Assembly (NCBI RefSeq): GCF_001078375.1
Contig: NZ_BBXI01000003.1
Span: 1 to 64,000, forward strand
Source of the DNA: Veillonella tobetsuensis
GTDB taxonomy: Bacteria; Bacillota; Negativicutes; Veillonellales; Veillonellaceae
Reading direction: 5' to 3'
DNA length: 64,000 nt
The translations under genes and the position numbers were made by a program. The notes below the pieces were generated by a model that made no database searches, was not told where the DNA came from, and saw only the letters and a list, made by a program, of their open reading frames with translations. Positions within the stretch are counted from its first letter, which is position 1; each line of letters begins with the position of its first letter. Positions 1-64,000 of this stretch are shown here, piece by piece.

Positions 1-2
1 AA

Positions 3-1991
3 CAAGTAAATACTGTCTCTGGAAATAATACAGAAATTATTGGTTCTAAGGTTATCGGTGAAAGTGTAACTACAAAAGTTGGACATGATTTGAACATTGA
101 AAGTTTACAAGATACGAATGACTATCATAAAATTAGTAAAAATAAAAGTATATCTGTATCTTATGGAATGAGTGGGCCAGCAAGAGTTGGATTTGAAAAT
201 TCTCGAGGGACAACAGATAGCCATTATGCAAGTGTCACAGATCAGGCTGGTATATACGCAGGTGATGGCGGATATAATGTACAGGTAAATCATGCAACTA
301 CACTTACAGGTGGTATAATTAAAGGTAGTCCTGATAAATCCAAAAATAGATTATCCTCTAACTCTTTAAAAATGAATGATATTCAAAATGAAGCATCTTA
401 TTCTGCCAAGACTTCTGGCTATAGTTTATCTACGACCAAACGCACTAAAAATAATCCAATAGGCATTACAGGTAGTCCTAAAATGGGGATTCCTGTAAAA
501 GGTAGCTCAAAGTCTACTACGCATTCAGCTATTAGTGAAGGTATCATTGAAATTGCTGAGAAAGAATCTTTAGAAAAGATTAATCATGATACGGAACATG
601 CACTTAATAAATTAGCACCAATTTTTGATAAAAAAACAGTAGAAGAAAAACAAATATTGTTAACAAAAATTTCTAATAAAGGTTATAGGTTGATAGGTGA
701 TATTGCTGTTAGCGAACAAAAAAAATATGTGATCTTAGCAGAATCTGCTGAAAATTCTAATAATGAAAAATTAGCAAAAGAATATATTGATAAGGCTAAA
801 AAATGGGATGATGGTGGAATTTATAAAGTTGCTTTACATGGTGCATTTGGTGCAACTATATCGAAGCTTTCTGGATATAATTCTTTTGATGGGTTTAAAA
901 TTAGTGCAATAAATGAAGTTGCACAACCACTTCTGAGAAAAATTGATAATCCTGATATGCAAAAGTTAGTTAGTATAATTTTAGGGAAAAGTATTAGTGA
1001 TCAATCAATAGCAGCACCTTTGATAAATTCAGCCGTTGATAATAATTGGTTGACTCATGATGATCAGTTAAACTTGTTACGTGATTATAGAAGTTTTAAA
1101 TATGGAGAAATTAGTTTAGATGAATGGGTTAGAAAGTTAGCCTTTTATGAAACCTTAATGTGGCATGAATATAATCATCCTGATATATATAAAACAAGTA
1201 ATGCGACCTCTAGAGAGCTATATGATAAACTAGAATCCGATGAACTTGGATCGGGATCATTTCAAGATGTTATGAGTAATCTTGTATATAAATATGTAAT
1301 ATTAAATGGGTTAGAAGATTCATTTTATATGTATAAGAGAGAAGCGAATGATAAGATCATAAGTTCACGTGAAATATTTATTGCAAATAATTATTTTAAA
1401 CTTCATACTCAAAATATTTGGGATGTTTCCTCGAATAATTCTCTGGAAAAACCATTAAATTTTATACAATCTAATACTAAAAATGAAAGTTATATTATGC
1501 CGTATCAGGAAGGAATTTCAAATCCTGATAAACATAGTAATTTCAGATTGTTTGGTAACGAAACAACAAATATAACTGGAATACATACTGATACAGATAT
1601 AGGTGGTTTAAGTTTTAACAATAGTATTAGTTCTGGTGTTAAAGGAGAGGTGAGTCTCGTTAGAGTACACCATGAAGCTCAAAAAAATGCCGCTAAAGTT
1701 GAAGTAAATGGGGACATTTTATATTTGGCTGGAAGTGTAGATGGAGCCCTAGGGCAAGGTAATTTATATGTTAAAGCAGAAGCTTTGGCTGCATTAGCGG
1801 CTGCTCAGGGGAAATATTCATTAGATTTTGGAAGTTTTGTTATTATTGCAGAAGGTAAAGTATATGGAGCTGGAGTTGGAGCTGGAATTGAAGGTGGGTT
1901 TAATAAAGAAAAAGGTACAATTAAAATAAAAGGCGACTTATCATATTTTGTTGGTGCTGGTGGGGGTATAACCATTAAATTTAAAAATTAG
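3..1991 (+). CDS. CdiA/FhaB-type hemagglutinin, C-terminal part (5' end outside window)
   Basis: The frame is open from base 3, so the gene starts before the window; about 662 residues are visible. The first part contains the hemagglutinin-repeat pattern (GHDLNIESLQDTND, then SVSYG and NVQVNHATTLTGG) typical of two-partner-secretion exoproteins. A following segment around WDDGGIYKVALHGAFGA resembles the pre-toxin region of CdiA-like proteins. The last 118 residues differ in character: glycine/alanine rich with hydrophobic stretches (LAALAAAQG, YGAGVGAGIEGG, FVGAGGGITI), which suggests a membrane-active toxin tip; that is inference. No VENN motif is visible. Two small membrane proteins follow directly. 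The family call is firm; the toxin activity is not known. Confidence 0.8.
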   Translation, partial: QVNTVSGNNTEIIGSKVIGESVTTKVGHDLNIESLQDTNDYHKISKNKSISVSYGMSGPARVGFENSRGTTDSHYASVTDQAGIYAGDGGYNVQVNHATTLTGGIIKGSPDKSKNRLSSNSLKMNDIQNEASYSAKTSGYSLSTTKRTKNNPIGITGSPKMGIPVKGSSKSTTHSAISEGIIEIAEKESLEKINHDTEHALNKLAPIFDKKTVEEKQILLTKISNKGYRLIGDIAVSEQKKYVILAESAENSNNEKLAKEYIDKAKKWDDGGIYKVALHGAFGATISKLSGYNSFDGFKISAINEVAQPLLRKIDNPDMQKLVSIILGKSISDQSIAAPLINSAVDNNWLTHDDQLNLLRDYRSFKYGEISLDEWVRKLAFYETLMWHEYNHPDIYKTSNATSRELYDKLESDELGSGSFQDVMSNLVYKYVILNGLEDSFYMYKREANDKIISSREIFIANNYFKLHTQNIWDVSSNNSLEKPLNFIQSNTKNESYIMPYQEGISNPDKHSNFRLFGNETTNITGIHTDTDIGGLSFNNSISSGVKGEVSLVRVHHEAQKNAAKVEVNGDILYLAGSVDGALGQGNLYVKAEALAALAAAQGKYSLDFGSFVIIAEGKVYGAGVGAGIEGGFNKEKGTIKIKGDLSYFVGAGGGITIKFKN

Positions 1992-2005
1992 GAGGATTTA
2001 ATATC

Positions 2006-2176
2006 ATGAAACGTTTATTTTTCTATGGATTTGCATTATTTGTATTAATATCCATTGTATATGGAATGGCCTATGATTTCATAACTGGTGCTGAGATTCA
2101 CTATGATTTCTATGGTGCAGGTTTTGTTGCTTGGCTAGTATTTTTTGGTATCTTAAAATTAGTTTTACGAGTATAA
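2006..2176 (+). CDS. small two-helix membrane protein, candidate immunity protein (copy 1)
   Basis: A 56-residue ORF beginning MKRLFFYGFALFVLISIVYG, with GGAGG 9 bases before the ATG and only 14 bases after the hemagglutinin stop. It has two hydrophobic segments (about residues 4-22 and 38-54) around a polar middle (DFITGAEIHYDFYG). No family was recognised. Its position right behind a CdiA-like C-terminus and its membrane character suggest an immunity protein against a membrane-acting toxin. A paralogue lies 166 bases downstream. Function is inferred from context only. Confidence 0.65.
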   Translation: MKRLFFYGFALFVLISIVYGMAYDFITGAEIHYDFYGAGFVAWLVFFGILKLVLRV

Positions 2177-2342
2177 AATACAGATATATTTAAAATGCTT
2201 TTAATATAAAATCATTCATAATATCGGCGATTTAATGTAATGAGTATTTTACAAACAGTGGTTCAAACATGATTGTTATATATGATAAAGTACTTAGAGA
2301 TACATATCACTTATTTAATTTATAATTGAAAGAGATATAGGA

Positions 2343-2513
2343 ATGCGACGATTAATATTATACGGATTTGCAATATTGGGAATAATTTCTATCATATATG
2401 GAATAGTAGATGATTTCATAACAGGTACTCAGATTAGCTATGATTTTTATGGTACATCTTTTGTTTGTTTATTGATATTTATTATCGTGTTAAAATTGGC
2501 TTTTCGTATATAA
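2343..2513 (+). CDS. small two-helix membrane protein, candidate immunity protein (copy 2)
   Basis: A 56-residue ORF the same length as copy 1 and clearly paralogous: MRRLILYGFAILGIISIIYG, then DDFITGTQISYDFYG and a hydrophobic end. Conserved positions include the N-terminal basic residues, YGFA, DFITG and YDFYG. The ribosome site is weaker (AAAGAGATATAGGA). Tandem diverged copies are common for immunity genes of polymorphic toxins, so this may be a second-specificity or orphan immunity gene. Too short to be sure without homologues. Confidence 0.6.
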   Translation: MRRLILYGFAILGIISIIYGIVDDFITGTQISYDFYGTSFVCLLIFIIVLKLAFRI

Positions 2514-2619
2514 AGCTATTGTAAGCGTATAATACATTTATAATAAGTAAATAATAGGCAGTGTAATATCTTTTGTGTAAACTGTTCTCAAACAATTGAA
2601 AAGAGAACCAATCCTCTTT

Positions 2620-2657
2620 GGCACCAATCATATGTATGGTTGGTGCCATTCTTTTTG
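2620..2657. terminator. hairpin terminator after the putative immunity genes
   Basis: GGCACCAATCAT pairs with ATGGTTGGTGCC (12 bp, one G-U) around a 4-base loop and is followed by ATTCTTTTTG. It would end transcription of the toxin-immunity region. Confidence 0.6.
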
Positions 2658-2671
2658 TACACCGAATAGGC

Positions 2672-2764
2672 ATGACTAAAACTCCAGTTAAATTTGGGGA
2701 GGCGGTAAAAAAATTCTTAGAGAAAAGGAAAGAACCTCCTAGTGGCAAAATGAAGTTGGCCTAG
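2672..2764 (+). CDS. short lysine-rich ORF of uncertain status
   Basis: A 30-residue ORF (MTKTPVKFGEAVKKFLEKRK...) between the terminator and the transposase remnant, without a convincing ribosome site. It may be the tail of a lost gene or chance. Nothing recognised. Confidence 0.15.
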   Translation: MTKTPVKFGEAVKKFLEKRKEPPSGKMKLA

Positions 2765-2794
2765 TAACCACAACATTTTAATATAGGAGGTTCA

Positions 2795-2935
2795 ATGTTA
2801 ATGAATGACGTAAAAAGCTTATCACATAGTAAATGGAGATGTAAATATCATATTGTTTTTGCGCCAAAGTATAGAAGACAAATAATTTATGGTCGAATAC
2901 ATGTTGATATAGGTAAAATTTTAAGAGATTTATTG
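2795..2935 (+). pseudogene. tnpA: IS200/IS605 TnpA remnant (first ~47 residues)
   Basis: AGGAGG precedes an ATG that starts MLMNDVKSLSHSKWRCKYHI and continues VFAPKYRRQIIYG, the N-terminus of IS200-type Y1 (HUH) transposases. Homology stops near base 2935, where the sequence becomes the 3' end of the convergent substrate-binding protein gene; the frame closes at 2965. The catalytic HUH and Tyr region and the right end are absent, so the element is dead. Confidence 0.8.
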
Positions 2936-3931
2936 AACTGTAATACCGTGAATTTCTTGTGCTAAACGTTTTAAAGCGTCAACAGTACGAACACCAGGTG
3001 TGATTTCAGACAATTTTACACGGATAAAGTGATTTTCTTTAATCGCTGTAATGTCTTGTAATTGAGGATTAGCTTTCAATTTAGCGATTTTTTCTTGGAA
3101 ATCATCATCGTTGCGGATGGAATTGCCGTAGTCAGCGATAATAATATAGTCAGGATTTTGGGCGATTACAGTTTCCCAAGAACCTTTAGCCCAAGTTTTA
3201 TCAACACCAAGGCCACTCATTACATTATCGGCACCGATGAGACGAAGAATGTTAGTTGTATAGCCTTCAAATGCTGTGAACGGTTGACCATCTTCGGAAT
3301 CATAGATGAATACGCGTTTTCTAGGGACATCTTTCAATTGGTTTTGTACTTTTGTAAGAGTATCACGTTGAGCCTTAACCCAATCATTAGCTTTAGACTC
3401 TACACCGAAGATTTTACCTAACATAATCATATCTTTAAAGTTAGTTTCTAAATCAGCCTTAGTAGAAAGCATAGATTCTGGTAACCAAATATTAACTTTA
3501 TTAGCAATCATTTTGTCTGCTGGAATGGCACGTTTGCTGAAGGAATCAGGCCAGCCAGTAGCAAAGTCAGGTTTTACGCTCATGAATACTTCGTAAGAAG
3601 GCCATTTTTCAGCTAATACTTTTACCTTGTCGTACTCACCTTGTAATGGCTCGTAGATTTCCTCTTCTTTAAATGCAGTGCCTGCCATTTTGTCAGCGAG
3701 ACCAAGTTGAAGCATCATTTCGGTTGTTGCCTGGGACATGGATACAGCATGTGTTGGAGGTGCACTTACGGAGAAGTTTGTAGTAGCGCCGTCGAATGTT
3801 TCGCTCCAGCTAGCGATTGCTTGTGCTGTTTGCGTGTTTTGTTGGGACGTAGTGCCGCAGCCAGTGAAAGCTAGTGTTGTGCCTGCCACCAATAGTCCTA
3901 GAAGGGTAAAGCGTTTTACTTTGTTTAACAT
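2930..3931 (-). CDS. ABC transporter substrate-binding lipoprotein (siderophore/corrinoid type)
   Basis: A 333-residue protein starting MLNKVKRFTLLGLLVAGTTL with lipobox FTGC, so an exported lipoprotein. The body fits the TroA/FecB/BtuF-like periplasmic binding fold (TEMMLQLGLADKMAG near the N-terminus; AQNPDYIIIADYG and a C-terminal LAQEIHG helix). It is the last gene of a minus-strand operon permease-ATPase-binding protein. Substrate cannot be read from sequence: ferric siderophore, haem or cobalamin are all possible. Its 3' end abuts the truncated IS200-type element. Confidence 0.8.
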   Translation of the reverse strand: MLNKVKRFTLLGLLVAGTTLAFTGCGTTSQQNTQTAQAIASWSETFDGATTNFSVSAPPTHAVSMSQATTEMMLQLGLADKMAGTAFKEEEIYEPLQGEYDKVKVLAEKWPSYEVFMSVKPDFATGWPDSFSKRAIPADKMIANKVNIWLPESMLSTKADLETNFKDMIMLGKIFGVESKANDWVKAQRDTLTKVQNQLKDVPRKRVFIYDSEDGQPFTAFEGYTTNILRLIGADNVMSGLGVDKTWAKGSWETVIAQNPDYIIIADYGNSIRNDDDFQEKIAKLKANPQLQDITAIKENHFIRVKLSEITPGVRTVDALKRLAQEIHGITVQ

Positions 3932-4040
3932 TATAATGTCCTTTCTGTAAAAACAGTAAGTGAGGAAATCCTCAACATAAGTAGATTAGCTATATACCTG
4001 CATATAGCTATATATTTTTTAGCGTTAAACGCTATAAAAT

Positions 4041-4787
4041 CTAATATTGAATACGATAAATACCGTCTTCTGTCTTTGTGGTAAAGGGGATTTCAAATAC
4101 AGGTTCCAATAGCTCTGGTGTTAACACCTCTTGTGGAGAACCTGTTTTTACAATGCGTCCCTTATTCATTAATACGATATTATCACAATAGGTAGCTGCC
4201 AATTGAATGTCGTGAAGAACAACAATAACCGTTCCTTTGAATGTTTGCAATTCTTTCATTAAAGCCAACTTATATTTTAGGTCTAGATGGTTTGTAGGCT
4301 CATCTAGCAATAATATGGTAGGTTCCTGTGTTAGGGCTTTTGCAATAAATGCACGTTGTAATTCACCACCTGAAAGGTGTTGCACTTCTTCGTTTGCAAG
4401 ATGAGAAATACCTATATGCTCCATATAGGATTCGGCAATGGCTACATCTCGCCTTGTATAGTTCCCAAAGCGTGTCTTATGAGGATAGCGCCCCATGAGA
4501 ACTATATCTTTCACAAGAAAATCGTCAATCATAGCATCATGCATTTGAGATAAGATGGATACAAATTTTGCAAATCGTGACGAATCGATTGACTCTAAAG
4601 GTTCATCATTAAGTGTGATGGTTCCCTTAGAATAGATTGATTTTGATAAGTGCTTTAACAATGTTGATTTCCCGCACCCGTTAGGGCCAATGATGGCTGT
4701 GATTTTATTAGTGGGAAACTCTACCGATATATCATGTAATACGGATCGAGTAGGATAGTCAAAGCTTAAGTGATTAACTGTATACAT
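4041..4787 (-). CDS. ABC transporter ATP-binding protein (FecE/BtuD type)
   Basis: A 248-residue nucleotide-binding subunit with Walker A GPNGCGKST, signature LSGGELQRA, Walker B ILLLDEPTNHLD and the switch histidine in VVLHD. The 'DEPTNHLDLKYKL' type is usual for siderophore/cobalamin importers. It is 48 bases behind the permease gene and about 110 bases ahead of the binding-protein gene, so all three form one importer. Energises transport from the cytoplasmic face. Confidence 0.88.
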   Translation of the reverse strand: MYTVNHLSFDYPTRSVLHDISVEFPTNKITAIIGPNGCGKSTLLKHLSKSIYSKGTITLNDEPLESIDSSRFAKFVSILSQMHDAMIDDFLVKDIVLMGRYPHKTRFGNYTRRDVAIAESYMEHIGISHLANEEVQHLSGGELQRAFIAKALTQEPTILLLDEPTNHLDLKYKLALMKELQTFKGTVIVVLHDIQLAATYCDNIVLMNKGRIVKTGSPQEVLTPELLEPVFEIPFTTKTEDGIYRIQY

Positions 4788-4835
4788 AAATTTCCTTTGT
4801 CCTAGAAATAGGATTAACTAATCCTTGTATTGTAC

Positions 4836-5849
4836 TTAGCCGATATTTTTATATCGTTTCATAATAATCCAGATAAATAATGGGGCCCCTAATAAAGAGG
4901 TAAGAACACCGATAGGGATTTCTTCTGGGCTATATAGTGCTCTAGATAGTACATCAGACCAAATCATGACGATGCTGCCTATGAGCATGCTAAATATCAA
5001 AGTATTTTTATGTTTAGGACCACCTGTAATACGAGCGAGGTGGGGGATAATAAGACCGATAAAACCAACCACACCTACCTTAGATACTAAGGTAGCAATC
5101 ACTATGGATGATGTTATAACGATTGATAATTGTAATGTTTTAACTGAAAGTCCCATGTTGGCAGCCTCTTGGTTGCCGAGGAGTAAGACATCTAAATCTT
5201 GCTTATAAATGTAGATGAATAAACAAAATAGAGCGACAATGATGGCTGATAATGGTAAATCTTGCCATTGGATGCCCGCGAAACTACCTAATAACCAAAA
5301 CATGGCACTTCGCACCTGTGCTTCGTGTTTAGCACCATAAATAATCATCATTGTTAACGCTGAGAAAATGCCTGTCATACCCATGCCAATAAGGATGAGT
5401 TTAACAGGACTATTACTTTTACCAACACATAATAAAACTAATATGATGGATAACATGGCACCAAAGGAGGCAAAGAAAGGCGTATTGTATGCTCCTAGTA
5501 ACGGTAGACCTCCACAAATGATGGCGAATACAGCCCCTGTACTAGCTCCTGATGATACACCTAACACGTAAGGGTCTGCTAGTGCATTGCGTGTTACCGT
5601 TTGCATTAAAAGACCTACAGCAGATAAGCCGATGCCAGTTAAGATTGAATATAATAGGCGAGGTAAGCGAATATCCCACAAGATTGTGTCGGTCATATGA
5701 GGGATAGAAAGGTTTTGTCCTCCTAAGTGTGAGGAGAGACTATTTAGTACATCTGTTAAGGGGATAAAGGTGGATCCAAATTGAAGAGATGTAACAAGGG
5801 ATACAATGAGTATTGCTCCTAAAATTAAAGCCTTAATAGTGTTTTGCAT
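4836..5849 (-). CDS. FecCD/BtuC-family ABC permease
   Basis: A 337-residue, very hydrophobic protein of about ten membrane helices. Family hallmarks include DIRLPRLLYSILTGIGLSAVG, NALADPYVLGVSSGAS and VGVVGFIGLIIPHLAR (the ATPase-contacting loop). It is the first gene of the importer operon; an 18-bp perfect palindrome lies about 36 bases upstream of the start, suggesting a metal- or cofactor-responsive regulator. Confidence 0.9.
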   Translation of the reverse strand: MQNTIKALILGAILIVSLVTSLQFGSTFIPLTDVLNSLSSHLGGQNLSIPHMTDTILWDIRLPRLLYSILTGIGLSAVGLLMQTVTRNALADPYVLGVSSGASTGAVFAIICGGLPLLGAYNTPFFASFGAMLSIILVLLCVGKSNSPVKLILIGMGMTGIFSALTMMIIYGAKHEAQVRSAMFWLLGSFAGIQWQDLPLSAIIVALFCLFIYIYKQDLDVLLLGNQEAANMGLSVKTLQLSIVITSSIVIATLVSKVGVVGFIGLIIPHLARITGGPKHKNTLIFSMLIGSIVMIWSDVLSRALYSPEEIPIGVLTSLLGAPLFIWIIMKRYKNIG

Positions 5850-5884
5850 GATGCCTCAAAATGATATTTATAATTACAAAAACT

Positions 5885-5902
5885 TATACTAATATTAGTA
5901 TA
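5885..5902. promoter_or_regulatory. 18-bp perfect palindrome, candidate operator
   Basis: TATACTAATATTAGTATA is perfectly symmetrical and lies just upstream of the minus-strand importer operon. A copy with one change (TATACTAATATGAGTATA) lies at 16395-16412 before the COG0523 operon. The rest of the 397-base gap between the importer and the methionine genes is AT rich and holds no ORF I trust. The regulator is unknown; a Fur-family site is one option. Confidence 0.5.
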
Positions 5903-6160
5903 GATAATGCTCGATGTAATTACAATAGAAGTACTGGTATAGGTATAGAAACTAGTTTTACTGTTTCCTGTAAACTCATAAAAATTCTGGTAGTAGTATA
6001 TTTTATACATGAAACTAAAAGTTATGGCTACTCATTCAAAATACATATGACTTAAAAGGCCTTATTACGCTTTGTGAGAAGCTCTTTTAATTGACTAAGT
6101 ATAGAGACCTTTTTATAATAGTTATATTATTATACTATAGTTTGATAGTAGGTATATTAA

Positions 6161-6180
6161 TTCCTAGCTAATACTAGGAA
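6161..6180. promoter_or_regulatory. inverted repeat before the methionine operon
   Basis: TTCCTAG-N6-CTAGGAA, a perfect 7-bp dyad, lies 66 bases before the start of the first trans-sulfuration gene. Its position fits an operator or a short leader hairpin. No SAM riboswitch or T-box was recognised in this leader. Confidence 0.4.
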
Positions 6181-6246
6181 ATTAGAGTGGCTTTATAGTA
6201 TGTTCTATAAAATGATATACCTTACCATATACAAGGAGATGTTACG

Positions 6247-7380
6247 ATGAAGTTTAATACAAAGTGTGTCCATGGTGGTGGCAAATCAGATAATACAGGT
6301 GCAATTTCTCCTGCTATTTATATGTCTAGTACGTTTTCTCATCCTGGTTTAGGTGAAACTACAGGCTTTCAATATACCCGTGAGTCTAATCCTACTCGGG
6401 ATCGTTTGGAAAAATTGATAGCTGGTTTAGAAGACGGTTTTGATGCCATCGCATTTTCTTCTGGTATGGCTGCCATCGATGCGGTATTTCATTTATTTTC
6501 TCCTGGAGATCACGTTATTTTAGGGGATGACCTTTATGGGGGCTCTATCCGCTTGTTCACTAATATATATGAAAAAAATGGCGTTGAATTTACCTATGTT
6601 GGTACCTCTGATTTAACGGCGGTACAAGCGGCATTCAAACCTAATACAAAGGCTGTATATATTGAAACTCCTACAAACCCAATGATGGAAATTACAGATG
6701 TTCGTGCGGTGAGTAATATGGCTCATGATCGTAATGCTTTGGTTATTGTGGATAATACATTTTTAAGTCCCTATTTCCAAAAACCATTAAATCTAGGAGC
6801 CGACATTGTTGTACATAGTGGTACAAAATTTATTGGAGGCCATCATGATGTTATTTCTGGCTTTACTATTGTGAACGATGAATCCTTAGCAGCTCAACTG
6901 CGCCTCGTTTATAAGACAGTGGGGGCTTGTTTGTCTGCCTTTGATAGCTGGCTCGTTATTCGAGGAATCAAAACATTAGCACTCCGTATGGAGCAACATC
7001 AAAAGAATGCTATTGCTATTGCAGAATGGCTTAAACAGGAACCAAAGGTAACAAAGGTGTTGTTCCCAGGGTTACCAGAACATCCTGGTTATGAGGTAAA
7101 TAAAGCTCAGTCAACGGGATTTGGTGGCATGTTGTCCTTTGAAGTGGATAGCGAAGAAACGGCTAAACAGGTGTTGGAAGGTATTGAGTTGATTCAATTT
7201 GCTGAAAGTCTTGGTGGTACAGAATCCTTGTTGACATATCCTGTTACACAAACACATCCTGATTTAAAGCCAGAGGATGCAGAACGTAAAGGGATTACTC
7301 GTCGCTTGCTTCGCTTGTCCGTTGGCATTGAAGATACAGATGATTTGATTGCTGATTTAGCACAAGCTTTCAATAAATAA
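6247..7380 (+). CDS. PLP-dependent trans-sulfuration enzyme (cystathionine gamma-synthase/lyase family)
   Basis: A 377-residue Cys/Met-metabolism PLP enzyme. Visible family marks: YTRESNPTRDRLE near residue 45, SSGMAAID, the cofactor-binding Asp in VIVDNTF and the Schiff-base Lys in HSGTKFIGGH. The C-terminus has LGGTESLLTYP...TH and the RLSVGIED substrate-loop motif. It interconverts cysteine/homocysteine via cystathionine; synthase versus lyase cannot be decided by eye. Ribosome site AAGGAG; followed 12 bases later by a MalY-type lyase, so one operon. Confidence 0.88.
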   Translation: MKFNTKCVHGGGKSDNTGAISPAIYMSSTFSHPGLGETTGFQYTRESNPTRDRLEKLIAGLEDGFDAIAFSSGMAAIDAVFHLFSPGDHVILGDDLYGGSIRLFTNIYEKNGVEFTYVGTSDLTAVQAAFKPNTKAVYIETPTNPMMEITDVRAVSNMAHDRNALVIVDNTFLSPYFQKPLNLGADIVVHSGTKFIGGHHDVISGFTIVNDESLAAQLRLVYKTVGACLSAFDSWLVIRGIKTLALRMEQHQKNAIAIAEWLKQEPKVTKVLFPGLPEHPGYEVNKAQSTGFGGMLSFEVDSEETAKQVLEGIELIQFAESLGGTESLLTYPVTQTHPDLKPEDAERKGITRRLLRLSVGIEDTDDLIADLAQAFNK

Positions 7381-7392
7381 AAGGAGGCTATT

Positions 7393-8577
7393 ATGGGTCG
7401 ATATAATTTTGACAAAATCGTAGATCGTAAGCATACAAAGTCTCTAAAATATGATTTTGCTGTACAACGTGGTAAACCAGCAGATGTGTTGCCGTTTTGG
7501 GTGGCAGACATGGATTTTGAAATCCCTAGTGAATTAAAGCAAATTCTGTTGAATCGCGTTAATCATGGTGTTTTTGGATACACTGAATCCGATGATGAGT
7601 ATGTTAATGTATTAAAAAACTGGTTCTCTTCTCGATTTAACTGGTCCATTGAACAAGAGTGGCTAGTAAAAACGCCTGGCGTTGTGTTCGCACTCGCTAT
7701 GGCGGTGCGAGCTTTCACCAATGAAGGTGAAGGGGTGCTTATTAATCAACCTGTATACTATCCGTTTAGTTTAGTTATTGATGACAATAACAGAAATCTC
7801 ATTAATGTACCGTTGATTCAAGGTGAAGATACATATACCATTGATTTTGATGGCATTGAGCGTGCGATAGTAGAGCATAATGTGACATTGTTCCTTCTCT
7901 GTAATCCTCACAATCCGGTGGGGCGCGTTTGGACTGAGGATGAATTAAAACGCCTCGGCGATATTTGTATTAAACATAATGTGATTATCGTTAGCGATGA
8001 AATTCACGCCGATTTTGTGTGGGACAGTCATACACATACGGTTTTTGCTAATCTTGGTGAAAGTTATGCGGAGCACTGCATTGTTTGTACGGCCCCTAGC
8101 AAAACCTTTAATATTGCAGGTCTGCAAGTATCGAATGTGTTTATTCCTAATGAAACCTTGCGTAAACGATTTGTTAAGGAAATTGATAAAGCCGGTTATA
8201 GCCAACTAAATACAATGGGACTTGTGGGCTGCCAAGGTGCTTATGAAGTCGGTGGCCCGTGGCTCGATGAATTGAAAGTGTATATTCAAGGTAATATTCA
8301 ATTTACCCTTGATTATTTCAAGCAATACTTGCCGAAGCTTCGCATGTATCGTCCAGAAGGGACGTACCTCATGTGGTTTGACTGTTCTCAGTTACCATTA
8401 ACTGCAGATGAGCGTGAACAATGGTTATTATATGATGCGAAATTATGGCTTGATAGTGGCTCTATGTTTGGTAAAGATGGAGAAACTTTTGAACGCATTA
8501 ATGTAGCGTGTCCTCGTGCTACTTTAGTGGAAGGTTTAGATTCCCTTCGTCGTGCGTATGAGTCGAAAGGGTATTAG
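7393..8577 (+). CDS. MalY/PatB-type cystathionine beta-lyase (class I aminotransferase fold)
   Basis: A 394-residue fold-type I PLP enzyme. PLPFWVADMDF near residue 35 is the signature N-terminus of MalY/PatB proteins; CNPHNPVGRVWT, VSDEIHADF and the Lys in APSKTFNIAGLQ complete the active site. It cleaves cystathionine (or other C-S substrates) to homocysteine, ammonia and pyruvate. GGAGG ribosome site, 12 bases after the previous gene and 11 before metA, so part of the methionine operon. Confidence 0.87.
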   Translation: MGRYNFDKIVDRKHTKSLKYDFAVQRGKPADVLPFWVADMDFEIPSELKQILLNRVNHGVFGYTESDDEYVNVLKNWFSSRFNWSIEQEWLVKTPGVVFALAMAVRAFTNEGEGVLINQPVYYPFSLVIDDNNRNLINVPLIQGEDTYTIDFDGIERAIVEHNVTLFLLCNPHNPVGRVWTEDELKRLGDICIKHNVIIVSDEIHADFVWDSHTHTVFANLGESYAEHCIVCTAPSKTFNIAGLQVSNVFIPNETLRKRFVKEIDKAGYSQLNTMGLVGCQGAYEVGGPWLDELKVYIQGNIQFTLDYFKQYLPKLRMYRPEGTYLMWFDCSQLPLTADEREQWLLYDAKLWLDSGSMFGKDGETFERINVACPRATLVEGLDSLRRAYESKGY

Positions 8578-8588
8578 GAGGTTATATA

Positions 8589-9548
8589 ATGCCTATTAAA
8601 GTAATTAAAAATTTACCGGCTATAACAAAGTTAGCACAAGAGAATATATTTGTAATGGATACAGAGCGTGCGGAAACACAGGAAATTCGTCCGCTTCAAA
8701 TTTTGCTTGTCAATTTGATGCCTACGAAAGAGGTTACAGAAACTCAAATTCTGCGAGCCCTTAGTAATAGCCCGTTACAAGTTAATTTAACCTTGCTTCA
8801 TACTGCATCTCGTAAATCTAAGAATGTAGATGAAGAATATTTGGAAACCTTTTATCGAACCTTTGATGAGGTTAAAGAGGAATTCTTTGATGGCTTAATT
8901 ATTACTGGTGCACCAGTTGAATTGATGCCTTTTGAAGAGGTGGATTACTGGGATGAACTCGTAGAGATTATGAATTGGAGCGAGGAACACGTATACTCCA
9001 CATTCTATATTTGTTGGGGTGCACAAGCTGGTCTTTACCATCATTTCGGCATTAATAAACGCATTATGGATAATAAGTTATTTGGCGTTTACGAACATGA
9101 CATTTATAATGATCGGCCATTATTATTGCGTGGATTTGATGAAAGATTCTGGATGCCCCATTCCCGTCATACAACAGTATCCTTAGAGCAAATTAAAGAA
9201 AATAAAGAGTTAGAGTTGTTGGCTGGTTCTGAACCGACCGGTGCAGCCATTGTACGCAGTTTAGATAATAAACATATCTTTATTTTTGGGCATGCTGAAT
9301 ACGATTGGGATACGCTAAATCGTGAGTATGAACGGGATGTTGCAAAAGGCGATGATATTGCAGTTCCAGAAAATTATTTCCCTAATAATGATCCAAAGCA
9401 ACGTCCTATCGTAAGATGGAGATCCGTAAGTACCTTATTGTTCACTAATTGGTTGAACTACTATGTATACCAAGAAACTCCTTACATCATTGAACAAATC
9501 CAGAAGATGAAGTTTGAACGAGATAAAAATTTTGGTGCTTATATTTAA
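8589..9548 (+). CDS. metA: homoserine O-acetyltransferase (MetA family)
   Basis: A 319-residue MetA-family enzyme that activates homoserine in methionine synthesis. The nucleophile is Cys142 in YICWGAQAG, with His235 and Glu237 in FGHAEYD completing the triad. Residue 111 is Glu (GAPVELM); in this family Glu111 correlates with acetyl-CoA use and Gly111 with succinyl-CoA, so I infer O-acetylhomoserine as product. That agrees with the O-acetylhomoserine sulfhydrylase gene downstream. GGAGG ribosome site; last gene of the first methionine operon. Confidence 0.92.
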   Translation: MPIKVIKNLPAITKLAQENIFVMDTERAETQEIRPLQILLVNLMPTKEVTETQILRALSNSPLQVNLTLLHTASRKSKNVDEEYLETFYRTFDEVKEEFFDGLIITGAPVELMPFEEVDYWDELVEIMNWSEEHVYSTFYICWGAQAGLYHHFGINKRIMDNKLFGVYEHDIYNDRPLLLRGFDERFWMPHSRHTTVSLEQIKENKELELLAGSEPTGAAIVRSLDNKHIFIFGHAEYDWDTLNREYERDVAKGDDIAVPENYFPNNDPKQRPIVRWRSVSTLLFTNWLNYYVYQETPYIIEQIQKMKFERDKNFGAYI

Positions 9549-9563
9549 AATACATTAGTATTC

Positions 9564-9640
9564 GAACCGGTGGGACATCAAAGCCGACACGCTACTGCGC
9601 TAAAGCGGAGCCCGAAGTCGTTTTGATGTCCCACCGGTTC
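9564..9640. repeat. large intergenic hairpin with 19-bp perfect stem
   Basis: GAACCGGTGGGACATCAAA at 9564-9582 pairs exactly with 9622-9640; the 39-base interior is GC rich (CGACACGCTACTGCGC...). It sits just after metA and may stop or process its transcript, but it lacks a long U run and is more like a repetitive intergenic element. First of three hairpins in this 409-base gap. Confidence 0.6.
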
Positions 9641-9660
9641 TTTATATCAATATTATATTT

Positions 9661-9688
9661 AAAGGGCGCCAAAATTTTGGCGCCCTTT
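9661..9688. terminator. 28-bp perfect palindrome, possible terminator
   Basis: AAAGGGCGCCAAAA followed by its exact complement TTTTGGCGCCCTTT. A strong GC stem-loop in either direction; likely transcription end of the metA operon. Confidence 0.5.
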
Positions 9689-9708
9689 GAATATGTTATA
9701 TATGAAGA

Positions 9709-9804
9709 AAACCAAATCGGTTTCCAATGGCGACTTTGGCCCTGCGGAGGCCGCAGGCCGGAGTCAGACCCGGCCGGTGGAGCCATTGGGAATTGATTTG
9801 GTTT
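9709..9804. repeat. 96-base imperfect intergenic hairpin
   Basis: Outer arms AAACCAAATC and GATTTGGTTT, inner arms TTCCAATGGC and GCCATTGGGAA, enclosing a GC-rich core (CTGCGGAGGCCGCAG). Much richer in GC than its surroundings. No protein-coding signal; function unknown. Confidence 0.55.
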
Positions 9805-9957
9805 ACCGGTACATAGATAGGCACCAAAATTTTTGCTATAGCTTATAGTTATGGAGAATGTATTATAAAAAGTGGTAGACATATTTTTTAATACATAGTA
9901 ATATAATAGGCATAAGAAATGAAGTTTATTCCTTTAGATGAATGGGAGTTGAATTTA

Positions 9958-11229
9958 ATGAGCAAACAATATAAATTTGAAACATTACAATTACATGCTG
10001 GCCATACAGTTGATTCAACAGGTGCTCGTGCGGTGCCTATTTACCAAACTACATCCTTTGTTTTTAAAGATGCTGAAGAAGCAGCTGGTCGGTTTGCATT
10101 GACTAATCCTGGTGGCATTTATTCTCGACTAGGTAATCCTACGACTGACGTATTAGATGCTCGCGTAGCACAACTTGAGGGTGGTGCTGGTGGTATTGCT
10201 GTAGCATCTGGTTCTGCAGCGATTACATATTCCATCTTGAACGTAGCTGGTGCGGGTGATAACATCGTTGCTGCATCTACATTGTACGGTGGTACATATA
10301 ACTTGTTCACTGCTACATTGCCACGTTTTGGCATTGAAACTAAATTTGTAAACCCAGATAATTTAGAAGAATTCGAAGCAGCTATCGATGATAATACTAA
10401 AGCTGTGTATATCGAGTCCATCGGTAACCCTGGTATTAATCTTATCGATGTGCAAGCAGTGGCTGATATTGCACATAAACACAATATTATCTTGATCGTA
10501 GATAATACATTTGCATCCCCTTACTTGTTCCGTCCATTAGAACATGGTGCTGACGTAGTTGTTCATTCTGCTACAAAATATCTTGGTGGTCACGGCACAA
10601 CATTAGCTGGTGTAGTTGTAGAATCTGGTAAATTTGACTATAAAGCATCCGGTAAATATCCTGATTTTGTGGCAGGTGATGAACACTATAATGGGTTAGT
10701 ATATGGTGATTTACCAATTCCTTTTACTGTAAAGATTCGCGCTCAATTGCTTCGTGATACAGGCGCTTGCATTACACCACTTGCATCTTGGCAAATCTTG
10801 CAAGGCATTGAAACATTGTCCTTGCGCGTAGAACGTCATGTTGAAAATACTCGCAAAGTCGTAGATTTCTTGAGCAAACATCCTAAAGTGGCATGGGTAA
10901 ATTATCCAGAATTAGCAGACAGCAAATATAAAGCATTAGCTGATAAATACTTCTCTAAAGGCATTGGTGCTGTATTTACATTCGGCGTAAAAGGCGGTAA
11001 AGAAGCAGGCATTAAATTCGTTGATGCTTTGGAAATCTTCTCCAACCTTGCTAATGTAGCCGATGCTAAATCACTTGTTATTCATCCTGCATCTACAACA
11101 CATGCACAACTTAACGAAGAACAACAAAAATCTGCTGGCGTAACACCAGATATGATCCGTTTATCCATCGGTCTTGAAAATGCTGATGATATTATCGAAG
11201 ATCTTGCACAAGCATTGGATAAAGCTTAA
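9958..11229 (+). CDS. metY: O-acetylhomoserine sulfhydrylase
   Basis: A 423-residue PLP enzyme that makes homocysteine directly from O-acetylhomoserine and sulfide. Marks: [10 protein letters not shown] at the N-terminus, [24 protein letters not shown]-like [31 protein letters not shown] and the Schiff-base Lys in [11 protein letters not shown]; the long insert before [12 protein letters not shown] is typical of this subgroup. An upstream ATG at 9919 gives 13 more residues, but GGGAG sits 12 bases before the ATG at 9958 and family proteins start there. Transcribed separately from metA, beyond the hairpins. Confidence 0.9.
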
Positions 11230-11297
11230 TCTTAACATAACTCCTTCAAGCGTTTAGCTTGCAACAACCTATAGAACATAAAAGAAAACCTTATAAC

Positions 11298-11329
11298 AAT
11301 CGCGAGCCTTTGTGCTCGCGATTATTTTG
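11298..11329 (+). terminator. rho-independent terminator of metY
   Basis: AATCGCGAGC and GCTCGCGATT form a 10-bp stem, followed by ATTTTGT. Confidence 0.75.
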
Positions 11330-11343
11330 TATATAGCACAAGA

Positions 11344-11377
11344 AAAAGACCTTGAATTCAACGATTCAAGGTCTTTT
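11344..11377. terminator. bidirectional terminator
   Basis: AAAAGACCTTGAAT pairs with ATTCAAGGTCTTTT; A and T runs on both sides suit convergent genes. The remaining ~150 bases up to the PepSY gene are GT rich (repeated GTGTGT) with no gene seen. Confidence 0.7.
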
Positions 11378-11526
11378 AGTGTGTGTATATGTGTGTGTAT
11401 TAAAAGGGTTTGTTTTATGTGTGTATAGTTTTATGAGTTTTTAGTATATGAGTGTGTTAAGAATTTGGAGAGAGACATATATTATAAAGTGGTTAGGTGA
11501 GTCTATATAATATATGCAATGGGTGC

Positions 11527-12117
11527 TTAGTATTTAGTGGTTTTTACTTTTGCACTGAGAACTTTGCCGGAAAGGGCGTCGATCTTAACATCAGCTTTTT
11601 TGTCGCCACCATTAGTCATTTCTAAATCGTAGACAACTTTATTGCCTTCCATTTCTAATTCCCATTCCATTGTTTGGAAATCACTACCTACACGTTCGAT
11701 AGCTCTTGTTTCAGCAGCTTCAGGAGTGATTGTGTTTTGTGGATTGAAGCTATGAGCTTTCTTCATGCGATTCCAGTAGCTAAGGGATTTAGCTTCGTTG
11801 GAGACAACTTGACCAGTAGCTTCATCAATTTTCATTTCTACTTTTTGTGTCTTAGTATACGCTTCTACTTCATATGTAGGATGATGTTTTGCATCATAGG
11901 AAATAGAAGTGATCATAGCATCTGGATAGTAGCGATGTAATGTAGTAACGGCACCAACGTAGTCGATTTCGCTACTTTGCATTGGAGATGCTACACTACC
12001 AACACCGTCCCAGCTGCTAGGAGCCGGATATGTTGCAGCTGTTGCTACACCTGCAAATAACACAGTGCTTACGCCTAGGGCGCATAATACTTTAGATAAC
12101 TTATTTACTTTTTTCAT
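11527..12117 (-). CDS. secreted PepSY-domain protein
   Basis: A 196-residue exported protein. The start at 12117 is chosen because GGAGG lies 8 bases upstream and the protein then opens with a signal peptide (MKKVNKLSKVLCALGVSTVL...ATAA). Two PepSY-like repeats follow: one ending KVEMKIDEATGQVVS and one containing ITPEAAETRAIE...KADVKIDALSGKVLS. PepSY domains act in the cell envelope, often near proteases or metal/redox proteins; the role here is unknown. Monocistronic, with a bidirectional terminator after it. Confidence 0.75.
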   Translation of the reverse strand: MKKVNKLSKVLCALGVSTVLFAGVATAATYPAPSSWDGVGSVASPMQSSEIDYVGAVTTLHRYYPDAMITSISYDAKHHPTYEVEAYTKTQKVEMKIDEATGQVVSNEAKSLSYWNRMKKAHSFNPQNTITPEAAETRAIERVGSDFQTMEWELEMEGNKVVYDLEMTNGGDKKADVKIDALSGKVLSAKVKTTKY

Positions 12118-12332
12118 GTTGATTACCTCCATAAAAGGATTTTGCCTAATAGCAATTGTAAAAGTAGATTTCATCAAATCTACTTACGTATAATTTAATA
12201 TGATAAAATGAATGTAAAATGAAGAACTAGAAATATATACGGAAAAATTTCAATATATATTATATATTCGACAGAAATATTGTATTTTCCTTTAAATTAA
12301 ATAGAAAATGTAAACTTTTAAAATGCATATAG

Positions 12333-12361
12333 TTGACATAAATTAATGAGAATGGTATTTT
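12333..12361 (+). promoter_or_regulatory. promoter of bioY
   Basis: TTGACA, 17-base spacer, TATTTT. The spacer carries TTAATGAGAATGG, which has a Fur-box-like look. No BirA-type dyad was recognised. Confidence 0.5.
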
Positions 12362-12427
12362 AAATTTAAATACAAATGTAGTTTGTTTAGATAGGTTTCT
12401 ATTGTGTATTTGATGGAGGGGTGTACC

Positions 12428-12985
12428 ATGAGTGCCATACCAAAACAACATTTAAGTACAAAAGAGTTAACAATGACCGCATTGTTTGTTACGTTAATTA
12501 CAGCAGGTGCATTTATACGTGTGCCATTGCCGAATTGTCCGTTTACGCTGCAGATTTTATTCACTACATTAGCCGGTATTATATTAGGTAGTCGCCTTGG
12601 TGCTATTAGCGTAGGTATTTATATTATATTAGGACTTATAGGGGTGCCTGTGTTTACATCAGGTGGTGGACCAGGCTATGTACTTCAACCAACCTTTGGT
12701 TATTTAATCGGATTTATGGTTGGTGCTTATGTGGTAGGTCGTTTTAGTGAAACTTCACAAACCTATTCGGTAAAGAGATTGTTAATAGGTGCTATTATTA
12801 ATCTACTCATCGTTTATGGATTTGGCATGGTCTACTTATATATGATTATGAATCTATATTTAGGCACACCTATCGGTTGGTGGCCTGTAATTTGGTCATG
12901 CTTCCTAATTCCTGTTGGTCCTGATGTGTTCTTGTGTGCTGTGGCAGCTGTTATGGGCAAACGAATTATTTCACAATTAAGATAA
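12428..12985 (+). CDS. bioY: biotin transporter S component BioY
   Basis: A 185-residue membrane protein with about six helices. BioY marks: TMTALFVTLITAGAFIRVPLP at the N-terminus, FTLQILFTTLAGIILGSRLGA, then GGPGYVLQPTFGYLIGF. It captures biotin as the substrate-binding part of an ECF-type importer, or alone. The start at 12428 follows GGAGGGG; an upstream ATG at 12404 overlaps the ribosome site. No EcfA/EcfT genes are adjacent, so it would use a shared module elsewhere. Confidence 0.9.
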   Translation: MSAIPKQHLSTKELTMTALFVTLITAGAFIRVPLPNCPFTLQILFTTLAGIILGSRLGAISVGIYIILGLIGVPVFTSGGGPGYVLQPTFGYLIGFMVGAYVVGRFSETSQTYSVKRLLIGAIINLLIVYGFGMVYLYMIMNLYLGTPIGWWPVIWSCFLIPVGPDVFLCAVAAVMGKRIISQLR

Positions 12986-13002
12986 AAATAGTATATACAA
13001 TA

Positions 13003-13030
13003 AAGGGCTATCACCTATTGTGGTAGCCCT
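13003..13030. terminator. bidirectional terminator between bioY and the minus-strand operon
   Basis: AAGGGCTATCAC pairs with GTGGTAGCCCTT (one G-U); it separates convergent genes. Confidence 0.65.
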
Positions 13031-13038
13031 TCACTATT

Positions 13039-13812
13039 TTATGGATACACATAACCTAAGATTTCTTGTGCATCTTTTGTCTTATTAATTTCTATATATG
13101 GTTGTTTACGACCGTGAAAGTCTCTAGTAGATACGGTGCCTTCTACGGTTACCCATTTTTGATTGCTAAAGGAATCGCCGTCGTTTTTGTGCATTGTTAA
13201 GCCTATTGGCGCAACATCTGCAATACAACAAGCCATGGACATGCGGGATAGAGTAAATTCATTAGCTTTCAATGTATTGTCATCGCGATTCACATAGCCA
13301 GTCATGTAAATTTTGTAGCCTACATATTGATCAGGGTTAGATCCAAGGGCCACAATTGTACGATAATAGTTGTCTGAGTTTAAAACGATTTCTTTCTTTG
13401 ATTTAGAAATCCCCGGTTCTTTAGCCGCATTATTAATGGTAATTACTTCACCAATATCATCTTGGGAAAAATCAAAATCATTTTTGTCCTCTGTAGATGC
13501 GGTGTTTCCTGCAACCTGTACTGTAGTTGGTGCTAGGATAGGAGGTACCACTAGTAATACAAGGGGAATAATGATAGGGATAATAGAGCGCCAATTGTGC
13601 TTATACTGTTTAGTAGGCGACCATAGTATAGAGATGATGCCACCACATAAAAAGGCGATGCCTGCTAGTAATAGAAATAATTCATATCGAGGCGCTACAT
13701 AGAATTTATATTGCCCTGTAATAAGTAAATATAAAATACTGATGCCTAATGCTGTGTACAGTGAGCCTTTCACAATACTTAATATATCTTTATTCTGTAG
13801 TTCTGATAACAT
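13039..13812 (-). CDS. TIGR03943/DUF1980-type membrane protein
   Basis: A 257-residue protein with about three N-terminal membrane helices (SLYTALGISILYLLITG, LFLLLAGIAFLCGGIISIL, SIIPIIIPLVLLVVPPIL) and a soluble C-terminal domain containing GYVNRDDNTLKANEFTLSR and SMACCIADVAPIG. These match the UPF0703/TIGR03943 partner of UPF0718 permeases, a pair often linked to metal homeostasis. It lies 12 bases behind the permease gene in the same operon. The CC pair in the soluble part may bind metal; that is inference. Confidence 0.75.
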   Translation of the reverse strand: MLSELQNKDILSIVKGSLYTALGISILYLLITGQYKFYVAPRYELFLLLAGIAFLCGGIISILWSPTKQYKHNWRSIIPIIIPLVLLVVPPILAPTTVQVAGNTASTEDKNDFDFSQDDIGEVITINNAAKEPGISKSKKEIVLNSDNYYRTIVALGSNPDQYVGYKIYMTGYVNRDDNTLKANEFTLSRMSMACCIADVAPIGLTMHKNDGDSFSNQKWVTVEGTVSTRDFHGRKQPYIEINKTKDAQEILGYVYP

Positions 13813-13824
13813 ATGATGTTCTCC

Positions 13825-15351
13825 TTATATAACAAATAAGAATTGAGCTAGTACTGTCATAATATACGTAACGATGCTGATTGTAATAACTAGACGTAGT
13901 ATAAAGGATAGTGACATGTACTGACGAAGTATGTATACATTTTTTATGTCAATCATGGGTCCTAACCATAAGAATCCAAGTACTGCGGATATAGGGAATA
14001 GACCGCTTAATGTACGTCCTATAATGGCGTCTGATGTAGAACAAAGTGAGAATATAAATGCTAAGATTAGTAATAATGCATTAGCAATTGGTGTAGCTAC
14101 ATTAAATGATGTAGCAAAGAATACTGGTTTAATCCAAACCTGGAATAAGGCCAATGTGAATGCTGCTGCTCCAAAATATAGCAGTAATTGGCTGAATTCT
14201 TTTTCCACATGAAGTAAAAAGATTTTCTTTTTATCACGTTCTGGTATGGGTAGTGTATATTCGTAGTCTCTTGGTTGCGGTAGTTTATTTTGAGTTTCTT
14301 TTAATTTGTGAGGAAACCATTTAAACGTGAGTGCTACTATAAGAGCTATTAATATGCCGCCGATGATTCTCGCCAAGATGATTTTTGGCTCCTCTGGAAA
14401 GGCATAATAGGTTGCCAATAATGCGATGGGATTCATGATAGGGCTAGCTAACATAAATAGTAGACCTAAATGTTGTGGTATGCCTCGTTGCAATAGGGCA
14501 TTAAACATTGGGATAGTAGCACAGTCGCAAACCGGTAAGCAGAGGCCGCTGCCGAGGGCAATACCATAGCTTTTTAGAGAGTCTTCTTTCATATAACGCA
14601 ATAGCCAACGATCTGGTATGAATAGCGTTATAATTGTAGAAATGACCGTGCCTAACAATAAGAAAGGCATGCCTTCTAATATGATGCCTGACGTAATAGC
14701 AAGGACCTGATGAATAGAATAGGAAATGTTGTGGCGGAATACGGTTACAAGCAATAGATATAATGTCAATATGGCTACAATACCATACAGTGTCCAAGGC
14801 CATTTTGGCCTCGATAATCGATTGTGTATATCCTGAGGTGATGGTGATACTAGTATAGTACATTCTGTATTATAGGCGTGTAATAGTTGTGTAATACTAT
14901 GTATTTGTGTACTATCAGTAGGATATAAAATAATATAATCTGCACTATATATTTGTGATAAAATCCCAGGCCCCAAGGCTTGTATCATAGAACGTATTGT
15001 ATTTTCCTTTGCCGTATAGATCACTCGTTCTATATGGCATAATTCTTTTAAATTTTGACTAAAGAAGATCGATTCTAATTGCTGAAATGGAAACATACCA
15101 TTCCATTCAATCCATATTTCTTTTGGTCGAGTTTTAACAATATGATTTTCTATTTGTAGTATAACATGGGCGGGACTCATCTCTATGTCATCTGGCTCGA
15201 TGGTGAGTGGTTCCTTTAAATGCACTATATTACCTAATTCAAAGGTAATGATTTCTGTGGAACCTAGTTTTTTTCGTTCTCGCAGTTCTTGGTTGATTAA
15301 GGTACTTTTACCAGTGCCTAATAAGCCAGTTACGATATATACAGGAATCAT
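13825..15351 (-). CDS. fusion of a G3E GTPase-like domain to a UPF0718 permease
   Basis: A 508-residue protein in two parts. Residues 1-180 resemble COG0523/CobW GTPases: Walker A GLLGTGKST at 9-17 and IEWNGMFPF at the place of the family's EPSG segment, but without the CxCC motif. From about residue 185 it is a UPF0718 (YraQ-like) permease of about eight helices with the conserved cysteine motif CLPVCDCATIP (271-281). The gene overlaps the complete COG0523 gene by four bases. Likely transports or gates a metal or metal complex across the inner membrane; substrate unknown. Confidence 0.78.
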   Translation of the reverse strand: MIPVYIVTGLLGTGKSTLINQELRERKKLGSTEIITFELGNIVHLKEPLTIEPDDIEMSPAHVILQIENHIVKTRPKEIWIEWNGMFPFQQLESIFFSQNLKELCHIERVIYTAKENTIRSMIQALGPGILSQIYSADYIILYPTDSTQIHSITQLLHAYNTECTILVSPSPQDIHNRLSRPKWPWTLYGIVAILTLYLLLVTVFRHNISYSIHQVLAITSGIILEGMPFLLLGTVISTIITLFIPDRWLLRYMKEDSLKSYGIALGSGLCLPVCDCATIPMFNALLQRGIPQHLGLLFMLASPIMNPIALLATYYAFPEEPKIILARIIGGILIALIVALTFKWFPHKLKETQNKLPQPRDYEYTLPIPERDKKKIFLLHVEKEFSQLLLYFGAAAFTLALFQVWIKPVFFATSFNVATPIANALLLILAFIFSLCSTSDAIIGRTLSGLFPISAVLGFLWLGPMIDIKNVYILRQYMSLSFILRLVITISIVTYIMTVLAQFLFVI

Positions 15352-16265
15352 AATGGGTTACACACATTTCTAGAAATGGATGCTATATCTATTTCTGTAC
15401 CTATGATGACTAGGTGAAAGCTGTCTAAGTTTGTAGCGCTCATGGAGCAGTTTTGAGGTGTATATTGTAATTCCATCGGACCTGCTGATGTTGGTACAAT
15501 CCCTTTGGCTCTAATAATAGTAGATGGGAGTATATTACATAGTTCCATCCATCGTTGTTCTTCTAGCGTTTGTAAATTGTAGAAGGTATGACTTATAAAT
15601 GGTTGGTGTTCATGTTCGTGCTGATGGTGATTACAATCGTGAGTGTGGCCGTGGCAATTACAGTCATGATAATTGTGCGCATGTGCTATTTGGTGGATTT
15701 GGTTCACATCTTGCTGGAGAGACTCTATATCGGTGTAAACCGGTGTATTAGGAACTAATTCTGTAATGAGTTCCTTTGTTTTTGCTGTTTGTTTAGTATC
15801 TTCTATATGGGAAAGTAAAATAGCATGGCAATGCTTGATTTGATCTTTAAAGAAAGGTCCGAAGTTTTTGATTGCCATTGGGGCTTGCATAGCATCTACA
15901 ATTGTTATAATCATATCGATATAGGCTTTTTCGCAGATTTCTTTGTCCATGCAGGTGCTGATAATTTCACTTAATTTGCTAACTCCAGATGGCTCTATGT
16001 AGATTTGGTCTATGTCCTGTGTGGATAAGATATCGACTAAGGCATCCTTAAAATTACCTTGTAGACTACAGCAGATGCAACCTGATGTTACCTCTCTCAC
16101 TACAGCACCAGAAGTGGATAGTTGTTGTGCATCTAAACTGGTTTCGCCAAAATCATTTTCTATGATTAATATACGTTCATTCGTATTTCGTTGATTTAAA
16201 ATGTATTGTAAATAGGTAGTTTTTCCGGCTCCTAAGAAACCGGATATGATAGTAATTGGTATCAT
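15348..16265 (-). CDS. COG0523 (CobW/G3E) GTPase metallochaperone
   Basis: A 305-residue protein with Walker A GFLGAGKTT (9-17), the metal-binding GCICC motif (62-66), EPSG at 91-94 and a histidine-rich stretch at 191-220 (HAHNYHDCNCHGHTHDCNHH). It ends with a CobW C-terminal domain. Such proteins deliver Zn, Co or Ni to client enzymes. First gene of a three-gene operon with the GTPase-permease fusion and the TIGR03943 protein, behind two palindromic operators. Confidence 0.88.
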   Translation of the reverse strand: MIPITIISGFLGAGKTTYLQYILNQRNTNERILIIENDFGETSLDAQQLSTSGAVVREVTSGCICCSLQGNFKDALVDILSTQDIDQIYIEPSGVSKLSEIISTCMDKEICEKAYIDMIITIVDAMQAPMAIKNFGPFFKDQIKHCHAILLSHIEDTKQTAKTKELITELVPNTPVYTDIESLQQDVNQIHQIAHAHNYHDCNCHGHTHDCNHHQHEHEHQPFISHTFYNLQTLEEQRWMELCNILPSTIIRAKGIVPTSAGPMELQYTPQNCSMSATNLDSFHLVIIGTEIDIASISRNVCNPL

Positions 16266-16322
16266 AATACACCTCCCTTGTAAATATAAACATAGTATAC
16301 TACTCTTAGTTTACATAAAAAA

Positions 16323-16338
16323 ATACCCATATGGGTAT
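16323..16338. promoter_or_regulatory. 16-bp palindrome, CsoR-like candidate operator
   Basis: ATACCCATATGGGTAT is perfectly symmetrical, 58 bases before the COG0523 gene start. The TACCC...GGGTA layout resembles operators of the CsoR/RcnR/CstR family; no such regulator is in the window. Confidence 0.45.
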
Positions 16339-16394
16339 ACCGAAATCCCTTTAAATACAGTAGGAAAGCATATCATAAGAAATTTTGATAACAT

Positions 16395-16412
16395 TATACT
16401 AATATGAGTATA
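16395..16412. promoter_or_regulatory. near-palindrome shared with the ABC importer operon
   Basis: TATACTAATATGAGTATA differs at one base from the perfect palindrome at 5885-5902. Both sit upstream of minus-strand metal/cofactor operons, suggesting one shared regulator. Confidence 0.45.
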
Positions 16413-16530
16413 TGTGAACGTATTTATATGATGAAAACAGTAGTTTTACATAAAAAGCGTATGCCTCATCTTAGATATATGAGTGCATACGCTTATATGA
16501 ATAAATATTATTTTGCAAAGTTTTGAGAAA

Positions 16531-17979
16531 TTATTGCAATTTTTCTAGTAAAGCTTTGAAGTATACATATACACGTTCAACGGAAGGAAGGTGTACGCGC
16601 TCAATATTTGTGTGTGGACTAACGATTGTTGGACCAAAGCTAATCATTTCTGTATTAGGTAATACCTTTTTCAATAAACCACATTCGAGGCCTGCGTGAA
16701 CTGCACATACCTTAGCTGGTGTATCGGACATGCTATTGTAAAGAGAAATGGCTTGTTCCTCTAATCTAGAGCCTTTGTCGTATTCCCATGCTGGATAGCC
16801 GCCTGTACGAACTGCAGAAACGCCTAATGTATCAGCGAGAAGTAATAATTTTTTCGTTAAGTATTCTAAGCTATTTTCATTGGAACTACGAACAGATACG
16901 AGAATATCGATAGTGTGATTTGTTTCAGATACGATAGCTAGATTGTTTGATGTTTCCACGAGGTTTTCGATAGTTTGGCTCATGGAATGAACGCCGTCTT
17001 CTGCGATATAGAGGTAGGAAATCAATGCTTCAGATGTATCATCTGCATAGACTACTTCCGGTGTAGCAATATCTTCAACAACCAATGTAAGACCTGGATC
17101 TTTTACACCGAATTCATGTTGATATTGTTTTTCGTAGTATTTAAGTAATGTTTTGATTGCTGCTACATCTTCGCTGCGTACAGAGAGTGTAACAACTGCT
17201 TTAGATGGGATGGCATTGTGTTTTACACCGCCTGCAAAAGAGGCAATATTAATAGAATATTGTTTTTCTAAATCATATAAAACGCGTGCTAATACTTGGT
17301 TAGCATTAGCTCGTTGTTCAATGATTTCAATACCAGAATGGCCGCCTTTTAATCCTTGAACAGTAATGGAGAGACCTGCATCATAACCAGGTAAATTGTT
17401 TTCACGTAACAATGGAATAGATACGTGAACATGGCAACCACCAGCACAGCTTACGCAGAATTCATGTTCGACCTCTGTATCAAGGTTGATGAGGTAATCG
17501 CCTGTCACTTGGCCTTCTTGGATTGCTGCCGCACCGTCCATACCAGTTTCTTCGTTTGTGGTGAATAGTACTTGTAGAGGACCATGTTGTTGGTTTTTAT
17601 CTTCTAGTACCGCTAAAATCATGGCACCACCCATACCATTATCTGCACCAAGGGTAGTGTCATCAGCATGCATCCATTCACCTTCGATGATATTGGCAAT
17701 AGGGTCTTTTTCAAAATCATGATTTGAATCGTGACCTTTCACGCATACCATGTCAATGTGACCTTGTAATATAACAGTAGGACGATTTTCGTATCCTGGT
17801 GTAGCTGGTTTTTTGATGACTACATTAAACTCACTGTCTTGTGTAGCTTCAAGACCGAGGTTGTGAGCAAAATTAACGATATAATCGCTAATACCTTTTT
17901 CATTGCCAGATCCGCGTGGAATTTGGCTCATTTCTTTGAAAATTTCTAATACGCGTTTTGCTTGAACGATTGTGTCCAT
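16531..17979 (-). CDS. pepD: aminoacyl-histidine dipeptidase (M20 family)
   Basis: A 482-residue zinc dipeptidase. M20 marks: LQGHIDMVC, TTLGADNGMG, FTTNEETGMDGA and INLDTE, with a dimerisation domain (LKGGHSGIEI) and a C-terminal metal histidine in ISFGPTIVSPHTNIE. It hydrolyses dipeptides in the cytosol. The start at 17979 is chosen because GAGAGG lies upstream and the length then equals the PepD standard (~485); the longer frame to 18042 has no ribosome site. Monocistronic. Confidence 0.9.
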   Translation of the reverse strand: MDTIVQAKRVLEIFKEMSQIPRGSGNEKGISDYIVNFAHNLGLEATQDSEFNVVIKKPATPGYENRPTVILQGHIDMVCVKGHDSNHDFEKDPIANIIEGEWMHADDTTLGADNGMGGAMILAVLEDKNQQHGPLQVLFTTNEETGMDGAAAIQEGQVTGDYLINLDTEVEHEFCVSCAGGCHVHVSIPLLRENNLPGYDAGLSITVQGLKGGHSGIEIIEQRANANQVLARVLYDLEKQYSINIASFAGGVKHNAIPSKAVVTLSVRSEDVAAIKTLLKYYEKQYQHEFGVKDPGLTLVVEDIATPEVVYADDTSEALISYLYIAEDGVHSMSQTIENLVETSNNLAIVSETNHTIDILVSVRSSNENSLEYLTKKLLLLADTLGVSAVRTGGYPAWEYDKGSRLEEQAISLYNSMSDTPAKVCAVHAGLECGLLKKVLPNTEMISFGPTIVSPHTNIERVHLPSVERVYVYFKALLEKLQ

Positions 17980-18203
17980 TTTGTGCCTCTCATTCTGAAA
18001 CGATTCCCATATGATTTTATTGTCCAATATGGGATGGCTCATGTTTATTCATTAATTAATAAGTAAATATTATCTATAATATAGTTATATCATATGTAGT
18101 GTGAATAGAAAAGAAGCTGTATATGGTTTATAATAGTATCATGCGTAATGAATAACGAACGCGCTGTATTATATCCCTTTTATTTATGTAGGATGGTGAA
18201 AGT

Positions 18204-19655
18204 ATGCAACATGAACGTCGCAACATCAGTATGCTCATGGATCTCTATGAGATGACCATGGCTCATGGGTACTTTACGAAACAAGACAATACAGATCGCG
18301 TTGCCTTCGACGTATTTTACCGTCGTAATCCAGATCAAGGTGGTTTTGCTATCTTTGGTGGATTAGAACAAGTAGTAGAGTATATTTTGAATCTTCATTT
18401 TGATGATGAGGACATCGGGTATTTTAAATCGCTCAATCTATTTAGCGATGAGTTTTTAGAGTATTTACGTAATTTCAAATTTACTGGCGATGTATATGCT
18501 TTCAAAGAAGGCACTATTATATATCCTAACGAGCCGATTATGACCATTGTAGCTCCGCTTATTGATGCACAAATCGTTGAAACGGCGGTGCTGACGATGA
18601 TTAATCATCAGTCGCTTATTGCTACAAAGGCAAATCGTATTGTACGTGCTGCAGATGGACGTATTGTATCTGACTTTGGTGCCCGTCGTGCTCATAATGT
18701 AGACGCTGCTGTGTATGGTGCCCGTGCCGCTTATATTGGCGGTGTTCATGGTACCGCCACTGTATTAGCAGGTCAACAATTCGGAATTCCTGTTAACGGC
18801 ACCATGGCCCACAGTTGGGTTATGTACCATGATACAGAGTATGAAGCCTTCAAAGCCTATGCTGAGGTATATCCGGATAATCCCGTGTTTTTAGTGGATA
18901 CCTACGATGTGTTAAACTCAGGTATTCCCAATGCCATTAAGGTGGCCAAAGAGGTGTTGGAACCTCAAGGATATCGGTTGAAGGGTATTCGTTTAGATTC
19001 TGGTGACTTAGCATACCTTGCAAAGCATGCTCGTCATATGCTCGATGAAGCAGGCATGGAAGATTGTAAAATTATGGCTTCTAATAGTCTCGATGAATAT
19101 ACGATTACATCCCTCCTATATCAAGGTGGCCCAATCGATATTTTCGGTGTAGGAGAACGCCTGATTACATCGAAAACAGATCCTGTTTTTGGGGCTGTTT
19201 ATAAGATTGCTGGCATACAAAAGCAAGGTGAGTGGGAGCCGCGTATTAAGATTTCTGAGTCCGTTACAAAAATCACGAACCCAGGCCTAAAAAAGGTGTA
19301 TCGCGTATATAGTGAAGAAGGAAAGGCCATTGCAGAATTGTTGACCTTACCTCATGAGGTTCCGTCTACGAACTCACCATATCGCTATATAGATCCTGAA
19401 AAGCCTTGGAAGGAATTATACTTTGAAAATTGTACATTTAAAGATATGCAGGAATTAGTTATTAAAGATGGTGAACAAGTTGTGGCGTCGCCATCCTTAG
19501 AAGCCATTCGTAGCTATGTACAATATCAATTAGAGAATGAAATTTGGGAAGAAGAACAACGATTTGAAAACCCACATAGACACTATCTAGATATGAGCCC
19601 TGAGTATTATCACATGAAGATGGACTTGTTAAATCGTATTGGCCGTAAAAAATAG
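18204..19655 (+). CDS. pncB: nicotinate phosphoribosyltransferase
   Basis: A 483-residue enzyme that makes nicotinate mononucleotide in NAD salvage. Marks: LMDLYEMTMAHGYF near the N-terminus, VSDFGARRAHNVDAAV, the catalytic His in GTMAHSWVM, and LDSGDLAYLAK with VGERLITSK forming the phosphate-binding barrel. It lies 8 bases before nadE, so both form an NAD salvage operon together with the asparaginase gene. Confidence 0.92.
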   Translation: MQHERRNISMLMDLYEMTMAHGYFTKQDNTDRVAFDVFYRRNPDQGGFAIFGGLEQVVEYILNLHFDDEDIGYFKSLNLFSDEFLEYLRNFKFTGDVYAFKEGTIIYPNEPIMTIVAPLIDAQIVETAVLTMINHQSLIATKANRIVRAADGRIVSDFGARRAHNVDAAVYGARAAYIGGVHGTATVLAGQQFGIPVNGTMAHSWVMYHDTEYEAFKAYAEVYPDNPVFLVDTYDVLNSGIPNAIKVAKEVLEPQGYRLKGIRLDSGDLAYLAKHARHMLDEAGMEDCKIMASNSLDEYTITSLLYQGGPIDIFGVGERLITSKTDPVFGAVYKIAGIQKQGEWEPRIKISESVTKITNPGLKKVYRVYSEEGKAIAELLTLPHEVPSTNSPYRYIDPEKPWKELYFENCTFKDMQELVIKDGEQVVASPSLEAIRSYVQYQLENEIWEEEQRFENPHRHYLDMSPEYYHMKMDLLNRIGRKK

Positions 19656-19663
19656 GAGGCTTT

Positions 19664-20434
19664 ATGCTTACAAATCCAGAGAAAACAAGAGCGGAATTAG
19701 TAACTTGGATTCGAGATTATTTTGCTGAAAATGGACCGATCTGTTCGGCTGTTATAGGTATCTCTGGCGGCAAAGACTCCACTATTGTGGCTGCTCTTTG
19801 TAAAGAGGCTCTCGGCGCTGAACGTGTCGTTGGGGTTCTTATGCCCAATGATGTACAATCGGATATAGATGATGCAAAGGCTGTTGTAAAGCATCTTGGT
19901 ATTCCTTATATGATTGTTAATATTGGCAATGCCTATTGCGCATTGACAGAAGCTATTGTACAAGGGGAGGGTTTCTTCCGTGTGACTGGTCGAAACGATT
20001 TGGCTCGTGATGCAGAAATTAATACGCCACCACGCCTTCGGATGGCAACCTTGTATGCAGTGGGGCAAAACTTGCCAAATGGTGCGCGTGTTGCGAATAC
20101 TTGTAATGGATCCGAAGATTATGTAGGTTATTCTACAAAGTTTGGCGATGCAGCAGGCGATTTCAGTCCATTAGCACAACTCGTGGTGGAAGAGGTCCGT
20201 CAAATTGGACGTTTACTAGATATTCCACGTCATTTAGTGGAAAAGATTCCCAGTGATGGTCTCAGTGGTCAATCGGATGAGGACAAATTAGGATTTACTT
20301 ATGCCGTTCTCGATCGGTACATTCGGACGGGCGAAATTGATGATGTAAAAACGAAGGAACGCATTGATTACTTGCAACGTATTAATCGCCATAAATTAGA
20401 ATTGATGCCTTCTTTTACACCATCTAAATTATAA
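19664..20434 (+). CDS. nadE: NH3-dependent NAD+ synthetase
   Basis: A 256-residue ATP pyrophosphatase with the SGGKDST P-loop at about residue 34, then NTCNGSEDYVGYSTKFGDAAGDFSP and PSDGLSGQSDEDKLGF, hallmarks of bacterial NadE. No glutaminase domain, so it uses ammonia. The next gene is an asparaginase, which releases ammonia; the coupling is suggestive but not proven. GGAGG ribosome site. Confidence 0.92.
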   Translation: MLTNPEKTRAELVTWIRDYFAENGPICSAVIGISGGKDSTIVAALCKEALGAERVVGVLMPNDVQSDIDDAKAVVKHLGIPYMIVNIGNAYCALTEAIVQGEGFFRVTGRNDLARDAEINTPPRLRMATLYAVGQNLPNGARVANTCNGSEDYVGYSTKFGDAAGDFSPLAQLVVEEVRQIGRLLDIPRHLVEKIPSDGLSGQSDEDKLGFTYAVLDRYIRTGEIDDVKTKERIDYLQRINRHKLELMPSFTPSKL

Positions 20435-20453
20435 TTATTATGTGGAGGATATG

Positions 20454-21431
20454 ATGACAAAAAAAATTGCAATTATCGGTACTGGTGGCACTATTGCGGG
20501 ACAAGGTGCTTCAGATACAGATTTGACAGGCTACACAGCAGGCGTATTACCCTTGGAAGACATCATCTCCTCTGTGCCTGGTGTTAGAGAATATGGCCCG
20601 TTTGTATGTAATCAGTTCGCTAATATTGAAAGCTCTGATATTTCCCTATTTCAATGGGTGAGATTATCTAAATTAGTACAAAAATGTGTAGATAATGATG
20701 ATATTGAAGGCGTTGTAATTACACATGGTACAGATAGCATGGAGGAAACTGCATATTTCTTACATCTTACGGTACATACAGATAAGCCAATTGTTATTAC
20801 TGGCTCCATGCGTCCCGCCGGTGCGGTGAGCGCAGATGGTCCTATTAATTTGTTGCAAGCAATCCAAGTAGCCCGTACACCAGCCTCTTATAATAAGGGG
20901 GTACTAGTCGTTCTCAATGGCTATATCGATGGTGCTCGGGACGTGACAAAGATGAATACTACTAATGTGGCGACCTTCGGTAGTCCCAATTCTGGCCCCC
21001 TTGGTATCGTACAAGATGGTGTGGCCCATTATTACACAAGCCCATTGCGCAAGCATACTATGGCATCAGAGTTTGGATTACCAGCGGATGACGATTTGCC
21101 GCGTGTAGAAATCTTGACCTGTTATGCGGGCATAGAAGAAATTGTGGGGCTTGCTATTGTAGCCACAAACCCGGCAGGCTTAGTTTTAACTGGTCTAGGT
21201 CATGGTACAATTCCACAAACTATTCGTAAGGTAACATCTAATTTGCCAATACCGGTTGTGAGAGCATCACGTACGGGAAGCGGTATTGTTTCTAAAGTTC
21301 CACAAGATAAGGACGCAGGTTATTTTGTGAGTGATAGTTTATCACCACAAAAAGCACGTATCTTATTGATGCTAGCATTACAAAAAGAACGTACATGTAA
21401 AGACTTGGAGAGAATTTTCCAAGAGTATTAA
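20454..21431 (+). CDS. ansA: L-asparaginase (cytosolic type)
   Basis: A 325-residue asparaginase. First catalytic Thr in GTGGTIAG; second motif VVITHGTDSMEETAY, then VVLNGYIDGARDVTKM. No signal peptide, so cytosolic. The start at 20454 is chosen because GGAGG ends 5 bases upstream; a GTG at 20442 and ATG at 20451 are alternatives. Lies 19 bases after nadE and probably shares its transcript; a terminator follows. Confidence 0.88.
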   Translation: MTKKIAIIGTGGTIAGQGASDTDLTGYTAGVLPLEDIISSVPGVREYGPFVCNQFANIESSDISLFQWVRLSKLVQKCVDNDDIEGVVITHGTDSMEETAYFLHLTVHTDKPIVITGSMRPAGAVSADGPINLLQAIQVARTPASYNKGVLVVLNGYIDGARDVTKMNTTNVATFGSPNSGPLGIVQDGVAHYYTSPLRKHTMASEFGLPADDDLPRVEILTCYAGIEEIVGLAIVATNPAGLVLTGLGHGTIPQTIRKVTSNLPIPVVRASRTGSGIVSKVPQDKDAGYFVSDSLSPQKARILLMLALQKERTCKDLERIFQEY

Positions 21432-21509
21432 GCCTAATAGAACATTTCTGAGCATATTAAGATAATAGAGCATTTCTACATAATAATGTAACTATGTAGG
21501 CTGAATAAA

Positions 21510-21548
21510 AAAGAACCTTTGTTGTAAGTTTTTACGCAAAGGTTCTTT
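21510..21548. terminator. terminator after the NAD-salvage/asparaginase operon
   Basis: AAAGAACCTTTG pairs with CAAAGGTTCTTT around a 15-base loop; usable from both strands, as cbiZ converges. Confidence 0.7.
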
Positions 21549-21580
21549 CGTTATTTTGGGCAATTAATCAACATAGGTAA

Positions 21581-22360
21581 TTAATCATCAAATTCTATAG
21601 CTAGTGTTAATGCACGTTGTACGCCGATGTATACGGCCTTGGCTAATGTGTCGCCAAATAGGGAATAGGATCCAGCGTCTGTTAATAGGTCGCCATTTGT
21701 ATCAATGGTTAATACAATACCATCTGTAGCTGTACCGGTAGCAGAAGTATGCACTTCTTTAGCTAAACTATGGTCTACGTTTATATTGTATTTTTGAACT
21801 TCATCTGTACTTTCCACTTGCCAATTTTGTAGCGCTGCCGTTTTAGCTTCAGTAATCGTCATGATGGCCTTTACCATAGCACTATCTGTTAAGGCCTTGT
21901 TAGTAAACACGAGGATGTTAATCGTACCAGGTGTATGGAATTCTCCATTTCTTTCCTCGTAGCAATAACCAGTACCTGCACGATGAGCCGTTTTATTATA
22001 TCCACCAGTAATGATGGTTTCAACAATCGTATCGCTTTCTTGTACTATGGTGTAGGCGTGAAGGGAAATGGTAGCAGATGTTAACAGAGCTGTGCTGAAA
22101 TGAACGGGCACATCGATATGTTCAAATTCTTGAGCTAAATAATTTGCCACAGAACCACCAGGCAAATCTTTTTCCGTTTCGATATGATAGGTTAATTGTT
22201 GGTTGCGAACCCCTAAGGTATGGTGAAAGCCTCCATTGAGCTGACCACTGCTCAAGGAATAGTGGATATCGTCAAAGAGTACTGTCACAGAAGATGTTTC
22301 TTTTATAATATGACCGCCAGTTACCAGTTCATCTGGCGCTGTATATGGATTGTTAGGCAT
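21581..22360 (-). CDS. cbiZ: adenosylcobinamide amidohydrolase
   Basis: A 259-residue protein that fits the CbiZ family: SLSSGQLNGGFHHTLGVRNQ near residue 35, then AGTGYC, TINILVFTNKALTDSAMVKAI, TEAKTAALQ, and TGTATDGIVL near residue 200. CbiZ removes the aminopropanol arm of adenosylcobinamide so that salvaged corrinoids can re-enter cobalamin synthesis. Monocistronic, with GGGAG upstream. No cobalamin riboswitch was recognised in front of it. Confidence 0.8.
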   Translation of the reverse strand: MPNNPYTAPDELVTGGHIIKETSSVTVLFDDIHYSLSSGQLNGGFHHTLGVRNQQLTYHIETEKDLPGGSVANYLAQEFEHIDVPVHFSTALLTSATISLHAYTIVQESDTIVETIITGGYNKTAHRAGTGYCYEERNGEFHTPGTINILVFTNKALTDSAMVKAIMTITEAKTAALQNWQVESTDEVQKYNINVDHSLAKEVHTSATGTATDGIVLTIDTNGDLLTDAGSYSLFGDTLAKAVYIGVQRALTLAIEFDD

Positions 22361-22532
22361 ATAGGACTCCCTAGTTTTTCATTGTTAGATATAGCATATA
22401 AAGTTATAATAAAAGGTAACAATTTATTATCTTCATATGTGATGTTTATAATATGTAATATTTATATGTGAAATTATATCATATGTTTACCATAGAATTG
22501 AGTAAATTACTTTAAGAAAGATGGAGGCTTAT

Positions 22533-23444
22533 ATGTATGAGTTTTTAGCATCTGCTTCAGAGCTATTATTTAAAGATGCGAATGTACTATTAAAATTACG
22601 GGAATGGTTTTTTAGCCAAGCCGGCAATATTTTGCTTGCTCTTATTATATTTTTGGTAGGCCGCTATATTATTCGGTGGATTAAAAACGTTGCTGTTCGT
22701 GTTATGACACGGGCCAACTATGATACTGCTGCAATGGGCTTTGTATCTCAAATTATTAATTATGTATTGCTTGTAGGTTTATTATTAATCTGTCTTAATC
22801 AAGTTGGTGTTCCTACAACATCCTTTGTAGCAGCTTTCGGTGCTTTTGGTTTAGGTATTGGCTTAGCATTACAAAATAATCTAGCGAACTTAGCATCAGG
22901 ATTATTGATCTTAATATTCAAACCATTTCGTGCTGGACACTATATTGAGGTTGGGGACATTATGGGTAGCGTTACATCCATACAGTTTATGAATACCATT
23001 ATCACTACAAAGGATCAGAAACGGGTGTACATACCAAATTCGATTCTTACATCTCAATCAGTAACGAATTATTCCTATATGACTGAACGAATGATTCCGT
23101 TTGTTTTTGATATTGGCTATAACAATGATCATCATGAAGCGATTAGAATTTTAAAGGACGTTTTTGCCAAGGATAAACGTATTCTAAATGCTAAATATAT
23201 GGAGATTGGTATTTCTGAATTTGGTGATAACTCTGTGCGTATTTCTGCGTTTGCAGAAGTTAAAACTAGTCAGTTTCTTGATGTTCGATATAGTATTATG
23301 TCCGATGTGAAAGATGCCTTTGATAAGCATGGTATAGATATTCCATATCCACAACGTGTTGTATATATACAAAACGCAGATACTTCTACAGGTGAAATTA
23401 AAGGTACTAAGAAAAAAGTAACTACCACGAATCAAGAAAGCTGA
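22533..23444 (+). CDS. MscS-family mechanosensitive channel
   Basis: A 303-residue small-conductance channel with three N-terminal helices. The pore helix carries the glycine/alanine pattern AAFGAFGLGIGLALQNNLANLASGLLI, followed by the beta domain (GDIMGSVTSIQFMNTII...VYIPNSIL). Releases solutes on osmotic down-shock. The start at 22533 is chosen because GGAGG lies 5 bases before it; an ATG at 22521 lacks a site. Confidence 0.88.
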   Translation: MYEFLASASELLFKDANVLLKLREWFFSQAGNILLALIIFLVGRYIIRWIKNVAVRVMTRANYDTAAMGFVSQIINYVLLVGLLLICLNQVGVPTTSFVAAFGAFGLGIGLALQNNLANLASGLLILIFKPFRAGHYIEVGDIMGSVTSIQFMNTIITTKDQKRVYIPNSILTSQSVTNYSYMTERMIPFVFDIGYNNDHHEAIRILKDVFAKDKRILNAKYMEIGISEFGDNSVRISAFAEVKTSQFLDVRYSIMSDVKDAFDKHGIDIPYPQRVVYIQNADTSTGEIKGTKKKVTTTNQES

Positions 23445-23489
23445 TAAATCATGAAATTACAAGTTAATAATATGTAGAAAGAGATTGAT

Positions 23490-24344
23490 ATGAGAGATTT
23501 AATAATGCATAGGCACTTAGTGTGGCAACGATTTATATTGGCGTTAGCTTTCATAGGTGCTATGATTCTAGGTACTGTTGCTCATGGTGCTGCACCTACG
23601 CCTCCATCTACCATTGGTGAAGCAGTGGTACTCATTGATGCAGATACAAAGGAAATTTTATTTGCTAAGAATCCCGATAAATGGATGCATCCTGCCAGTA
23701 CAACTAAGATGGTAACGTTGCTAACCGCTCTAGAATTGAAGGGAACGCAATTAGATGAATTGGCTACGATTAGCCCATATGCGACGAGCATGGAGGAATC
23801 TAATTTAGGTATACAAGTGGGGGACCAAATTACCTTAGAAGGTGTTCTAGAAGGTATGATGGTGGCCAGTGGCAATGATGCGGCTGTGGTAATTGCTGAA
23901 AATGTAAGTGGTTCTGTAGCTAATTTTTCTAAAGATATGAATCGCGTAGCCGCAAAGGCGGGTGCTAAAAATAGTGTGTTTTTAAATCCTCATGGATTAA
24001 CACAAATGGGGCATCATTCAACGGCACGTGATTTGGCATTGATTGCTGCCTATGGTATGAAGTACCAAATGTTCCGCGATAAGGTAGCCAATGATTACTA
24101 TAAGGTGCCTTATCAAAATCGAAAGCCTGAAACAATTCGCACAACAAATCACTTTATTCGAAACAAATACCCTGGTGCTAATGGTTTGAAAACAGGTTTT
24201 ACCAATGCGGCAGGGGAGTGTTTAATTGCATCGGCAACGCGTAAAGGGCATACCATGATTATCGTTATGCTCAATGATGATAATCGTTGGGAAGAGGCGG
24301 TGCAATTCTTAGATTATGGATTTAAGCTACGCGGTGTTATTTAA
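23490..24344 (+). CDS. D-alanyl-D-alanine carboxypeptidase (S11, DacF-like)
   Basis: A 284-residue low-molecular-weight penicillin-binding protein with a signal sequence (about residues 12-34, ending AHGAAP). The serine peptidase triad of motifs is present: STTK, SGND and KTGFT. It trims the terminal D-Ala of peptidoglycan stem peptides in the periplasm. Shorter than DacA/DacC types and lacking the C-terminal amphipathic anchor, as in compact S11 proteins. Confidence 0.88.
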   Translation: MRDLIMHRHLVWQRFILALAFIGAMILGTVAHGAAPTPPSTIGEAVVLIDADTKEILFAKNPDKWMHPASTTKMVTLLTALELKGTQLDELATISPYATSMEESNLGIQVGDQITLEGVLEGMMVASGNDAAVVIAENVSGSVANFSKDMNRVAAKAGAKNSVFLNPHGLTQMGHHSTARDLALIAAYGMKYQMFRDKVANDYYKVPYQNRKPETIRTTNHFIRNKYPGANGLKTGFTNAAGECLIASATRKGHTMIIVMLNDDNRWEEAVQFLDYGFKLRGVI

Positions 24345-24422
24345 TATAACTATAATTTGACTATACAAATAATATAAAGGGTCCTACCTGGTGGTGGGAC
24401 CTTCAGTGTAAGGGGGATATGT

Positions 24423-25010
24423 ATGAGTTCATTTTTTGCTTTTTTAAAACGGATGCGATTTATCAATCGTTGGAGTTTGATGCGCAATACAGAAACAGAA
24501 AATATTCAGGAGCACAGCCTTGAAGTAGCCATGGTAGCTCATAATTTGGCGGCTCTAAAAAATGAATATTTTGGTGGGAATCTTGATGTTAATAAGGTGG
24601 CTGTTATCGCTATGTATCATGAAGTCAGTGAAATTTTTACGGGAGATATGCCAACGCCTATTAAATATTTTGATCCAAAGCTGCGTTCTTTATATGGTGA
24701 GGTAGAAACCTTAGCACAAGAAAAAATGTTAAGTACCTTACCAAAACGATTGCAAGCCATATACAAGCCGTATATTGTGGATGCTGAAACGTTGCCTGAA
24801 TGGCCCATTGTGAAAGCAGCTGATACATTATCTGCGTATATGAAATGTGTCAATGAATTACATGCGGGCAATGATGAATTCAAGGAGGCCCACGATACGA
24901 TTTTAGCTAAATTAGAATCCCTCAATATGCCGGAGGTAGATATGTTCATCGAAGAATATGTGCCAGCACTCAGTCAATCATTAGATCAATTGAACTATTA
25001 CAAAATATAA
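24423..25010 (+). CDS. yfbR: 5'-deoxynucleotidase, HD domain
   Basis: A 195-residue HD phosphohydrolase of the YfbR family. RMRFINRWSLMRNTETENIQEHSLEVAMVAH carries the first metal His; AMYHEVSEIFTGDMPTPIKY the HE/D pair; VKAADTLSAYMKC the last Asp. Hydrolyses 5'-deoxynucleoside monophosphates. Its stop is 15 bases from the convergent QueG-like gene. Confidence 0.87.
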   Translation: MSSFFAFLKRMRFINRWSLMRNTETENIQEHSLEVAMVAHNLAALKNEYFGGNLDVNKVAVIAMYHEVSEIFTGDMPTPIKYFDPKLRSLYGEVETLAQEKMLSTLPKRLQAIYKPYIVDAETLPEWPIVKAADTLSAYMKCVNELHAGNDEFKEAHDTILAKLESLNMPEVDMFIEEYVPALSQSLDQLNYYKI

Positions 25011-25024
25011 TATAAGTGGAGCGA

Positions 25025-25918
25025 TTATTTTTGCTGTAAAGTTTTTGAGTTAATATATTTATTGTTTCGTATTAATATCTTTTTTCCTCTCCACGAAAAG
25101 GCACGATGACCATATTTGGCTTTGAATTCTTTATTACTTATTGATTCCAATTCCTCGATGTCTACATAAGGCTCAATGGATTGGAACTCAACAATTGGTG
25201 TTGTAGGTAGATCTTTATTATGAGGACATACCTCTTGGCACAAATCACAACCAAATGCTAAAGGTGATTTCCCGACGATCGATTGCTCATCATCGGTGAG
25301 GTCACCTTTTTTTTGTGTTAAATAGCTTTTACAGGTGTCATATTTAAACTCGTTGTGGTCTAAACATTTTCCAAGACATGCTGAGATGCAGCGGTTACAG
25401 CCTAGACAGGTTTCTGTCATAGGCGTGTTTGGCTCAAATTCAAGGGTGGTAAGTACGGTGCCGATGACAATGTAGGAGCCCCAGATTGGGTTGATAAAAC
25501 ACTTATTTTTCCCATAAAACCCCAGCCCAGCTAGATATGCCATGTATCGGTCGGCTAATGGGCTTGTATCGCAATGAATGGAAAATAATTCACTAGGATT
25601 TGTAGAGGACAGTTCGTCCACGAGGCGTTGTAAATAGTCTGTCACCACGAGATGATAATCGGTAGCCCACGTATAGCGTGCAAGATTTGTTGCACCGCTG
25701 TAAGGTACATGGTATGGAAATAAACATACGATAGCACTGCGCGGAATAAAATCAGGCGTTCCCATTAGTCGCTCATCTAAGTCCGCAGCCGTAAATGGGC
25801 ATGGATTGGATTCACACAGAATTTGCCGTGCCTCGTTCGGGAGTGGCCAAGAGGTGGTACCCACTACGGGTATATGTAATTGTTTGCAAACTTCTTGTAA
25901 TTTTATATTGTTTGTCAT
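25025..25918 (-). CDS. queG: QueG-like epoxyqueuosine reductase
   Basis: A 297-residue iron-sulfur protein. DTSPLADRYMAYLAGLGFYGKNK corresponds to the QueG active-site region with its Asp; two 4Fe-4S motifs follow, CLGCNRCISACLGKC and FGCDLCQEVCPHN. QueG reduces epoxyqueuosine in tRNA to queuosine with a cobalamin cofactor, which fits CbiZ nearby. It is shorter than most QueG proteins and has Leu in place of the usual Pro after the fourth cysteine, so a related reductase is possible. Confidence 0.65.
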   Translation of the reverse strand: MTNNIKLQEVCKQLHIPVVGTTSWPLPNEARQILCESNPCPFTAADLDERLMGTPDFIPRSAIVCLFPYHVPYSGATNLARYTWATDYHLVVTDYLQRLVDELSSTNPSELFSIHCDTSPLADRYMAYLAGLGFYGKNKCFINPIWGSYIVIGTVLTTLEFEPNTPMTETCLGCNRCISACLGKCLDHNEFKYDTCKSYLTQKKGDLTDDEQSIVGKSPLAFGCDLCQEVCPHNKDLPTTPIVEFQSIEPYVDIEELESISNKEFKAKYGHRAFSWRGKKILIRNNKYINSKTLQQK

Positions 25919-26050
25919 AGATTTACGATGTAATAGTTGTTACAATTAAAGTATATAAGTATATGAATTAATAGGTCTTGAAATAGGACCATATATAGTT
26001 GATGTATTAAGATAATTATTGTTTTTAGTATACCATTGTGAGGATAGAAT

Positions 26051-26833
26051 ATGTTAGCTTTTTTGAAAGTATTACAACCGAAGACGGTGGAAGAGGCCTA
26101 TGAATTAGCCATAAAAAATAAAACAGCGCCTATGCTTGCGGGGGGGTGCTGGTTGCGCTTAGGTCGTCGCACTTGGCCCGCTGTAATCGACATGTCAGGA
26201 TTAAATTTAAGATATGTTCGTGAAGAAGATAATGAATTTGTCATCGGTGCTATGGCTACTCAGGGCGATGTGGAACGCTTTGAACCATTACAAACATTTT
26301 GCGGTGGTGCGGTTGTGCGAGGTATCAAGGAAATTCTAGGCGTACAGTTTAGAAATATGGCGACTATGGGGGGATCTGTAGCTAGTAAGTTTGGTTTTTC
26401 AGATATAATCCCTGCTTTGCTTGCGGTTCATGCAGACATCGTAACTTATAAGGGTGGTCGTATGTCTATGCAAGAGTATATGAATTATCGAGAAAAGGAT
26501 ATTTTAGTAGAAATCCGTATACCAAATCATGAGGTACCGGTTGCTATTGAAGCATTGCGTATTTCTCGCGGAGATTTCCCGTATTTAACTGGTTCTATTC
26601 GTCATGATGACACGGGGTATAAAATCTATATTGGGACTCGTCCTGGGGCACCACAACTGGCGGTGAAAGCAAGTGCTTTGCTTTCAGAAAAAGGATTAGC
26701 AGCATTGGATGAAGCGGCCCAAATCGCATCAGAGGAATTGGTGTTCCAAAAAAATTCTCATGCATCGAAGGAATATCGTATGGAGATGGCTAAAGCCATG
26801 GTTCGTCGCTTGGTTAAGGAGGTGGCACAATAA
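26051..26833 (+). CDS. xanthine dehydrogenase-type FAD subunit
   Basis: A 260-residue FAD-binding subunit of the molybdenum hydroxylase family. The N-terminal PKTVEEAYELAIKN...LAGGCWLRLG and the central FRNMATMGGSVASKFGFSDIIPALLA are the two FAD contacts; a CO-dehydrogenase-flavoprotein C-terminal domain follows. Passes electrons from the iron-sulfur subunit to FAD. First gene of an eight-gene molybdenum/selenium hydroxylase operon; overlaps the next gene by one base. Confidence 0.87.
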   Translation: MLAFLKVLQPKTVEEAYELAIKNKTAPMLAGGCWLRLGRRTWPAVIDMSGLNLRYVREEDNEFVIGAMATQGDVERFEPLQTFCGGAVVRGIKEILGVQFRNMATMGGSVASKFGFSDIIPALLAVHADIVTYKGGRMSMQEYMNYREKDILVEIRIPNHEVPVAIEALRISRGDFPYLTGSIRHDDTGYKIYIGTRPGAPQLAVKASALLSEKGLAALDEAAQIASEELVFQKNSHASKEYRMEMAKAMVRRLVKEVAQ

Positions 26834-27285
26834 TGGAATTAGTATTGAAGATTAATAATAAGAACGTAACCGTTAATGTGCCAGCAGACGAAATGTTATT
26901 AACTACGTTGCGCAACTTAGGTTATTATAGCGTACGCTGTGGCTGTGATACGACAAACTGTGGTTTATGTACTGTGTGGGTGGACGATGAAATCACTTTA
27001 TCCTGTGCATATCCAACATTCCGTGCGCCGGGGCATACAATTACAACCCTAGAAGGTCTTGAGGAAGATGCAACTTTATTAGCCGATTGCCTTGCCTCTG
27101 AAGGGGCTGATCAATGTGGTTTTTGCACTACAGGCATGATGATGAGTGCTATTGCATTGAAACGAAGAAATCCAAATGCTAGTGATGATGAAATCAGAGA
27201 ATATTTAATTGGTAATCTCTGCCGTTGTACAGGCTATGAGTCACAACTTCGAGGCGTTCGCAAATATCTACAAGGAGGTTTATGA
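26833..27285 (+). CDS. xanthine dehydrogenase-type 2Fe-2S subunit
   Basis: A 150-residue ferredoxin-like subunit. The first cluster uses CGCDTTNCGLC with a later Cys in LSCAYP; the second uses QCGFCTTGM and LCRCTGY. It carries electrons from the molybdenum site to FAD. Overlaps both neighbours, so translation is coupled. Confidence 0.92.
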   Translation: MELVLKINNKNVTVNVPADEMLLTTLRNLGYYSVRCGCDTTNCGLCTVWVDDEITLSCAYPTFRAPGHTITTLEGLEEDATLLADCLASEGADQCGFCTTGMMMSAIALKRRNPNASDDEIREYLIGNLCRCTGYESQLRGVRKYLQGGL

Positions 27286-29576
27286 TGAAACACGTTGGTA
27301 AGTCTTATGACAAAGTCGATGCCAAGGGGATTCTAAGCGGTAAACCTTCTTATACGGGCGATTTTGTACCTAAAGATGCCCTTATTATCAAGGTGTTGCG
27401 TAGCCCTCATGCACAGGCGCGTATCAAATCCATCGATACGTCAAAAGCTAAATTAATCCCTGGCGTAGAAGCCATTTTTACATATGAAGATGTACCGAAT
27501 ACGCGCTTTACCTTGGCAGGGCAAACCTATCCAGAGCCATCTGCCTATGATGCGTTGATTCTCGATTCTGTAGTTCGCTATGTAGGTGATGAAGTGGCCC
27601 TCGTTGTGGCTAAAGATGAAGCTACTGCATTGAAGGCGATGCCTCTCATTAAGGTTGAATACGAGGTGCAAAAACCGGTACTTGATTTACGCACGGCTAT
27701 GGACCATGAAACAGTAGTTCATCCAGAAGATGATATTCTCAATCATATTCCAGTAGGACAAGACTATAAACGCAATATTTGTGTATCGTACCATAAGCGT
27801 GTTGGTGATATTGAAGCGGAACTTGCTAAATGCGATTATGTCGTAGAAGGCACATATTTCGACCAAGCTACGCGCCAATCTGCGATGGAACCATTTCAAA
27901 GCTTTGGGTATATCGATCATTTGGGCCGCATTGTTATCGTTAGCTCTACGCAAATCGTATTCCATGTACGCCGACATATTGCACGTGCACTGGGGATTCC
28001 GGCCTCAAAAATTCGCGTTATTAAACCTCGTATTGGCGGTGGCTTTGGGTCTAAGCAAACGGCTTGCACAGAATTGATGACCGCCTTTGTAACCTGGAAA
28101 TTACAAAAGCCTTGCTATCTTCTTTATGATAGAACTGAAGCGCAAACCTGTTCCACTACGCGCCATGCTCGTGAATGGTATATTCGTCTAGGTGCTACTA
28201 AGGATGGCATTATCCAAGTTATCGATATGGACTCTATCACAGCTGCTGGGGCACATGCTACGCATTGCTTTACAACAACTACGGCAGGGGAACATAAATC
28301 GGTGCCTTTGTACAACAAGGGTAAAGCTGTTCATTATGGTACGGAAGGCGTCTATACAAATCATACTCCAGGCGGTGCTTTCCGTGGATATGGTGCTACA
28401 GAGGCATTGTGGCCATTAGAATGTGCAGTCAATCGCTTGGCTGATGAAATGGGTGTAGATCCGGCAGAACTTCGTCAAAAGAATTTGATTGCTGCTGGTG
28501 AACGCAGCTTAGTATATGATCCTGATGAAATTATGGATTCTGGACTATTCCAAGAAACCGTAAATAAGGTTAAGGAAATGGCTCGTTGGGATGAGCGTCC
28601 TCATAGTTGGGACATTGATGAGCGCTATCGCGGCGGTTTGGGGATGGCTCTTGCCTTACAAGGGTCCGGTGTTGCTAATATCGATGTAGCATCTGTAGAA
28701 ATTCGTCTGGGCGATGATGGTAACTACACTTTGTATACGGGTTCTTCCGATATGGGGATGGGGGCTAATACAATTCTTACACAAATGGCTTGTGAAGTCC
28801 TTGGCTGTCCTATGGAGTCTATGACGGTTGTTGAATCCGATACGGATATCGTACCATTTGATCCTGGATCCTATGCATCGAGCACGACCTATGTAACGGG
28901 TACTGCGGCGAAAATGGCGGCTGAAGAACTGAGAGAAAAGATAATCCATAAATTAGCGCAATTTATGGATGTTAAACCAGAAGATATTGATTTTGACGGC
29001 TTAGTAGGTGTGACTAAGGACGGTACAAAGAAAATGTCCGTTCAAGAACTAGCACCGAAGCTATTAGTAGGAACTACATCTGAACAACTAACGGGTTTTG
29101 CAACGTGGGGGAGTCACACCTCTCCACCACCATTTATGGCGTCTATTGCTGAAGTTAAGGTAGATAAACAAACGGGACAAATTATACCGTTACATATGTA
29201 TAATTGTGTAGACTGTGGTACCGTTGTAAATCCTAAACTAGCACGTGTACAGGTTGAAGGCGGCGCAGTACAAGCTATTGGTATGGCTTTGTATGAAGAC
29301 GTTAGATACTCTAGTAATGGTCGTTTAGAAACTAATAATTTTATGACCTATAAAATTCCTACACGTCAAGATATTGGTGAATTACATACAGCCTTTGTTG
29401 AATCATATGAGGAAAGTGGCGCATATGGTGTTAAATCCATTGGTGAAATTGTTATTAATACAGCTTGTCCCGCAATACAACATGCTGTAAAAAATGCAGT
29501 TGGTGCGGATATTCGTACATTACCTATGACACCAGAGAAGGTATTTATGGGGATGGACGAGAAATATAAAGTATAA
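27285..29576 (+). CDS. molybdenum-binding hydroxylase subunit (xanthine dehydrogenase family)
   Basis: A 763-residue catalytic subunit. Molybdopterin and active-site regions: IGGGFGSKQ, GAFRGYGATEALW, GSSDMGMGANTILTQM and the C-terminal GAYGVKSIGEI with the catalytic Glu. Oxidises a purine-like or related heterocycle; substrate not readable. The accessory genes behind it (YqeC, MocA, YqeB) point to a selenium-dependent enzyme. GGAGG lies 6 bases before the ATG at 27285; an ATG three bases earlier is the alternative. Confidence 0.87.
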   Translation: MKHVGKSYDKVDAKGILSGKPSYTGDFVPKDALIIKVLRSPHAQARIKSIDTSKAKLIPGVEAIFTYEDVPNTRFTLAGQTYPEPSAYDALILDSVVRYVGDEVALVVAKDEATALKAMPLIKVEYEVQKPVLDLRTAMDHETVVHPEDDILNHIPVGQDYKRNICVSYHKRVGDIEAELAKCDYVVEGTYFDQATRQSAMEPFQSFGYIDHLGRIVIVSSTQIVFHVRRHIARALGIPASKIRVIKPRIGGGFGSKQTACTELMTAFVTWKLQKPCYLLYDRTEAQTCSTTRHAREWYIRLGATKDGIIQVIDMDSITAAGAHATHCFTTTTAGEHKSVPLYNKGKAVHYGTEGVYTNHTPGGAFRGYGATEALWPLECAVNRLADEMGVDPAELRQKNLIAAGERSLVYDPDEIMDSGLFQETVNKVKEMARWDERPHSWDIDERYRGGLGMALALQGSGVANIDVASVEIRLGDDGNYTLYTGSSDMGMGANTILTQMACEVLGCPMESMTVVESDTDIVPFDPGSYASSTTYVTGTAAKMAAEELREKIIHKLAQFMDVKPEDIDFDGLVGVTKDGTKKMSVQELAPKLLVGTTSEQLTGFATWGSHTSPPPFMASIAEVKVDKQTGQIIPLHMYNCVDCGTVVNPKLARVQVEGGAVQAIGMALYEDVRYSSNGRLETNNFMTYKIPTRQDIGELHTAFVESYEESGAYGVKSIGEIVINTACPAIQHAVKNAVGADIRTLPMTPEKVFMGMDEKYKV

Positions 29577-29608
29577 CCATTTTACATTCCTAAAGGGGGC
29601 CTCACGCT

Positions 29609-30367
29609 ATGACATCACAAACGCAGTATTGGAATCGCCTTATTCAACCCGGAATTGTTGCATTGGTTGGTGCAGGCGGCAAAACAACAGTTTTATCTAA
29701 GCTAGTAGAGTATGGCAGGTTGCAAGGGCGACCTATCGTGGTGACCACTACGACACAATTGTACGAATCACAAGTGGCTCAGTACGAACCTATTTATACA
29801 AAGGATATTAATGAGGTAGATGAATATTGCACTAAACGTATTCAACAAGGCTATTGTGGCGCCTGGTTTAGTGGAATTACAAGAACTAAGGTGGATTCTG
29901 TAGATTGTGAAAGCATCGATAATCTTAGCACCTTGCATCCCAATTGGCAAATTGTTGTAGAGGCAGATGGTGCTAAAGAAAAATGGCTTAAGGCTCCAAA
30001 ACATACAGAACCTGTTATCCCTAGCCAAACAAAGACTACAATAGGTGTTGTAAATCTTCAAATGTTGGGGGCCTCTTTAGACGAGGATCATGTACACAAC
30101 TTGGAACTCGTTCAGTCTATCGTTAATCGTGAAGAAGGCGCTATTGTAACACCGAGCATGCTCGCTCAAATCGTGCTTCATAAGCAAGGCCTGTTCCAAT
30201 ATAGCAAGGGCAAAAAGGTGTTGTTCTGTACAGGCTATGATACGGTACAACATAGAATTATTGATGATTTTATTAGCCATGTATTAGATAGTGATATTAC
30301 AGCTATCGTATTGGCTGATGGATATAAGGCTAGCTGTGAAATTCGCCGCATTATTCAATGCCGATAG
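29609..30367 (+). CDS. yqeC: selenium-dependent hydroxylase accessory protein YqeC
   Basis: A 252-residue P-loop protein: IVALVGAGGKTTVLSKL near the N-terminus, VVTTTTQLYESQ, and VVEADGAKEKWLKAP (Walker-B-like region) match the YqeC family. YqeC is found with SelD and YqeB in genomes with selenium-dependent molybdenum hydroxylases; its exact reaction is unsettled. It follows the Mo subunit by 32 bases, with GGGGG as ribosome site. Confidence 0.82.
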   Translation: MTSQTQYWNRLIQPGIVALVGAGGKTTVLSKLVEYGRLQGRPIVVTTTTQLYESQVAQYEPIYTKDINEVDEYCTKRIQQGYCGAWFSGITRTKVDSVDCESIDNLSTLHPNWQIVVEADGAKEKWLKAPKHTEPVIPSQTKTTIGVVNLQMLGASLDEDHVHNLELVQSIVNREEGAIVTPSMLAQIVLHKQGLFQYSKGKKVLFCTGYDTVQHRIIDDFISHVLDSDITAIVLADGYKASCEIRRIIQCR

Positions 30368-30375
30368 GTAGCAAA

Positions 30376-31092
30376 ATGGAATATAAGGCCTGTGAAAGCG
30401 CTCCCGTAGGGGGCGCCCTTTTACGAGAGTTTCCCCGCATTGGGATTGTTCTATTAGCGGCTGGGCAATCGCGTAGAATGGGGACTAATAAACAATTACT
30501 GCCGTGGAGAGGAAAAACTGTTCTTGATGCGGTTTGTCATGCTTTACAAACAGGCTGGATACAATCTGCGAACGGTAGTAGTTTAGTGAATTATCCATTT
30601 GTAGCAGTTACAAATGATAATAGAAATATAGACGAAATTGTAAAGAATTATGGCTTTAGTGTTGTTCATAATGAGAATCCTGAGTTAGGTCAGGGTACAT
30701 CTATCGCTTTAGGTATACAGTATCTATTAAGTACATACGGTAGAAATTATTTTGATGGTATCATTTGTTCTGTATCGGACCAACCTTTATTATGCCCTAA
30801 GGTTATTGAAACGCTTATACAGTACTTTCAGCAGAGACATGATGCAGATAATCGAATAATTGTAGTGCCAAAATATGGATTTACACAACATGCTGGGAAC
30901 CCTGTTATGTTTGGGAATCATTGGTTTGATGCATTACAGACTATAGAGGGAGACCAGGGTGGTCGAACCATTATTTGTGGCGAGGGACAAGATTTTATAA
31001 AACATGTATATATAGCCTCTGATTGGGGGGATGATGTAGATACGCCAGAGGATTATAACGATTTGTTAAATCGTGAAAGTGAGGGTGTATGA
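30376..31092 (+). CDS. mocA: molybdenum cofactor cytidylyltransferase-like NTP transferase
   Basis: A 238-residue MobA-like nucleotidyltransferase: IVLLAAGQSRRMGTNKQLLPW holds the LxAGxxxRMGxxK signature, and SVSDQPLLCPKVIETL and YGFTQHAGNPVMFG complete the site. It would attach CMP to molybdopterin for the hydroxylase. An ATG at 30358 inside the yqeC end is the alternative start; 30376 has a modest AGG site. Overlaps yqeB by 4 bases. Confidence 0.8.
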   Translation: MEYKACESAPVGGALLREFPRIGIVLLAAGQSRRMGTNKQLLPWRGKTVLDAVCHALQTGWIQSANGSSLVNYPFVAVTNDNRNIDEIVKNYGFSVVHNENPELGQGTSIALGIQYLLSTYGRNYFDGIICSVSDQPLLCPKVIETLIQYFQQRHDADNRIIVVPKYGFTQHAGNPVMFGNHWFDALQTIEGDQGGRTIICGEGQDFIKHVYIASDWGDDVDTPEDYNDLLNRESEGV

Positions 31093-31901
31093 AACCATTA
31101 ATATTAGTGCGCGGAGGTGGGGATATCGCATCCGGCGCTATTTATAGATTAAGACGTGCAGGCTATCCTGTAGTTGTTAATGAAATTGCCATACCAACTA
31201 TGATTCGTAGAGAGGTTAGTTATGGTAATGCTGTTCATATAGGTGAAATGGTTCTTGAAAGGCTGGTAGCACGTCATGTGTCCATCAGTGAAGTTCAAGA
31301 TACATTAGCCCAAGGTGTTATTCCTGTTGTGACCTCCTCTTATGAGGACTTACTTGACCGATTGCATCCAGATATCGTAGTAGATGCCATTCTATCCAAA
31401 AAAAATTTAGGAACAACAAGGTTAGATGCGCCTTTTGTTATTGGTGTAGGTCCTGGATTTAGTGCAGGGCGTGATGTGAATGTAGTAATCGAAACTATGC
31501 GAGGACATAATTTAGGTCGCTGTATTTACGATGGTGAGGCAGAGTCTAATACCGGCGTTCCTGGTAATGTAGGTGGATATACTCATGAGCGCGTTGTACA
31601 TTCACCGAAGTCAGGTTTGTTTACTGCCAAGCGTCATATTGGGGATGAGGTGCAGGCTAACGAAGTGATTGGCTTCGTTGATGATACACCGATAAGAGCC
31701 AAGATTACAGGCGTGTTACGGGGCATTTTGCATAGTGGTCTTATCGTATCAGATCATTTTAAATTGGCAGATATAGACGCACGCTGCGAGGAGTCTCATT
31801 GTTATAGTATTTCTGACAAATCTCTAGCAGTTGGTGGTGGTGTTTTAGAGGCTGTTACCGCTTGGGACTATGAAAGGAATCAAGATGGAATGCATTTATG
31901 A
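31089..31901 (+). CDS. yqeB: selenium-dependent molybdenum hydroxylase maturation protein YqeB
   Basis: A 270-residue protein starting with a Rossmann-like LILVRGGGDIASGAIYRLRRAGYPV, then IAIPTMIRREVSYG, IVVDAILSKKNLG, VIGVGPGFSAG and EAESNTGVPG, the pattern of the YqeB/EF2563 family. The family co-occurs with orphan SelD and is believed to help supply selenium to the molybdenum site. GAGGG ribosome site. It is a strong marker that the hydroxylase is of the selenium type. Confidence 0.85.
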   Translation: MKPLILVRGGGDIASGAIYRLRRAGYPVVVNEIAIPTMIRREVSYGNAVHIGEMVLERLVARHVSISEVQDTLAQGVIPVVTSSYEDLLDRLHPDIVVDAILSKKNLGTTRLDAPFVIGVGPGFSAGRDVNVVIETMRGHNLGRCIYDGEAESNTGVPGNVGGYTHERVVHSPKSGLFTAKRHIGDEVQANEVIGFVDDTPIRAKITGVLRGILHSGLIVSDHFKLADIDARCEESHCYSISDKSLAVGGGVLEAVTAWDYERNQDGMHL

Positions 31902-32616
31902 TATTATGAAAGACCGATTACAAGTAACGGAACCAACATTCTTGGTAACCATTGTATCGGGACCGCGTCAAGGGGATAGAGCGATTTATAACGAAGCGGG
32001 CCACGTATTATATGGTGATGCTATAGAAGGCTTTACACCAAATGCCATTAAACCCAATGCATTATGTGTATTTGGCACTACAGAGTGTTTTGTAGAGCCC
32101 GTCGAAAAGGATCCGTCTGTACTCGTTTTAGGGGCTGGACATGTAAGCCGTGCAATCACTGATTTGTTGTTGTTCATCGGTTGTCGAGTTACCGTTGTAG
32201 ATGATAGACCGGAATATGTAGTGCCCGAATTCTTTGATGATCGAGTGACGCGCAAATGTTTACCTTTAGATAATTTTGGAGAGTTTTTATCTCTTGATGA
32301 ATATAATGGATTTATCGTAGTTACAAGAGCACATGAGTTTGACAATGCCTGTCTAAAACAATTACGGGAACAATTGCCAACCTATATGGGGGTTATGGGC
32401 AGTCAAAAACGCGTTCATTATGCACTGGAGAATTTGAAAGCTCATGGTTGGACGCAAGAGGAAATCGATATGATTTATGCGCCTATTGGATTAGATTTAG
32501 GTGCTCAAACACCAGAAGAAATTGCATTGTCTATTGTTAGTGAATATTTGGCTGTTACGCGAGGTAAAAAAGGACAATTTTTGCGTAGAAAGAGAGTGGT
32601 AGAACATGAATCGTGA
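31885..32616 (+). CDS. XdhC-type Rossmann protein (second half of an XdhC pair)
   Basis: A 243-residue protein whose central and C-terminal part is the XdhC Rossmann domain: SVLVLGAGHVSRAITDLLLFIG, VVDDRPEYV, FIVVTRAHEFD, YMGVMGSQKRVHYAL and MIYAPIGLDLGAQTPEEIALSI. XdhC proteins bind and sulfurate molybdenum cofactor before insertion. The CoxI-type N-terminal domain is not here but is encoded by the next gene. The start at 31885 follows AAGGA; it overlaps yqeB by 17 bases. Confidence 0.8.
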   Translation: MECIYDIMKDRLQVTEPTFLVTIVSGPRQGDRAIYNEAGHVLYGDAIEGFTPNAIKPNALCVFGTTECFVEPVEKDPSVLVLGAGHVSRAITDLLLFIGCRVTVVDDRPEYVVPEFFDDRVTRKCLPLDNFGEFLSLDEYNGFIVVTRAHEFDNACLKQLREQLPTYMGVMGSQKRVHYALENLKAHGWTQEEIDMIYAPIGLDLGAQTPEEIALSIVSEYLAVTRGKKGQFLRRKRVVEHES

Positions 32617-32920
32617 GTTTGTAGAGTATTTAAGTCAACGAACAAATGAAACATTAGCGGTGGCCACAATTCTTCATACTGCAGGATCTACGCCACGAAA
32701 AGCGGGGACTTCGATGGTGGTATTTCCCGATGGATCCATATTTGGCACTATTGGTGGTGGTCGCGCAGAAAATGAGATTCGTTTGAGTGCTATCGACTCC
32801 ATAGAGAAAAGAGAAAATTATCGACGTATAGAAGTAAAGTTAGATGATGACGTGGCCGTAAAAGAAGGTATGGTCTGTGGTGGTTGTATGGATGTGTGGA
32901 TTAGAACACAAAATGTGTAA
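32606..32920 (+). CDS. XdhC/CoxI-domain protein (short)
   Basis: A 104-residue protein equal to the N-terminal XdhC/CoxI domain: VATILHTAGSTPRKAGTSMVV, GTIGGGRAENEI and GMVCGGCMDVWI with its cysteines. Normally fused to the Rossmann domain of the preceding gene; here the two are separate and in reversed order, overlapping by 11 bases. Last gene of the hydroxylase operon. Confidence 0.78.
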   Translation: MNREFVEYLSQRTNETLAVATILHTAGSTPRKAGTSMVVFPDGSIFGTIGGGRAENEIRLSAIDSIEKRENYRRIEVKLDDDVAVKEGMVCGGCMDVWIRTQNV

Positions 32921-33021
32921 AATGGATATACTATGTATAGTAATCACTAAATGGTGAATCCTATGATAGAGGTATATCTGTCGTTTTAAATTTACAGTGA
33001 CCATAAAATACGTTAAAATAT

Positions 33022-33060
33022 AAGGTACAGCTAAAAGTATTAGTTGTACCTTATTATTTT
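33022..33060 (+). terminator. terminator between the hydroxylase operon and cdaA
   Basis: AAGGTACAGCTAA pairs with TTAGTTGTACCTT (13 bp, one G-U), followed by ATTATTTTG. Confidence 0.7.
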
Positions 33061-33078
33061 GTGTAAGGAGTAACGAAT

Positions 33079-33891
33079 ATGCAGTTTGAAGCTCTCATAC
33101 ATACCTTTAGAATCCTAGATGTTATCGACATTTTAACGGTTGCTATCGGTATTTACTATATGTATAAACTTTTAAAAGATACACGTGCTGTAGCTTTGTT
33201 AAAAGGTTTATTGTTTTTGGCTATTTTGAATGTGCTTAGCCATGTACTCAATTTATATGTTATCAATTGGATTTTACAACAAGGGATGACGGTTATTCTT
33301 TTTGCTTTGCCGGTCGTATTCCAACCGGAATTGCGCCGTGCATTGGAACAACTTGGTCGAGGTCGAATTTTTAGTAAAGCTCAAAATGTTAACGAAGAAG
33401 AGATGGATATGGCCATTGATGAAGTAATGGCTGCCGCTCGTGTTATGTCCCGTGAACATACGGGTGCCCTCATCGTATTTGAACGTGAGGTGGGCTTGAA
33501 TGATTTTATCGATACAGGGATTATCGTTGATGCTGTATTGAGTCGTGAATTAATTAAAAATATATTCGTTCCAAGTACACCACTCCACGATGGAGCTATG
33601 ATTATTCGTAATGGTCGGATTCAAGCTGCTGGCTGTTTATTGCCACTTACGGAAGACCGTACATTGAGTACTGAACTAGGTACTCGTCACCGTGCAGCGA
33701 TTGGCTTATCTGAACAAACAGATGCAGTAGTAGTTGTTGTCAGCGAAGAAACTGGTGTTATTTCTTACACGTATGGTGGTCACATTTATCGTCACTTGCC
33801 AGAAGACCAAATTAAAGAGGCTCTTCGCACATTTATGGAACGACCTCGTCAAAATATTACGAGCATGTGGAAATGGGGTGGCAAGAAATGA
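33079..33891 (+). CDS. cdaA: diadenylate cyclase CdaA
   Basis: A 270-residue membrane-bound c-di-AMP synthase: three N-terminal helices, then a DAC domain with the catalytic DGAMII and GTRHRAAIG motifs. Makes cyclic di-AMP, which controls potassium and wall homeostasis. The order cdaA-cdaR-...-glmM is the conserved Firmicutes arrangement. GTAAGGAG ribosome site. Confidence 0.95.
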   Translation: MQFEALIHTFRILDVIDILTVAIGIYYMYKLLKDTRAVALLKGLLFLAILNVLSHVLNLYVINWILQQGMTVILFALPVVFQPELRRALEQLGRGRIFSKAQNVNEEEMDMAIDEVMAAARVMSREHTGALIVFEREVGLNDFIDTGIIVDAVLSRELIKNIFVPSTPLHDGAMIIRNGRIQAAGCLLPLTEDRTLSTELGTRHRAAIGLSEQTDAVVVVVSEETGVISYTYGGHIYRHLPEDQIKEALRTFMERPRQNITSMWKWGGKK

Positions 33892-34805
33892 TGATTCATT
33901 TAAAACGCAACTGGCCTGCGAAAATACTTTCATTATTAGTGGCCATCGTCATGTGGTTTTTTATTATGCGTGATCAAAATCCTGTGATGGAGGTTTCTTA
34001 TGTGGTACCTGTGCAGGTACAAAATTTAGCAGCGAATTATATTGTAGAGGATGCACCTCAAAGTGTTCGTGTTGTTCTGAGTGGACCGCGCGATACGATT
34101 ATTAATTTGAAGTCTGAAAATCTTAAAGCTTATATTGATGCATCTGGTGTATCGCCAGGGCAAAATAATGTAACCATTCATTTTAATTCACCATCTGGGA
34201 TGAGTTTAATGGAGGTTAAACCGGATACTATAACTCTTACGGTCGATGAATATGCAGAAAAGAAATTACCTGTAGAAATCGTACCATTAGGACAAATTTC
34301 AGATAATGTAGCATTAAAGTCTGTTACAGTAATTCCGAAGGAGGTTACCGTATCTGGTCGTAAGCAACAAGTGATGGCGGCAACCCGTGTAGTAATGAAG
34401 GTCAATGTTTCGGGACAAACCAAAAACTTTAGTTCCGTTGCTGATTTAGAAGCTTGGGACAATGCAGGAAACGTACTCAATGTGAATATTAATCCTGCAC
34501 AAGGTCAAGCACAGTACGAATTAAATTTACTTAGAAAAGATAAAGCCGTACCAGTTTCGGCGATTACTGTTGGTCAAGTAGCAGAGGGTTATGAGGTTAA
34601 AGGTATTACGATTAAACCTGTACAAGTAACCATTACAGGTCGTGAAGAAATGGTCGATATGATTTCTGAGCTTAAGACAGAGGTTATTGATATTAGTGGT
34701 GCCACAGCGCCTGTTGAGGCTACCTATAATCTCATAATCCCAGATGGAATTACCAGTAAGGTTACTACGGTGCGTGTAACTGTAGATATACAAAGAAAAG
34801 CATAG
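33888..34805 (+). CDS. cdaR: CdaR (YbbR-domain) regulator of CdaA
   Basis: A 305-residue protein with one N-terminal helix (AKILSLLVAIVMWFFIM) and extracytoplasmic YbbR repeats (PVQVQNLAANYIVEDAPQSVRVVLSGP and three similar units). It modulates CdaA. The ATG at 33888 overlaps the cdaA stop (ATGA), so translation is coupled; an ATG at 33867 would overlap more and lacks support. Confidence 0.88.
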   Translation: MMIHLKRNWPAKILSLLVAIVMWFFIMRDQNPVMEVSYVVPVQVQNLAANYIVEDAPQSVRVVLSGPRDTIINLKSENLKAYIDASGVSPGQNNVTIHFNSPSGMSLMEVKPDTITLTVDEYAEKKLPVEIVPLGQISDNVALKSVTVIPKEVTVSGRKQQVMAATRVVMKVNVSGQTKNFSSVADLEAWDNAGNVLNVNINPAQGQAQYELNLLRKDKAVPVSAITVGQVAEGYEVKGITIKPVQVTITGREEMVDMISELKTEVIDISGATAPVEATYNLIIPDGITSKVTTVRVTVDIQRKA

Positions 34806-34807
34806 AT

Positions 34808-36409
34808 ATGATTAGAATAATAAATCTTCGTGTAGCCGTTACTGTGAAGGCTACGATTGAAGAAATTGTAGAAAAGAAATACCCTCAAATGAAAGGGCAT
34901 ATACAGAAAATTCATGTGGTGAGACGTGCTGTAGATGCGCGTAAGAAACCGAATATCGTATTTGTATATACCCTCTTTGTAGAGGCAAATAATGAAGAAC
35001 AAATCCTTAAAAAATTAGGCAAACAAAAGGATGTAACCTTGTTTACTCCGGAGGATCCCGAGCCTGTTATAATCGGTGAAAGGCCTTTAGTGTATAGACC
35101 TGTTGTTATGGGCTTTGGCCCGGCAGGCATGATGGCAGCCTTTTACCTGGCACGAGAAGGTTATCGTCCTATCGTGTTAGAACGCGGTCAAGATGTAGAT
35201 ACGCGTGCAAAGGATGTAGAAACATTCTGGAAAACAGGTTCTTTTAAACCTGAATCAAATGTTCAATTTGGTGAAGGGGGAGCGGGTACTTTTTCCGATG
35301 GTAAGCTGACCACTCGTGTAACGCATCCACGATTATATGAAATCTCCAAGTATTTTGTGGAGTTCGGTGCACCAGAAGAAATCTTATACAAACATAAACC
35401 TCATGTGGGAACAGATAAATTGCGTAATATGGTGAAAGCCATGCGTAAACGCATTATCGAATGGGGCGGTGAAGTTCGCTTTGGTGCTAAGGTGACAGAT
35501 GTATTTATTGAAAACGGTCAGGTTGTAGGCGTTGAAGTAAATCAAGCCGAGCGCATTGATACGACCCTGATTTTGTCTGGCGTAGGTCATAGTGCACGAG
35601 ATACCTATGAAATGCTATATAAACGAGGCGTTGATATGGTGGCAAAACCATTTGCCATTGGTGTTCGTATTGAACATCCTCAAGATGTCATCGATCATTC
35701 CCAGTATGGTGTAGATCCAAAGAGTTTAGGTTTGGGCGCCGCAGAATATTCCTTGGTATATCATGATAAAGAATCGGGGCGTACGGCCTATAGCTTCTGT
35801 ATGTGTCCTGGTGGACAAGTGGTCGCATCTGCGTCCGAACCGGGCGGTGTTGTAACCAATGGTATGAGCTTGTATGCCCGTGACAGTGGCGTTGCAAATA
35901 GTGCTATCGTCGTAAACGTAGGCCCTGATGATTTTGGTACCCATCCTCTAGATGGCGTAGCATTTCAACGAGAATGGGAACGCAAGGCTTATAAATTGGG
36001 TGGTTCAAACTTTAATGCACCGGCTCAAACGATAGGTTCTTTCTTAGGCCAGGCTGATGCGCCGTCTGTTGAAAGCAGTATACATAGTTATGAACCTCAT
36101 ATCGTAGATTGCGATTTGCACCAGTGTTTACCTGATTATGTATCGTCCGTTTTAGAACGGGCCTTACCGTATTGGGGACGCCGTATCAAAGGTTTTGATA
36201 ACCCTGAAATCTGTATGACCGGCGTTGAAACGCGTACATCTTCACCGCTTCGTATGGGACGTGATGATAATCGCGTATCCACTACAGTCGGTGGCTTTTA
36301 CCCGATGGGGGAAGGTGCAGGCTATGCGGGTGGCATCATGAGTGCCGCTTTGGATGGTGCAGAAACGGCGATTGCGTGCATGAGTATGTATGCAAAACCT
36401 AATGAATGA
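34808..36409 (+). CDS. FAD-dependent dehydrogenase, COG2509 family
   Basis: A 533-residue flavoprotein with a FAD-binding Rossmann motif GFGPAGMMAAFYLAREG near residue 101 and a conserved VQFGEGGAGTFSDGKL and GEGAGYAGGIMSAALDG. The first ~95 residues form a small separate domain. COG2509 proteins are widespread in Firmicutes without an agreed substrate. Inserted between cdaR and glmM and 2 bases after cdaR, so in the operon. Confidence 0.8.
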   Translation: MIRIINLRVAVTVKATIEEIVEKKYPQMKGHIQKIHVVRRAVDARKKPNIVFVYTLFVEANNEEQILKKLGKQKDVTLFTPEDPEPVIIGERPLVYRPVVMGFGPAGMMAAFYLAREGYRPIVLERGQDVDTRAKDVETFWKTGSFKPESNVQFGEGGAGTFSDGKLTTRVTHPRLYEISKYFVEFGAPEEILYKHKPHVGTDKLRNMVKAMRKRIIEWGGEVRFGAKVTDVFIENGQVVGVEVNQAERIDTTLILSGVGHSARDTYEMLYKRGVDMVAKPFAIGVRIEHPQDVIDHSQYGVDPKSLGLGAAEYSLVYHDKESGRTAYSFCMCPGGQVVASASEPGGVVTNGMSLYARDSGVANSAIVVNVGPDDFGTHPLDGVAFQREWERKAYKLGGSNFNAPAQTIGSFLGQADAPSVESSIHSYEPHIVDCDLHQCLPDYVSSVLERALPYWGRRIKGFDNPEICMTGVETRTSSPLRMGRDDNRVSTTVGGFYPMGEGAGYAGGIMSAALDGAETAIACMSMYAKPNE

Positions 36410-36491
36410 TACTTTCACAAATAGATTTATACATTTACGTGCTATAGTGAAAGTCCAACCTGGATTTTATAAATTGTACAAACTCGTGTGA

Positions 36492-36497
36492 TATAAT
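36492..36497 (+). promoter_or_regulatory. extended -10 promoter before glmM
   Basis: TGATATAAT gives a TGn-TATAAT extended -10 about 48 bases before glmM, so glmM can be transcribed apart from cdaAR. Confidence 0.45.
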
Positions 36498-36544
36498 ACA
36501 CACAACATAGATTGAAATACATTCGTTTGTAGACGGAGGAGAAT

Positions 36545-37900
36545 ATGGCTCGATTATTTGGTACTGATGGTGTACGTGGCGTTGTTAATGAATTTTTAAC
36601 ACCTGAATTGGCATACCATTTGGGGCGTGCAGCGGCAACACATTTTGGTAAAGAAAAAGAACATCCTACATTTTTAATTGGTAGAGATACGCGTATCTCT
36701 GGTTCCATGTTGGAATGCGCGTTGGCATCTGGCATCTGTTCTGTAGGCGGTAATGTAGTTATGGCGGGAGTCATTCCTACACCTGCTGTAGCATACCTTG
36801 TAAAGCAACAAGGCTTTGATGCGGGCGCTGTTATTTCTGCATCTCATAACCCATTCCCAGATAATGGTATTAAATTCTTTGATGGTAGTGGTTTTAAATT
36901 ACCAGATGAAGTAGAAGATCAATTAGAAGTATATGTACGTCAAAGTGCAGATAACGAATTACCTCGTCCTACAGGTGCTGGCATTGGTCGTGTAGAGTAT
37001 AATGCAAATCTTGCACATCACTATGCTCACTTTGTTCGTCATACAATCGATACATCCCTTGAAGGTTTAACGATTGTCTATGATGGCGCGAATGGTGCCG
37101 CTTCTAGCGTAGGTCCTGAAATTTTGTCTGGTCTTGGTGCAAAGGTTATCAATATCAATGTCAATCCAGATGGTTTGAACATCAATCATCATTGCGGTTC
37201 TACCCATATCGAAGGCTTGCAAGTAGCTGTTCAACAACACCATGCTGATTTAGGCATTGCCAATGATGGTGATGCAGACCGTTGTTTGTTAGTAGACGAA
37301 AAAGGTCAAGTCCTCGATGGCGACCAAATCATGCTTTTATGTGCTCTTAAATTGAAAGAAGAAGGTAAGCTCAAAGGCGATACCGTAGTTGGTACCGTTA
37401 TGAGTAATATTGGCTTCCACAAAGCAGCTGAAGAACTTGGTATGAAAACCGTTTCTACTGCTGTTGGTGACCGCTATGTATTGGAATATATGCGTGAACA
37501 CGACCTTTCCATTGGCGGTGAACAATCAGGTCACGTCATTTTCCTCGATCATAACACAACTGGTGATGGCATGTTGACTGCTGTTCAAGTGGCGGCTCTT
37601 GTAAAAGAAAAAGGCCAACCACTTTCTGAATTGGCTGGCATCATGACAAAATACCCACAAGTTCTTATAAACGTACGCGTTGCTACAAAGACTGGTTGGG
37701 AAGAAAACGATATCATCAAAGCTGCTATCGTAACAGCTGAAGGTGAACTTGGTGACGAAGGTCGCGTACTGGTACGTGCATCTGGTACAGAACCACTCAT
37801 CCGCGTTATGGCTGAAGGTCCTAATCAAGAAGAATTACAATCCTTATGCCAAGAAATTGCTGATATTATCGGTAGAGAACAAGGGTTGGCCGAAAAGTAG
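36545..37900 (+). CDS. glmM: phosphoglucosamine mutase
   Basis: A 451-residue alpha-D-phosphohexomutase: RLFGTDGVRG start, catalytic Ser in ISASHNPFPDNGIKFFDG, metal loop DGDADRC, sugar loop GGEQSGHVIF and C-terminal phosphate loop VRASGTEPLIRVM. Converts glucosamine-6-P to glucosamine-1-P for peptidoglycan and outer-envelope precursors, working downstream of GlmS, also in this window. AGGAG ribosome site. Confidence 0.96.
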   Translation: MARLFGTDGVRGVVNEFLTPELAYHLGRAAATHFGKEKEHPTFLIGRDTRISGSMLECALASGICSVGGNVVMAGVIPTPAVAYLVKQQGFDAGAVISASHNPFPDNGIKFFDGSGFKLPDEVEDQLEVYVRQSADNELPRPTGAGIGRVEYNANLAHHYAHFVRHTIDTSLEGLTIVYDGANGAASSVGPEILSGLGAKVININVNPDGLNINHHCGSTHIEGLQVAVQQHHADLGIANDGDADRCLLVDEKGQVLDGDQIMLLCALKLKEEGKLKGDTVVGTVMSNIGFHKAAEELGMKTVSTAVGDRYVLEYMREHDLSIGGEQSGHVIFLDHNTTGDGMLTAVQVAALVKEKGQPLSELAGIMTKYPQVLINVRVATKTGWEENDIIKAAIVTAEGELGDEGRVLVRASGTEPLIRVMAEGPNQEELQSLCQEIADIIGREQGLAEK

Positions 37901-37950
37901 GGTGTGAGGCAGCAGAGGAGCTTGCGACGATGAAGCCCACACATCACTTT

Positions 37951-37995
37951 GTTCCGAGCGTAAGATTTTGCAAAGCAAAATCCACAGCGAGGAAC
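37951..37995. repeat. interrupted inverted repeat downstream of glmM
   Basis: GTTCC and GATTTTGC pair with GCAAAATC and GGAAC across internal loops. Richer in GC than the rest of the 540-base gap. Role unknown; a repetitive or structured RNA element is possible. Confidence 0.35.
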
Positions 37996-38054
37996 CGATT
38001 ATATTAAGATTAAACCTAAAGTTTTTATCTATTATACAATTTCATATTAAAGGT

Positions 38055-38133
38055 ATACCCTTCTATATATGTCCCTTTGCTCCGTTCTACGTAAAGTCGC
38101 TGCAGGAACATATATAGGAGGGTATTTATTTTA
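38055..38133 (+). terminator. long-stem terminator-like hairpin
   Basis: An 18-bp stem (ATACCCTTCTATATATGT with its complement at 38108-38125, one G-U) encloses a 35-base loop and is followed by a T-rich run. The following ~300 bases to the next gene are AT rich, with no gene seen; they should hold the cassette promoter. Confidence 0.5.
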
Positions 38134-38440
38134 TATTTATTTAGGATGATTACTGAATGGAACTGTTATTATTACTCGAATGTTTCTAGATTTTACTATA
38201 GTTAACAATGATTGTACTTACTAGAGTATAGGTTGTAAATAGATACCAATTGTGATTAAATCATTTAGATTATGAGTCTCTATTACTATAAAAAGTGTTT
38301 TGTTTTTTATGCGTATAAAATATCCCATATAATTTTTTATTATTGACTTAGAAGTACATCAATCTTATAATGAGTTCATTAATAATTCATGAATATAAAG
38401 TGAGCTCTTAAGTGTTGTGATTACAAAATAGGGGGATGTT

Positions 38441-40081
38441 ATGACAACACAGTTTGTTAGTGAAATTGATTCAAATTTGATAGTTAACGATAAAAAAGAG
38501 ACTAAAAAATCGATATTTGAAGAGTACGAACGTGTAATTATAGATTCACTGTTGCAGACTTTTGGTTTAGATTTTATTATTCTTGATCAATATGGTGGTG
38601 ATGTAGATACTATTCATAATTTAGAGAAGGTTGGTGATAATTCTCGAATGAGTATTAAAAACTCTGAGACACGTCATAAATATGAAACTCGAGGTGAATA
38701 TGACTCGCATAAGTATCATAGTGATAAGCAATATATAACTAGAAATAGGGAGTTTAGTAAACAAAGAAAATCAGGTGGTATTAAAGATGCTTACACAAAA
38801 GAGACATTACATAAATCCCATGATTTAGATCATATTATTTCTGCAAAATCGATGCATGATAATGCAGCTGTATATGCGACGTCGTTAGACCCAGTTACAT
38901 TGGTAAACTCTGATGATAATCTCGTTCCGACGATTTCATCTGTGAATCGCTCTAAAGGTGCTAAATCTGTCAGTCAATTTTTGTCTGATTGGGAAAGTAC
39001 ACGAGAAATGAGACAGACAAAAATTAAAGAGTTGCGTAATAAGACTATATTGACGGATAAAGAGAGAAAACAATTAAAAAAATATGAAGAATTAGAAAAA
39101 CTAAAACCTGAAGAGGTAAAGAAACTTTATAATAAATCAAAGCAGTCTATGGACAATAAACTTAATAAAGACTATTATACAAGTTCAAAATTTGCAAAGG
39201 ATACAACTAAAGCGGCATTGAAGCTCGGTGGCAAAATGGCTGTTAAACAAGTTATTGGATTTGTTTTAGTTGAAGTATGGTTTTCGGTTAAAGAACGAAT
39301 TAGCTTTTGTTTGGGTGATTCCTTAAAATCGTTTTTCTCTGAAATCTTGGAAGGGATAAAGGAAGGTTTTACTAAAGCAAAAAGTAAGTATAAAGAGATC
39401 ATCTCTAAGATTAAGGAAGGTTTACTATCTGGCATTATTGCATCTTTAATGACAACCCTAACTAATACGGTAAAAACATTACTTGAGAGTTCGGTAAAGA
39501 TATTGAGGCATGCCAGTAGTGCGATTGTTCAATCTATTAAGGTTTTGTTCTTTGATAAGCATAATAGCTGGCAAGAAAAAATACATGCTGTTTTGGTTTT
39601 GTTAGCAACTTCTGCATCTACCATAATTGGTTCTTTAATTGGAGGTTACTTAGCTCCCACATTATCTAATATTCCTATAGTAGGAGATTTGCTAGTTACA
39701 TTTATTGAAATATTCATATCAGGTATGTTAAGTTGTACTCTTATATACTTTATTGATAAATGGAATATAGCAAAAAAAATAGTAGATTTTATACAGAGTC
39801 TTGATGTGAACCCTTTTGGCGAATATGTTGAAAGTATGAAACAACGAGTTGCCGCATATGAAGCATATGTTGCTAAACTGTTAGAAGTTGATGTAGATAG
39901 TGTTGTTAGAGAGACTAAAAGATATGCGCAAGTAGTGTCTATTTTACAGTCCGGTAATGATGATGCGGTAACTAATTATGAGCTAAAAACACTATTTAAG
40001 GACTTAGAAATCACATTGCCATGGAAAGGTGATTTTTCTAGTTTTATGAGTGATAAAAATAGTCAATTGGTATTTGAATAA
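38441..40081 (+). CDS. HNH-like domain protein with large membrane region, function unknown
   Basis: A 546-residue protein I cannot name. Residues 1-120 are highly charged. SHDLDHIISAKSMHDN (126-141) followed by NSDDNLVP (156-163) and VNRSKGAKS resembles an HNH nuclease core (D130, H131, N156, N160, N169). Residues 185-250 are lysine/glutamate rich and probably coiled coil. From about 260 to 440 there are several hydrophobic or amphipathic segments (GKMAVKQVIGFVLVEVW, GLLSGIIASLMTTL, AVLVLLATSASTIIGSLIGGYL, LLVTFIEIFISGML), so the C-terminal half is probably membrane inserted. AGGGGG ribosome site. First gene of a coupled four-gene cassette. Confidence 0.7.
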   Translation: MTTQFVSEIDSNLIVNDKKETKKSIFEEYERVIIDSLLQTFGLDFIILDQYGGDVDTIHNLEKVGDNSRMSIKNSETRHKYETRGEYDSHKYHSDKQYITRNREFSKQRKSGGIKDAYTKETLHKSHDLDHIISAKSMHDNAAVYATSLDPVTLVNSDDNLVPTISSVNRSKGAKSVSQFLSDWESTREMRQTKIKELRNKTILTDKERKQLKKYEELEKLKPEEVKKLYNKSKQSMDNKLNKDYYTSSKFAKDTTKAALKLGGKMAVKQVIGFVLVEVWFSVKERISFCLGDSLKSFFSEILEGIKEGFTKAKSKYKEIISKIKEGLLSGIIASLMTTLTNTVKTLLESSVKILRHASSAIVQSIKVLFFDKHNSWQEKIHAVLVLLATSASTIIGSLIGGYLAPTLSNIPIVGDLLVTFIEIFISGMLSCTLIYFIDKWNIAKKIVDFIQSLDVNPFGEYVESMKQRVAAYEAYVAKLLEVDVDSVVRETKRYAQVVSILQSGNDDAVTNYELKTLFKDLEITLPWKGDFSSFMSDKNSQLVFE

Positions 40082-40335
40082 TGTTTCAGTGTGATCAATG
40101 TGGGAAATGCTGTGAGAAAGTCGGTAGCTCTAAGTTGTATGGATTTTTAGCAGATTCTACAGGTAAATGTAAATTTTTAAATGATAATAAATGTTCTATA
40201 TATGCTCAAAGACCCTTAATATGTAGGGTTGATGAAATGTATGAACATTATTATAAAGACTCTATGACCAGAGATGAGTTCTATGAGTTGAATTATATGT
40301 TATGCAATGTGTTAAAGAATGAAAAGGGGAACTAA
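40081..40335 (+). CDS. YkgJ-type cysteine-cluster protein
   Basis: An 84-residue protein with CDQCGKCC near the N-terminus, CKFLNDNKCSIYAQRPLICR and a further Cys at MLCNVL, the pattern of YkgJ/CxxCxxCC proteins that may bind zinc or an iron-sulfur cluster. The start ATG shares its first base with the previous stop (TAATG), so translation is coupled. Role in the cassette unknown. Confidence 0.75.
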   Translation: MFQCDQCGKCCEKVGSSKLYGFLADSTGKCKFLNDNKCSIYAQRPLICRVDEMYEHYYKDSMTRDEFYELNYMLCNVLKNEKGN

Positions 40336-40337
40336 TT

Positions 40338-41342
40338 ATGCCATTACCATTTATTGTTGGAGCAATTGCGGTAGCAGCAGGTGCGACGGGGGTTGCAAAA
40401 GGCGTATCAGGAGCTAGTAAAATTAAAAAAGCAAAAGAAGAGGCTGAACTTATTGAATCAATGTATGAAGATGATAAAGAGCGATTGGGTGATCAAGAGG
40501 AGTCTACACAACATACTATGGATTCTCTTGGGAAAAAAGAACTTGATATCATGGCATCATTTAAAGTTTTCAGTGATACTATAGAGAAAATTCATAATAG
40601 ACCTAAATTTAAGTATGAAGGTCTTGGTGGGAATGATATTGCACAAATTGATATTAAGAGATTGAAAGATGTATCTATTGGTGCTGAAGCTTTAAAAGCA
40701 ACCGTGGCAGGATCTGCGCTCGGAGTAGCAGGAGCTTGTGCAGCAAGCGGTGCCACTGCAAGTGCAGTCAGTATGTTTGGTGTAGCATCTACAGGTACGG
40801 CTATCAGTGGATTATCAGGAGCTGCTGCAACTAATGCCACATTAGCTGCATTAGGTGGTGGTAGTTTGGCTGCTGGTGGTGGTGGTATTGCACTAGGGTC
40901 TGCAGTGCTTTCTGGAGCGACACTGGGAATAGGTCTTATGGTAGGTGGTTTTGCAATCAGCCATGTGGGTAATAAGGCTAAAGAGAATGTAAATAAAGCT
41001 TGGGACGAATATTGGAAAGCCGAAGAATTAATTAATGAGGCTATTTCAATATTAGAAGAAATTGAAATAGCAGCTACAGATTATATAGAAGTTCTTACTG
41101 ATATTTCAGAAGAATACTTTAACTTGTTGGATTGGACTGTTAACTTAGTTAATGAACGCTGCTCTTGGGATACATATAGCATTGATGAGCAAAATAAAAT
41201 TGAGAAGCTAGTTCTATTAGTTGCAATTCTCTTCAAAATGTGCTCTGTTAAATTTATTTTACAAGAAAATAATAAGAATACTTTAAATAAAGATGATATA
41301 AATAAGGTGTATAAATTTATTGAAGATAATCCTATTGCTTAA
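40338..41342 (+). CDS. glycine-zipper membrane protein, function unknown
   Basis: A 334-residue protein. A hydrophobic N-terminus (MPLPFIVGAIAVAAGATGVAK) leads into an acidic helical stretch, then residues ~115-215 are a long Gly/Ala/Ser-rich hydrophobic block (ALGVAGACAASGATASAV, AALGGGSLAAGGGGIALG, GATLGIGLMVGGFAIS), followed by a helical C-terminal part. The layout resembles glycine-zipper membrane or pore-forming proteins, but no family was recognised. Starts 2 bases after the cysteine-cluster gene; GGGG ribosome site. Confidence 0.7.
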   Translation: MPLPFIVGAIAVAAGATGVAKGVSGASKIKKAKEEAELIESMYEDDKERLGDQEESTQHTMDSLGKKELDIMASFKVFSDTIEKIHNRPKFKYEGLGGNDIAQIDIKRLKDVSIGAEALKATVAGSALGVAGACAASGATASAVSMFGVASTGTAISGLSGAAATNATLAALGGGSLAAGGGGIALGSAVLSGATLGIGLMVGGFAISHVGNKAKENVNKAWDEYWKAEELINEAISILEEIEIAATDYIEVLTDISEEYFNLLDWTVNLVNERCSWDTYSIDEQNKIEKLVLLVAILFKMCSVKFILQENNKNTLNKDDINKVYKFIEDNPIA

Positions 41343-41367
41343 TATTGTTTAATTAGGAGTAATAACT

Positions 41368-41823
41368 ATGGGTACAATTAAGTGTGATTTCTCTGGTATA
41401 GATACGCTTGATATTATGATTGATGCGGGTTTTGGGATTAATAAATTAATGTTTGGTGATGAACCCGATGTTTATAAGAAAACAATTCCAATCTTCATGA
41501 AGAAAATTGTAAAAAAGAAATTGATTGAAATTTTATATGAATGTTTTAAGGAAAAAGATTCAGAGATAAGGTTTTTGAATTTTACGCATGATGTTGGGCT
41601 CTACTGTGGTCTTTCTAACATAATTTATAAAGATGAAAATGTAAAATTGTTAGTAAGAAATGAATTTATTAATGCTATCTACTGTTATGTTGAAAAAAAA
41701 TCAAGTAAGTTTGTTGATTTAGATCCTGCAGTTCTAGCGATGCTTAAAGATAAAGATATATTAGCATCTAAAATAGTTTTTGATGAACCTAAAATTTATG
41801 AATATTCTATAAAATCAAAGTAA
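41368..41823 (+). CDS. small soluble protein of the cassette, unknown
   Basis: A 151-residue mixed alpha/beta protein (MGTIKCDFSGIDTLDIMIDA...), no membrane segment, no recognised motif. TAGGAG ribosome site, 25 bases after the glycine-zipper gene, and last gene before the hairpin at 41830. Could be a regulator, effector or immunity factor; nothing in the sequence decides. Confidence 0.65.
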   Translation: MGTIKCDFSGIDTLDIMIDAGFGINKLMFGDEPDVYKKTIPIFMKKIVKKKLIEILYECFKEKDSEIRFLNFTHDVGLYCGLSNIIYKDENVKLLVRNEFINAIYCYVEKKSSKFVDLDPAVLAMLKDKDILASKIVFDEPKIYEYSIKSK

Positions 41824-41829
41824 TTGAAA

Positions 41830-41881
41830 AAAGGGGCTGTAACAGAATGCGGTTTTACCGTATTCTAGTTGCAGTCCCTTT
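41830..41881. terminator. hairpin at the cassette end, possibly the old IS end
   Basis: AAGGGGCTGTAACAGAATGC pairs with the complement at 41858-41881 (about 22 bp, one bulge, few G-U). It would terminate the cassette. Many IS elements end in GGGGCTGTAACAGAA-like inverted repeats, and a transposase remnant lies just beyond, so it may derive from the IS. Confidence 0.55.
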
Positions 41882-42034
41882 AAAATATAAGAAATACTAA
41901 GAAATTTAGATTTTTAAAATCTTATGTTTTCTTGGTATTTTTTGCTTTTAGACATACTTTAATAAGCCTTTAGATCTATTTAAAAATTTCTTGGTTTTAG
42001 CAGTTCCTTTTGAAGTAAATAATGTTATATTAAT

Positions 42035-42430
42035 TCATCTTGCTTTGATTCCGTTATGTAATTTTGCTAGATTGAATCCCTTTGACAAGAGATATAACAT
42101 CTTATATACGTTTCCACTGCCACAGTGTAAAAATCGTCTAAATTCAAGAACTTGTTTTAACACATCAAATGTGCCTTCCAATTAAATGGAACGATTAATT
42201 CGTAATTGAATGCCTGTATCACTAATCAGTCTATCTTGGTTTTCTGCCAATAAAACATCGTATGCAGGTGTAATTTCAACTCGTTTTACGGGAGTAACTG
42301 AGGTTGGTTTCATATACCGCTGGAATTCCTTCTTCTATTCACACCGGTTACAAGATTCACAAATATATACCTTTCTCTCAGATACAAACCCTGTTTTGTT
42401 TTTTGCCTTACGTGTGAAGGCATATTTTAA
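42035..42430 (-). pseudogene. IS1182-type transposase remnant
   Basis: Reading the minus strand from 42430 gives KYAFTRKAKNKTGFVSERKV...CESCNRCE, a stop, then VEITPAYDVLLAENQDRL, ISDTGIQLRINRSI, another stop, EGTFDVLKQ...FRRFL and FNLAKLHNGIKAR. This is the C-terminal part of IS1182-family transposases (ISDTGIQLRINRSIQVEGTFG-like) with in-frame stops at two places. The N-terminal half is gone. It abuts the 3' end of the adhesin gene. Confidence 0.8.
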
Positions 42431-43773
42431 TTTACAACAAGTTTATATCCATTCAAGTGAATGTTTTCACCAGTTGTGTCTTCGTTAGTTAAAGATTTTA
42501 CATAGCTGTCGCCTGTAAGTGTCCAGCTAGAGTCTTTGCTGAGTTTCAGTGTAATTTCTTTTGCTGTGTTGTCTGTGTTGATAGCGCCAACTAAACTAGA
42601 TTCATTTGTCAGGTCTAGTACAATGGTGCTAATTGCATCGGCTACAATATTGCCCTTTAAGGCTTGGTTGGAGGCGCGAAGTGTAAGGTGACCGCCATTT
42701 TCACCGGTTTTGCCCCAACGGGAGTCGGCTGCTGCTTTCACTAGTGTTGTAGTATTTGGAGTAGAGATAACATTGCCAGTAAGGTCTACCTCTGCAGTGG
42801 TGTTATTTACATAGATAAATGCGCCTGTAGCGTGAGAAGTGAGCGTGTTATTTTCTGCTTTGAGGCGTGCAATACCGCTTTCAGCGTCGCCAGAGAAGCT
42901 TTGGTATAGCATGAATCCATTATCTTTGTTCCCCGTTACAGTAGAGTTGGTAAGGGTGATGGAATTTTTACCTTCTACGACGCCGATTTCACTGTTTTTA
43001 GCTTCACCCGTAATGTAGTCAGCTGTGATATTACCAGTAGAGTAGATGATAGGGCTACCTTCACCAGATGTCGTTAATTTAGCAGCCTCTGCTGTGATTG
43101 TGCCTTCACCACGGTCTGTAGCGAGTGTAGCGGAGTGAGCCCCTTCGGTTGTAATTGTAAGGTTTTTACCATTCACCGTACCCTTATAGGTGGCGTCTAA
43201 ACCGCGAGAGGAATCACTTTTTGTATGAATGTTAGTATTTTCTACATTGATGACAGAACCTTCACCAGTGGCAAATACTGCATTCGAGCCATTGGAATTG
43301 GATGTAATATTGCTGCCTTTGATATTGATTTGACTACCGTCGGTACCGAGTATTACTGCATTTTGACCACGGAAATTACTATTGTCATCGCTGGTTGTGT
43401 TACCTGTTTTATCGAATACGCTGTTTTCGATGGTTACGACTGCTTTATCTTTGCCGATGAACGCATTTTGATCTGATGTTGTATTAGATATCAATTCATG
43501 TGCAATGGCTTTATTTTCGGTTACTACCGTAGTACCTGTGAAAGTATTAGGATTAGCTTCAGCTTTTGGAACTGGCCCATTAGGTGCACTCATAGGTGGA
43601 TTTCCAGCTGGTGGTGCACTTGGTATGTCTTCTGCAAAGGTTGGAAGGAATGCCAATGTAGAAAGGGCGGCACTTAATACGGCAGGAAGTACCTAACGGC
43701 GTAATTTTCTATATGAGTGTTTATGGTTTAGAGATGTTGTCTTTTTATGTGTTTTATTATTTTGTGTATTCAT
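42427..43773 (-). pseudogene. beta-helix secreted adhesin-like gene with a stop in its signal peptide
   Basis: The reading frame from the ATG at 43773 (AGGAGAG upstream) begins MNTQNNKTHKKTTSLNHKHS, continues YRKLRR, then TAG (codon 27, 43695-43693), then VLPAVLSAALSTLAFLPTFAED, the rest of a long autotransporter-style signal peptide. The remaining ~400 residues are Asn/Thr/Gly-rich repeats (SNSNGSNAVFATGEGSVINV, NSTVTGNKDNGFM) typical of right-handed beta-helix passengers. No C-terminal barrel is present; the frame ends KLVVN right at the IS remnant. Either inactivated, or expressed only by read-through or an internal start without a full signal peptide. Confidence 0.75.
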
Positions 43774-43960
43774 TGTAATCTCTCCTGTTAGACAATAAAT
43801 ATGCATCATGTAAGTTTTGAAAAATATGATTGTATAAAATTTTTATAATAAGTAGTATAATGATGGTGTATGAGTGATTTATGAAATCGTTTGGCTTTAT
43901 GTACCCCTATGAAAATAAGCGTTATATCTCGTGTTTAATGCTTTCATAAGGTCTAGATTC

Positions 43961-43990
43961 TTTACATTTATTACATCGATTTAGTATAAT
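43961..43990 (+). promoter_or_regulatory. promoter of the glmS transcript
   Basis: TTTACA, 18-base spacer, TATAAT. It places the transcript start about 45 bases before the ribozyme. The stretch 43774-43960 is AT rich and holds no gene. Confidence 0.55.
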
Positions 43991-44039
43991 ATAATTTAGT
44001 ATGATTACAATTGTACTAGTTCTGCCACATATTATTGAA

Positions 44040-44210
44040 AGGAATTCCAAATTCGTAAAGGCGAATAGCGCAAGTACCCGCGAAGGCAGTCGTTAGGGTA
44101 GACGAGGTGAAGAGTGATCGAATCATCAGCGGATGCTCTTCCGGCACATTCATGTCGTAACAGATACTAAAAAGCCCATTGGTAACAATGGAGACAAAGT
44201 GTATCTGAAT
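44040..44210 (+). ncRNA. glmS ribozyme: glmS ribozyme/riboswitch
   Basis: Conserved core elements in order: AGCGCAAGTACCCGCGAAGG, GTAGACGAGGTGAAGAG, ATCGAATCATCAGCGGATGC and TCTTCCGGC, then a stem CAGATAC/GTATCTG. These match the glucosamine-6-phosphate-sensing self-cleaving glmS leader. The expected cleavage is before the GCGC at 44068. It lies about 115 bases before glmS and would lower its mRNA when GlcN6P is plentiful. Confidence 0.92.
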
Positions 44211-44326
44211 GAATTGTATTGAAGTAATAATTAATACATAATTGAAACATTAATCTAGAACATTAATTAGTTAGCCTTAGTTGTTGGCTGGGGCTAGAAT
44301 ACCCCCAGTTATAGGAGGATATACTT

Positions 44327-46159
44327 ATGTGCGGTATCGTAGGATACATTGGCTTTAATCAAGCATCTGATTTCTTATTGGACGGTATGGCGAAATTAGA
44401 ATACCGTGGTTATGATTCTGCAGGCATCGCTGTTATCGGCCCTGAAAATGCAATCAAAATTCAAAAAAAGGTTGGCCGTCTAGCTAATCTTGAGGCGATT
44501 GTAAAAGCAGATCCTAATGAAGGGACTGTAGGTATTGGTCATACTCGTTGGGCTACTCATGGTCGTCCATCCGATATGAACGCCCATCCTCACTCCTCTG
44601 AAGATGGTAAATTTGCTGTTGTTCACAACGGTATTATTGAAAACTACATGCCTTTAAAAGAAGAGCTCATCGAAAAAGGGTACCATTTCAAATCTGAAAC
44701 TGATACAGAAGTAGTAGCTCATTTATTAGAGGATATGTACGATGGCGATTTCGTGGGTACTGTACGCCGCATGCTTGCTCGTGTTGACGGTGCGTATGCT
44801 CTTGAAATCATCTGTGCTGATGAGCCAGACAAAATCATTTGTACTAAAAAAGAAAATCCATTGGTTATCGGTCTTGGTAAAGGTGAAAACTTTGTAGCAT
44901 CCGATATTCCAGCGATCATTAACTACACACGTGATACATACATCTTGAGCGATGGTGAAATGGCTATCGTTACTCGCGATACTGTATCCGTATTTGACCG
45001 TGAAGGTAATCCAGTTGATAAAGAAGTATTCCACGTAAGCTGGAATGCAGAGGCTGCTGAAAAAGGCGGTTATGAACACTTCATGTTGAAAGAAATTCAT
45101 GACCAACCTAAAGCTGTACGCGATACATTCGGTACGCATATCTCTGAAGATGGTAAAACAGCAATCTTTGATGAGTTGAATTGGACTGCTGAAGATGTAG
45201 CAGCTTTCAACAAAATCCTCATCGTTGCATGTGGTACAGCATACCATGCAGGTCTTGTAACAAAACAATATATTGAAAACTTGGCGCGCATTCCTGTAAA
45301 TGTGGAAATTGCATCTGAGTATCGTTACAGCAATCCGTTGACTGATGAAAAAACATTATGTATCGTTATCAGTCAATCCGGTGAAACATCTGATACATTG
45401 GCAGCGTTGAAAGAGGCTAAACGTCATGGCGCTAAATCCTTGGCAATTACAAACGTAGTAGGTTCCAGTATTTCCCGTGAAGCAGATAACACTGTGTACA
45501 CATGGGCAGGTCCTGAAATCTCTGTAGCGTCTACAAAAGCGTATGCGACTCAATTAGTAGCAGGCTTGTTGTTCGCTGTATACCTTGGCCAATTAAATGG
45601 TAAAATGGATCCGGGTTTAGGAGCAGAAATCCTTTGCGGTGTTAAAAACTTGCCTACATTGATTCATGAAATCTTTGAAGTAGACGAAGATATGAAAGCC
45701 TTTGCAAAACATTATGGCTTCAAATCTGATGCGTTCTTCTTGGGTCGTGCTATCGACTATGCAGTAGCGATGGAAGGTGCTTTGAAATTGAAAGAAATTT
45801 CTTACATCCATGCTGAAGCATATGCTGGTGGCGAATTGAAACATGGTACATTGGCTCTTATTGAAGAAGGCGTACCTGTTATCGCATTGGCTACACAAGA
45901 AGATGTGTACGATAAGATGATCAGCAACATCCGTGAAGTAAAAGCTCGTGAAGCTGTTGTAATCGGTATTGGCATGAAGGGTGACGAAGAATTGTCTAAA
46001 CACGTAGACCATACAATCTATGTGCCTCGTGCAAATAAATTCATCGCTCCAATCCTTGCTGTTGTACCATTGCAATTATTGGCGTACTATGCAGCGATTA
46101 CACGCGGTGCAGATGTAGACAAGCCACGTAACTTGGCTAAATCTGTTACTGTAGAATAA
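44327..46159 (+). CDS. glmS: glutamine-fructose-6-phosphate aminotransferase
   Basis: A 610-residue amidotransferase. The N-terminal Cys2 nucleophile (MCGIVGYIG), GHTRWATHG and HNGIIENY form the glutaminase; two SIS domains follow (IVACGTAYHAGL, ISQSGETSDTLAAL, SIS repeat near FFLGRAIDYAVAMEGALKLKE) and the end DKPRNLAKSVTVE is the canonical C-terminus. Makes GlcN6P, the first step toward GlmM's substrate. Controlled by the ribozyme in its leader. Confidence 0.97.
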   Translation: MCGIVGYIGFNQASDFLLDGMAKLEYRGYDSAGIAVIGPENAIKIQKKVGRLANLEAIVKADPNEGTVGIGHTRWATHGRPSDMNAHPHSSEDGKFAVVHNGIIENYMPLKEELIEKGYHFKSETDTEVVAHLLEDMYDGDFVGTVRRMLARVDGAYALEIICADEPDKIICTKKENPLVIGLGKGENFVASDIPAIINYTRDTYILSDGEMAIVTRDTVSVFDREGNPVDKEVFHVSWNAEAAEKGGYEHFMLKEIHDQPKAVRDTFGTHISEDGKTAIFDELNWTAEDVAAFNKILIVACGTAYHAGLVTKQYIENLARIPVNVEIASEYRYSNPLTDEKTLCIVISQSGETSDTLAALKEAKRHGAKSLAITNVVGSSISREADNTVYTWAGPEISVASTKAYATQLVAGLLFAVYLGQLNGKMDPGLGAEILCGVKNLPTLIHEIFEVDEDMKAFAKHYGFKSDAFFLGRAIDYAVAMEGALKLKEISYIHAEAYAGGELKHGTLALIEEGVPVIALATQEDVYDKMISNIREVKAREAVVIGIGMKGDEELSKHVDHTIYVPRANKFIAPILAVVPLQLLAYYAAITRGADVDKPRNLAKSVTVE

Positions 46160-47227
<1,068 letters not shown>

Positions 47228-47256
47228 GTATTTATATAGACTTTTTGAGGCATAGT

Positions 47257-47742
47257 ATGACAAAACAAGAGGTAAGTGAACGATTTTCAGGCGGTCGTGT
47301 TAAGCATATGGTTACCACGCATAAAGCCGTACAGTGGATAGGGCGCATCTTAGGTATTCTAACTTGCGTTGCGCTCATAAAATGGGCTCCACATGATGTA
47401 GGTAATCGTATCCTATGTTATGCATTAGTTGTGTGCTTGTTGTGGTGGATGAACGGCCTTGATATGGTGCTCGTATATATTTGTGAAAAGGGATTTGTTA
47501 TAAAACAAAGACCGACTACATTACGAGATTATTTTTGGAGTGCTATCCATTTAGATGATTATTATTTGTATGTGCCTTTTGATACGGTGGTTGGTTTTAC
47601 TCCGGATTGGAAAGAGTTGCAGGCTGTCAACAATCATGGTGGTATCTATGTAGTACCATTAGATCTGCAATTAGCACCCTATAAGGATAAAATACGTCTC
47701 CAGGCGGCTATAAAACATTATAGAGATACACATAATGAATAA
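47257..47742 (+). CDS. small membrane protein, unknown
   Basis: A 161-residue protein with two hydrophobic helices (WIGRILGILTCVALIKW and ILCYALVVCLLWWMNGLDMVLVYI) and a C-terminal soluble part (FVIKQRPTTLRDYFW, FDTVVGFTPDWKELQ) that looks like a PH-like membrane-linked domain. No family named with confidence. Start at 47257 after GAGG; overlapping upstream frame into trpS rejected. Confidence 0.6.
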   Translation: MTKQEVSERFSGGRVKHMVTTHKAVQWIGRILGILTCVALIKWAPHDVGNRILCYALVVCLLWWMNGLDMVLVYICEKGFVIKQRPTTLRDYFWSAIHLDDYYLYVPFDTVVGFTPDWKELQAVNNHGGIYVVPLDLQLAPYKDKIRLQAAIKHYRDTHNE

Positions 47743-47769
47743 AATTTGGAAAATTTATTGATTTAGCTA

Positions 47770-47798
47770 TTTACAACTTTAGCAGACTAAAGTATAAT
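47770..47798 (+). promoter_or_regulatory. promoter with operator in its spacer
   Basis: TTTACA, 17-base spacer, TATAAT; the spacer is filled by the dyad ACTTTAG-CAGA-CTAAAGT (47776-47793). It controls the amino-acid ABC importer genes; repressor unknown. Confidence 0.55.
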
Positions 47799-47847
47799 AG
47801 GTTCATAAGTAAGAACTTGATCTGTAAAAGATTACGTGGAGGATATT

Positions 47848-48657
47848 ATGAACTGGAAAAAGATTATGGCTGTAGGTTTAGCTGCAGTATCTATGATGGC
47901 TTTTGTAAGTGGCTGTGGCAGTGATACAAAAACAACAAATGAATTACCTAAAAAAATTGTTGTCGGCCTAGATGATAGCTTCCCACCAATGGGCTTTAAA
48001 GATGATAAAGGTGAAATCGTAGGTTTAGATATCGACTTGGCTAAAGAGGCTGCTAAGCGCGCTGGTATGGACGTTGAGTTCAAAGCGATTGACTGGTCCA
48101 GCAAAGAAGCGGAGTTAAAATCTAAGAAAATTGACGTATTGTGGAATGGTTTAACTGTTTCTCCTGAACGGGAGAAAAATATCTTGTTCTCCGATACATA
48201 TATGAAAGATAAACAATATATCGTTGTTCGTAACGACGATAATGCTATCAAGGGTAAATCTGATCTTGCTGGCAAGGTTGTAGGTGTGCAACAAGCTAGT
48301 ACTGGTGAATCTGCATTACAAAACGATCCTAGTGGCAAAACCGTTAAAGAAATTAAATCCTATGCTGATTTCGTAAGTGCATTCATGGATCTTGGCATTG
48401 GTCGTGTCGATGCAGTTATTGCTGATGGTGTTATTGCTCGTTACCTCATGACAAAAGAACCTGGTAAATACAAAATCGTAGAAGGCACTGATTACGGCGT
48501 AGATAACTTTGCTGTAGGGTTCCGCAAAGATGATACCGCATTACGCGATAAAATCAATGGTATCTTAGCCGAAATGAAAAAAGATGGTACTGCTGATAAA
48601 ATCGTTGAAAAATGGTTGGGCTCTAGCGCAGATCTAGATAAGAGCGATGCTAAATAG
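47848..48657 (+). CDS. amino-acid ABC transporter substrate-binding lipoprotein
   Basis: A 269-residue family 3 solute-binding protein. Lipoprotein signal ending FVSGCG; body PKKIVVGLDDSFPPMGFKDDKGEIVGLDIDLAKE is the family signature, with GLTVSPEREKNILFSDTYM behind it. Binds a polar amino acid (substrate unclear). ATG at 47848 after GGAGG; a GTG at 47836 is rejected. A hairpin terminator separates it from the permease gene. Confidence 0.88.
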   Translation: MNWKKIMAVGLAAVSMMAFVSGCGSDTKTTNELPKKIVVGLDDSFPPMGFKDDKGEIVGLDIDLAKEAAKRAGMDVEFKAIDWSSKEAELKSKKIDVLWNGLTVSPEREKNILFSDTYMKDKQYIVVRNDDNAIKGKSDLAGKVVGVQQASTGESALQNDPSGKTVKEIKSYADFVSAFMDLGIGRVDAVIADGVIARYLMTKEPGKYKIVEGTDYGVDNFAVGFRKDDTALRDKINGILAEMKKDGTADKIVEKWLGSSADLDKSDAK

Positions 48658-48729
48658 TACGATTCGTGATATACTAATAGTACTGTGGTCAGTATGTACA
48701 ACTAATAATTAAAGAACGAAATGTACACT

Positions 48730-48756
48730 AGAGAAGAGGCCATGTGCCTCTTCTCT
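48730..48756 (+). terminator. intra-operon terminator between binding protein and permease
   Basis: AGAGAAGAGGC-CATGT-GCCTCTTCTCT, then ATTCGTGTTTT. Likely leaky; it would give more binding protein than membrane parts. Confidence 0.65.
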
Positions 48757-48780
48757 ATTCGTGTTTTGAAGGAGTATTTC

Positions 48781-49437
48781 ATGTTAGATTATTTATTACA
48801 GATTATCCCGACCATTGCGGATGGGCTTAAGGTCACCATTGCACTGTTCTGTGTCGTATGGGTACTATCTATACCTGGTGGTATCATATTAGCTTTACTG
48901 CGACTATCTAAGCTTCCTGTAGTCGATAAAATTGTTGAAGCCTTTGTATATCTAATGCGTGGTACGCCATTGATGTTACAAATTTTATTCATGTACTTTG
49001 CATTGCCAATCATGACTGATGGGGCCATCCAAATGGATGATTCAACAGCAGCAGTCGTTACCTTTGTACTTAACTATGCGGCTTATCTTTGTGAAATCTT
49101 CCGCGGAGGCATTCAATCTATCCCACGTGGTCAATACGAAGGGGCAAAGGTACTTGGTTTTACCTATGGTCAAACGATGCGTACCATTATTTTGCCGCAA
49201 ATGTTTAAACGCGTATTACCACCCCTTGCTAATGAAACAATCAATTTATTGAAAGATACATCTCTTGTTTATGTATTAGCAATGAACGATATCTTGCGTA
49301 TTACGAAATCTATCGTGCAACGGGACTTTGATATTTCTGCATTTCTCGTAGCTGCAATATTCTACTTAATCTTTACATTCATTTTGACAAATATCTTCAA
49401 TTACTTAGAAAAACGTTTCTCTGTATATGACGAATAA
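48781..49437 (+). CDS. amino-acid ABC transporter permease
   Basis: A 218-residue HisM/GlnP-type permease with about five helices. MRGTPLMLQILFMYFALP and the EAA-loop AAYLCEIFRGGIQSIPRGQYEGAKVLGF are diagnostic. Start at 48781 after AAGGAG. Acts with the neighbouring binding protein and ATPase. Confidence 0.9.
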   Translation: MLDYLLQIIPTIADGLKVTIALFCVVWVLSIPGGIILALLRLSKLPVVDKIVEAFVYLMRGTPLMLQILFMYFALPIMTDGAIQMDDSTAAVVTFVLNYAAYLCEIFRGGIQSIPRGQYEGAKVLGFTYGQTMRTIILPQMFKRVLPPLANETINLLKDTSLVYVLAMNDILRITKSIVQRDFDISAFLVAAIFYLIFTFILTNIFNYLEKRFSVYDE

Positions 49438-49446
49438 GAGGTAGTT

Positions 49447-50205
49447 ATGACTTTTGTAAATATGGAACGTATAGAGAAACATTTTAATAATAATGTAGTT
49501 TTAAAAGATGTTTCTTTACAAATGAATAGAGGGGAAATCGTGTCCATTATTGGACCATCAGGCTCTGGTAAATCTACATTTCTACGTTGTTTGGGACAAT
49601 TAGAAACCATCGATGGTGGTGCTATTACCGTTGATGGTGTAGAGTTAGTATCCACCGATACAAACGGCGTTGTTAAATATGCTGATAAACAAACTATGCA
49701 CGATTTATTACTTCGCATGGGCATGGTATTTCAATCCTTCAATCTATTTCCACATATGACGGTACTTGAAAATATTATGGTTGCACCTCGTATGGTAAAA
49801 GGTATGAAAGATACAGATATTATGCCGATAGCAGAACGTTTACTTAATAAAGTAGGCCTTTGGGAAAAACGCGATATGTATCCATCGCGTTTATCTGGTG
49901 GCCAACAACAGCGTGTAGCTATTGCTCGTGCATTGGCGATGAACCCAGAAATTATGTTGTTTGATGAACCTACATCAGCTCTAGATCCAGAATTAACTGG
50001 TGAAGTACTGAAAACGATTAAACAATTAACCGATGATCGTATGACTATGATTATCGTTACTCACGAAATGAATTTTGCTCGTGAAGTATCCGATCGCGTT
50101 ATCTTTATGGCAGATGGTATAATTCAAGAGGAAGGCGCTCCGGAACAATTGTTTACAAATCCACAATCCCCAAGAACAAAGGCTTTTTTAGACAATATGT
50201 TATAA
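49447..50205 (+). CDS. amino-acid ABC transporter ATP-binding protein
   Basis: A 252-residue GlnQ/HisP-type ATPase: Walker [11 protein letters not shown]-loop [16 protein letters not shown], signature [15 protein letters not shown], Walker [20 protein letters not shown], switch His in VTHEM. Lies 9 bases behind the permease gene. Confidence 0.93.
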
Positions 50206-50211
50206 TGGTTG

Positions 50212-50233
50212 CCACCTATGAGCTCATAGGTGG
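50212..50233. terminator. short palindromic hairpin after the importer operon
   Basis: CCACCTATGA-GC-TCATAGGTGG, extended by GGTT/TACC-like bases; no clear T run, so termination is uncertain. Confidence 0.35.
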
Positions 50234-50260
50234 TACCTTCACATATAGGAAAGGAATTTT

Positions 50261-51526
50261 ATGAAGAAATTACCTATCGCATTAGTATTGGCCGGCTTGT
50301 CTGTTGTGACTGGTGTTGCTTATGGTGCTACACCTGAACAGGCTACACCTAAGGCTATTGTGGCATCTCAACAAGATGCACTTTCTGTGTTGCCCGAGCA
50401 ATATAAATCGTATGCTACAAAAATGAATACTGTCGTAAAGGATACAAAAAATGGTTATACTTTCACTATTCCATGGCGTGTCAATGATGGTGTTATGATT
50501 GATATGGATGTGCGTAGTGAAAGTGAACACGTACAAGGTTACTCCTTTAACTTGTCTGGTCCAAATCAAGACGATGCGTATACTGTATCATTTACAAAGC
50601 GAAATAATACGCCACAAGGTAATGTGTCTCAGAAGGTATGGAATACTACCTGGTATGATGTGCCAATTAAGGGCATGTCCGATGATGAATATCTTCGTAT
50701 TTGGCGACAACATAGTAATGTGTTTGAAAATAATGATGTAGTGGGGGGATTTTTCCCTAAGAAAGGTGCACAAGCTGCGCGTTGGAGCAGAACTACACCT
50801 AAGTCTTATGCTGAAATGACCTCTACTGAACAGGTTCATTCCATTTTCGAAGCTGAATTTATTATGGAGAAGGATCCTACGCATCGTTATAATCTTGTCA
50901 GTACCTATCCACCAGTACAAGCAAAGTTTATGGAGCAAGGTCTTTTAGAGAAAGCGATTCCAACATTTACATTGTTAGATACGAAGAAAAACTCTACATT
51001 AAATAATGTGAAAAAGATGTTAGTTGGATCTGGTGATATTAATGTGGCAGATGGATTAAGATTCATGAGTCCTAAAGGATTCACACGCATTAATGAGCCT
51101 AAAAAGCTAGCTTTTACAAAGGATAAAATTCGACTCGATGTGGAAAGTTTTGCTGTACCTATTCAAGCGGTAAGCAGTGCGATGCCAACGATGATGGGTA
51201 AGCAGATGCTAGGTGATCAGTATCTAAAATCCTTAGTTGATGTAAACAAGGCGACAATTGATCGATATGAAACACATATTATTGATGGCGCTGTTATGTT
51301 TTATGTAGCAGGTACTATGAAAAATCCTGAATCATCGGATACGGATACAGCAGAGCCGGTTGCATTTGGTGCTACTATTATTTTAGGAAATAATGGTAAT
51401 GTAGGTGTTGCTCGCATGATAGCGCCTGTTGGCACTGTATTGACAACACCTGAATTAGTTGATGTATTAGATGGATTTAAGTTAACCAATTCGTTAAATA
51501 TTAATAATTCTTCCCAAGTTCTTTAA
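50261..51526 (+). CDS. secreted protein, unknown
   Basis: A 421-residue protein with a Sec signal peptide (MKKLPIALVLAGLSVVTGVAYGA). The mature part has no family I recognise; it is mixed alpha/beta with two halves, the second from about residue 260 (DGLRFMSPKGFTRINEPKK...). Predicted periplasmic or cell-surface. Good ribosome site AGGAAAGGA; own terminator downstream. Confidence 0.6.
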   Translation: MKKLPIALVLAGLSVVTGVAYGATPEQATPKAIVASQQDALSVLPEQYKSYATKMNTVVKDTKNGYTFTIPWRVNDGVMIDMDVRSESEHVQGYSFNLSGPNQDDAYTVSFTKRNNTPQGNVSQKVWNTTWYDVPIKGMSDDEYLRIWRQHSNVFENNDVVGGFFPKKGAQAARWSRTTPKSYAEMTSTEQVHSIFEAEFIMEKDPTHRYNLVSTYPPVQAKFMEQGLLEKAIPTFTLLDTKKNSTLNNVKKMLVGSGDINVADGLRFMSPKGFTRINEPKKLAFTKDKIRLDVESFAVPIQAVSSAMPTMMGKQMLGDQYLKSLVDVNKATIDRYETHIIDGAVMFYVAGTMKNPESSDTDTAEPVAFGATIILGNNGNVGVARMIAPVGTVLTTPELVDVLDGFKLTNSLNINNSSQVL

Positions 51527-51555
51527 TCTGTAAAAAAATGTGCTATAATGTATAT

Positions 51556-51585
51556 AAATCCTCGTTTAAAAAGAGGATTTTTCCT
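51556..51585 (+). terminator. terminator hairpin
   Basis: AAATCCTC and GAGGATTT with a TTTCC tail. A TGCTATAAT extended -10 lies directly upstream (51541-51549), an odd promoter-terminator juxtaposition. Confidence 0.6.
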
Positions 51586-51667
51586 AAGTCGTATAGAATA
51601 TTATAAATAGACTAAACGATATTTAATCATATCCCTTCATAGGGGATTAGAAATAGGAGGGGTTAAT

Positions 51668-52114
51668 ATGGTTACCTACAAAACTATTGTCGTACCTACT
51701 GATGGTTCTGAAAATGCAAAGCGTGCATTAGAACATGCACTCGCTGTAGCAGATCGTAACAAAGCGGAATTGATTATTGTTCACGTAGCTAATATCGTAT
51801 CTGCTATCTCTAACTTCGATCAAACACCTATTAGCGGTGGCTACGTGTCTGAACAAATTGCAGAAGACATGGAAGAAACAGGCAAAGAAATCTTGAATGA
51901 TGTAGTGAAAGAAATTCCTGCAGGCGTTACAGTTAAGTCTGTATTTGAAGTTGGTTCCCCAGGTCCTGCATTATTAGCAGTTGCTAAGAAATTTAATGCT
52001 GATCTTATCGTAATGGGTAGCCGTGGTCTTGGACCTTTAAAAGGCCTATTCATGGGTAGTGTAAGTAGCTATGTAACAAGCCATTCCTCTTGCCCAGTAT
52101 TAGTTGTTAAATAA
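51668..52114 (+). CDS. universal stress protein (UspA family)
   Basis: A 148-residue Usp domain: TIVVPTDGSENAKRALEHAL at the start and the ATP-binding VMGSRGLGPLKGLFMGSVSSYVTSHSSCPVLVVK at the end (G2xG9xG(S/T) loop). Cytosolic nucleotide-binding stress protein. GGAGGGG ribosome site; monocistronic. Confidence 0.9.
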   Translation: MVTYKTIVVPTDGSENAKRALEHALAVADRNKAELIIVHVANIVSAISNFDQTPISGGYVSEQIAEDMEETGKEILNDVVKEIPAGVTVKSVFEVGSPGPALLAVAKKFNADLIVMGSRGLGPLKGLFMGSVSSYVTSHSSCPVLVVK

Positions 52115-52127
52115 TATCATACAATTT

Positions 52128-52162
52128 AAAAGGCTTTGTCATTGTGAACAAAGCCTTTTTTT
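52128..52162 (+). terminator. terminator of the universal stress protein gene
   Basis: AAAAGGCTTTGT pairs with ACAAAGCCTTTT, followed by TTT. Confidence 0.85.
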
Positions 52163-52244
52163 GTATATAATAGTTATGATAAATAATAAAGTTTTTTACT
52201 TGATAGACTAAGTTAATTGTATTGTTTTAATAGAAAGGATATTT

Positions 52245-52535
52245 ATGAGCAGCGAGAATGAAGCGTTGTTAAAGTTAGCAGAATTGTTCAAGATTCTCGG
52301 TGATCCAACACGCTTAAAGATAGTAGAGCTATTACTGGAAAATGAAATGTGTGTTAATCACATTGCTGAAACGATGGGAATGGGGCAGTCCGCCATTTCC
52401 CATCAATTACGCGTGTTGCGACAAGCACGTCTTGTAACATACCGAAAAGAAGGAAAGACCGCGTTTTATTCCTTGAATGATGATCATGTAGAAGGTCTAG
52501 TTCGTATGGGTATGGAACACGTATCACATCAATAA
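52245..52535 (+). CDS. ArsR/SmtB-family metal-responsive repressor
   Basis: A 96-residue winged-helix regulator: ILGDPTRLKIVELL, recognition helix GMGQSAISHQLRVLRQARLV and wing TYRKEGKTAFYSL. The C-terminal helix has D79, H81, H92 and H95, the DxH-X10-HxxH zinc site of SmtB/CzrA-type sensors, so I infer zinc (or cobalt) sensing. Stands alone; its target is not adjacent. Confidence 0.87.
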   Translation: MSSENEALLKLAELFKILGDPTRLKIVELLLENEMCVNHIAETMGMGQSAISHQLRVLRQARLVTYRKEGKTAFYSLNDDHVEGLVRMGMEHVSHQ

Positions 52536-52589
52536 TTTGATATAATTTGTCTATGTAAGAACACCATATGGGGAATATGTAATACACAC

Positions 52590-52626
52590 AAAAGGGAGCC
52601 ATTTGATGGCTCCCTTTTGTGTTTTT
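52590..52626. terminator. bidirectional terminator
   Basis: AAAAGGGAGCCAT-TTG-ATGGCTCCCTTTT, then GTGTTTTT; between the convergent repressor and AEC transporter genes. Confidence 0.8.
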
Positions 52627-52630
52627 GTAG

Positions 52631-53620
52631 TTAATATAGTGGAAATAAATAATAAGCAAATGTGATAAACAGAGGCATGGTTATGGCAGACAATATGGTT
52701 GTTCCCATTACAATTTGTGTAGCGTATTCTGGGTTGTTCTTCATTTCGATAGCGATGAGTGCCATATTAATAGCTGTAGGCACGCTATAGGTTATGACAA
52801 TCGTTTGGGCCGCTATTGGATGCATAGGGCCATAGAATAGAATAAATATAACTGTTATAACAGCAGCTAAAAGTGGACTAATGACGAGTCGCAATAAGCT
52901 TGCTAGTATGACATCTGTTTTAAAGAAATTCAATGGCGTTCTATTGATTTGCACCCCTAAGGCAATCATGGCAACGCCGACGAAGGCGTTGGCAAAGATA
53001 TTAAGTGGTGCATAAAAGAAGAGGCCGTGTAAATCGAAAGGTAATAATTTACAAAGTAGTGCGAGGGGAATCGCATATGACATTGGCATATGGAATAAGA
53101 CGTTGAGCGCATCTCTCGTGCTTAAACGACCTGCACCAGCTTGGTAAAATCCATAGGTATTACTTGTAACCGTTTGAATAATCATGATGGATACAACACT
53201 AAATAGTCCTAAATCGGCATAGGGGGTGGCGCCATCAATGACATAGGGTACATTGGTAAATACAAAGAGTGCAAGGGCAATACCCATATTTCCTACATTA
53301 TTAAACATAACGCAGTTTTTTAGAGTTGCTATTTTAGGTATATCGTAACCCTTTAAACGGCCTACTATATCTGCGATGACTGAGTTTAGTATGAGTACAC
53401 AGACAGCACAGAAAATGATTTCCATGGTGCTCGAGGAAAACTTAGCATCATACATGGCTCTAAACACAAAGGTTGGCAACAGTATGTAAAAGTTTAGCTT
53501 GCTTAATGTATATAAGTCTAATTTAAATTTTTTATCTAGTATAAATCCCACGCCTATCAGTATGAATATAGGTATCATGGAATTCATGAAAATATGTCCT
53601 ATTAGTGTTAGTAAATTCAT
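52631..53620 (-). CDS. AEC-family (auxin efflux carrier-like) transporter
   Basis: A 329-residue membrane protein with about ten helices. IPIFILIGVGFILDKKFKLD...LSKLNFYILLPTFVFRAM and FNNVGNMGIALALFVF are family hallmarks, with a repeat in the second half (ALGVQINRTPLNFF). Bacterial members export or import organic acids such as malate or malonate; substrate unknown. AGGTGA ribosome site. Confidence 0.82.
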   Translation of the reverse strand: MNLLTLIGHIFMNSMIPIFILIGVGFILDKKFKLDLYTLSKLNFYILLPTFVFRAMYDAKFSSSTMEIIFCAVCVLILNSVIADIVGRLKGYDIPKIATLKNCVMFNNVGNMGIALALFVFTNVPYVIDGATPYADLGLFSVVSIMIIQTVTSNTYGFYQAGAGRLSTRDALNVLFHMPMSYAIPLALLCKLLPFDLHGLFFYAPLNIFANAFVGVAMIALGVQINRTPLNFFKTDVILASLLRLVISPLLAAVITVIFILFYGPMHPIAAQTIVITYSVPTAINMALIAIEMKNNPEYATQIVMGTTILSAITMPLFITFAYYLFPLY

Positions 53621-53825
53621 AGTCTCACCTAGAGTTCTATTTTATATGTAATGTGATTTAAATCATGGTATACTTTTAATATGGTAATTTATGATACATG
53701 GTAAGAATGATGTAAATAAGGCTTTTACCTAATTACCCTATATTACTATCATACCATAGGATGTAGAGTTTAGGTCTATTTTTTATGTATTTTATGCATT
53801 AATCCTGACAGGGATAGGAGGTTGT

Positions 53826-54614
53826 ATGAGAAAGCTTTTATTTGTATTAATGAGTATTTGTATGCTAGCCTTGGTCGTGGGTTGTGGTAATGATGCTGGT
53901 AAAACAGATGATAGCACAAAGCCTAGTACGTCAGAAAAAATTACGATTCAAGCAGCAGCCAGCCTTAAAGGGGCTCTTACCGAATTGGCAGATGTATATA
54001 AAAAAGAACATCATTTAGCAGATGATCAAATCGTTATCAATTTTGCCGGTTCTGGTACATTGCGGCAACAAATTGAACAAGGTGCACCTGCTAGTTTATT
54101 CATTTCTGCAGACGAAAAGAATATGAAAATGTTACAAGAGAAAGAGTTAGTAACAGATGTAAAACCATTTGTCACTAATGAACTCGTTCTCGTAGTTCCT
54201 AAAGGACAACCTAAAATTGAGCTTAGTCAAATTACATCCGTAAAACGCATTGTATTGGGTAATCCTGATACAGTACCAGCAGGTAACTATGGTAAACAAG
54301 TATTAACAAAATTAGGTGTGTGGGACCAAGTAGAACCTAATGTAGTCTACGCAAAAGACGTTAAAGCTGTAACTGCTTCTATTAGCCAAGCGGCTGGTGA
54401 TGCAGGATTTATTTACAAAACTGACGCTATTGCAGCAGGCGATGCAGTTCAAATCGCTGCTGTAACACCTGCTGATTCTCATGATCCTGTTATATATCCA
54501 ATTGGTATCATCAAAAAATATGATAATGCATTGGCAAAGGATTTTTATAAATACCTAACGAGCCCAGAAGGCCAAAAAGTATTAGAGAAATACGGTTTTT
54601 CTACCTCTAAATAA
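53826..54614 (+). CDS. modA: molybdate-binding lipoprotein
   Basis: A 262-residue ABC binding protein. Lipobox ends VVGCG; ITIQAAASLKGALTELADVYK and INFAGSGTLRQQIEQGAPASLFISAD are the ModA oxyanion-binding loops, with VYAKDVKAVTASISQAAGDAGFIYKTDA near the C-terminus. Supplies molybdate for the hydroxylase operon. GGATAGGAGG ribosome site; followed by an intra-operon terminator. Confidence 0.92.
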   Translation: MRKLLFVLMSICMLALVVGCGNDAGKTDDSTKPSTSEKITIQAAASLKGALTELADVYKKEHHLADDQIVINFAGSGTLRQQIEQGAPASLFISADEKNMKMLQEKELVTDVKPFVTNELVLVVPKGQPKIELSQITSVKRIVLGNPDTVPAGNYGKQVLTKLGVWDQVEPNVVYAKDVKAVTASISQAAGDAGFIYKTDAIAAGDAVQIAAVTPADSHDPVIYPIGIIKKYDNALAKDFYKYLTSPEGQKVLEKYGFSTSK

Positions 54615-54620
54615 GACTTA

Positions 54621-54650
54621 AACGCTAGCTTTCTAGGCTAGCGTTTTCTT
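54621..54650 (+). terminator. terminator between modA and modB
   Basis: AACGCTAGC-TTTCTAG-GCTAGCGTT, then TTCTT. Probably leaky, favouring modA over modBC. Confidence 0.75.
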
Positions 54651-54708
54651 GTGATACAATAGAAATATAAATATGTATCGGTTATAGTTAGGAAAGAAAG
54701 GAGGGGCC

Positions 54709-55377
54709 ATGAGTCCGTTCTGGTTATCTTTGTGGGTAGCGAGTATAGCTTTAATTATCGTTATAGTAACTGGTTTGGCCACTTGTTATGGGATGAATCG
54801 CTGTAAATGGGGCGGCATTGCTATTCTTGATGCACTTATTACGTTGCCCCTTGTATTACCACCCGTTGTTGTTGGCTTTGCGTTGCTCATGGTATTTACA
54901 CCAGGCTATGCCTTTGGTGCTTGGCTTGAAACTCATGGGCTGAGCGTGGTCTTTGCCGCTTCCGGTGCAGTGATTGCTTCCTCTGTAATTGCATTTCCAC
55001 TATTTTACCAAACCGTACGCTCTGCATTGCAGTCCGTGGACCATAATATGGAAGACGTAGCCCGCACCTTGGGCGCATCTGAATTGCGCATCTTCTTTAC
55101 CATTTCCGTGCCATTAGCATGGAAAGGAATTTTGACGGGCAGTATTTTAGCATTCTGCCGTGCTATGGGTGAGTTTGGTGCCACCATTTTAATTGCTGGT
55201 AATATTCCGAAGGTAACGCGGACAATGCCACTGGCTATTTACTCCTACGTAGAGGCTGGGCAGTACATGGATGCCTTCGAGCTTGTTGTTTATATTTGTG
55301 TACTTACATTGGCATTGTTGAGCGGTATTCACCTTATTACAAAAGGTTCCTTATTCCGCCATACAGAAAATAATTAG
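54709..55377 (+). CDS. modB: molybdate ABC transporter permease
   Basis: A 222-residue permease with about five helices. ITLPLVLPPVVVGFALLMVF and the EAA loop EDVARTLGASELRIFFTISVPLAWKGILTG, then CRAMGEFGATILIAGN, are ModB hallmarks. Nine bases before modC; GGAGG ribosome site. Confidence 0.92.
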   Translation: MSPFWLSLWVASIALIIVIVTGLATCYGMNRCKWGGIAILDALITLPLVLPPVVVGFALLMVFTPGYAFGAWLETHGLSVVFAASGAVIASSVIAFPLFYQTVRSALQSVDHNMEDVARTLGASELRIFFTISVPLAWKGILTGSILAFCRAMGEFGATILIAGNIPKVTRTMPLAIYSYVEAGQYMDAFELVVYICVLTLALLSGIHLITKGSLFRHTENN

Positions 55378-55385
55378 GAGGTTCT

Positions 55386-56015
55386 ATGATTACATTTTCT
55401 TTTACTGTATCTAGACCTTCTGTGACTGTGAAAGCCGATGGTACACTGTCTTCGGGAATCACTGTGTTGACTGGTCAGTCCGGTAGTGGTAAAAGCACCT
55501 TTATTAAGTGCATTGCAGGCCTTGTAAAGCCTAGTACTGGGCGTATTCAATATGATGACATAACTTGGGTTGACCGAGCTAAAAAGATTTGGGTCCCTGC
55601 TCAAGAACGCCAGGTAGGTTATATGCCTCAAGGTAATATTGTATTCCCTCACTTATCTGTTGAAAGTAATATTATTTATAGTAAACGAGGCACACCTGAT
55701 ATGTGCGATAGTTTATTAAGCCGTTTAGGTTTAGAAAAATATCGAAAAACAAAGGCGGGTAGTTTATCTGGTGGTGAGCAACAACGGGTTGCCTTGGGAC
55801 GTGCCCTTTATTCAAAACCGACTATTTTACTTCTTGATGAGCCTCTGTCTGCGCTTGATTGGAATTTGCGTAAACAAGTACGTGAGGATCTGGTGTCCAT
55901 CATTCGTGAATGGGATGTGCCATGTGTATGGGTGACCCATGATGAAAGCGAAGCTGATGCAGTTGGTGATAGACACTGGATCTGTGAAGACGGACAAATT
56001 ATTATACCTGAATAG
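55386..56015 (+). CDS. modC: molybdate ABC transporter ATP-binding protein (short ModC)
   Basis: A 209-residue ATPase: Walker A GQSGSGKST, Q-loop VGYMPQGNIVFPHLSV, signature LSGGEQQRVALGRAL, Walker B ILLLDEPLSALDW, switch His VTHDESEAD. It lacks the C-terminal TOBE/mop domain of full-length ModC (~350 residues), so it has no built-in molybdate sensing. Function inferred from the operon. Confidence 0.88.
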   Translation: MITFSFTVSRPSVTVKADGTLSSGITVLTGQSGSGKSTFIKCIAGLVKPSTGRIQYDDITWVDRAKKIWVPAQERQVGYMPQGNIVFPHLSVESNIIYSKRGTPDMCDSLLSRLGLEKYRKTKAGSLSGGEQQRVALGRALYSKPTILLLDEPLSALDWNLRKQVREDLVSIIREWDVPCVWVTHDESEADAVGDRHWICEDGQIIIPE

Positions 56016-56016
56016 T

Positions 56017-56060
56017 AAAACACCTTCATAAGCATGATTGCTTACGAAGGTGTTTTTGTT
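56017..56060. terminator. bidirectional terminator between modC and cytX
   Basis: AAAACACCTTC ... GAAGGTGTTTT with an inner AAGCA/TGCTT stem, flanked by T and A runs. Confidence 0.8.
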
Positions 56061-57260
56061 TTAGTGTTGTTTTATTTCGACAGATGAGTTTTCTGTATGA
56101 CTTATGAAGCCAACGATAGCTGTTACGAAGAATGCCGTTGTAAAGGCTGGCAGCGTAGCCCCAATCGTACTTTCACTATGTAACATATAGTGATAGAGTC
56201 CAACGGAAACTACCCAAATTAAACCGCGCACGAGATATGCTGAGATCGTTTGTACTTGTTGGCGATTGATAAAATAGTCCGCCAAAAGAATGGCTATCAT
56301 CGGAGCAAATACAGAGCCAATGAGGTATAGGAAGTCTGTAATATCATCCATCGGATATAGGATGGCAGCGATTGTACCAACGATAGTAACTATAACGGCT
56401 ATGCCTTTACTAGAAGCACTCTTGTAGATAGTTGTGCTAGAAACGCCTGCAGAATAAGCATCCATAAAGGTTGTTGTTACAGTAGAGAAGATAATAACGA
56501 TGAGCCCTGCAAGGCCAAGACCGGCGTTCATCATGATGGTAATGATAGAATCGCCACCACCGAAGATAGCCGCACTGAGGCCTAAGGTATACATAACGAT
56601 ACTTGTTACTGTGTAGACAGTAGCACTTGTAAGTGATGCGGCAAAAGGCTTCTTGCTTTCACGAGTATAATCACTGATGAGAGGGAGCCAAGATAGTGGC
56701 ATGGTAATAGATAATTCAAGGGCAGCGATGAAACTCATGTTTCCGCTCGTTAGAAGGATACCTTCACTAGGCCATTGAGATAACATGTGAACGCCCATGT
56801 AAATGGTAAGTCCAAGTAATAAAACAGATACGATAGCTTGAATATAGCCCGTATTGTGGAGACCGATGAAAAGCCACAAGATGACAAGCGCTCCAATAGC
56901 TATCGTCCAAATCATAGGGGATAGAGGTGCTAGTTCTTGTAAGGCTAGCATAGCATCGTAGATCATGATGCTAGTCCAGCCGATAAGTTGAAGCATATTT
57001 AAAAAGGCAAAGCCTTTAGCCCCTAGTGGGCCAAAGCTGAAGGCGGTAGTATTCATACTGCCTTGCCGTAAACGTCCACCGATGAGGCCAGCTCCAAAGA
57101 GCAATACACCGCCGATGATATGCCCCAGTATGATGGCATATAGACCTTGGGTGAGCCCTAAGGGGGCTAGATAGGTTCCTGTCATAATTTCCGCTATAGA
57201 TAGAGCGGCACCAAACCATATCATGGCGAACTGTGGTTGTGTAATGTGTGTGTCTTTCAT
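56061..57260 (-). CDS. cytX: CytX-like hydroxymethylpyrimidine transporter
   Basis: A 399-residue NCS1-type permease with about twelve helices. WFGAALSIAEIMTGTYLAPLG, GHIIGGVLLFGAGLIG and LPLISDYTRE match the CytX (putative HMP permease) family, and the TPP riboswitch just upstream supports a thiamine-precursor role. Start at 57260 after AAGGAGG; the longer frame would run into the leader terminator. Confidence 0.87.
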   Translation of the reverse strand: MKDTHITQPQFAMIWFGAALSIAEIMTGTYLAPLGLTQGLYAIILGHIIGGVLLFGAGLIGGRLRQGSMNTTAFSFGPLGAKGFAFLNMLQLIGWTSIMIYDAMLALQELAPLSPMIWTIAIGALVILWLFIGLHNTGYIQAIVSVLLLGLTIYMGVHMLSQWPSEGILLTSGNMSFIAALELSITMPLSWLPLISDYTRESKKPFAASLTSATVYTVTSIVMYTLGLSAAIFGGGDSIITIMMNAGLGLAGLIVIIFSTVTTTFMDAYSAGVSSTTIYKSASSKGIAVIVTIVGTIAAILYPMDDITDFLYLIGSVFAPMIAILLADYFINRQQVQTISAYLVRGLIWVVSVGLYHYMLHSESTIGATLPAFTTAFFVTAIVGFISHTENSSVEIKQH

Positions 57261-57285
57261 ACGTCCTCCTTGCCAAGGAGTCATA

Positions 57286-57315
57286 GAAAAAGCCGAGTTC
57301 ACAGGAACTCGGCTA
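57286..57315 (-). terminator. riboswitch terminator of cytX
   Basis: On the minus strand GCCGAGTTC-CTGT-GAACTCGGC then TTTTTC, just after the TPP aptamer: the expression platform. Confidence 0.85.
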
Positions 57316-57328
57316 TTAATCCTCTATG

Positions 57329-57410
57329 TTCCCTACGTTGGCATTATCCAAATCAGGTTATGGGTTAAAGCATTAGCTTACTCTCAGCCCACTCATGTGA
57401 GCACCCCGTT
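57329..57410 (-). ncRNA. TPP riboswitch controlling cytX
   Basis: Minus-strand THI-element: GGGGTGCTCACATGAGTGGG, CTGAGAG, then ACCTGATTTGGATAATGCC and AACGTAGGGAA. Senses thiamine pyrophosphate and would switch cytX off by termination. Confidence 0.93.
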
Positions 57411-57504
57411 ATGGCTTCATTATATGCGGATAATAGGAAATCGTCAATTCTTTTGTTGCATAGATTGTATAATAATGTTATAACTAGAGTATAAAAATAT
57501 ATTG

Positions 57505-57583
57505 CCACTAGGGGTGCTTTTGCTGAGATTGACCATTCAAAACCCTAGACCTGATCCAGATAATACTGGCGTAGGAAAGTGGA
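57505..57583 (+). ncRNA. TPP riboswitch controlling thiD-thiM/E
   Basis: Plus-strand THI-element: CACTAGGGGTGCTTTTGCTG, AGATT, ACCCTAGACCTGATCCAGAT, AATACTGGCGTAGGAAAGTG. Divergent from the cytX riboswitch, about 95 bases away. Confidence 0.93.
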
Positions 57584-57608
57584 GTGCAACATAATACTAA
57601 TCTATTAC

Positions 57609-57640
57609 GAGACCATTCCATTGGGAGTGGTCTCGTTTTA
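57609..57640 (+). terminator. riboswitch terminator before thiD
   Basis: GAGACCATTCC-ATTG-GGAGTGGTCTC, then GTTTTA: the off-state platform of the plus-strand TPP riboswitch. Confidence 0.85.
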
Positions 57641-57656
57641 TATGTTTGGAGGTATT

Positions 57657-58502
57657 ATGAAATTACATACTGCATTAACAATTGCCGGTACTGACCCGAG
57701 TGGTGGCGCTGGCATTATGGCTGATTTAAAATCTTTTCAAAGCCGTAACGTATACGGCATGGCTGTTGTTACGTCCGTGGTAGCTCAAAATACAACGGGT
57801 GTACATCATGTAGAACATTTATCCTTAGAGAGTATAGAAAAACAGTTACACGATGTGTACTCAGATATTATGCCCCAAGCCGTTAAGACGGGCATGATTG
57901 CTTTGCCGGAGATGATGGACCTTATCTATCCTTATGTGCGTAAGGGAATTCCGTATGTAATGGATCCCGTTATGATTGCTACTAGCGGTGATCGACTCGT
58001 ATCGGATGAGGCGGTACATTTCTTAAAATCTAAACTGATTCCTACCGCAACGGTTATTACTCCAAATCGCAGTGAGGCAGAGGTCTTAGCCGATATGTCT
58101 ATCACTTGTGAAAGCGATATCACAACTGCGGCCAATCGTATCTTACAGGACTTAGGTCCTCAAGTGGTCATCATTAAAGGTGGTCATATTGGCGAAGATG
58201 CAACGGATTATGCTTTCACCAAGGATGGTAGTGTTCGTACGTGGACGAGCCCCAAATATGATACTGTGCATACTCATGGAACGGGCTGTACCTTCTCTGC
58301 AGTGATTACGGCGGAGCTTGCAAAGGGCCGTGACGTAATGGATGCCATTGGTATTGCCAAGGACTATATTGCACTTGCCATTAAGCATAATCCTGGGCTG
58401 GGAAATGGCTGTGGTCCCGTTAATCATATGGCTTATGGACTGCTATCTAATGGACCTGAAACAATGGATAAGCTTTTGAAAAGCGATGAGAGGAGACTGT
58501 AA
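57657..58502 (+). CDS. thiD: hydroxymethylpyrimidine/phosphomethylpyrimidine kinase
   Basis: A 281-residue ribokinase-fold enzyme: TALTIAGTDPSGGAGIMADLKSF, VMDPVMIATSGDRL, VITPNRSEAEVLAD, VVIKGGHIGEDATDY and the catalytic Asp region THGTGCTFSAVITAELAKG. Phosphorylates HMP and HMP-P for thiamine synthesis. Start at 57657 after GGAGG; the upstream extension overlaps the riboswitch terminator. Confidence 0.94.
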   Translation: MKLHTALTIAGTDPSGGAGIMADLKSFQSRNVYGMAVVTSVVAQNTTGVHHVEHLSLESIEKQLHDVYSDIMPQAVKTGMIALPEMMDLIYPYVRKGIPYVMDPVMIATSGDRLVSDEAVHFLKSKLIPTATVITPNRSEAEVLADMSITCESDITTAANRILQDLGPQVVIIKGGHIGEDATDYAFTKDGSVRTWTSPKYDTVHTHGTGCTFSAVITAELAKGRDVMDAIGIAKDYIALAIKHNPGLGNGCGPVNHMAYGLLSNGPETMDKLLKSDERRL

Positions 58503-58503
58503 T

Positions 58504-60021
58504 ATGACTCATGAAAATCCATATATGACTGGCCAAACAGGGACAGAACTTAATATATTAGAAACATTGCGTCATCGAAATCCTCTCGTTATTTGTATTA
58601 CCAATGATGTGGTGAGGACCTTTACGGCCAATGGTTTACTTGCTATTGGTGCATCGCCGGTGATGAGCGAATGCAGTGAAGACTTGAAAGACCTCATCGT
58701 TCACGCCTCAGCACTACTCATCAACATCGGTACTGTTACACCAGATAAGGCCGATTATTATAAAGAGGTTACCAAACTTGCAAAGGATCATGAGGTGCCT
58801 ATCGTTCTTGATCCAGTAGGCTGTCATGCAGGGGCTTACCGCTTGTCTGTGGTTTTAGATTTGATTAAAACTGGTTCTATTTCATTGCTTCGTGGAAATC
58901 AAAGCGAAATTAAAGCGATTTACGATGCCCTAAGTGCTAATGATGAGAGTGACAATTCTACTACCGGCAAGGGTGTAGATGGGGCACAGATTGAGGATAG
59001 TGCCGTTATTGCCTATCGACTATCTCGTCTAATTAATTGTCCTGTCGTAGCAACGGGAGAAGAGGATTATGTTTCTGATGGAACTCGCGTATTTGCAGTA
59101 CCTCACGGACATCCTATTATGACTGCTGTAACGGGCACAGGCTGTTTATTGGGCGCTGTGTTGGCGGCTTTCTTTAGTGCCTATTATCCCTTTAAAAATC
59201 AAATGCCTATGGCAGAATTCATTGCCTACGCACTAGCATACTATGGTCTTGCTGGTGAAAGGGCCGTTAAAGAATGTGGTATCAAGCCTGGTAGCTTTAG
59301 TGTGGCCTTTATGGATGCCTTATATATACTTGATGATGCAGTACTTTTATCGAAACAGCACATACGACCTATAGTAGTTCCCGATCAATTACAAGTGTAT
59401 TTCATAGCTGGTACACAGGATGTAGGGCTAAACGAAGATCGATTGCTAGCTGTTGTAGAAGCGGCCTGTCGGGGTGGGGTGACCTGTTTCCAATTTAGAG
59501 AAAAGGGAACGGGTACCTTAGAAGGTAAACAAAAATTAGAACTAGCTCAACAGTTAAAACAAGTCTGTGCCATGTATAACGTACTTTATATTATCAACGA
59601 TGATGTAAATTTAGCCATTGCGGTTCATGCTGATGGTGTCCATGTCGGACAGGAAGATATGAAGTTAGAACAGGTGCGTAATCTTGTAGGGCATACAGTG
59701 GTAGGCATATCTATTCACTCTGTGGAGGAGCTGCATAAGACAGATGTGGTTTATGCAGACTGTGTAGGCGTAGGCCCTATGTACGCTACAAGCAGTAAGT
59801 CTGATGCACAAGAACCATGCGGACCAGCTAGAATTACTGAACTACAAGCAGCAGGGCTAACATTACCTTGTGTTGGGATAGGTGGTATTACTTTAGATAA
59901 TACGAAATCTATATTACAAGCAGGGGCCTGTGGTGTGGCCGTTATATCTGCTATCGCTCATGCAGAAAATCCTTATGAAGCAGCACAACAATTTAAAGGA
60001 TTGATAGATAGCGGAAAATAA
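58504..60021 (+). CDS. thiM/thiE: ThiM-ThiE fusion: hydroxyethylthiazole kinase + thiamine-phosphate synthase
   Basis: A 505-residue two-domain protein. Residues ~15-285 are ThiM (NPLVICITNDVVRTFTANGL, ASPVMSE, VLDPVGCHAG, AVTGTGCLLGAVLAAFFS). Residues ~298-505 are ThiE (VYFIAGTQD, GGVTCFQFREKGTG, YIINDDVNLAIAVHADGVHVGQEDM, GVGPMYATSSKSDA, LPCVGIGGI). One chain thus phosphorylates the thiazole and joins it to HMP-PP. Start at 58504, after GAGGAG and 1 base after thiD. Confidence 0.92.
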   Translation: MTHENPYMTGQTGTELNILETLRHRNPLVICITNDVVRTFTANGLLAIGASPVMSECSEDLKDLIVHASALLINIGTVTPDKADYYKEVTKLAKDHEVPIVLDPVGCHAGAYRLSVVLDLIKTGSISLLRGNQSEIKAIYDALSANDESDNSTTGKGVDGAQIEDSAVIAYRLSRLINCPVVATGEEDYVSDGTRVFAVPHGHPIMTAVTGTGCLLGAVLAAFFSAYYPFKNQMPMAEFIAYALAYYGLAGERAVKECGIKPGSFSVAFMDALYILDDAVLLSKQHIRPIVVPDQLQVYFIAGTQDVGLNEDRLLAVVEAACRGGVTCFQFREKGTGTLEGKQKLELAQQLKQVCAMYNVLYIINDDVNLAIAVHADGVHVGQEDMKLEQVRNLVGHTVVGISIHSVEELHKTDVVYADCVGVGPMYATSSKSDAQEPCGPARITELQAAGLTLPCVGIGGITLDNTKSILQAGACGVAVISAIAHAENPYEAAQQFKGLIDSGK

Positions 60022-60054
60022 TCAAAGAAATCTTTAAGCGTTTATAGAACACAA

Positions 60055-60085
60055 AAAAGACGATGACCGAAGTCATCGTCTTTTT
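60055..60085 (+). terminator. terminator of the thiamine operon
   Basis: AAAAGACGATGAC-CGAA-GTCATCGTCTTTTT. Confidence 0.85.
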
Positions 60086-60119
60086 ATTTGAGGGTGTCTG
60101 TACATACAGTTAGGAAAAT

Positions 60120-60131
60120 CTGCACTTGCAG
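60120..60131. repeat. outlying copy of the ACTT-loop hairpin
   Basis: CTGC-ACTT-GCAG, same core and orientation as the array at 60786-60995, but downstream of rubrerythrin. Confidence 0.4.
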
Positions 60132-60183
60132 TCTACATGTCTGTATTTATACTTATTATTTTTGTCTAATCTATGTTTATAGA

Positions 60184-60729
60184 TTATAGAGCTTCAATGT
60201 GACGTTTGAAGAATGCTTGTGGGTGAGCACATACTGGGCATAATTTAGGAGCTTCTTCACCGATGTGAATGTAGCCACAGTTAGCGCAAATCCATGCTAC
60301 AGGTTGATCGTTATTGAATACTTTGTGACCTGCAACGCGAGCTGCTAATGCAAGGTAACGTTCTTCGTGACGAGCTTCGATTTTACCAACTTCGCGCATT
60401 TGGTAAGCGATTTTTGCAAAGCCTTCTTTTTCTGCTTCATCAGCGAAATCTTTGTACATTGTAGTGTGTTCGTAGTTTTCGCCAGCTGCTGCATCACGAA
60501 GGTTAGCTTCGATATCAGCGGAAACATCGCCACCATGAAGAGCTTTGAACCACAATTTAGCATGTGCAGATTCGTTGTGAGCTGTTTCTTCGAAATAATC
60601 AGCGATTTCGTTCATACCAGCTTTGCGAGCTGCTGCTGCGTAGAAAGTATATTTTTGGAATGCTTGGGATTCGCCAGCAAATGCTGCTTGAAGATTTTTT
60701 TCAGTGTTTGTACCTTTTAATTCAGCCAT
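60184..60729 (-). CDS. rbr: rubrerythrin
   Basis: A 181-residue peroxide-detoxifying protein. Diiron ligands lie in AGESQAFQKYTFYA, EETAHNESAHAKLW, AAAGENYEHTTMY and VGKIEARHEERYL; a C-terminal rubredoxin-type site CANCGY...CPVC binds a single iron. Anaerobe oxidative-stress defence in the cytosol. GGAGA ribosome site. Its long leader carries an array of short hairpins. Confidence 0.95.
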   Translation of the reverse strand: MAELKGTNTEKNLQAAFAGESQAFQKYTFYAAAARKAGMNEIADYFEETAHNESAHAKLWFKALHGGDVSADIEANLRDAAAGENYEHTTMYKDFADEAEKEGFAKIAYQMREVGKIEARHEERYLALAARVAGHKVFNNDQPVAWICANCGYIHIGEEAPKLCPVCAHPQAFFKRHIEAL

Positions 60730-60785
60730 TTTTAGATCTCCTTTGTACTTACAATATGTTTTAAATGATTACTTAATTGATATAT

Positions 60786-60995
60786 TCATAACCACTTGGT
60801 TGTGAATGCGATAATTGGTAACTCACTTGAGTTAAGTTAAATAAAAACTTATTTGTAGATTGGTAGATAGACACTTGTCTATACATAAAAAAAGCACTTG
60901 CTTATTAACTAAATGAGTACTTACCTATATTTTGTAAAGAGGCACTTGCCTGTTATTTACAATCCAATGTTTTTGATTCGTATACTTAACGAATA
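60786..60995. repeat. array of seven short hairpins with a constant ACTT/AAGT loop
   Basis: Inverted repeats centred near 60795, 60826, 60874, 60897, 60920, 60945 and 60986 share the plus-strand centre ACTT (mostly CACTTG) but have different paired arms: ATTCATAACC/GGTTGTGAAT, TAACTC/GAGTTA, ATAGAC/GTCTAT, AAGC/GCTT, AGT/ACC (weak), AGGC/GCCT and ATTCGT/ACGAAT. Read in the rubrerythrin direction the loop is AAGU. Located between the proposed rbr promoter and its start, so probably in the mRNA leader. Confidence 0.6.
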
Positions 60996-61010
60996 ATCAT
61001 TGTTGACTAT

Positions 61011-61038
61011 ATTGTATCATACTAAATGAGAAATGCAA
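61011..61038 (-). promoter_or_regulatory. candidate promoter of rubrerythrin
   Basis: Minus strand TTGCAT, 16-base spacer, TACAAT. It would give a leader of about 275 bases that contains the whole hairpin array. Confidence 0.45.
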
Positions 61039-61154
61039 GTGTTTTTGTAAAAATTTATTTCGAAAATTTTCTAAATGATAAATGTTATCAATGTAGTAAA
61101 TAAGCGGTTTTTGAAAGCCTGTTAAGTAATGGATTTATTAAAAATAGAATTACT

Positions 61155-61172
61155 GATAATGAGAATGAGAAT
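61155..61172. promoter_or_regulatory. Fur-box-like hexamer repeat
   Basis: GATAATGAGAATGAGAAT, three NATWAT-like hexamers, followed nearby by AATCATTATT. It lies between rbr and the selD operon; which gene it controls is unclear. No gene was seen in 61040-61332. Confidence 0.4.
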
Positions 61173-61332
61173 TACATGGAAAATCATTATTGTTTGTGGA
61201 ACTGTTTGTTTTTGGTAATAATTCTGATTAAGCTGATAGATCTTATTAGTCAAAGTGTACTTTTACCTATATTGGAGAACATATTTTAAGTATAATAAGA
61301 TATATATAATAGAAATAGTATAAGGAGGCGCT

Positions 61333-61536
61333 ATGGCGTTTATTAGATATTATGTGGGCGATGTAGTGCAAATGAAAAAAGCCCATCCTTGTGGTAGTGA
61401 CGAATGGGAAGTTAAGCGCATCGGCACAGATTTTCTTATCGTATGTAAAGGTTGTGGACATCAATTGTTGATGCCTCGCCCTAAGTTTGAAAAGGCTGCA
61501 AAGAAACTTGTATCTCGTTTGCCTAAACATGAGTAG
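61333..61536 (+). CDS. DUF951 family protein
   Basis: A 67-residue protein: YYVGDVVQMKKAHPCGSDEW, WEVKRIGTDFLIVCKGCGHQ and LMPRPKFEK match DUF951, with conserved Cys/His (HPCG, CKGCGH) that may bind zinc. AAGGAGG ribosome site, 8 bases before selD. Function unknown. Confidence 0.8.
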   Translation: MAFIRYYVGDVVQMKKAHPCGSDEWEVKRIGTDFLIVCKGCGHQLLMPRPKFEKAAKKLVSRLPKHE

Positions 61537-61544
61537 GAGGTCTT

Positions 61545-62576
61545 ATGGTACGACTTACTGACTATGTTACGAGCGGGGGCTGTGCGTGTAAGATTGGGCC
61601 TCATATATTGGAGCGTGTATTGAAATCAGTTACATCTGTAACCAATGAACGAGTTCTAGCAGATATGACAGGGGCTGATGATGCAGGGGTATATAAAATT
61701 TCTGACACATTAGCATTGGTACAGACATTAGACTTTTTTACACCTGTAGTTAATGACCCCGTTTTGTTTGGGAAAATAGCGGCCGCTAATGCACTAAGCG
61801 ATGTATATGCTATGGGAGGAACTCCGTTGACTGCCATGAATATTGTAGGGTTTCCTATATCTCTTGTTGAACAAGGCGTTTTAACAGACGTTCTAAACGG
61901 AGCAGCTTCTATCGTGGCCGAGTCTGGGGCTGCAATCGTAGGCGGTCACAGCATTGAAAACAAAGAGCCTATATTTGGTATGTCTGTAACAGGACAAGTT
62001 GACCCAAATCATATTTGGAAAAATAAAGGTGCCCAAGTAGGGGATGTACTAGTGCTAACAAAACGCATCGGCACAGGTATTATGAATAATGCGTTGAAAG
62101 CTGATTTATTTCCTACTGGTACTGCGCAGGCGGTCGCTAGCATGAGTACGTTGAATCGTGTGGCTGCTGAGGTGGCCCATAATTTTACAATTCATGCGTG
62201 TACTGACGTGACGGGCTTTAGCCTTATGGGTCATTCTGTAGAAATGGCGAGTGCCTCTAATGTAACAATTCATATCAAGACTTATGATATTCCGCTCTTT
62301 GATGATGTCATTGAGGCTGCGCAAATGGGGTTGGTCCCTGCTGCATCCTATGGTAATCGCAAGGCCATAACTGATGTACAGGTTGATGCGAATTTAGATG
62401 GGGTATGGACGGATATTTTCTTTGATCCACAAACATCAGGCGGACTTTTATTCTCTGTGCCTGCTACAGAAGGCGCGGATTTGGTGAAAGCCTTACTTGA
62501 TGTGGGCGTTGAAGGTGCCACTATAGTTGGTGCCGTTGAAAGCTTTAGTGGCTTAGCGGTACGTGTAACTAAATAA
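61545..62576 (+). CDS. selD: selenide, water dikinase
   Basis: A 343-residue AIR-synthase-fold enzyme making selenophosphate. The active-site loop is TSGGCACKIGP (Cys13, Lys16), with Cys rather than selenocysteine; ADDAGVYKI, LDFFTPVVNDP, ANALSDVYAMGG, GGHSIENKEP and DVTGFSLMGH follow. GGAGG ribosome site. Located with yedF and DUF3343, the gene set of selenium-dependent molybdenum hydroxylases. Confidence 0.93.
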   Translation: MVRLTDYVTSGGCACKIGPHILERVLKSVTSVTNERVLADMTGADDAGVYKISDTLALVQTLDFFTPVVNDPVLFGKIAAANALSDVYAMGGTPLTAMNIVGFPISLVEQGVLTDVLNGAASIVAESGAAIVGGHSIENKEPIFGMSVTGQVDPNHIWKNKGAQVGDVLVLTKRIGTGIMNNALKADLFPTGTAQAVASMSTLNRVAAEVAHNFTIHACTDVTGFSLMGHSVEMASASNVTIHIKTYDIPLFDDVIEAAQMGLVPAASYGNRKAITDVQVDANLDGVWTDIFFDPQTSGGLLFSVPATEGADLVKALLDVGVEGATIVGAVESFSGLAVRVTK

Positions 62577-62660
62577 GATATAGTACAATTTTGGTTTTAA
62601 TAGTATATAGAGTAGTTGTGCGTTGATGCTTTCACAAAATATATAATAGTATTGAGGTAA

Positions 62661-63263
62661 ATGATGAGTAATACGAATGAATTAACTGTAGATGTGCGTG
62701 GCAGTTTGTGTCCAAAACCTGTGATTGAAACGAAGAAGGTAAGCGATGCAAATCCAGACGCGATTATTACGACCATTGTAGATAACGAGGTGAGTCGCGA
62801 TAATATAGAGAAATTTGGGAAGTCTCGTGGCTATGATGTGGCAATTGGACAAGATGGTATAGATTTTTTTATTAAACTTACGCCGAATGTAGAAACTGCA
62901 CCGGAAACTGGTTGCAAACCTATGAATTATAGTGACCGCATCATTTTGATGACGAAAGATTATCTTGGTGAAGGTAGTGAAGAGCTTGGCCGTAATTTGA
63001 TGAAAACCTTCTGGGTGTGTATGGTTGAAGCCGACGTGAAGCCATCTACAATTTATTTTATCAATAGTAGCGTTAAAATGGTAACCAACGATTCTGTTCA
63101 TTTAGACAATATTAAAAAGTTAGCTGATCTTGGTGTTGAAATTGCTGCATGTGGCATTTGTCTCGACTATTATGGTCTAAAAGATCAAGTGGGGGTAGGC
63201 TCTATTACAAACATGTATGCGATTACAGATGCTATCGTTGGGGAAAATCTTGTTAAACTATAA
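62661..63263 (+). CDS. yedF: selenium metabolism protein YedF (TusA-like)
   Basis: A 200-residue protein. The N-terminal TusA-like domain has VDVRGSLCPKPVIETKKV with the CPxP cysteine; the C-terminal DsrE-like part contains GEGSEELGRNLMKTF and LGVEIAACGICLDYYGL. Matches the YedF family associated with SelD and labile-selenium hydroxylases; likely a selenium or sulfur carrier. An ATG three bases later is equally possible. Confidence 0.85.
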   Translation: MMSNTNELTVDVRGSLCPKPVIETKKVSDANPDAIITTIVDNEVSRDNIEKFGKSRGYDVAIGQDGIDFFIKLTPNVETAPETGCKPMNYSDRIILMTKDYLGEGSEELGRNLMKTFWVCMVEADVKPSTIYFINSSVKMVTNDSVHLDNIKKLADLGVEIAACGICLDYYGLKDQVGVGSITNMYAITDAIVGENLVKL

Positions 63264-63314
63264 TACTCGTATCTATGTTGTAAATGATTAAGCAATATTA
63301 TTGGAGGTGAGGCA

Positions 63315-63572
63315 TTGGGCGATAAAAAGTTGCTTGTCGTTTTTACATCCTATTATTTTGGGGATAAAGCAGATAAGATATTAACAGAACTTTCGGTGCC
63401 TCACCAACTGATGGCTACACCGCCAGAATTGAATGATATGTGTGGTTTGTCCATTCAAATAGACTTGAATACTGTAGAACAAGTTCAGACTATCCTAAAA
63501 GAACATAAGATTAGTAAATCAGGTTTATTTTGGTATGAAAAGGGGAAACCAGTTTTAGCTTATAAAGATTAA
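63315..63572 (+). CDS. DUF3343 putative Se/S carrier protein
   Basis: An 85-residue protein starting at TTG (GGAGG 7 bases upstream): LLVVFTSYYFGDKADKIL, VPHQLMATPPELNDMCGLSI. The last motif with its Cys matches DUF3343 proteins, which neighbour SelD and YedF. Probably handles selenium or sulfur; mechanism unknown. Confidence 0.75.
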   Translation: MGDKKLLVVFTSYYFGDKADKILTELSVPHQLMATPPELNDMCGLSIQIDLNTVEQVQTILKEHKISKSGLFWYEKGKPVLAYKD

Positions 63573-63650
63573 ATTGATTTTTAATATCGAAATATATCGA
63601 TTTATGATAAAATTAATATATAGAGGATATTATATTGTAAGGAGATTTAT

Positions 63651-64000
63651 ATGGTTGATTTTACCTTGCCTCGCGAATATATAGACGATATGGTCGTCCG
63701 TATGGCCCATCATAGTACAGCAATCGAGGGAAATACGTTAACACAAGGGGAAACAAAGAGTATCCTATTAGATAATATGATACCCCGTAAAATGGATTTG
63801 CGTGAGTTCTATGAAGTATCTAATTATCGCGACTATTTAGTATTCTTGATGGAATCATATCAAGAAGTAATTACCATAGATATCATAAAAGAGACACAAC
63901 GATTGTTACTAGCACATATCCGTGATGATAATGGGCAATTTAAGGTTGTTCAAAATATGGTTATTGGTGCTGATTTTGAACCAACAAAACCATATCAAGT
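63651..64000 (+). CDS. Fic-family protein, N-terminal part (cut by window edge)
   Basis: A 116-codon fragment beginning MVDFTLPREYIDDMVVRMAH, then HSTAIEGNTLTQGET, which holds the S/TxxxEG autoinhibitory motif of class II Fic proteins, and later IKETQRLLLAHIRDD...DFEPTKPY, as in Fic proteins before their HPFxxGNGR core. The catalytic core is outside the window. Strong AAGGAG ribosome site. Confidence 0.8.
   Translation, partial: MVDFTLPREYIDDMVVRMAHHSTAIEGNTLTQGETKSILLDNMIPRKMDLREFYEVSNYRDYLVFLMESYQEVITIDIIKETQRLLLAHIRDDNGQFKVVQNMVIGADFEPTKPYQ

Follow-up and report, generated by a model that had tools for sequence, protein, structure and literature searches.

A tandem array of short AAGU-loop hairpins in the predicted untranslated regions of Veillonella rubrerythrin mRNA

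The rubrerythrin gene (rbr) of Veillonella tobetsuensis is preceded by a tandem series of short inverted repeats whose arms differ in sequence from copy to copy and still pair, around an AAGT center that stays the same. Judged by comparison among relatives, these are very probably RNA hairpins that would be read by a trans-acting factor. The best explanation of the observations as a whole, to which we assign a probability of roughly 0.5, is an RNA array recognized through its loops, by which rbr mRNA would be controlled in cis and would also titrate the factor. The existence of a reader protein, the titration, a link to iron or redox state, and transcription of the array together with its start are inferred. 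Coordinates refer to the window, meaning the whole 64,000-nucleotide stretch of DNA analyzed here (contig NZ_BBXI01000003.1, positions 1 to 64,000).

The hairpin array at the rbr locus

The 276 nt before the rbr start codon contain ten AAGT words in the sense of rbr, all in the same orientation. On the plus strand they read ACTT, at 60747, 60771, 60794, 60825, 60847, 60873, 60896, 60919, 60944 and 60984, in steps of 24, 23, 31, 22, 26, 23, 23, 25 and 40 nt. The consecutive Watson-Crick pairs around each word, from 60747 to 60984, number 4, 3, 4, 6, 0, 6, 4, 2, 4 and 1. Eight of the ten are centers of inverted repeats with 2 to 6 such pairs; the copy at 60847 has no stem, and that at 60984 pairs only with a larger loop. 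A preliminary description of this DNA had counted about seven inverted repeats at 23- to 48-base steps. The repeats are real, but this was an undercount: there are ten copies at steps of 22 to 40 nt, and those at 60747 and 60771, close to the ribosome-binding site, lie outside the stretch it had delimited. The single extra copy that it placed downstream of rbr, CTGC-ACTT-GCAG, was found at 60120-60131, accompanied by a variant with an ATGT loop (60098-60109) and a weak copy (60151). The features, in the order of the inferred transcript, are as follows.

61033-61038, minus strand: inferred -35 element of the rbr promoter, TTGCAT; by eye, relatives have TTGCWT or TTGATT at the same place
61011-61016, minus strand: inferred -10 element, TACAAT, with a preceding TG; relatives have TATAAT or TACAAT, then ...CAACAATGATT
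60977-60993, minus strand: first hairpin of the leader, with AAGT inside a 7-nt loop on a TTCGT stem; absent from the minimum-energy fold (TTCGTT-AAGT-AACGAA in loci L011-L015)
60940-60951, minus strand: hairpin AGGC-AAGT-GCCT, within a covariance-model match at 60889-60954; present in the fold
60917-60924, minus strand: weak hairpin, AAGT with 2 Watson-Crick pairs; absent from the fold
60892-60903, minus strand: hairpin AAGC-AAGT-GCTT; absent from the fold
60867-60882, minus strand: hairpin ATAGAC-AAGT-GTCTAT; present in the fold
60847-60850, minus strand: degenerate copy, AAGT without a directly flanking stem
60819-60834, minus strand: hairpin TAACTC-AAGT-GAGTTA; present in the fold
60784-60807, minus strand: hairpin ATTCACAACC-AAGT-GGTTATGAAT, 9 of 10 pairs with one C.A mismatch; present in the fold
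60768-60777, minus strand: short hairpin ATT-AAGT-AAT; absent from the fold
60743-60754, minus strand: last leader hairpin, TTGT-AAGT-ACAA, adjoining the ribosome-binding site on its 5' side; present in the fold
60184-60729, minus strand: rbr, rubrerythrin, 181 amino acids (Pfam PF02915 and PF21349)
60151-60154, minus strand: weak 3' UTR copy, AAGT with 2 Watson-Crick pairs
60120-60131, minus strand: 3' UTR hairpin CTGC-AAGT-GCAG
60098-60109, minus strand: 3' UTR hairpin with a variant loop, CTGT-ATGT-ACAG, identified by eye; the same variant was seen by eye in L008
60054-60085, minus strand: intrinsic terminator of rbr; the hairpins end upstream of it

Seven AAGT words with at least three flanking Watson-Crick pairs occur in the leader (60730-61005), against 0.09 on average and never more than 2 in 2000 dinucleotide shuffles, in which the best count for any tetraloop was no more than 3. 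The array is the only cluster of more than three hairpins with the same loop in the whole window, and the single AAGT of the opposite strand within the leader (60834, plus strand) lacks a stem. Five of the ten copies appear as AAGU-loop hairpins in the minimum-energy fold of the leader (60944, 60873, 60825, 60794 and 60747). The folding z-score is -2.45 for the leader and -2.93 for the opposite strand, which folds equally well, as inverted repeats must; folding energy alone therefore cannot assign the strand.

CRISPR or identical tandem repeats were considered and rejected, as the arms differ and the units are not near-identical. Among the 20 of 44 repeat families that were listed, the array held only two-copy families of 14-21 nt with 75-93% identity, in keeping with the initial view that this is not a CRISPR repeat.

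Covariation of the stems and constancy of the loop

Every AAGT, paired or not, was collected from the 330-nt leaders and 200-nt 3' stretches (97 nt in the window) of 23 rbr loci, and the set was reduced to 93 dissimilar 20-mers. Pairs 1 to 4 were Watson-Crick in 74, 71, 58 and 56% of these, compared with 33, 25, 26 and 32% expected under independence. All four compositions are found at pair 2 (GC 19, UA 16, AU 16 and CG 15), and 59 of the 69 Watson-Crick closing pairs are of the pyrimidine-purine type. The mean stem was 2.49, versus 0.47 +- 0.08 (maximum 0.82) when the 3' arms were reshuffled 10,000 times. Among the 136 tetraloops represented by 15 or more such 20-mers, AAGT ranked first, followed by GAGT at 1.2, and none of the other 135 tested had comparable covariation. 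By these measures, stems of about four pairs are kept with their letters free to change, and the AAGU loop is kept letter for letter. This bears out the earlier observation, made on the window, that arms differ yet pair while an asymmetric center stays fixed in one orientation. Loss of pairing in relatives, which would have spoken against that description, was not the rule: most relatives keep the pairing with different arms, though one (L017) retains a single hairpin at rbr and another (L018) none.

The rows of two further covariance alignments, A2 and A3, were chosen for pairing, and their pair counts thus lean towards structure; in one of the two counts, two of five measures were not above those of shuffles. 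The 93-member set described above is free of that choice. Alignment A2 includes 12 of the 19 rows of an earlier triple alignment, A1, which was out of register and was not used.

Inferred transcript boundaries

The window rbr promoter has the spacing TTGCAT-16-TACAAT, from which a transcript start would be expected near 61003-61006; the rbr -10 element was not listed by an automated promoter scan. A pattern spanning the promoter and the bases that directly follow it (TTGCWT or TTGATT ... TATAAT or TACAAT ... CAACAATGATTATTC) matched in 21 of the 23 loci, and in the other two, L017 and L020, the promoter was identified by eye. The distance from promoter to start codon ranges from 90 to 391 nt across the family. 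Hairpins with at least three Watson-Crick pairs number 85 in 4413 nt of leader, compared with none in the directly preceding 6900 nt (23 loci). At the other end, 69 occur in the 3104 nt between gene end and terminator, compared with one in 5511 nt beyond (19 of the 23 loci). For the latter count, L010, L017, L018 and L021, where the rule found no terminator, were left out; a later terminator was chosen in L003, and 10 nt of each gene end were counted inside. Copy counts based on another terminator rule, which failed in L020, L021 and L023, were set aside.

The hairpins are confined, insofar as these signals can be predicted, between the inferred rbr promoter and the terminator. A location in the rbr mRNA leader, as first proposed, is supported by the conserved promoter and by the difference between leader and upstream DNA, transcription being inferred. 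A constant loop, drifting stems, one sense, tandem arrangement and placement within transcript bounds together argue that something reads the loop; transcription, folding and binding of the array are themselves inferences from sequence.

Distribution among rbr loci

A search for rbr yielded 363 loci, of which 80 were kept, among them 22 (L002-L023) from the Veillonella family or its MAGs. Copies were counted as hairpins with at least three Watson-Crick pairs in the 330 nt before and the 200 nt after the gene. Nine loci (L002-L010: V. caviae, V. rogosae, V. parvula SKV38, T11011-6, V. denticariosi, V. infantium, V. atypica, V. agrestimuris and one MAG) have 3-9 copies before rbr and 0-3 after it; in these, an AAGT is held 19-21 nt upstream of the ATG. 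The VA142 group (L011-L015) has 2-3 before and 6-7 after. The ratti/seminalis group (L016, L019-L021 and L023) has 1-2 upstream of the gene and, in the 200 nt that follow it, 3-4, or 4-7 when its longer 3' UTRs are followed to the terminator in the four loci where one was found. V. magna (L022) has none before and two after. The array is nearly absent at rbr of V. montpellierensis (L017; one copy before, none after) and absent from L018, a MAG (g2 genome G014). By this count, copy number and side of the gene vary by clade. The leader placement of the preliminary description thus holds for the copies there but is not specific to leaders: the array of several clades falls mostly in the 3' UTR of rbr, and that of V. 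montpellierensis likely forms a separate non-coding RNA (see below).

Altogether, the UTR stretches of the 22 family loci hold 146 hairpins, and the 58 other rbr loci (L024-L081) hold 5 in 29,719 nt, with at most two per locus. A cluster rule had found none in the latter loci, yet it also missed the arrays in L008-L010, L016 and L019-L021; hence this recount. When G-U pairs and a wider stretch were allowed, the 23 loci contained 179 hairpins, 145 of them distinct, and about 95% of the pairing units in this wider set have C or T immediately before the loop. Steps between hairpins in the 23 loci are most often 23-25 nt, and a second cluster of values falls at 28-31.

Several other features of the rbr neighborhood were observed. 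In all 22 Veillonella-family loci tested, the genes for DUF951 and selD (window 61333-62576) are found upstream of rbr in divergent orientation. Between rbr and DUF951, at window 61154-61175, is GATAATGAGAATGAGAATTA, which we take to resemble a Fur box; the ferredoxin promoters of relatives also hold TAATGAGAA. Tandem repeats of 7 nt with a TATCA core are found about 1.9 kb before rbr in two loci (L005:30-95 and L007:9-75). Beside rbr in the window is a 511-amino-acid ORF (58486-60021) that presumably encodes a ThiM-/ThiE-like fusion.

Searches beyond rbr

Two covariance models were used, R1, built on three units, and the broader R2. R1 gave 50 matches spread over 25 sources, and every one of them runs in the same direction as the host gene or inferred transcript; the count includes training rows, and two sources, L022 and L175, are one locus. 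Matches to R1 or R2 (E 0.5 and E 2) were obtained in 27 of 28 family genomes among the best 86-150 candidates per genome. In 33 other genomes of the order, R1 had no match at E 0.05 under stricter filters and among the best 86 candidates per genome; the same search also missed family genomes G007, G014, G023 and G026, so short arrays would escape it. All three R1/R2 matches in the V. tobetsuensis genome at E 0.5 and E 2 fall at rbr, and one more appears at E 10 or below (E 9.07, G000:C8:98451-98512). Including the latter, eight matches at E 10 or below, with E 1.5-9.2, lie outside rbr, ferredoxin and the V. montpellierensis contig described below.

A genome-wide dispersed repeat or uptake signal was also considered and rejected. 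In 464 kb of the V. tobetsuensis genome (400 kb in stretches, plus the window minus 60100-61000), 11 of 462 AAGT words that were intergenic by an ORF rule have at least four Watson-Crick pairs, and 12 of 605 ATGT words do; AAGT ranks first intergenically, only slightly above ATGT. A triple-AAGT pattern occurs at 38 places in this genome, five of them in the rbr array (the stems of the rest were not scored), versus 146 for the reversed control. Because the control is commoner, the pattern alone is uninformative.

No Rfam 15 family matched at gathering score in window 59900-61400 or in loci L157, L004, L020 and L167, which agrees, for these five sequences, with the original remark that no RNA family of this form was known. 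Nor did a literature search, conducted mostly without subscription papers, find an earlier report of an AAGU hairpin array.

Other hosts of the hairpin

On contig C19 of V. montpellierensis (genome G007), about 1.4 kb contain no ORF of more than 65 amino acids. Within this stretch we predict the following.

G007:C19, about 20585-21345: likely standalone hairpin RNA of about 750 nt, with a promoter-like TTGATA-17-TATAAT before it (by eye) and a strong terminator, a long hairpin and U tract, after it

About 700 nt of this RNA hold hairpins with AAGT, TAGT and CAGT loops, plus one with GAGT identified by eye. Eight AAGT hairpins have at least four Watson-Crick pairs, compared with a maximum of three for any loop in 1000 shuffles, and the strand, its terminator included, folds better than all 20 shuffles (z -3.84). 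This stretch is likely a standalone non-coding RNA, a prediction for which there are no expression data, and such a separate RNA was found in this one species only. The gene that faces its end (L157:3118-3603) is of the MarR type, with OhrR as the best NCBIfam match at 180 bits against a cut-off of 200.

In three genomes of the ratti/seminalis group (L167, L168 and L170), the stretch from the stop codon of a PMT-type glycosyltransferase gene to its terminator contains about 3-5 copies. This gene follows a PAP2 gene; the families were tested on L167, and the L170 copies were counted by eye.

The third host is a 54-amino-acid 2[4Fe-4S] ferredoxin gene, found at 28 loci in 26 of the 28 family genomes, in which the promoter is directly followed by a hairpin. 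The loop of this hairpin reads AAGT at 26 of the 28 loci, GTAT in L218 and AGGT in L224 (V. montpellierensis), and its closing position is a U.U mismatch in seven. Covariation of this hairpin was not significant, its score being reached by 59 and its percentage paired by 213 of 500 shuffles; proof is lacking because the arms are too alike. At E 1e-15 the ferredoxin was not found in the V. tobetsuensis genome or in G001. Eight of 18 genomes outside the family have it, all in family f3, and their leaders lack AAGT after the promoter. In several of these leaders a hairpin with a different loop stands at the 5' end (three identified by script, others by eye), so the ferredoxin hairpin may be a plain 5' stabilizer. 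Among the f3 leaders (L242-L248), several carry at this same 5' site a G/C-rich hairpin whose loop differs; the 5' hairpin may predate the AAGU loop.

Two further observations concern these genes. Two genomes of genus g3 carry, besides their own ferredoxin, a second one (L208/L215 on G015:C29, and L216 on G017:C5) that matches the g1 (V. atypica-like) query at 98-100% identity and has a near-identical leader; their rbr is only about 77% identical, and the second gene reflects either contamination or a recent transfer. In the V. tobetsuensis genome, a hairpin CAAT-AAGT-ATTG (L184:5282-5293; contig C10, about 45282-45293) lies directly before the ribosome-binding site of a gene for a Cys-rich peptide that resembles a SCIFF precursor. 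This hairpin is much like the last copy in the rbr leader.

Relation to known RNA systems

In CsrB, a hairpin array forms a separate RNA. The Veillonella array, as read from its sequence and with transcription inferred, resembles the CsrB and RsmY sponges and the CsrA-titrating flaA mRNA in having numerous short hairpins that share a single fixed loop motif. It differs in that the loop is AAGU, GGA is not part of the motif, and sites also occur in 3' UTRs. A profile search (PF02599) of the V. tobetsuensis genome gave no CsrA match, the controls being positive in 3 of 14 genomes (E. coli, B. subtilis and T. maritima). Membership in the Csr/Rsm system was rejected because no CsrA was found in this genome and the loop is not GGA, while the sequence does have multiple hairpins with a common loop on one RNA. 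The array is best read as CsrB-like in logic and not as a Csr member. The flaA mRNA of Campylobacter, which titrates CsrA, resembles it further in that the array lies within an abundant mRNA, as far as the accessible part of that report indicates (PMC4894983).

The array shares features with two other protein-read hairpins. Iron-responsive elements are hairpins of one loop type, several of which may stand in the 5' or 3' UTR of mRNAs for iron proteins, an arrangement like that of the array. Unlike them, the array has no CAGUGN loop or bulged C, and its hairpins are mostly Y-AAGU-R. The only aconitase-family match in the V. tobetsuensis genome is a 419-amino-acid 3-isopropylmalate dehydratase large subunit, above the NCBIfam LEU2 cut-off, whose gene adjoins that of 2-isopropylmalate synthase. 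Membership in the IRE/IRP system was rejected for lack of the CAGUGN loop with its bulged C and of an IRP-like full-length aconitase in this genome. The yeast RNase III Rnt1p is a eukaryotic enzyme whose substrates have long stems. With its AAGU/AGNN substrates, to judge from the limited part of the source that was available, the array shares an AAGU tetraloop read by a protein; the Veillonella stems, in contrast, are 4-bp, tandem and bacterial.

Structured RNA candidates that are confined, or nearly so, to Veillonella have been described by comparative genomics before ilvD and potE, in a survey of 26 genomes; they show little covariation, and the ilvD motif lacks short repeats, according to the portions available (PMC8632094). 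The array is alike in its restricted range and differs in being associated with another gene, rbr. Rubrerythrin is absent from the main text of that survey (PMC8632094) and, in the accessible portion, from a study of non-coding RNAs in periodontitis (PMC7160235).

Proposed function and alternatives

We propose that rbr mRNA would carry in its UTRs a series of hairpins of about 4 bp, mostly Y-AAGU-R, separated by A/U-rich linkers. An unidentified protein would read the loop and closing pair, not the stem. With many sites per mRNA, the binder would be multivalent, and rbr mRNA would be bound and controlled in cis; the same mRNA would draw the protein away from targets with a single hairpin, such as the ferredoxin leader. 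The V. montpellierensis array would have left rbr and formed a dedicated non-coding RNA that acts as a sponge. The narrow phylogenetic range suggests that the reader may be a protein of the Veillonella family. As to titration, the available parts of published work report that rbr transcripts are high in oral Veillonella (RME 1577; PMC4374535), which fits a titrating mRNA. Together with the indifference to 5' or 3' position and the apparent standalone RNA, this favors titration in trans on top of action in cis, but whether titration is part of the array's job we judge to be an even question.

The hairpins could instead bind a protein or nuclease and set the stability or translation of their own mRNA, with no titration in trans, a possibility to which we give appreciable weight, short of a balance. 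In most of the family the array does accompany rbr, be it on the 5' or the 3' side; AAGT is kept 19-21 nt upstream of the ATG in L002-L010, and the 3' copies precede terminators, where decay signals act. For a purely cis-acting device, it would be odd to be indifferent to side and to be nearly lost at rbr where a likely separate RNA is found, as in V. montpellierensis.

Short hairpins at the 5' or 3' end can stabilize an mRNA, and several f3 ferredoxin leaders keep their 5' hairpin with other loops, so the copies might be plain structural barriers to exonucleases, with AAGU kept merely because it folds well. This we consider improbable. Stems of only about 4 bp, often A/U-rich, are poor barriers, and one loop persists in 145 distinct units despite stem drift, and at the V. 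montpellierensis locus too. The known stable tetraloops are UNCG and GNRA, and the loops used here are not among them. Kissing by a small RNA that carries repeated ACUU-type seeds would likewise suit a 4-nt loop fixed in sequence and orientation; such an interaction would rest on only four base pairs, and we think it quite unlikely. Finally, although inverted repeats lie just downstream of the inferred rbr and ferredoxin promoters, an operator array for a transcription factor can be set aside almost entirely, as the preliminary description had argued for a single DNA operator: the arms, usually what a dimeric factor reads, are free to vary, the center is asymmetric and oriented, no copies occur in the 6900 nt upstream of the leaders, and arrays also occur in 3' UTRs and stop at terminators, where an operator should not.

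Several points weigh against the preferred reading of a loop-read array that acts in cis and by titration. No reader protein has been found, and no expression data are available for the array or the V. montpellierensis RNA. The minimum-energy fold includes only 5 of the 10 window copies, and folding is just as good on the opposite strand. The separate RNA is known from one species, and the array at rbr is nearly absent in L017 and absent in L018/G014. The ferredoxin hairpin has little covariation, other loops in 2 of 28 loci and seven U.U mismatches, and its gene was not found at E 1e-15 in the V. tobetsuensis genome or G001.

Biological significance

Besides Hfq, ProQ and CsrA, we know of few bacterial proteins that read RNA hairpins by their loop, and a literature search, itself weak, found none for Veillonella or the Negativicutes. 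The binding code of the AAGU hairpins may be readable from evolution alone, and the predicted sites are dense enough for a direct pull-down; the natural 5', 3' and apparently standalone versions of the array would allow action in cis and in trans to be separated. In its fullest form the proposal is of a new post-transcriptional regulon of the Veillonellaceae, with an undescribed reader of Y-AAGU-R, rbr mRNA as its sponge, a non-coding RNA taking over this role in V. montpellierensis, ferredoxin and a few other single-site targets, and a tie to iron or oxygen; this we put forward only tentatively, as a possibility with the odds somewhat against it. If true, it would show an anaerobe wiring a main oxygen-defense mRNA into wider control.
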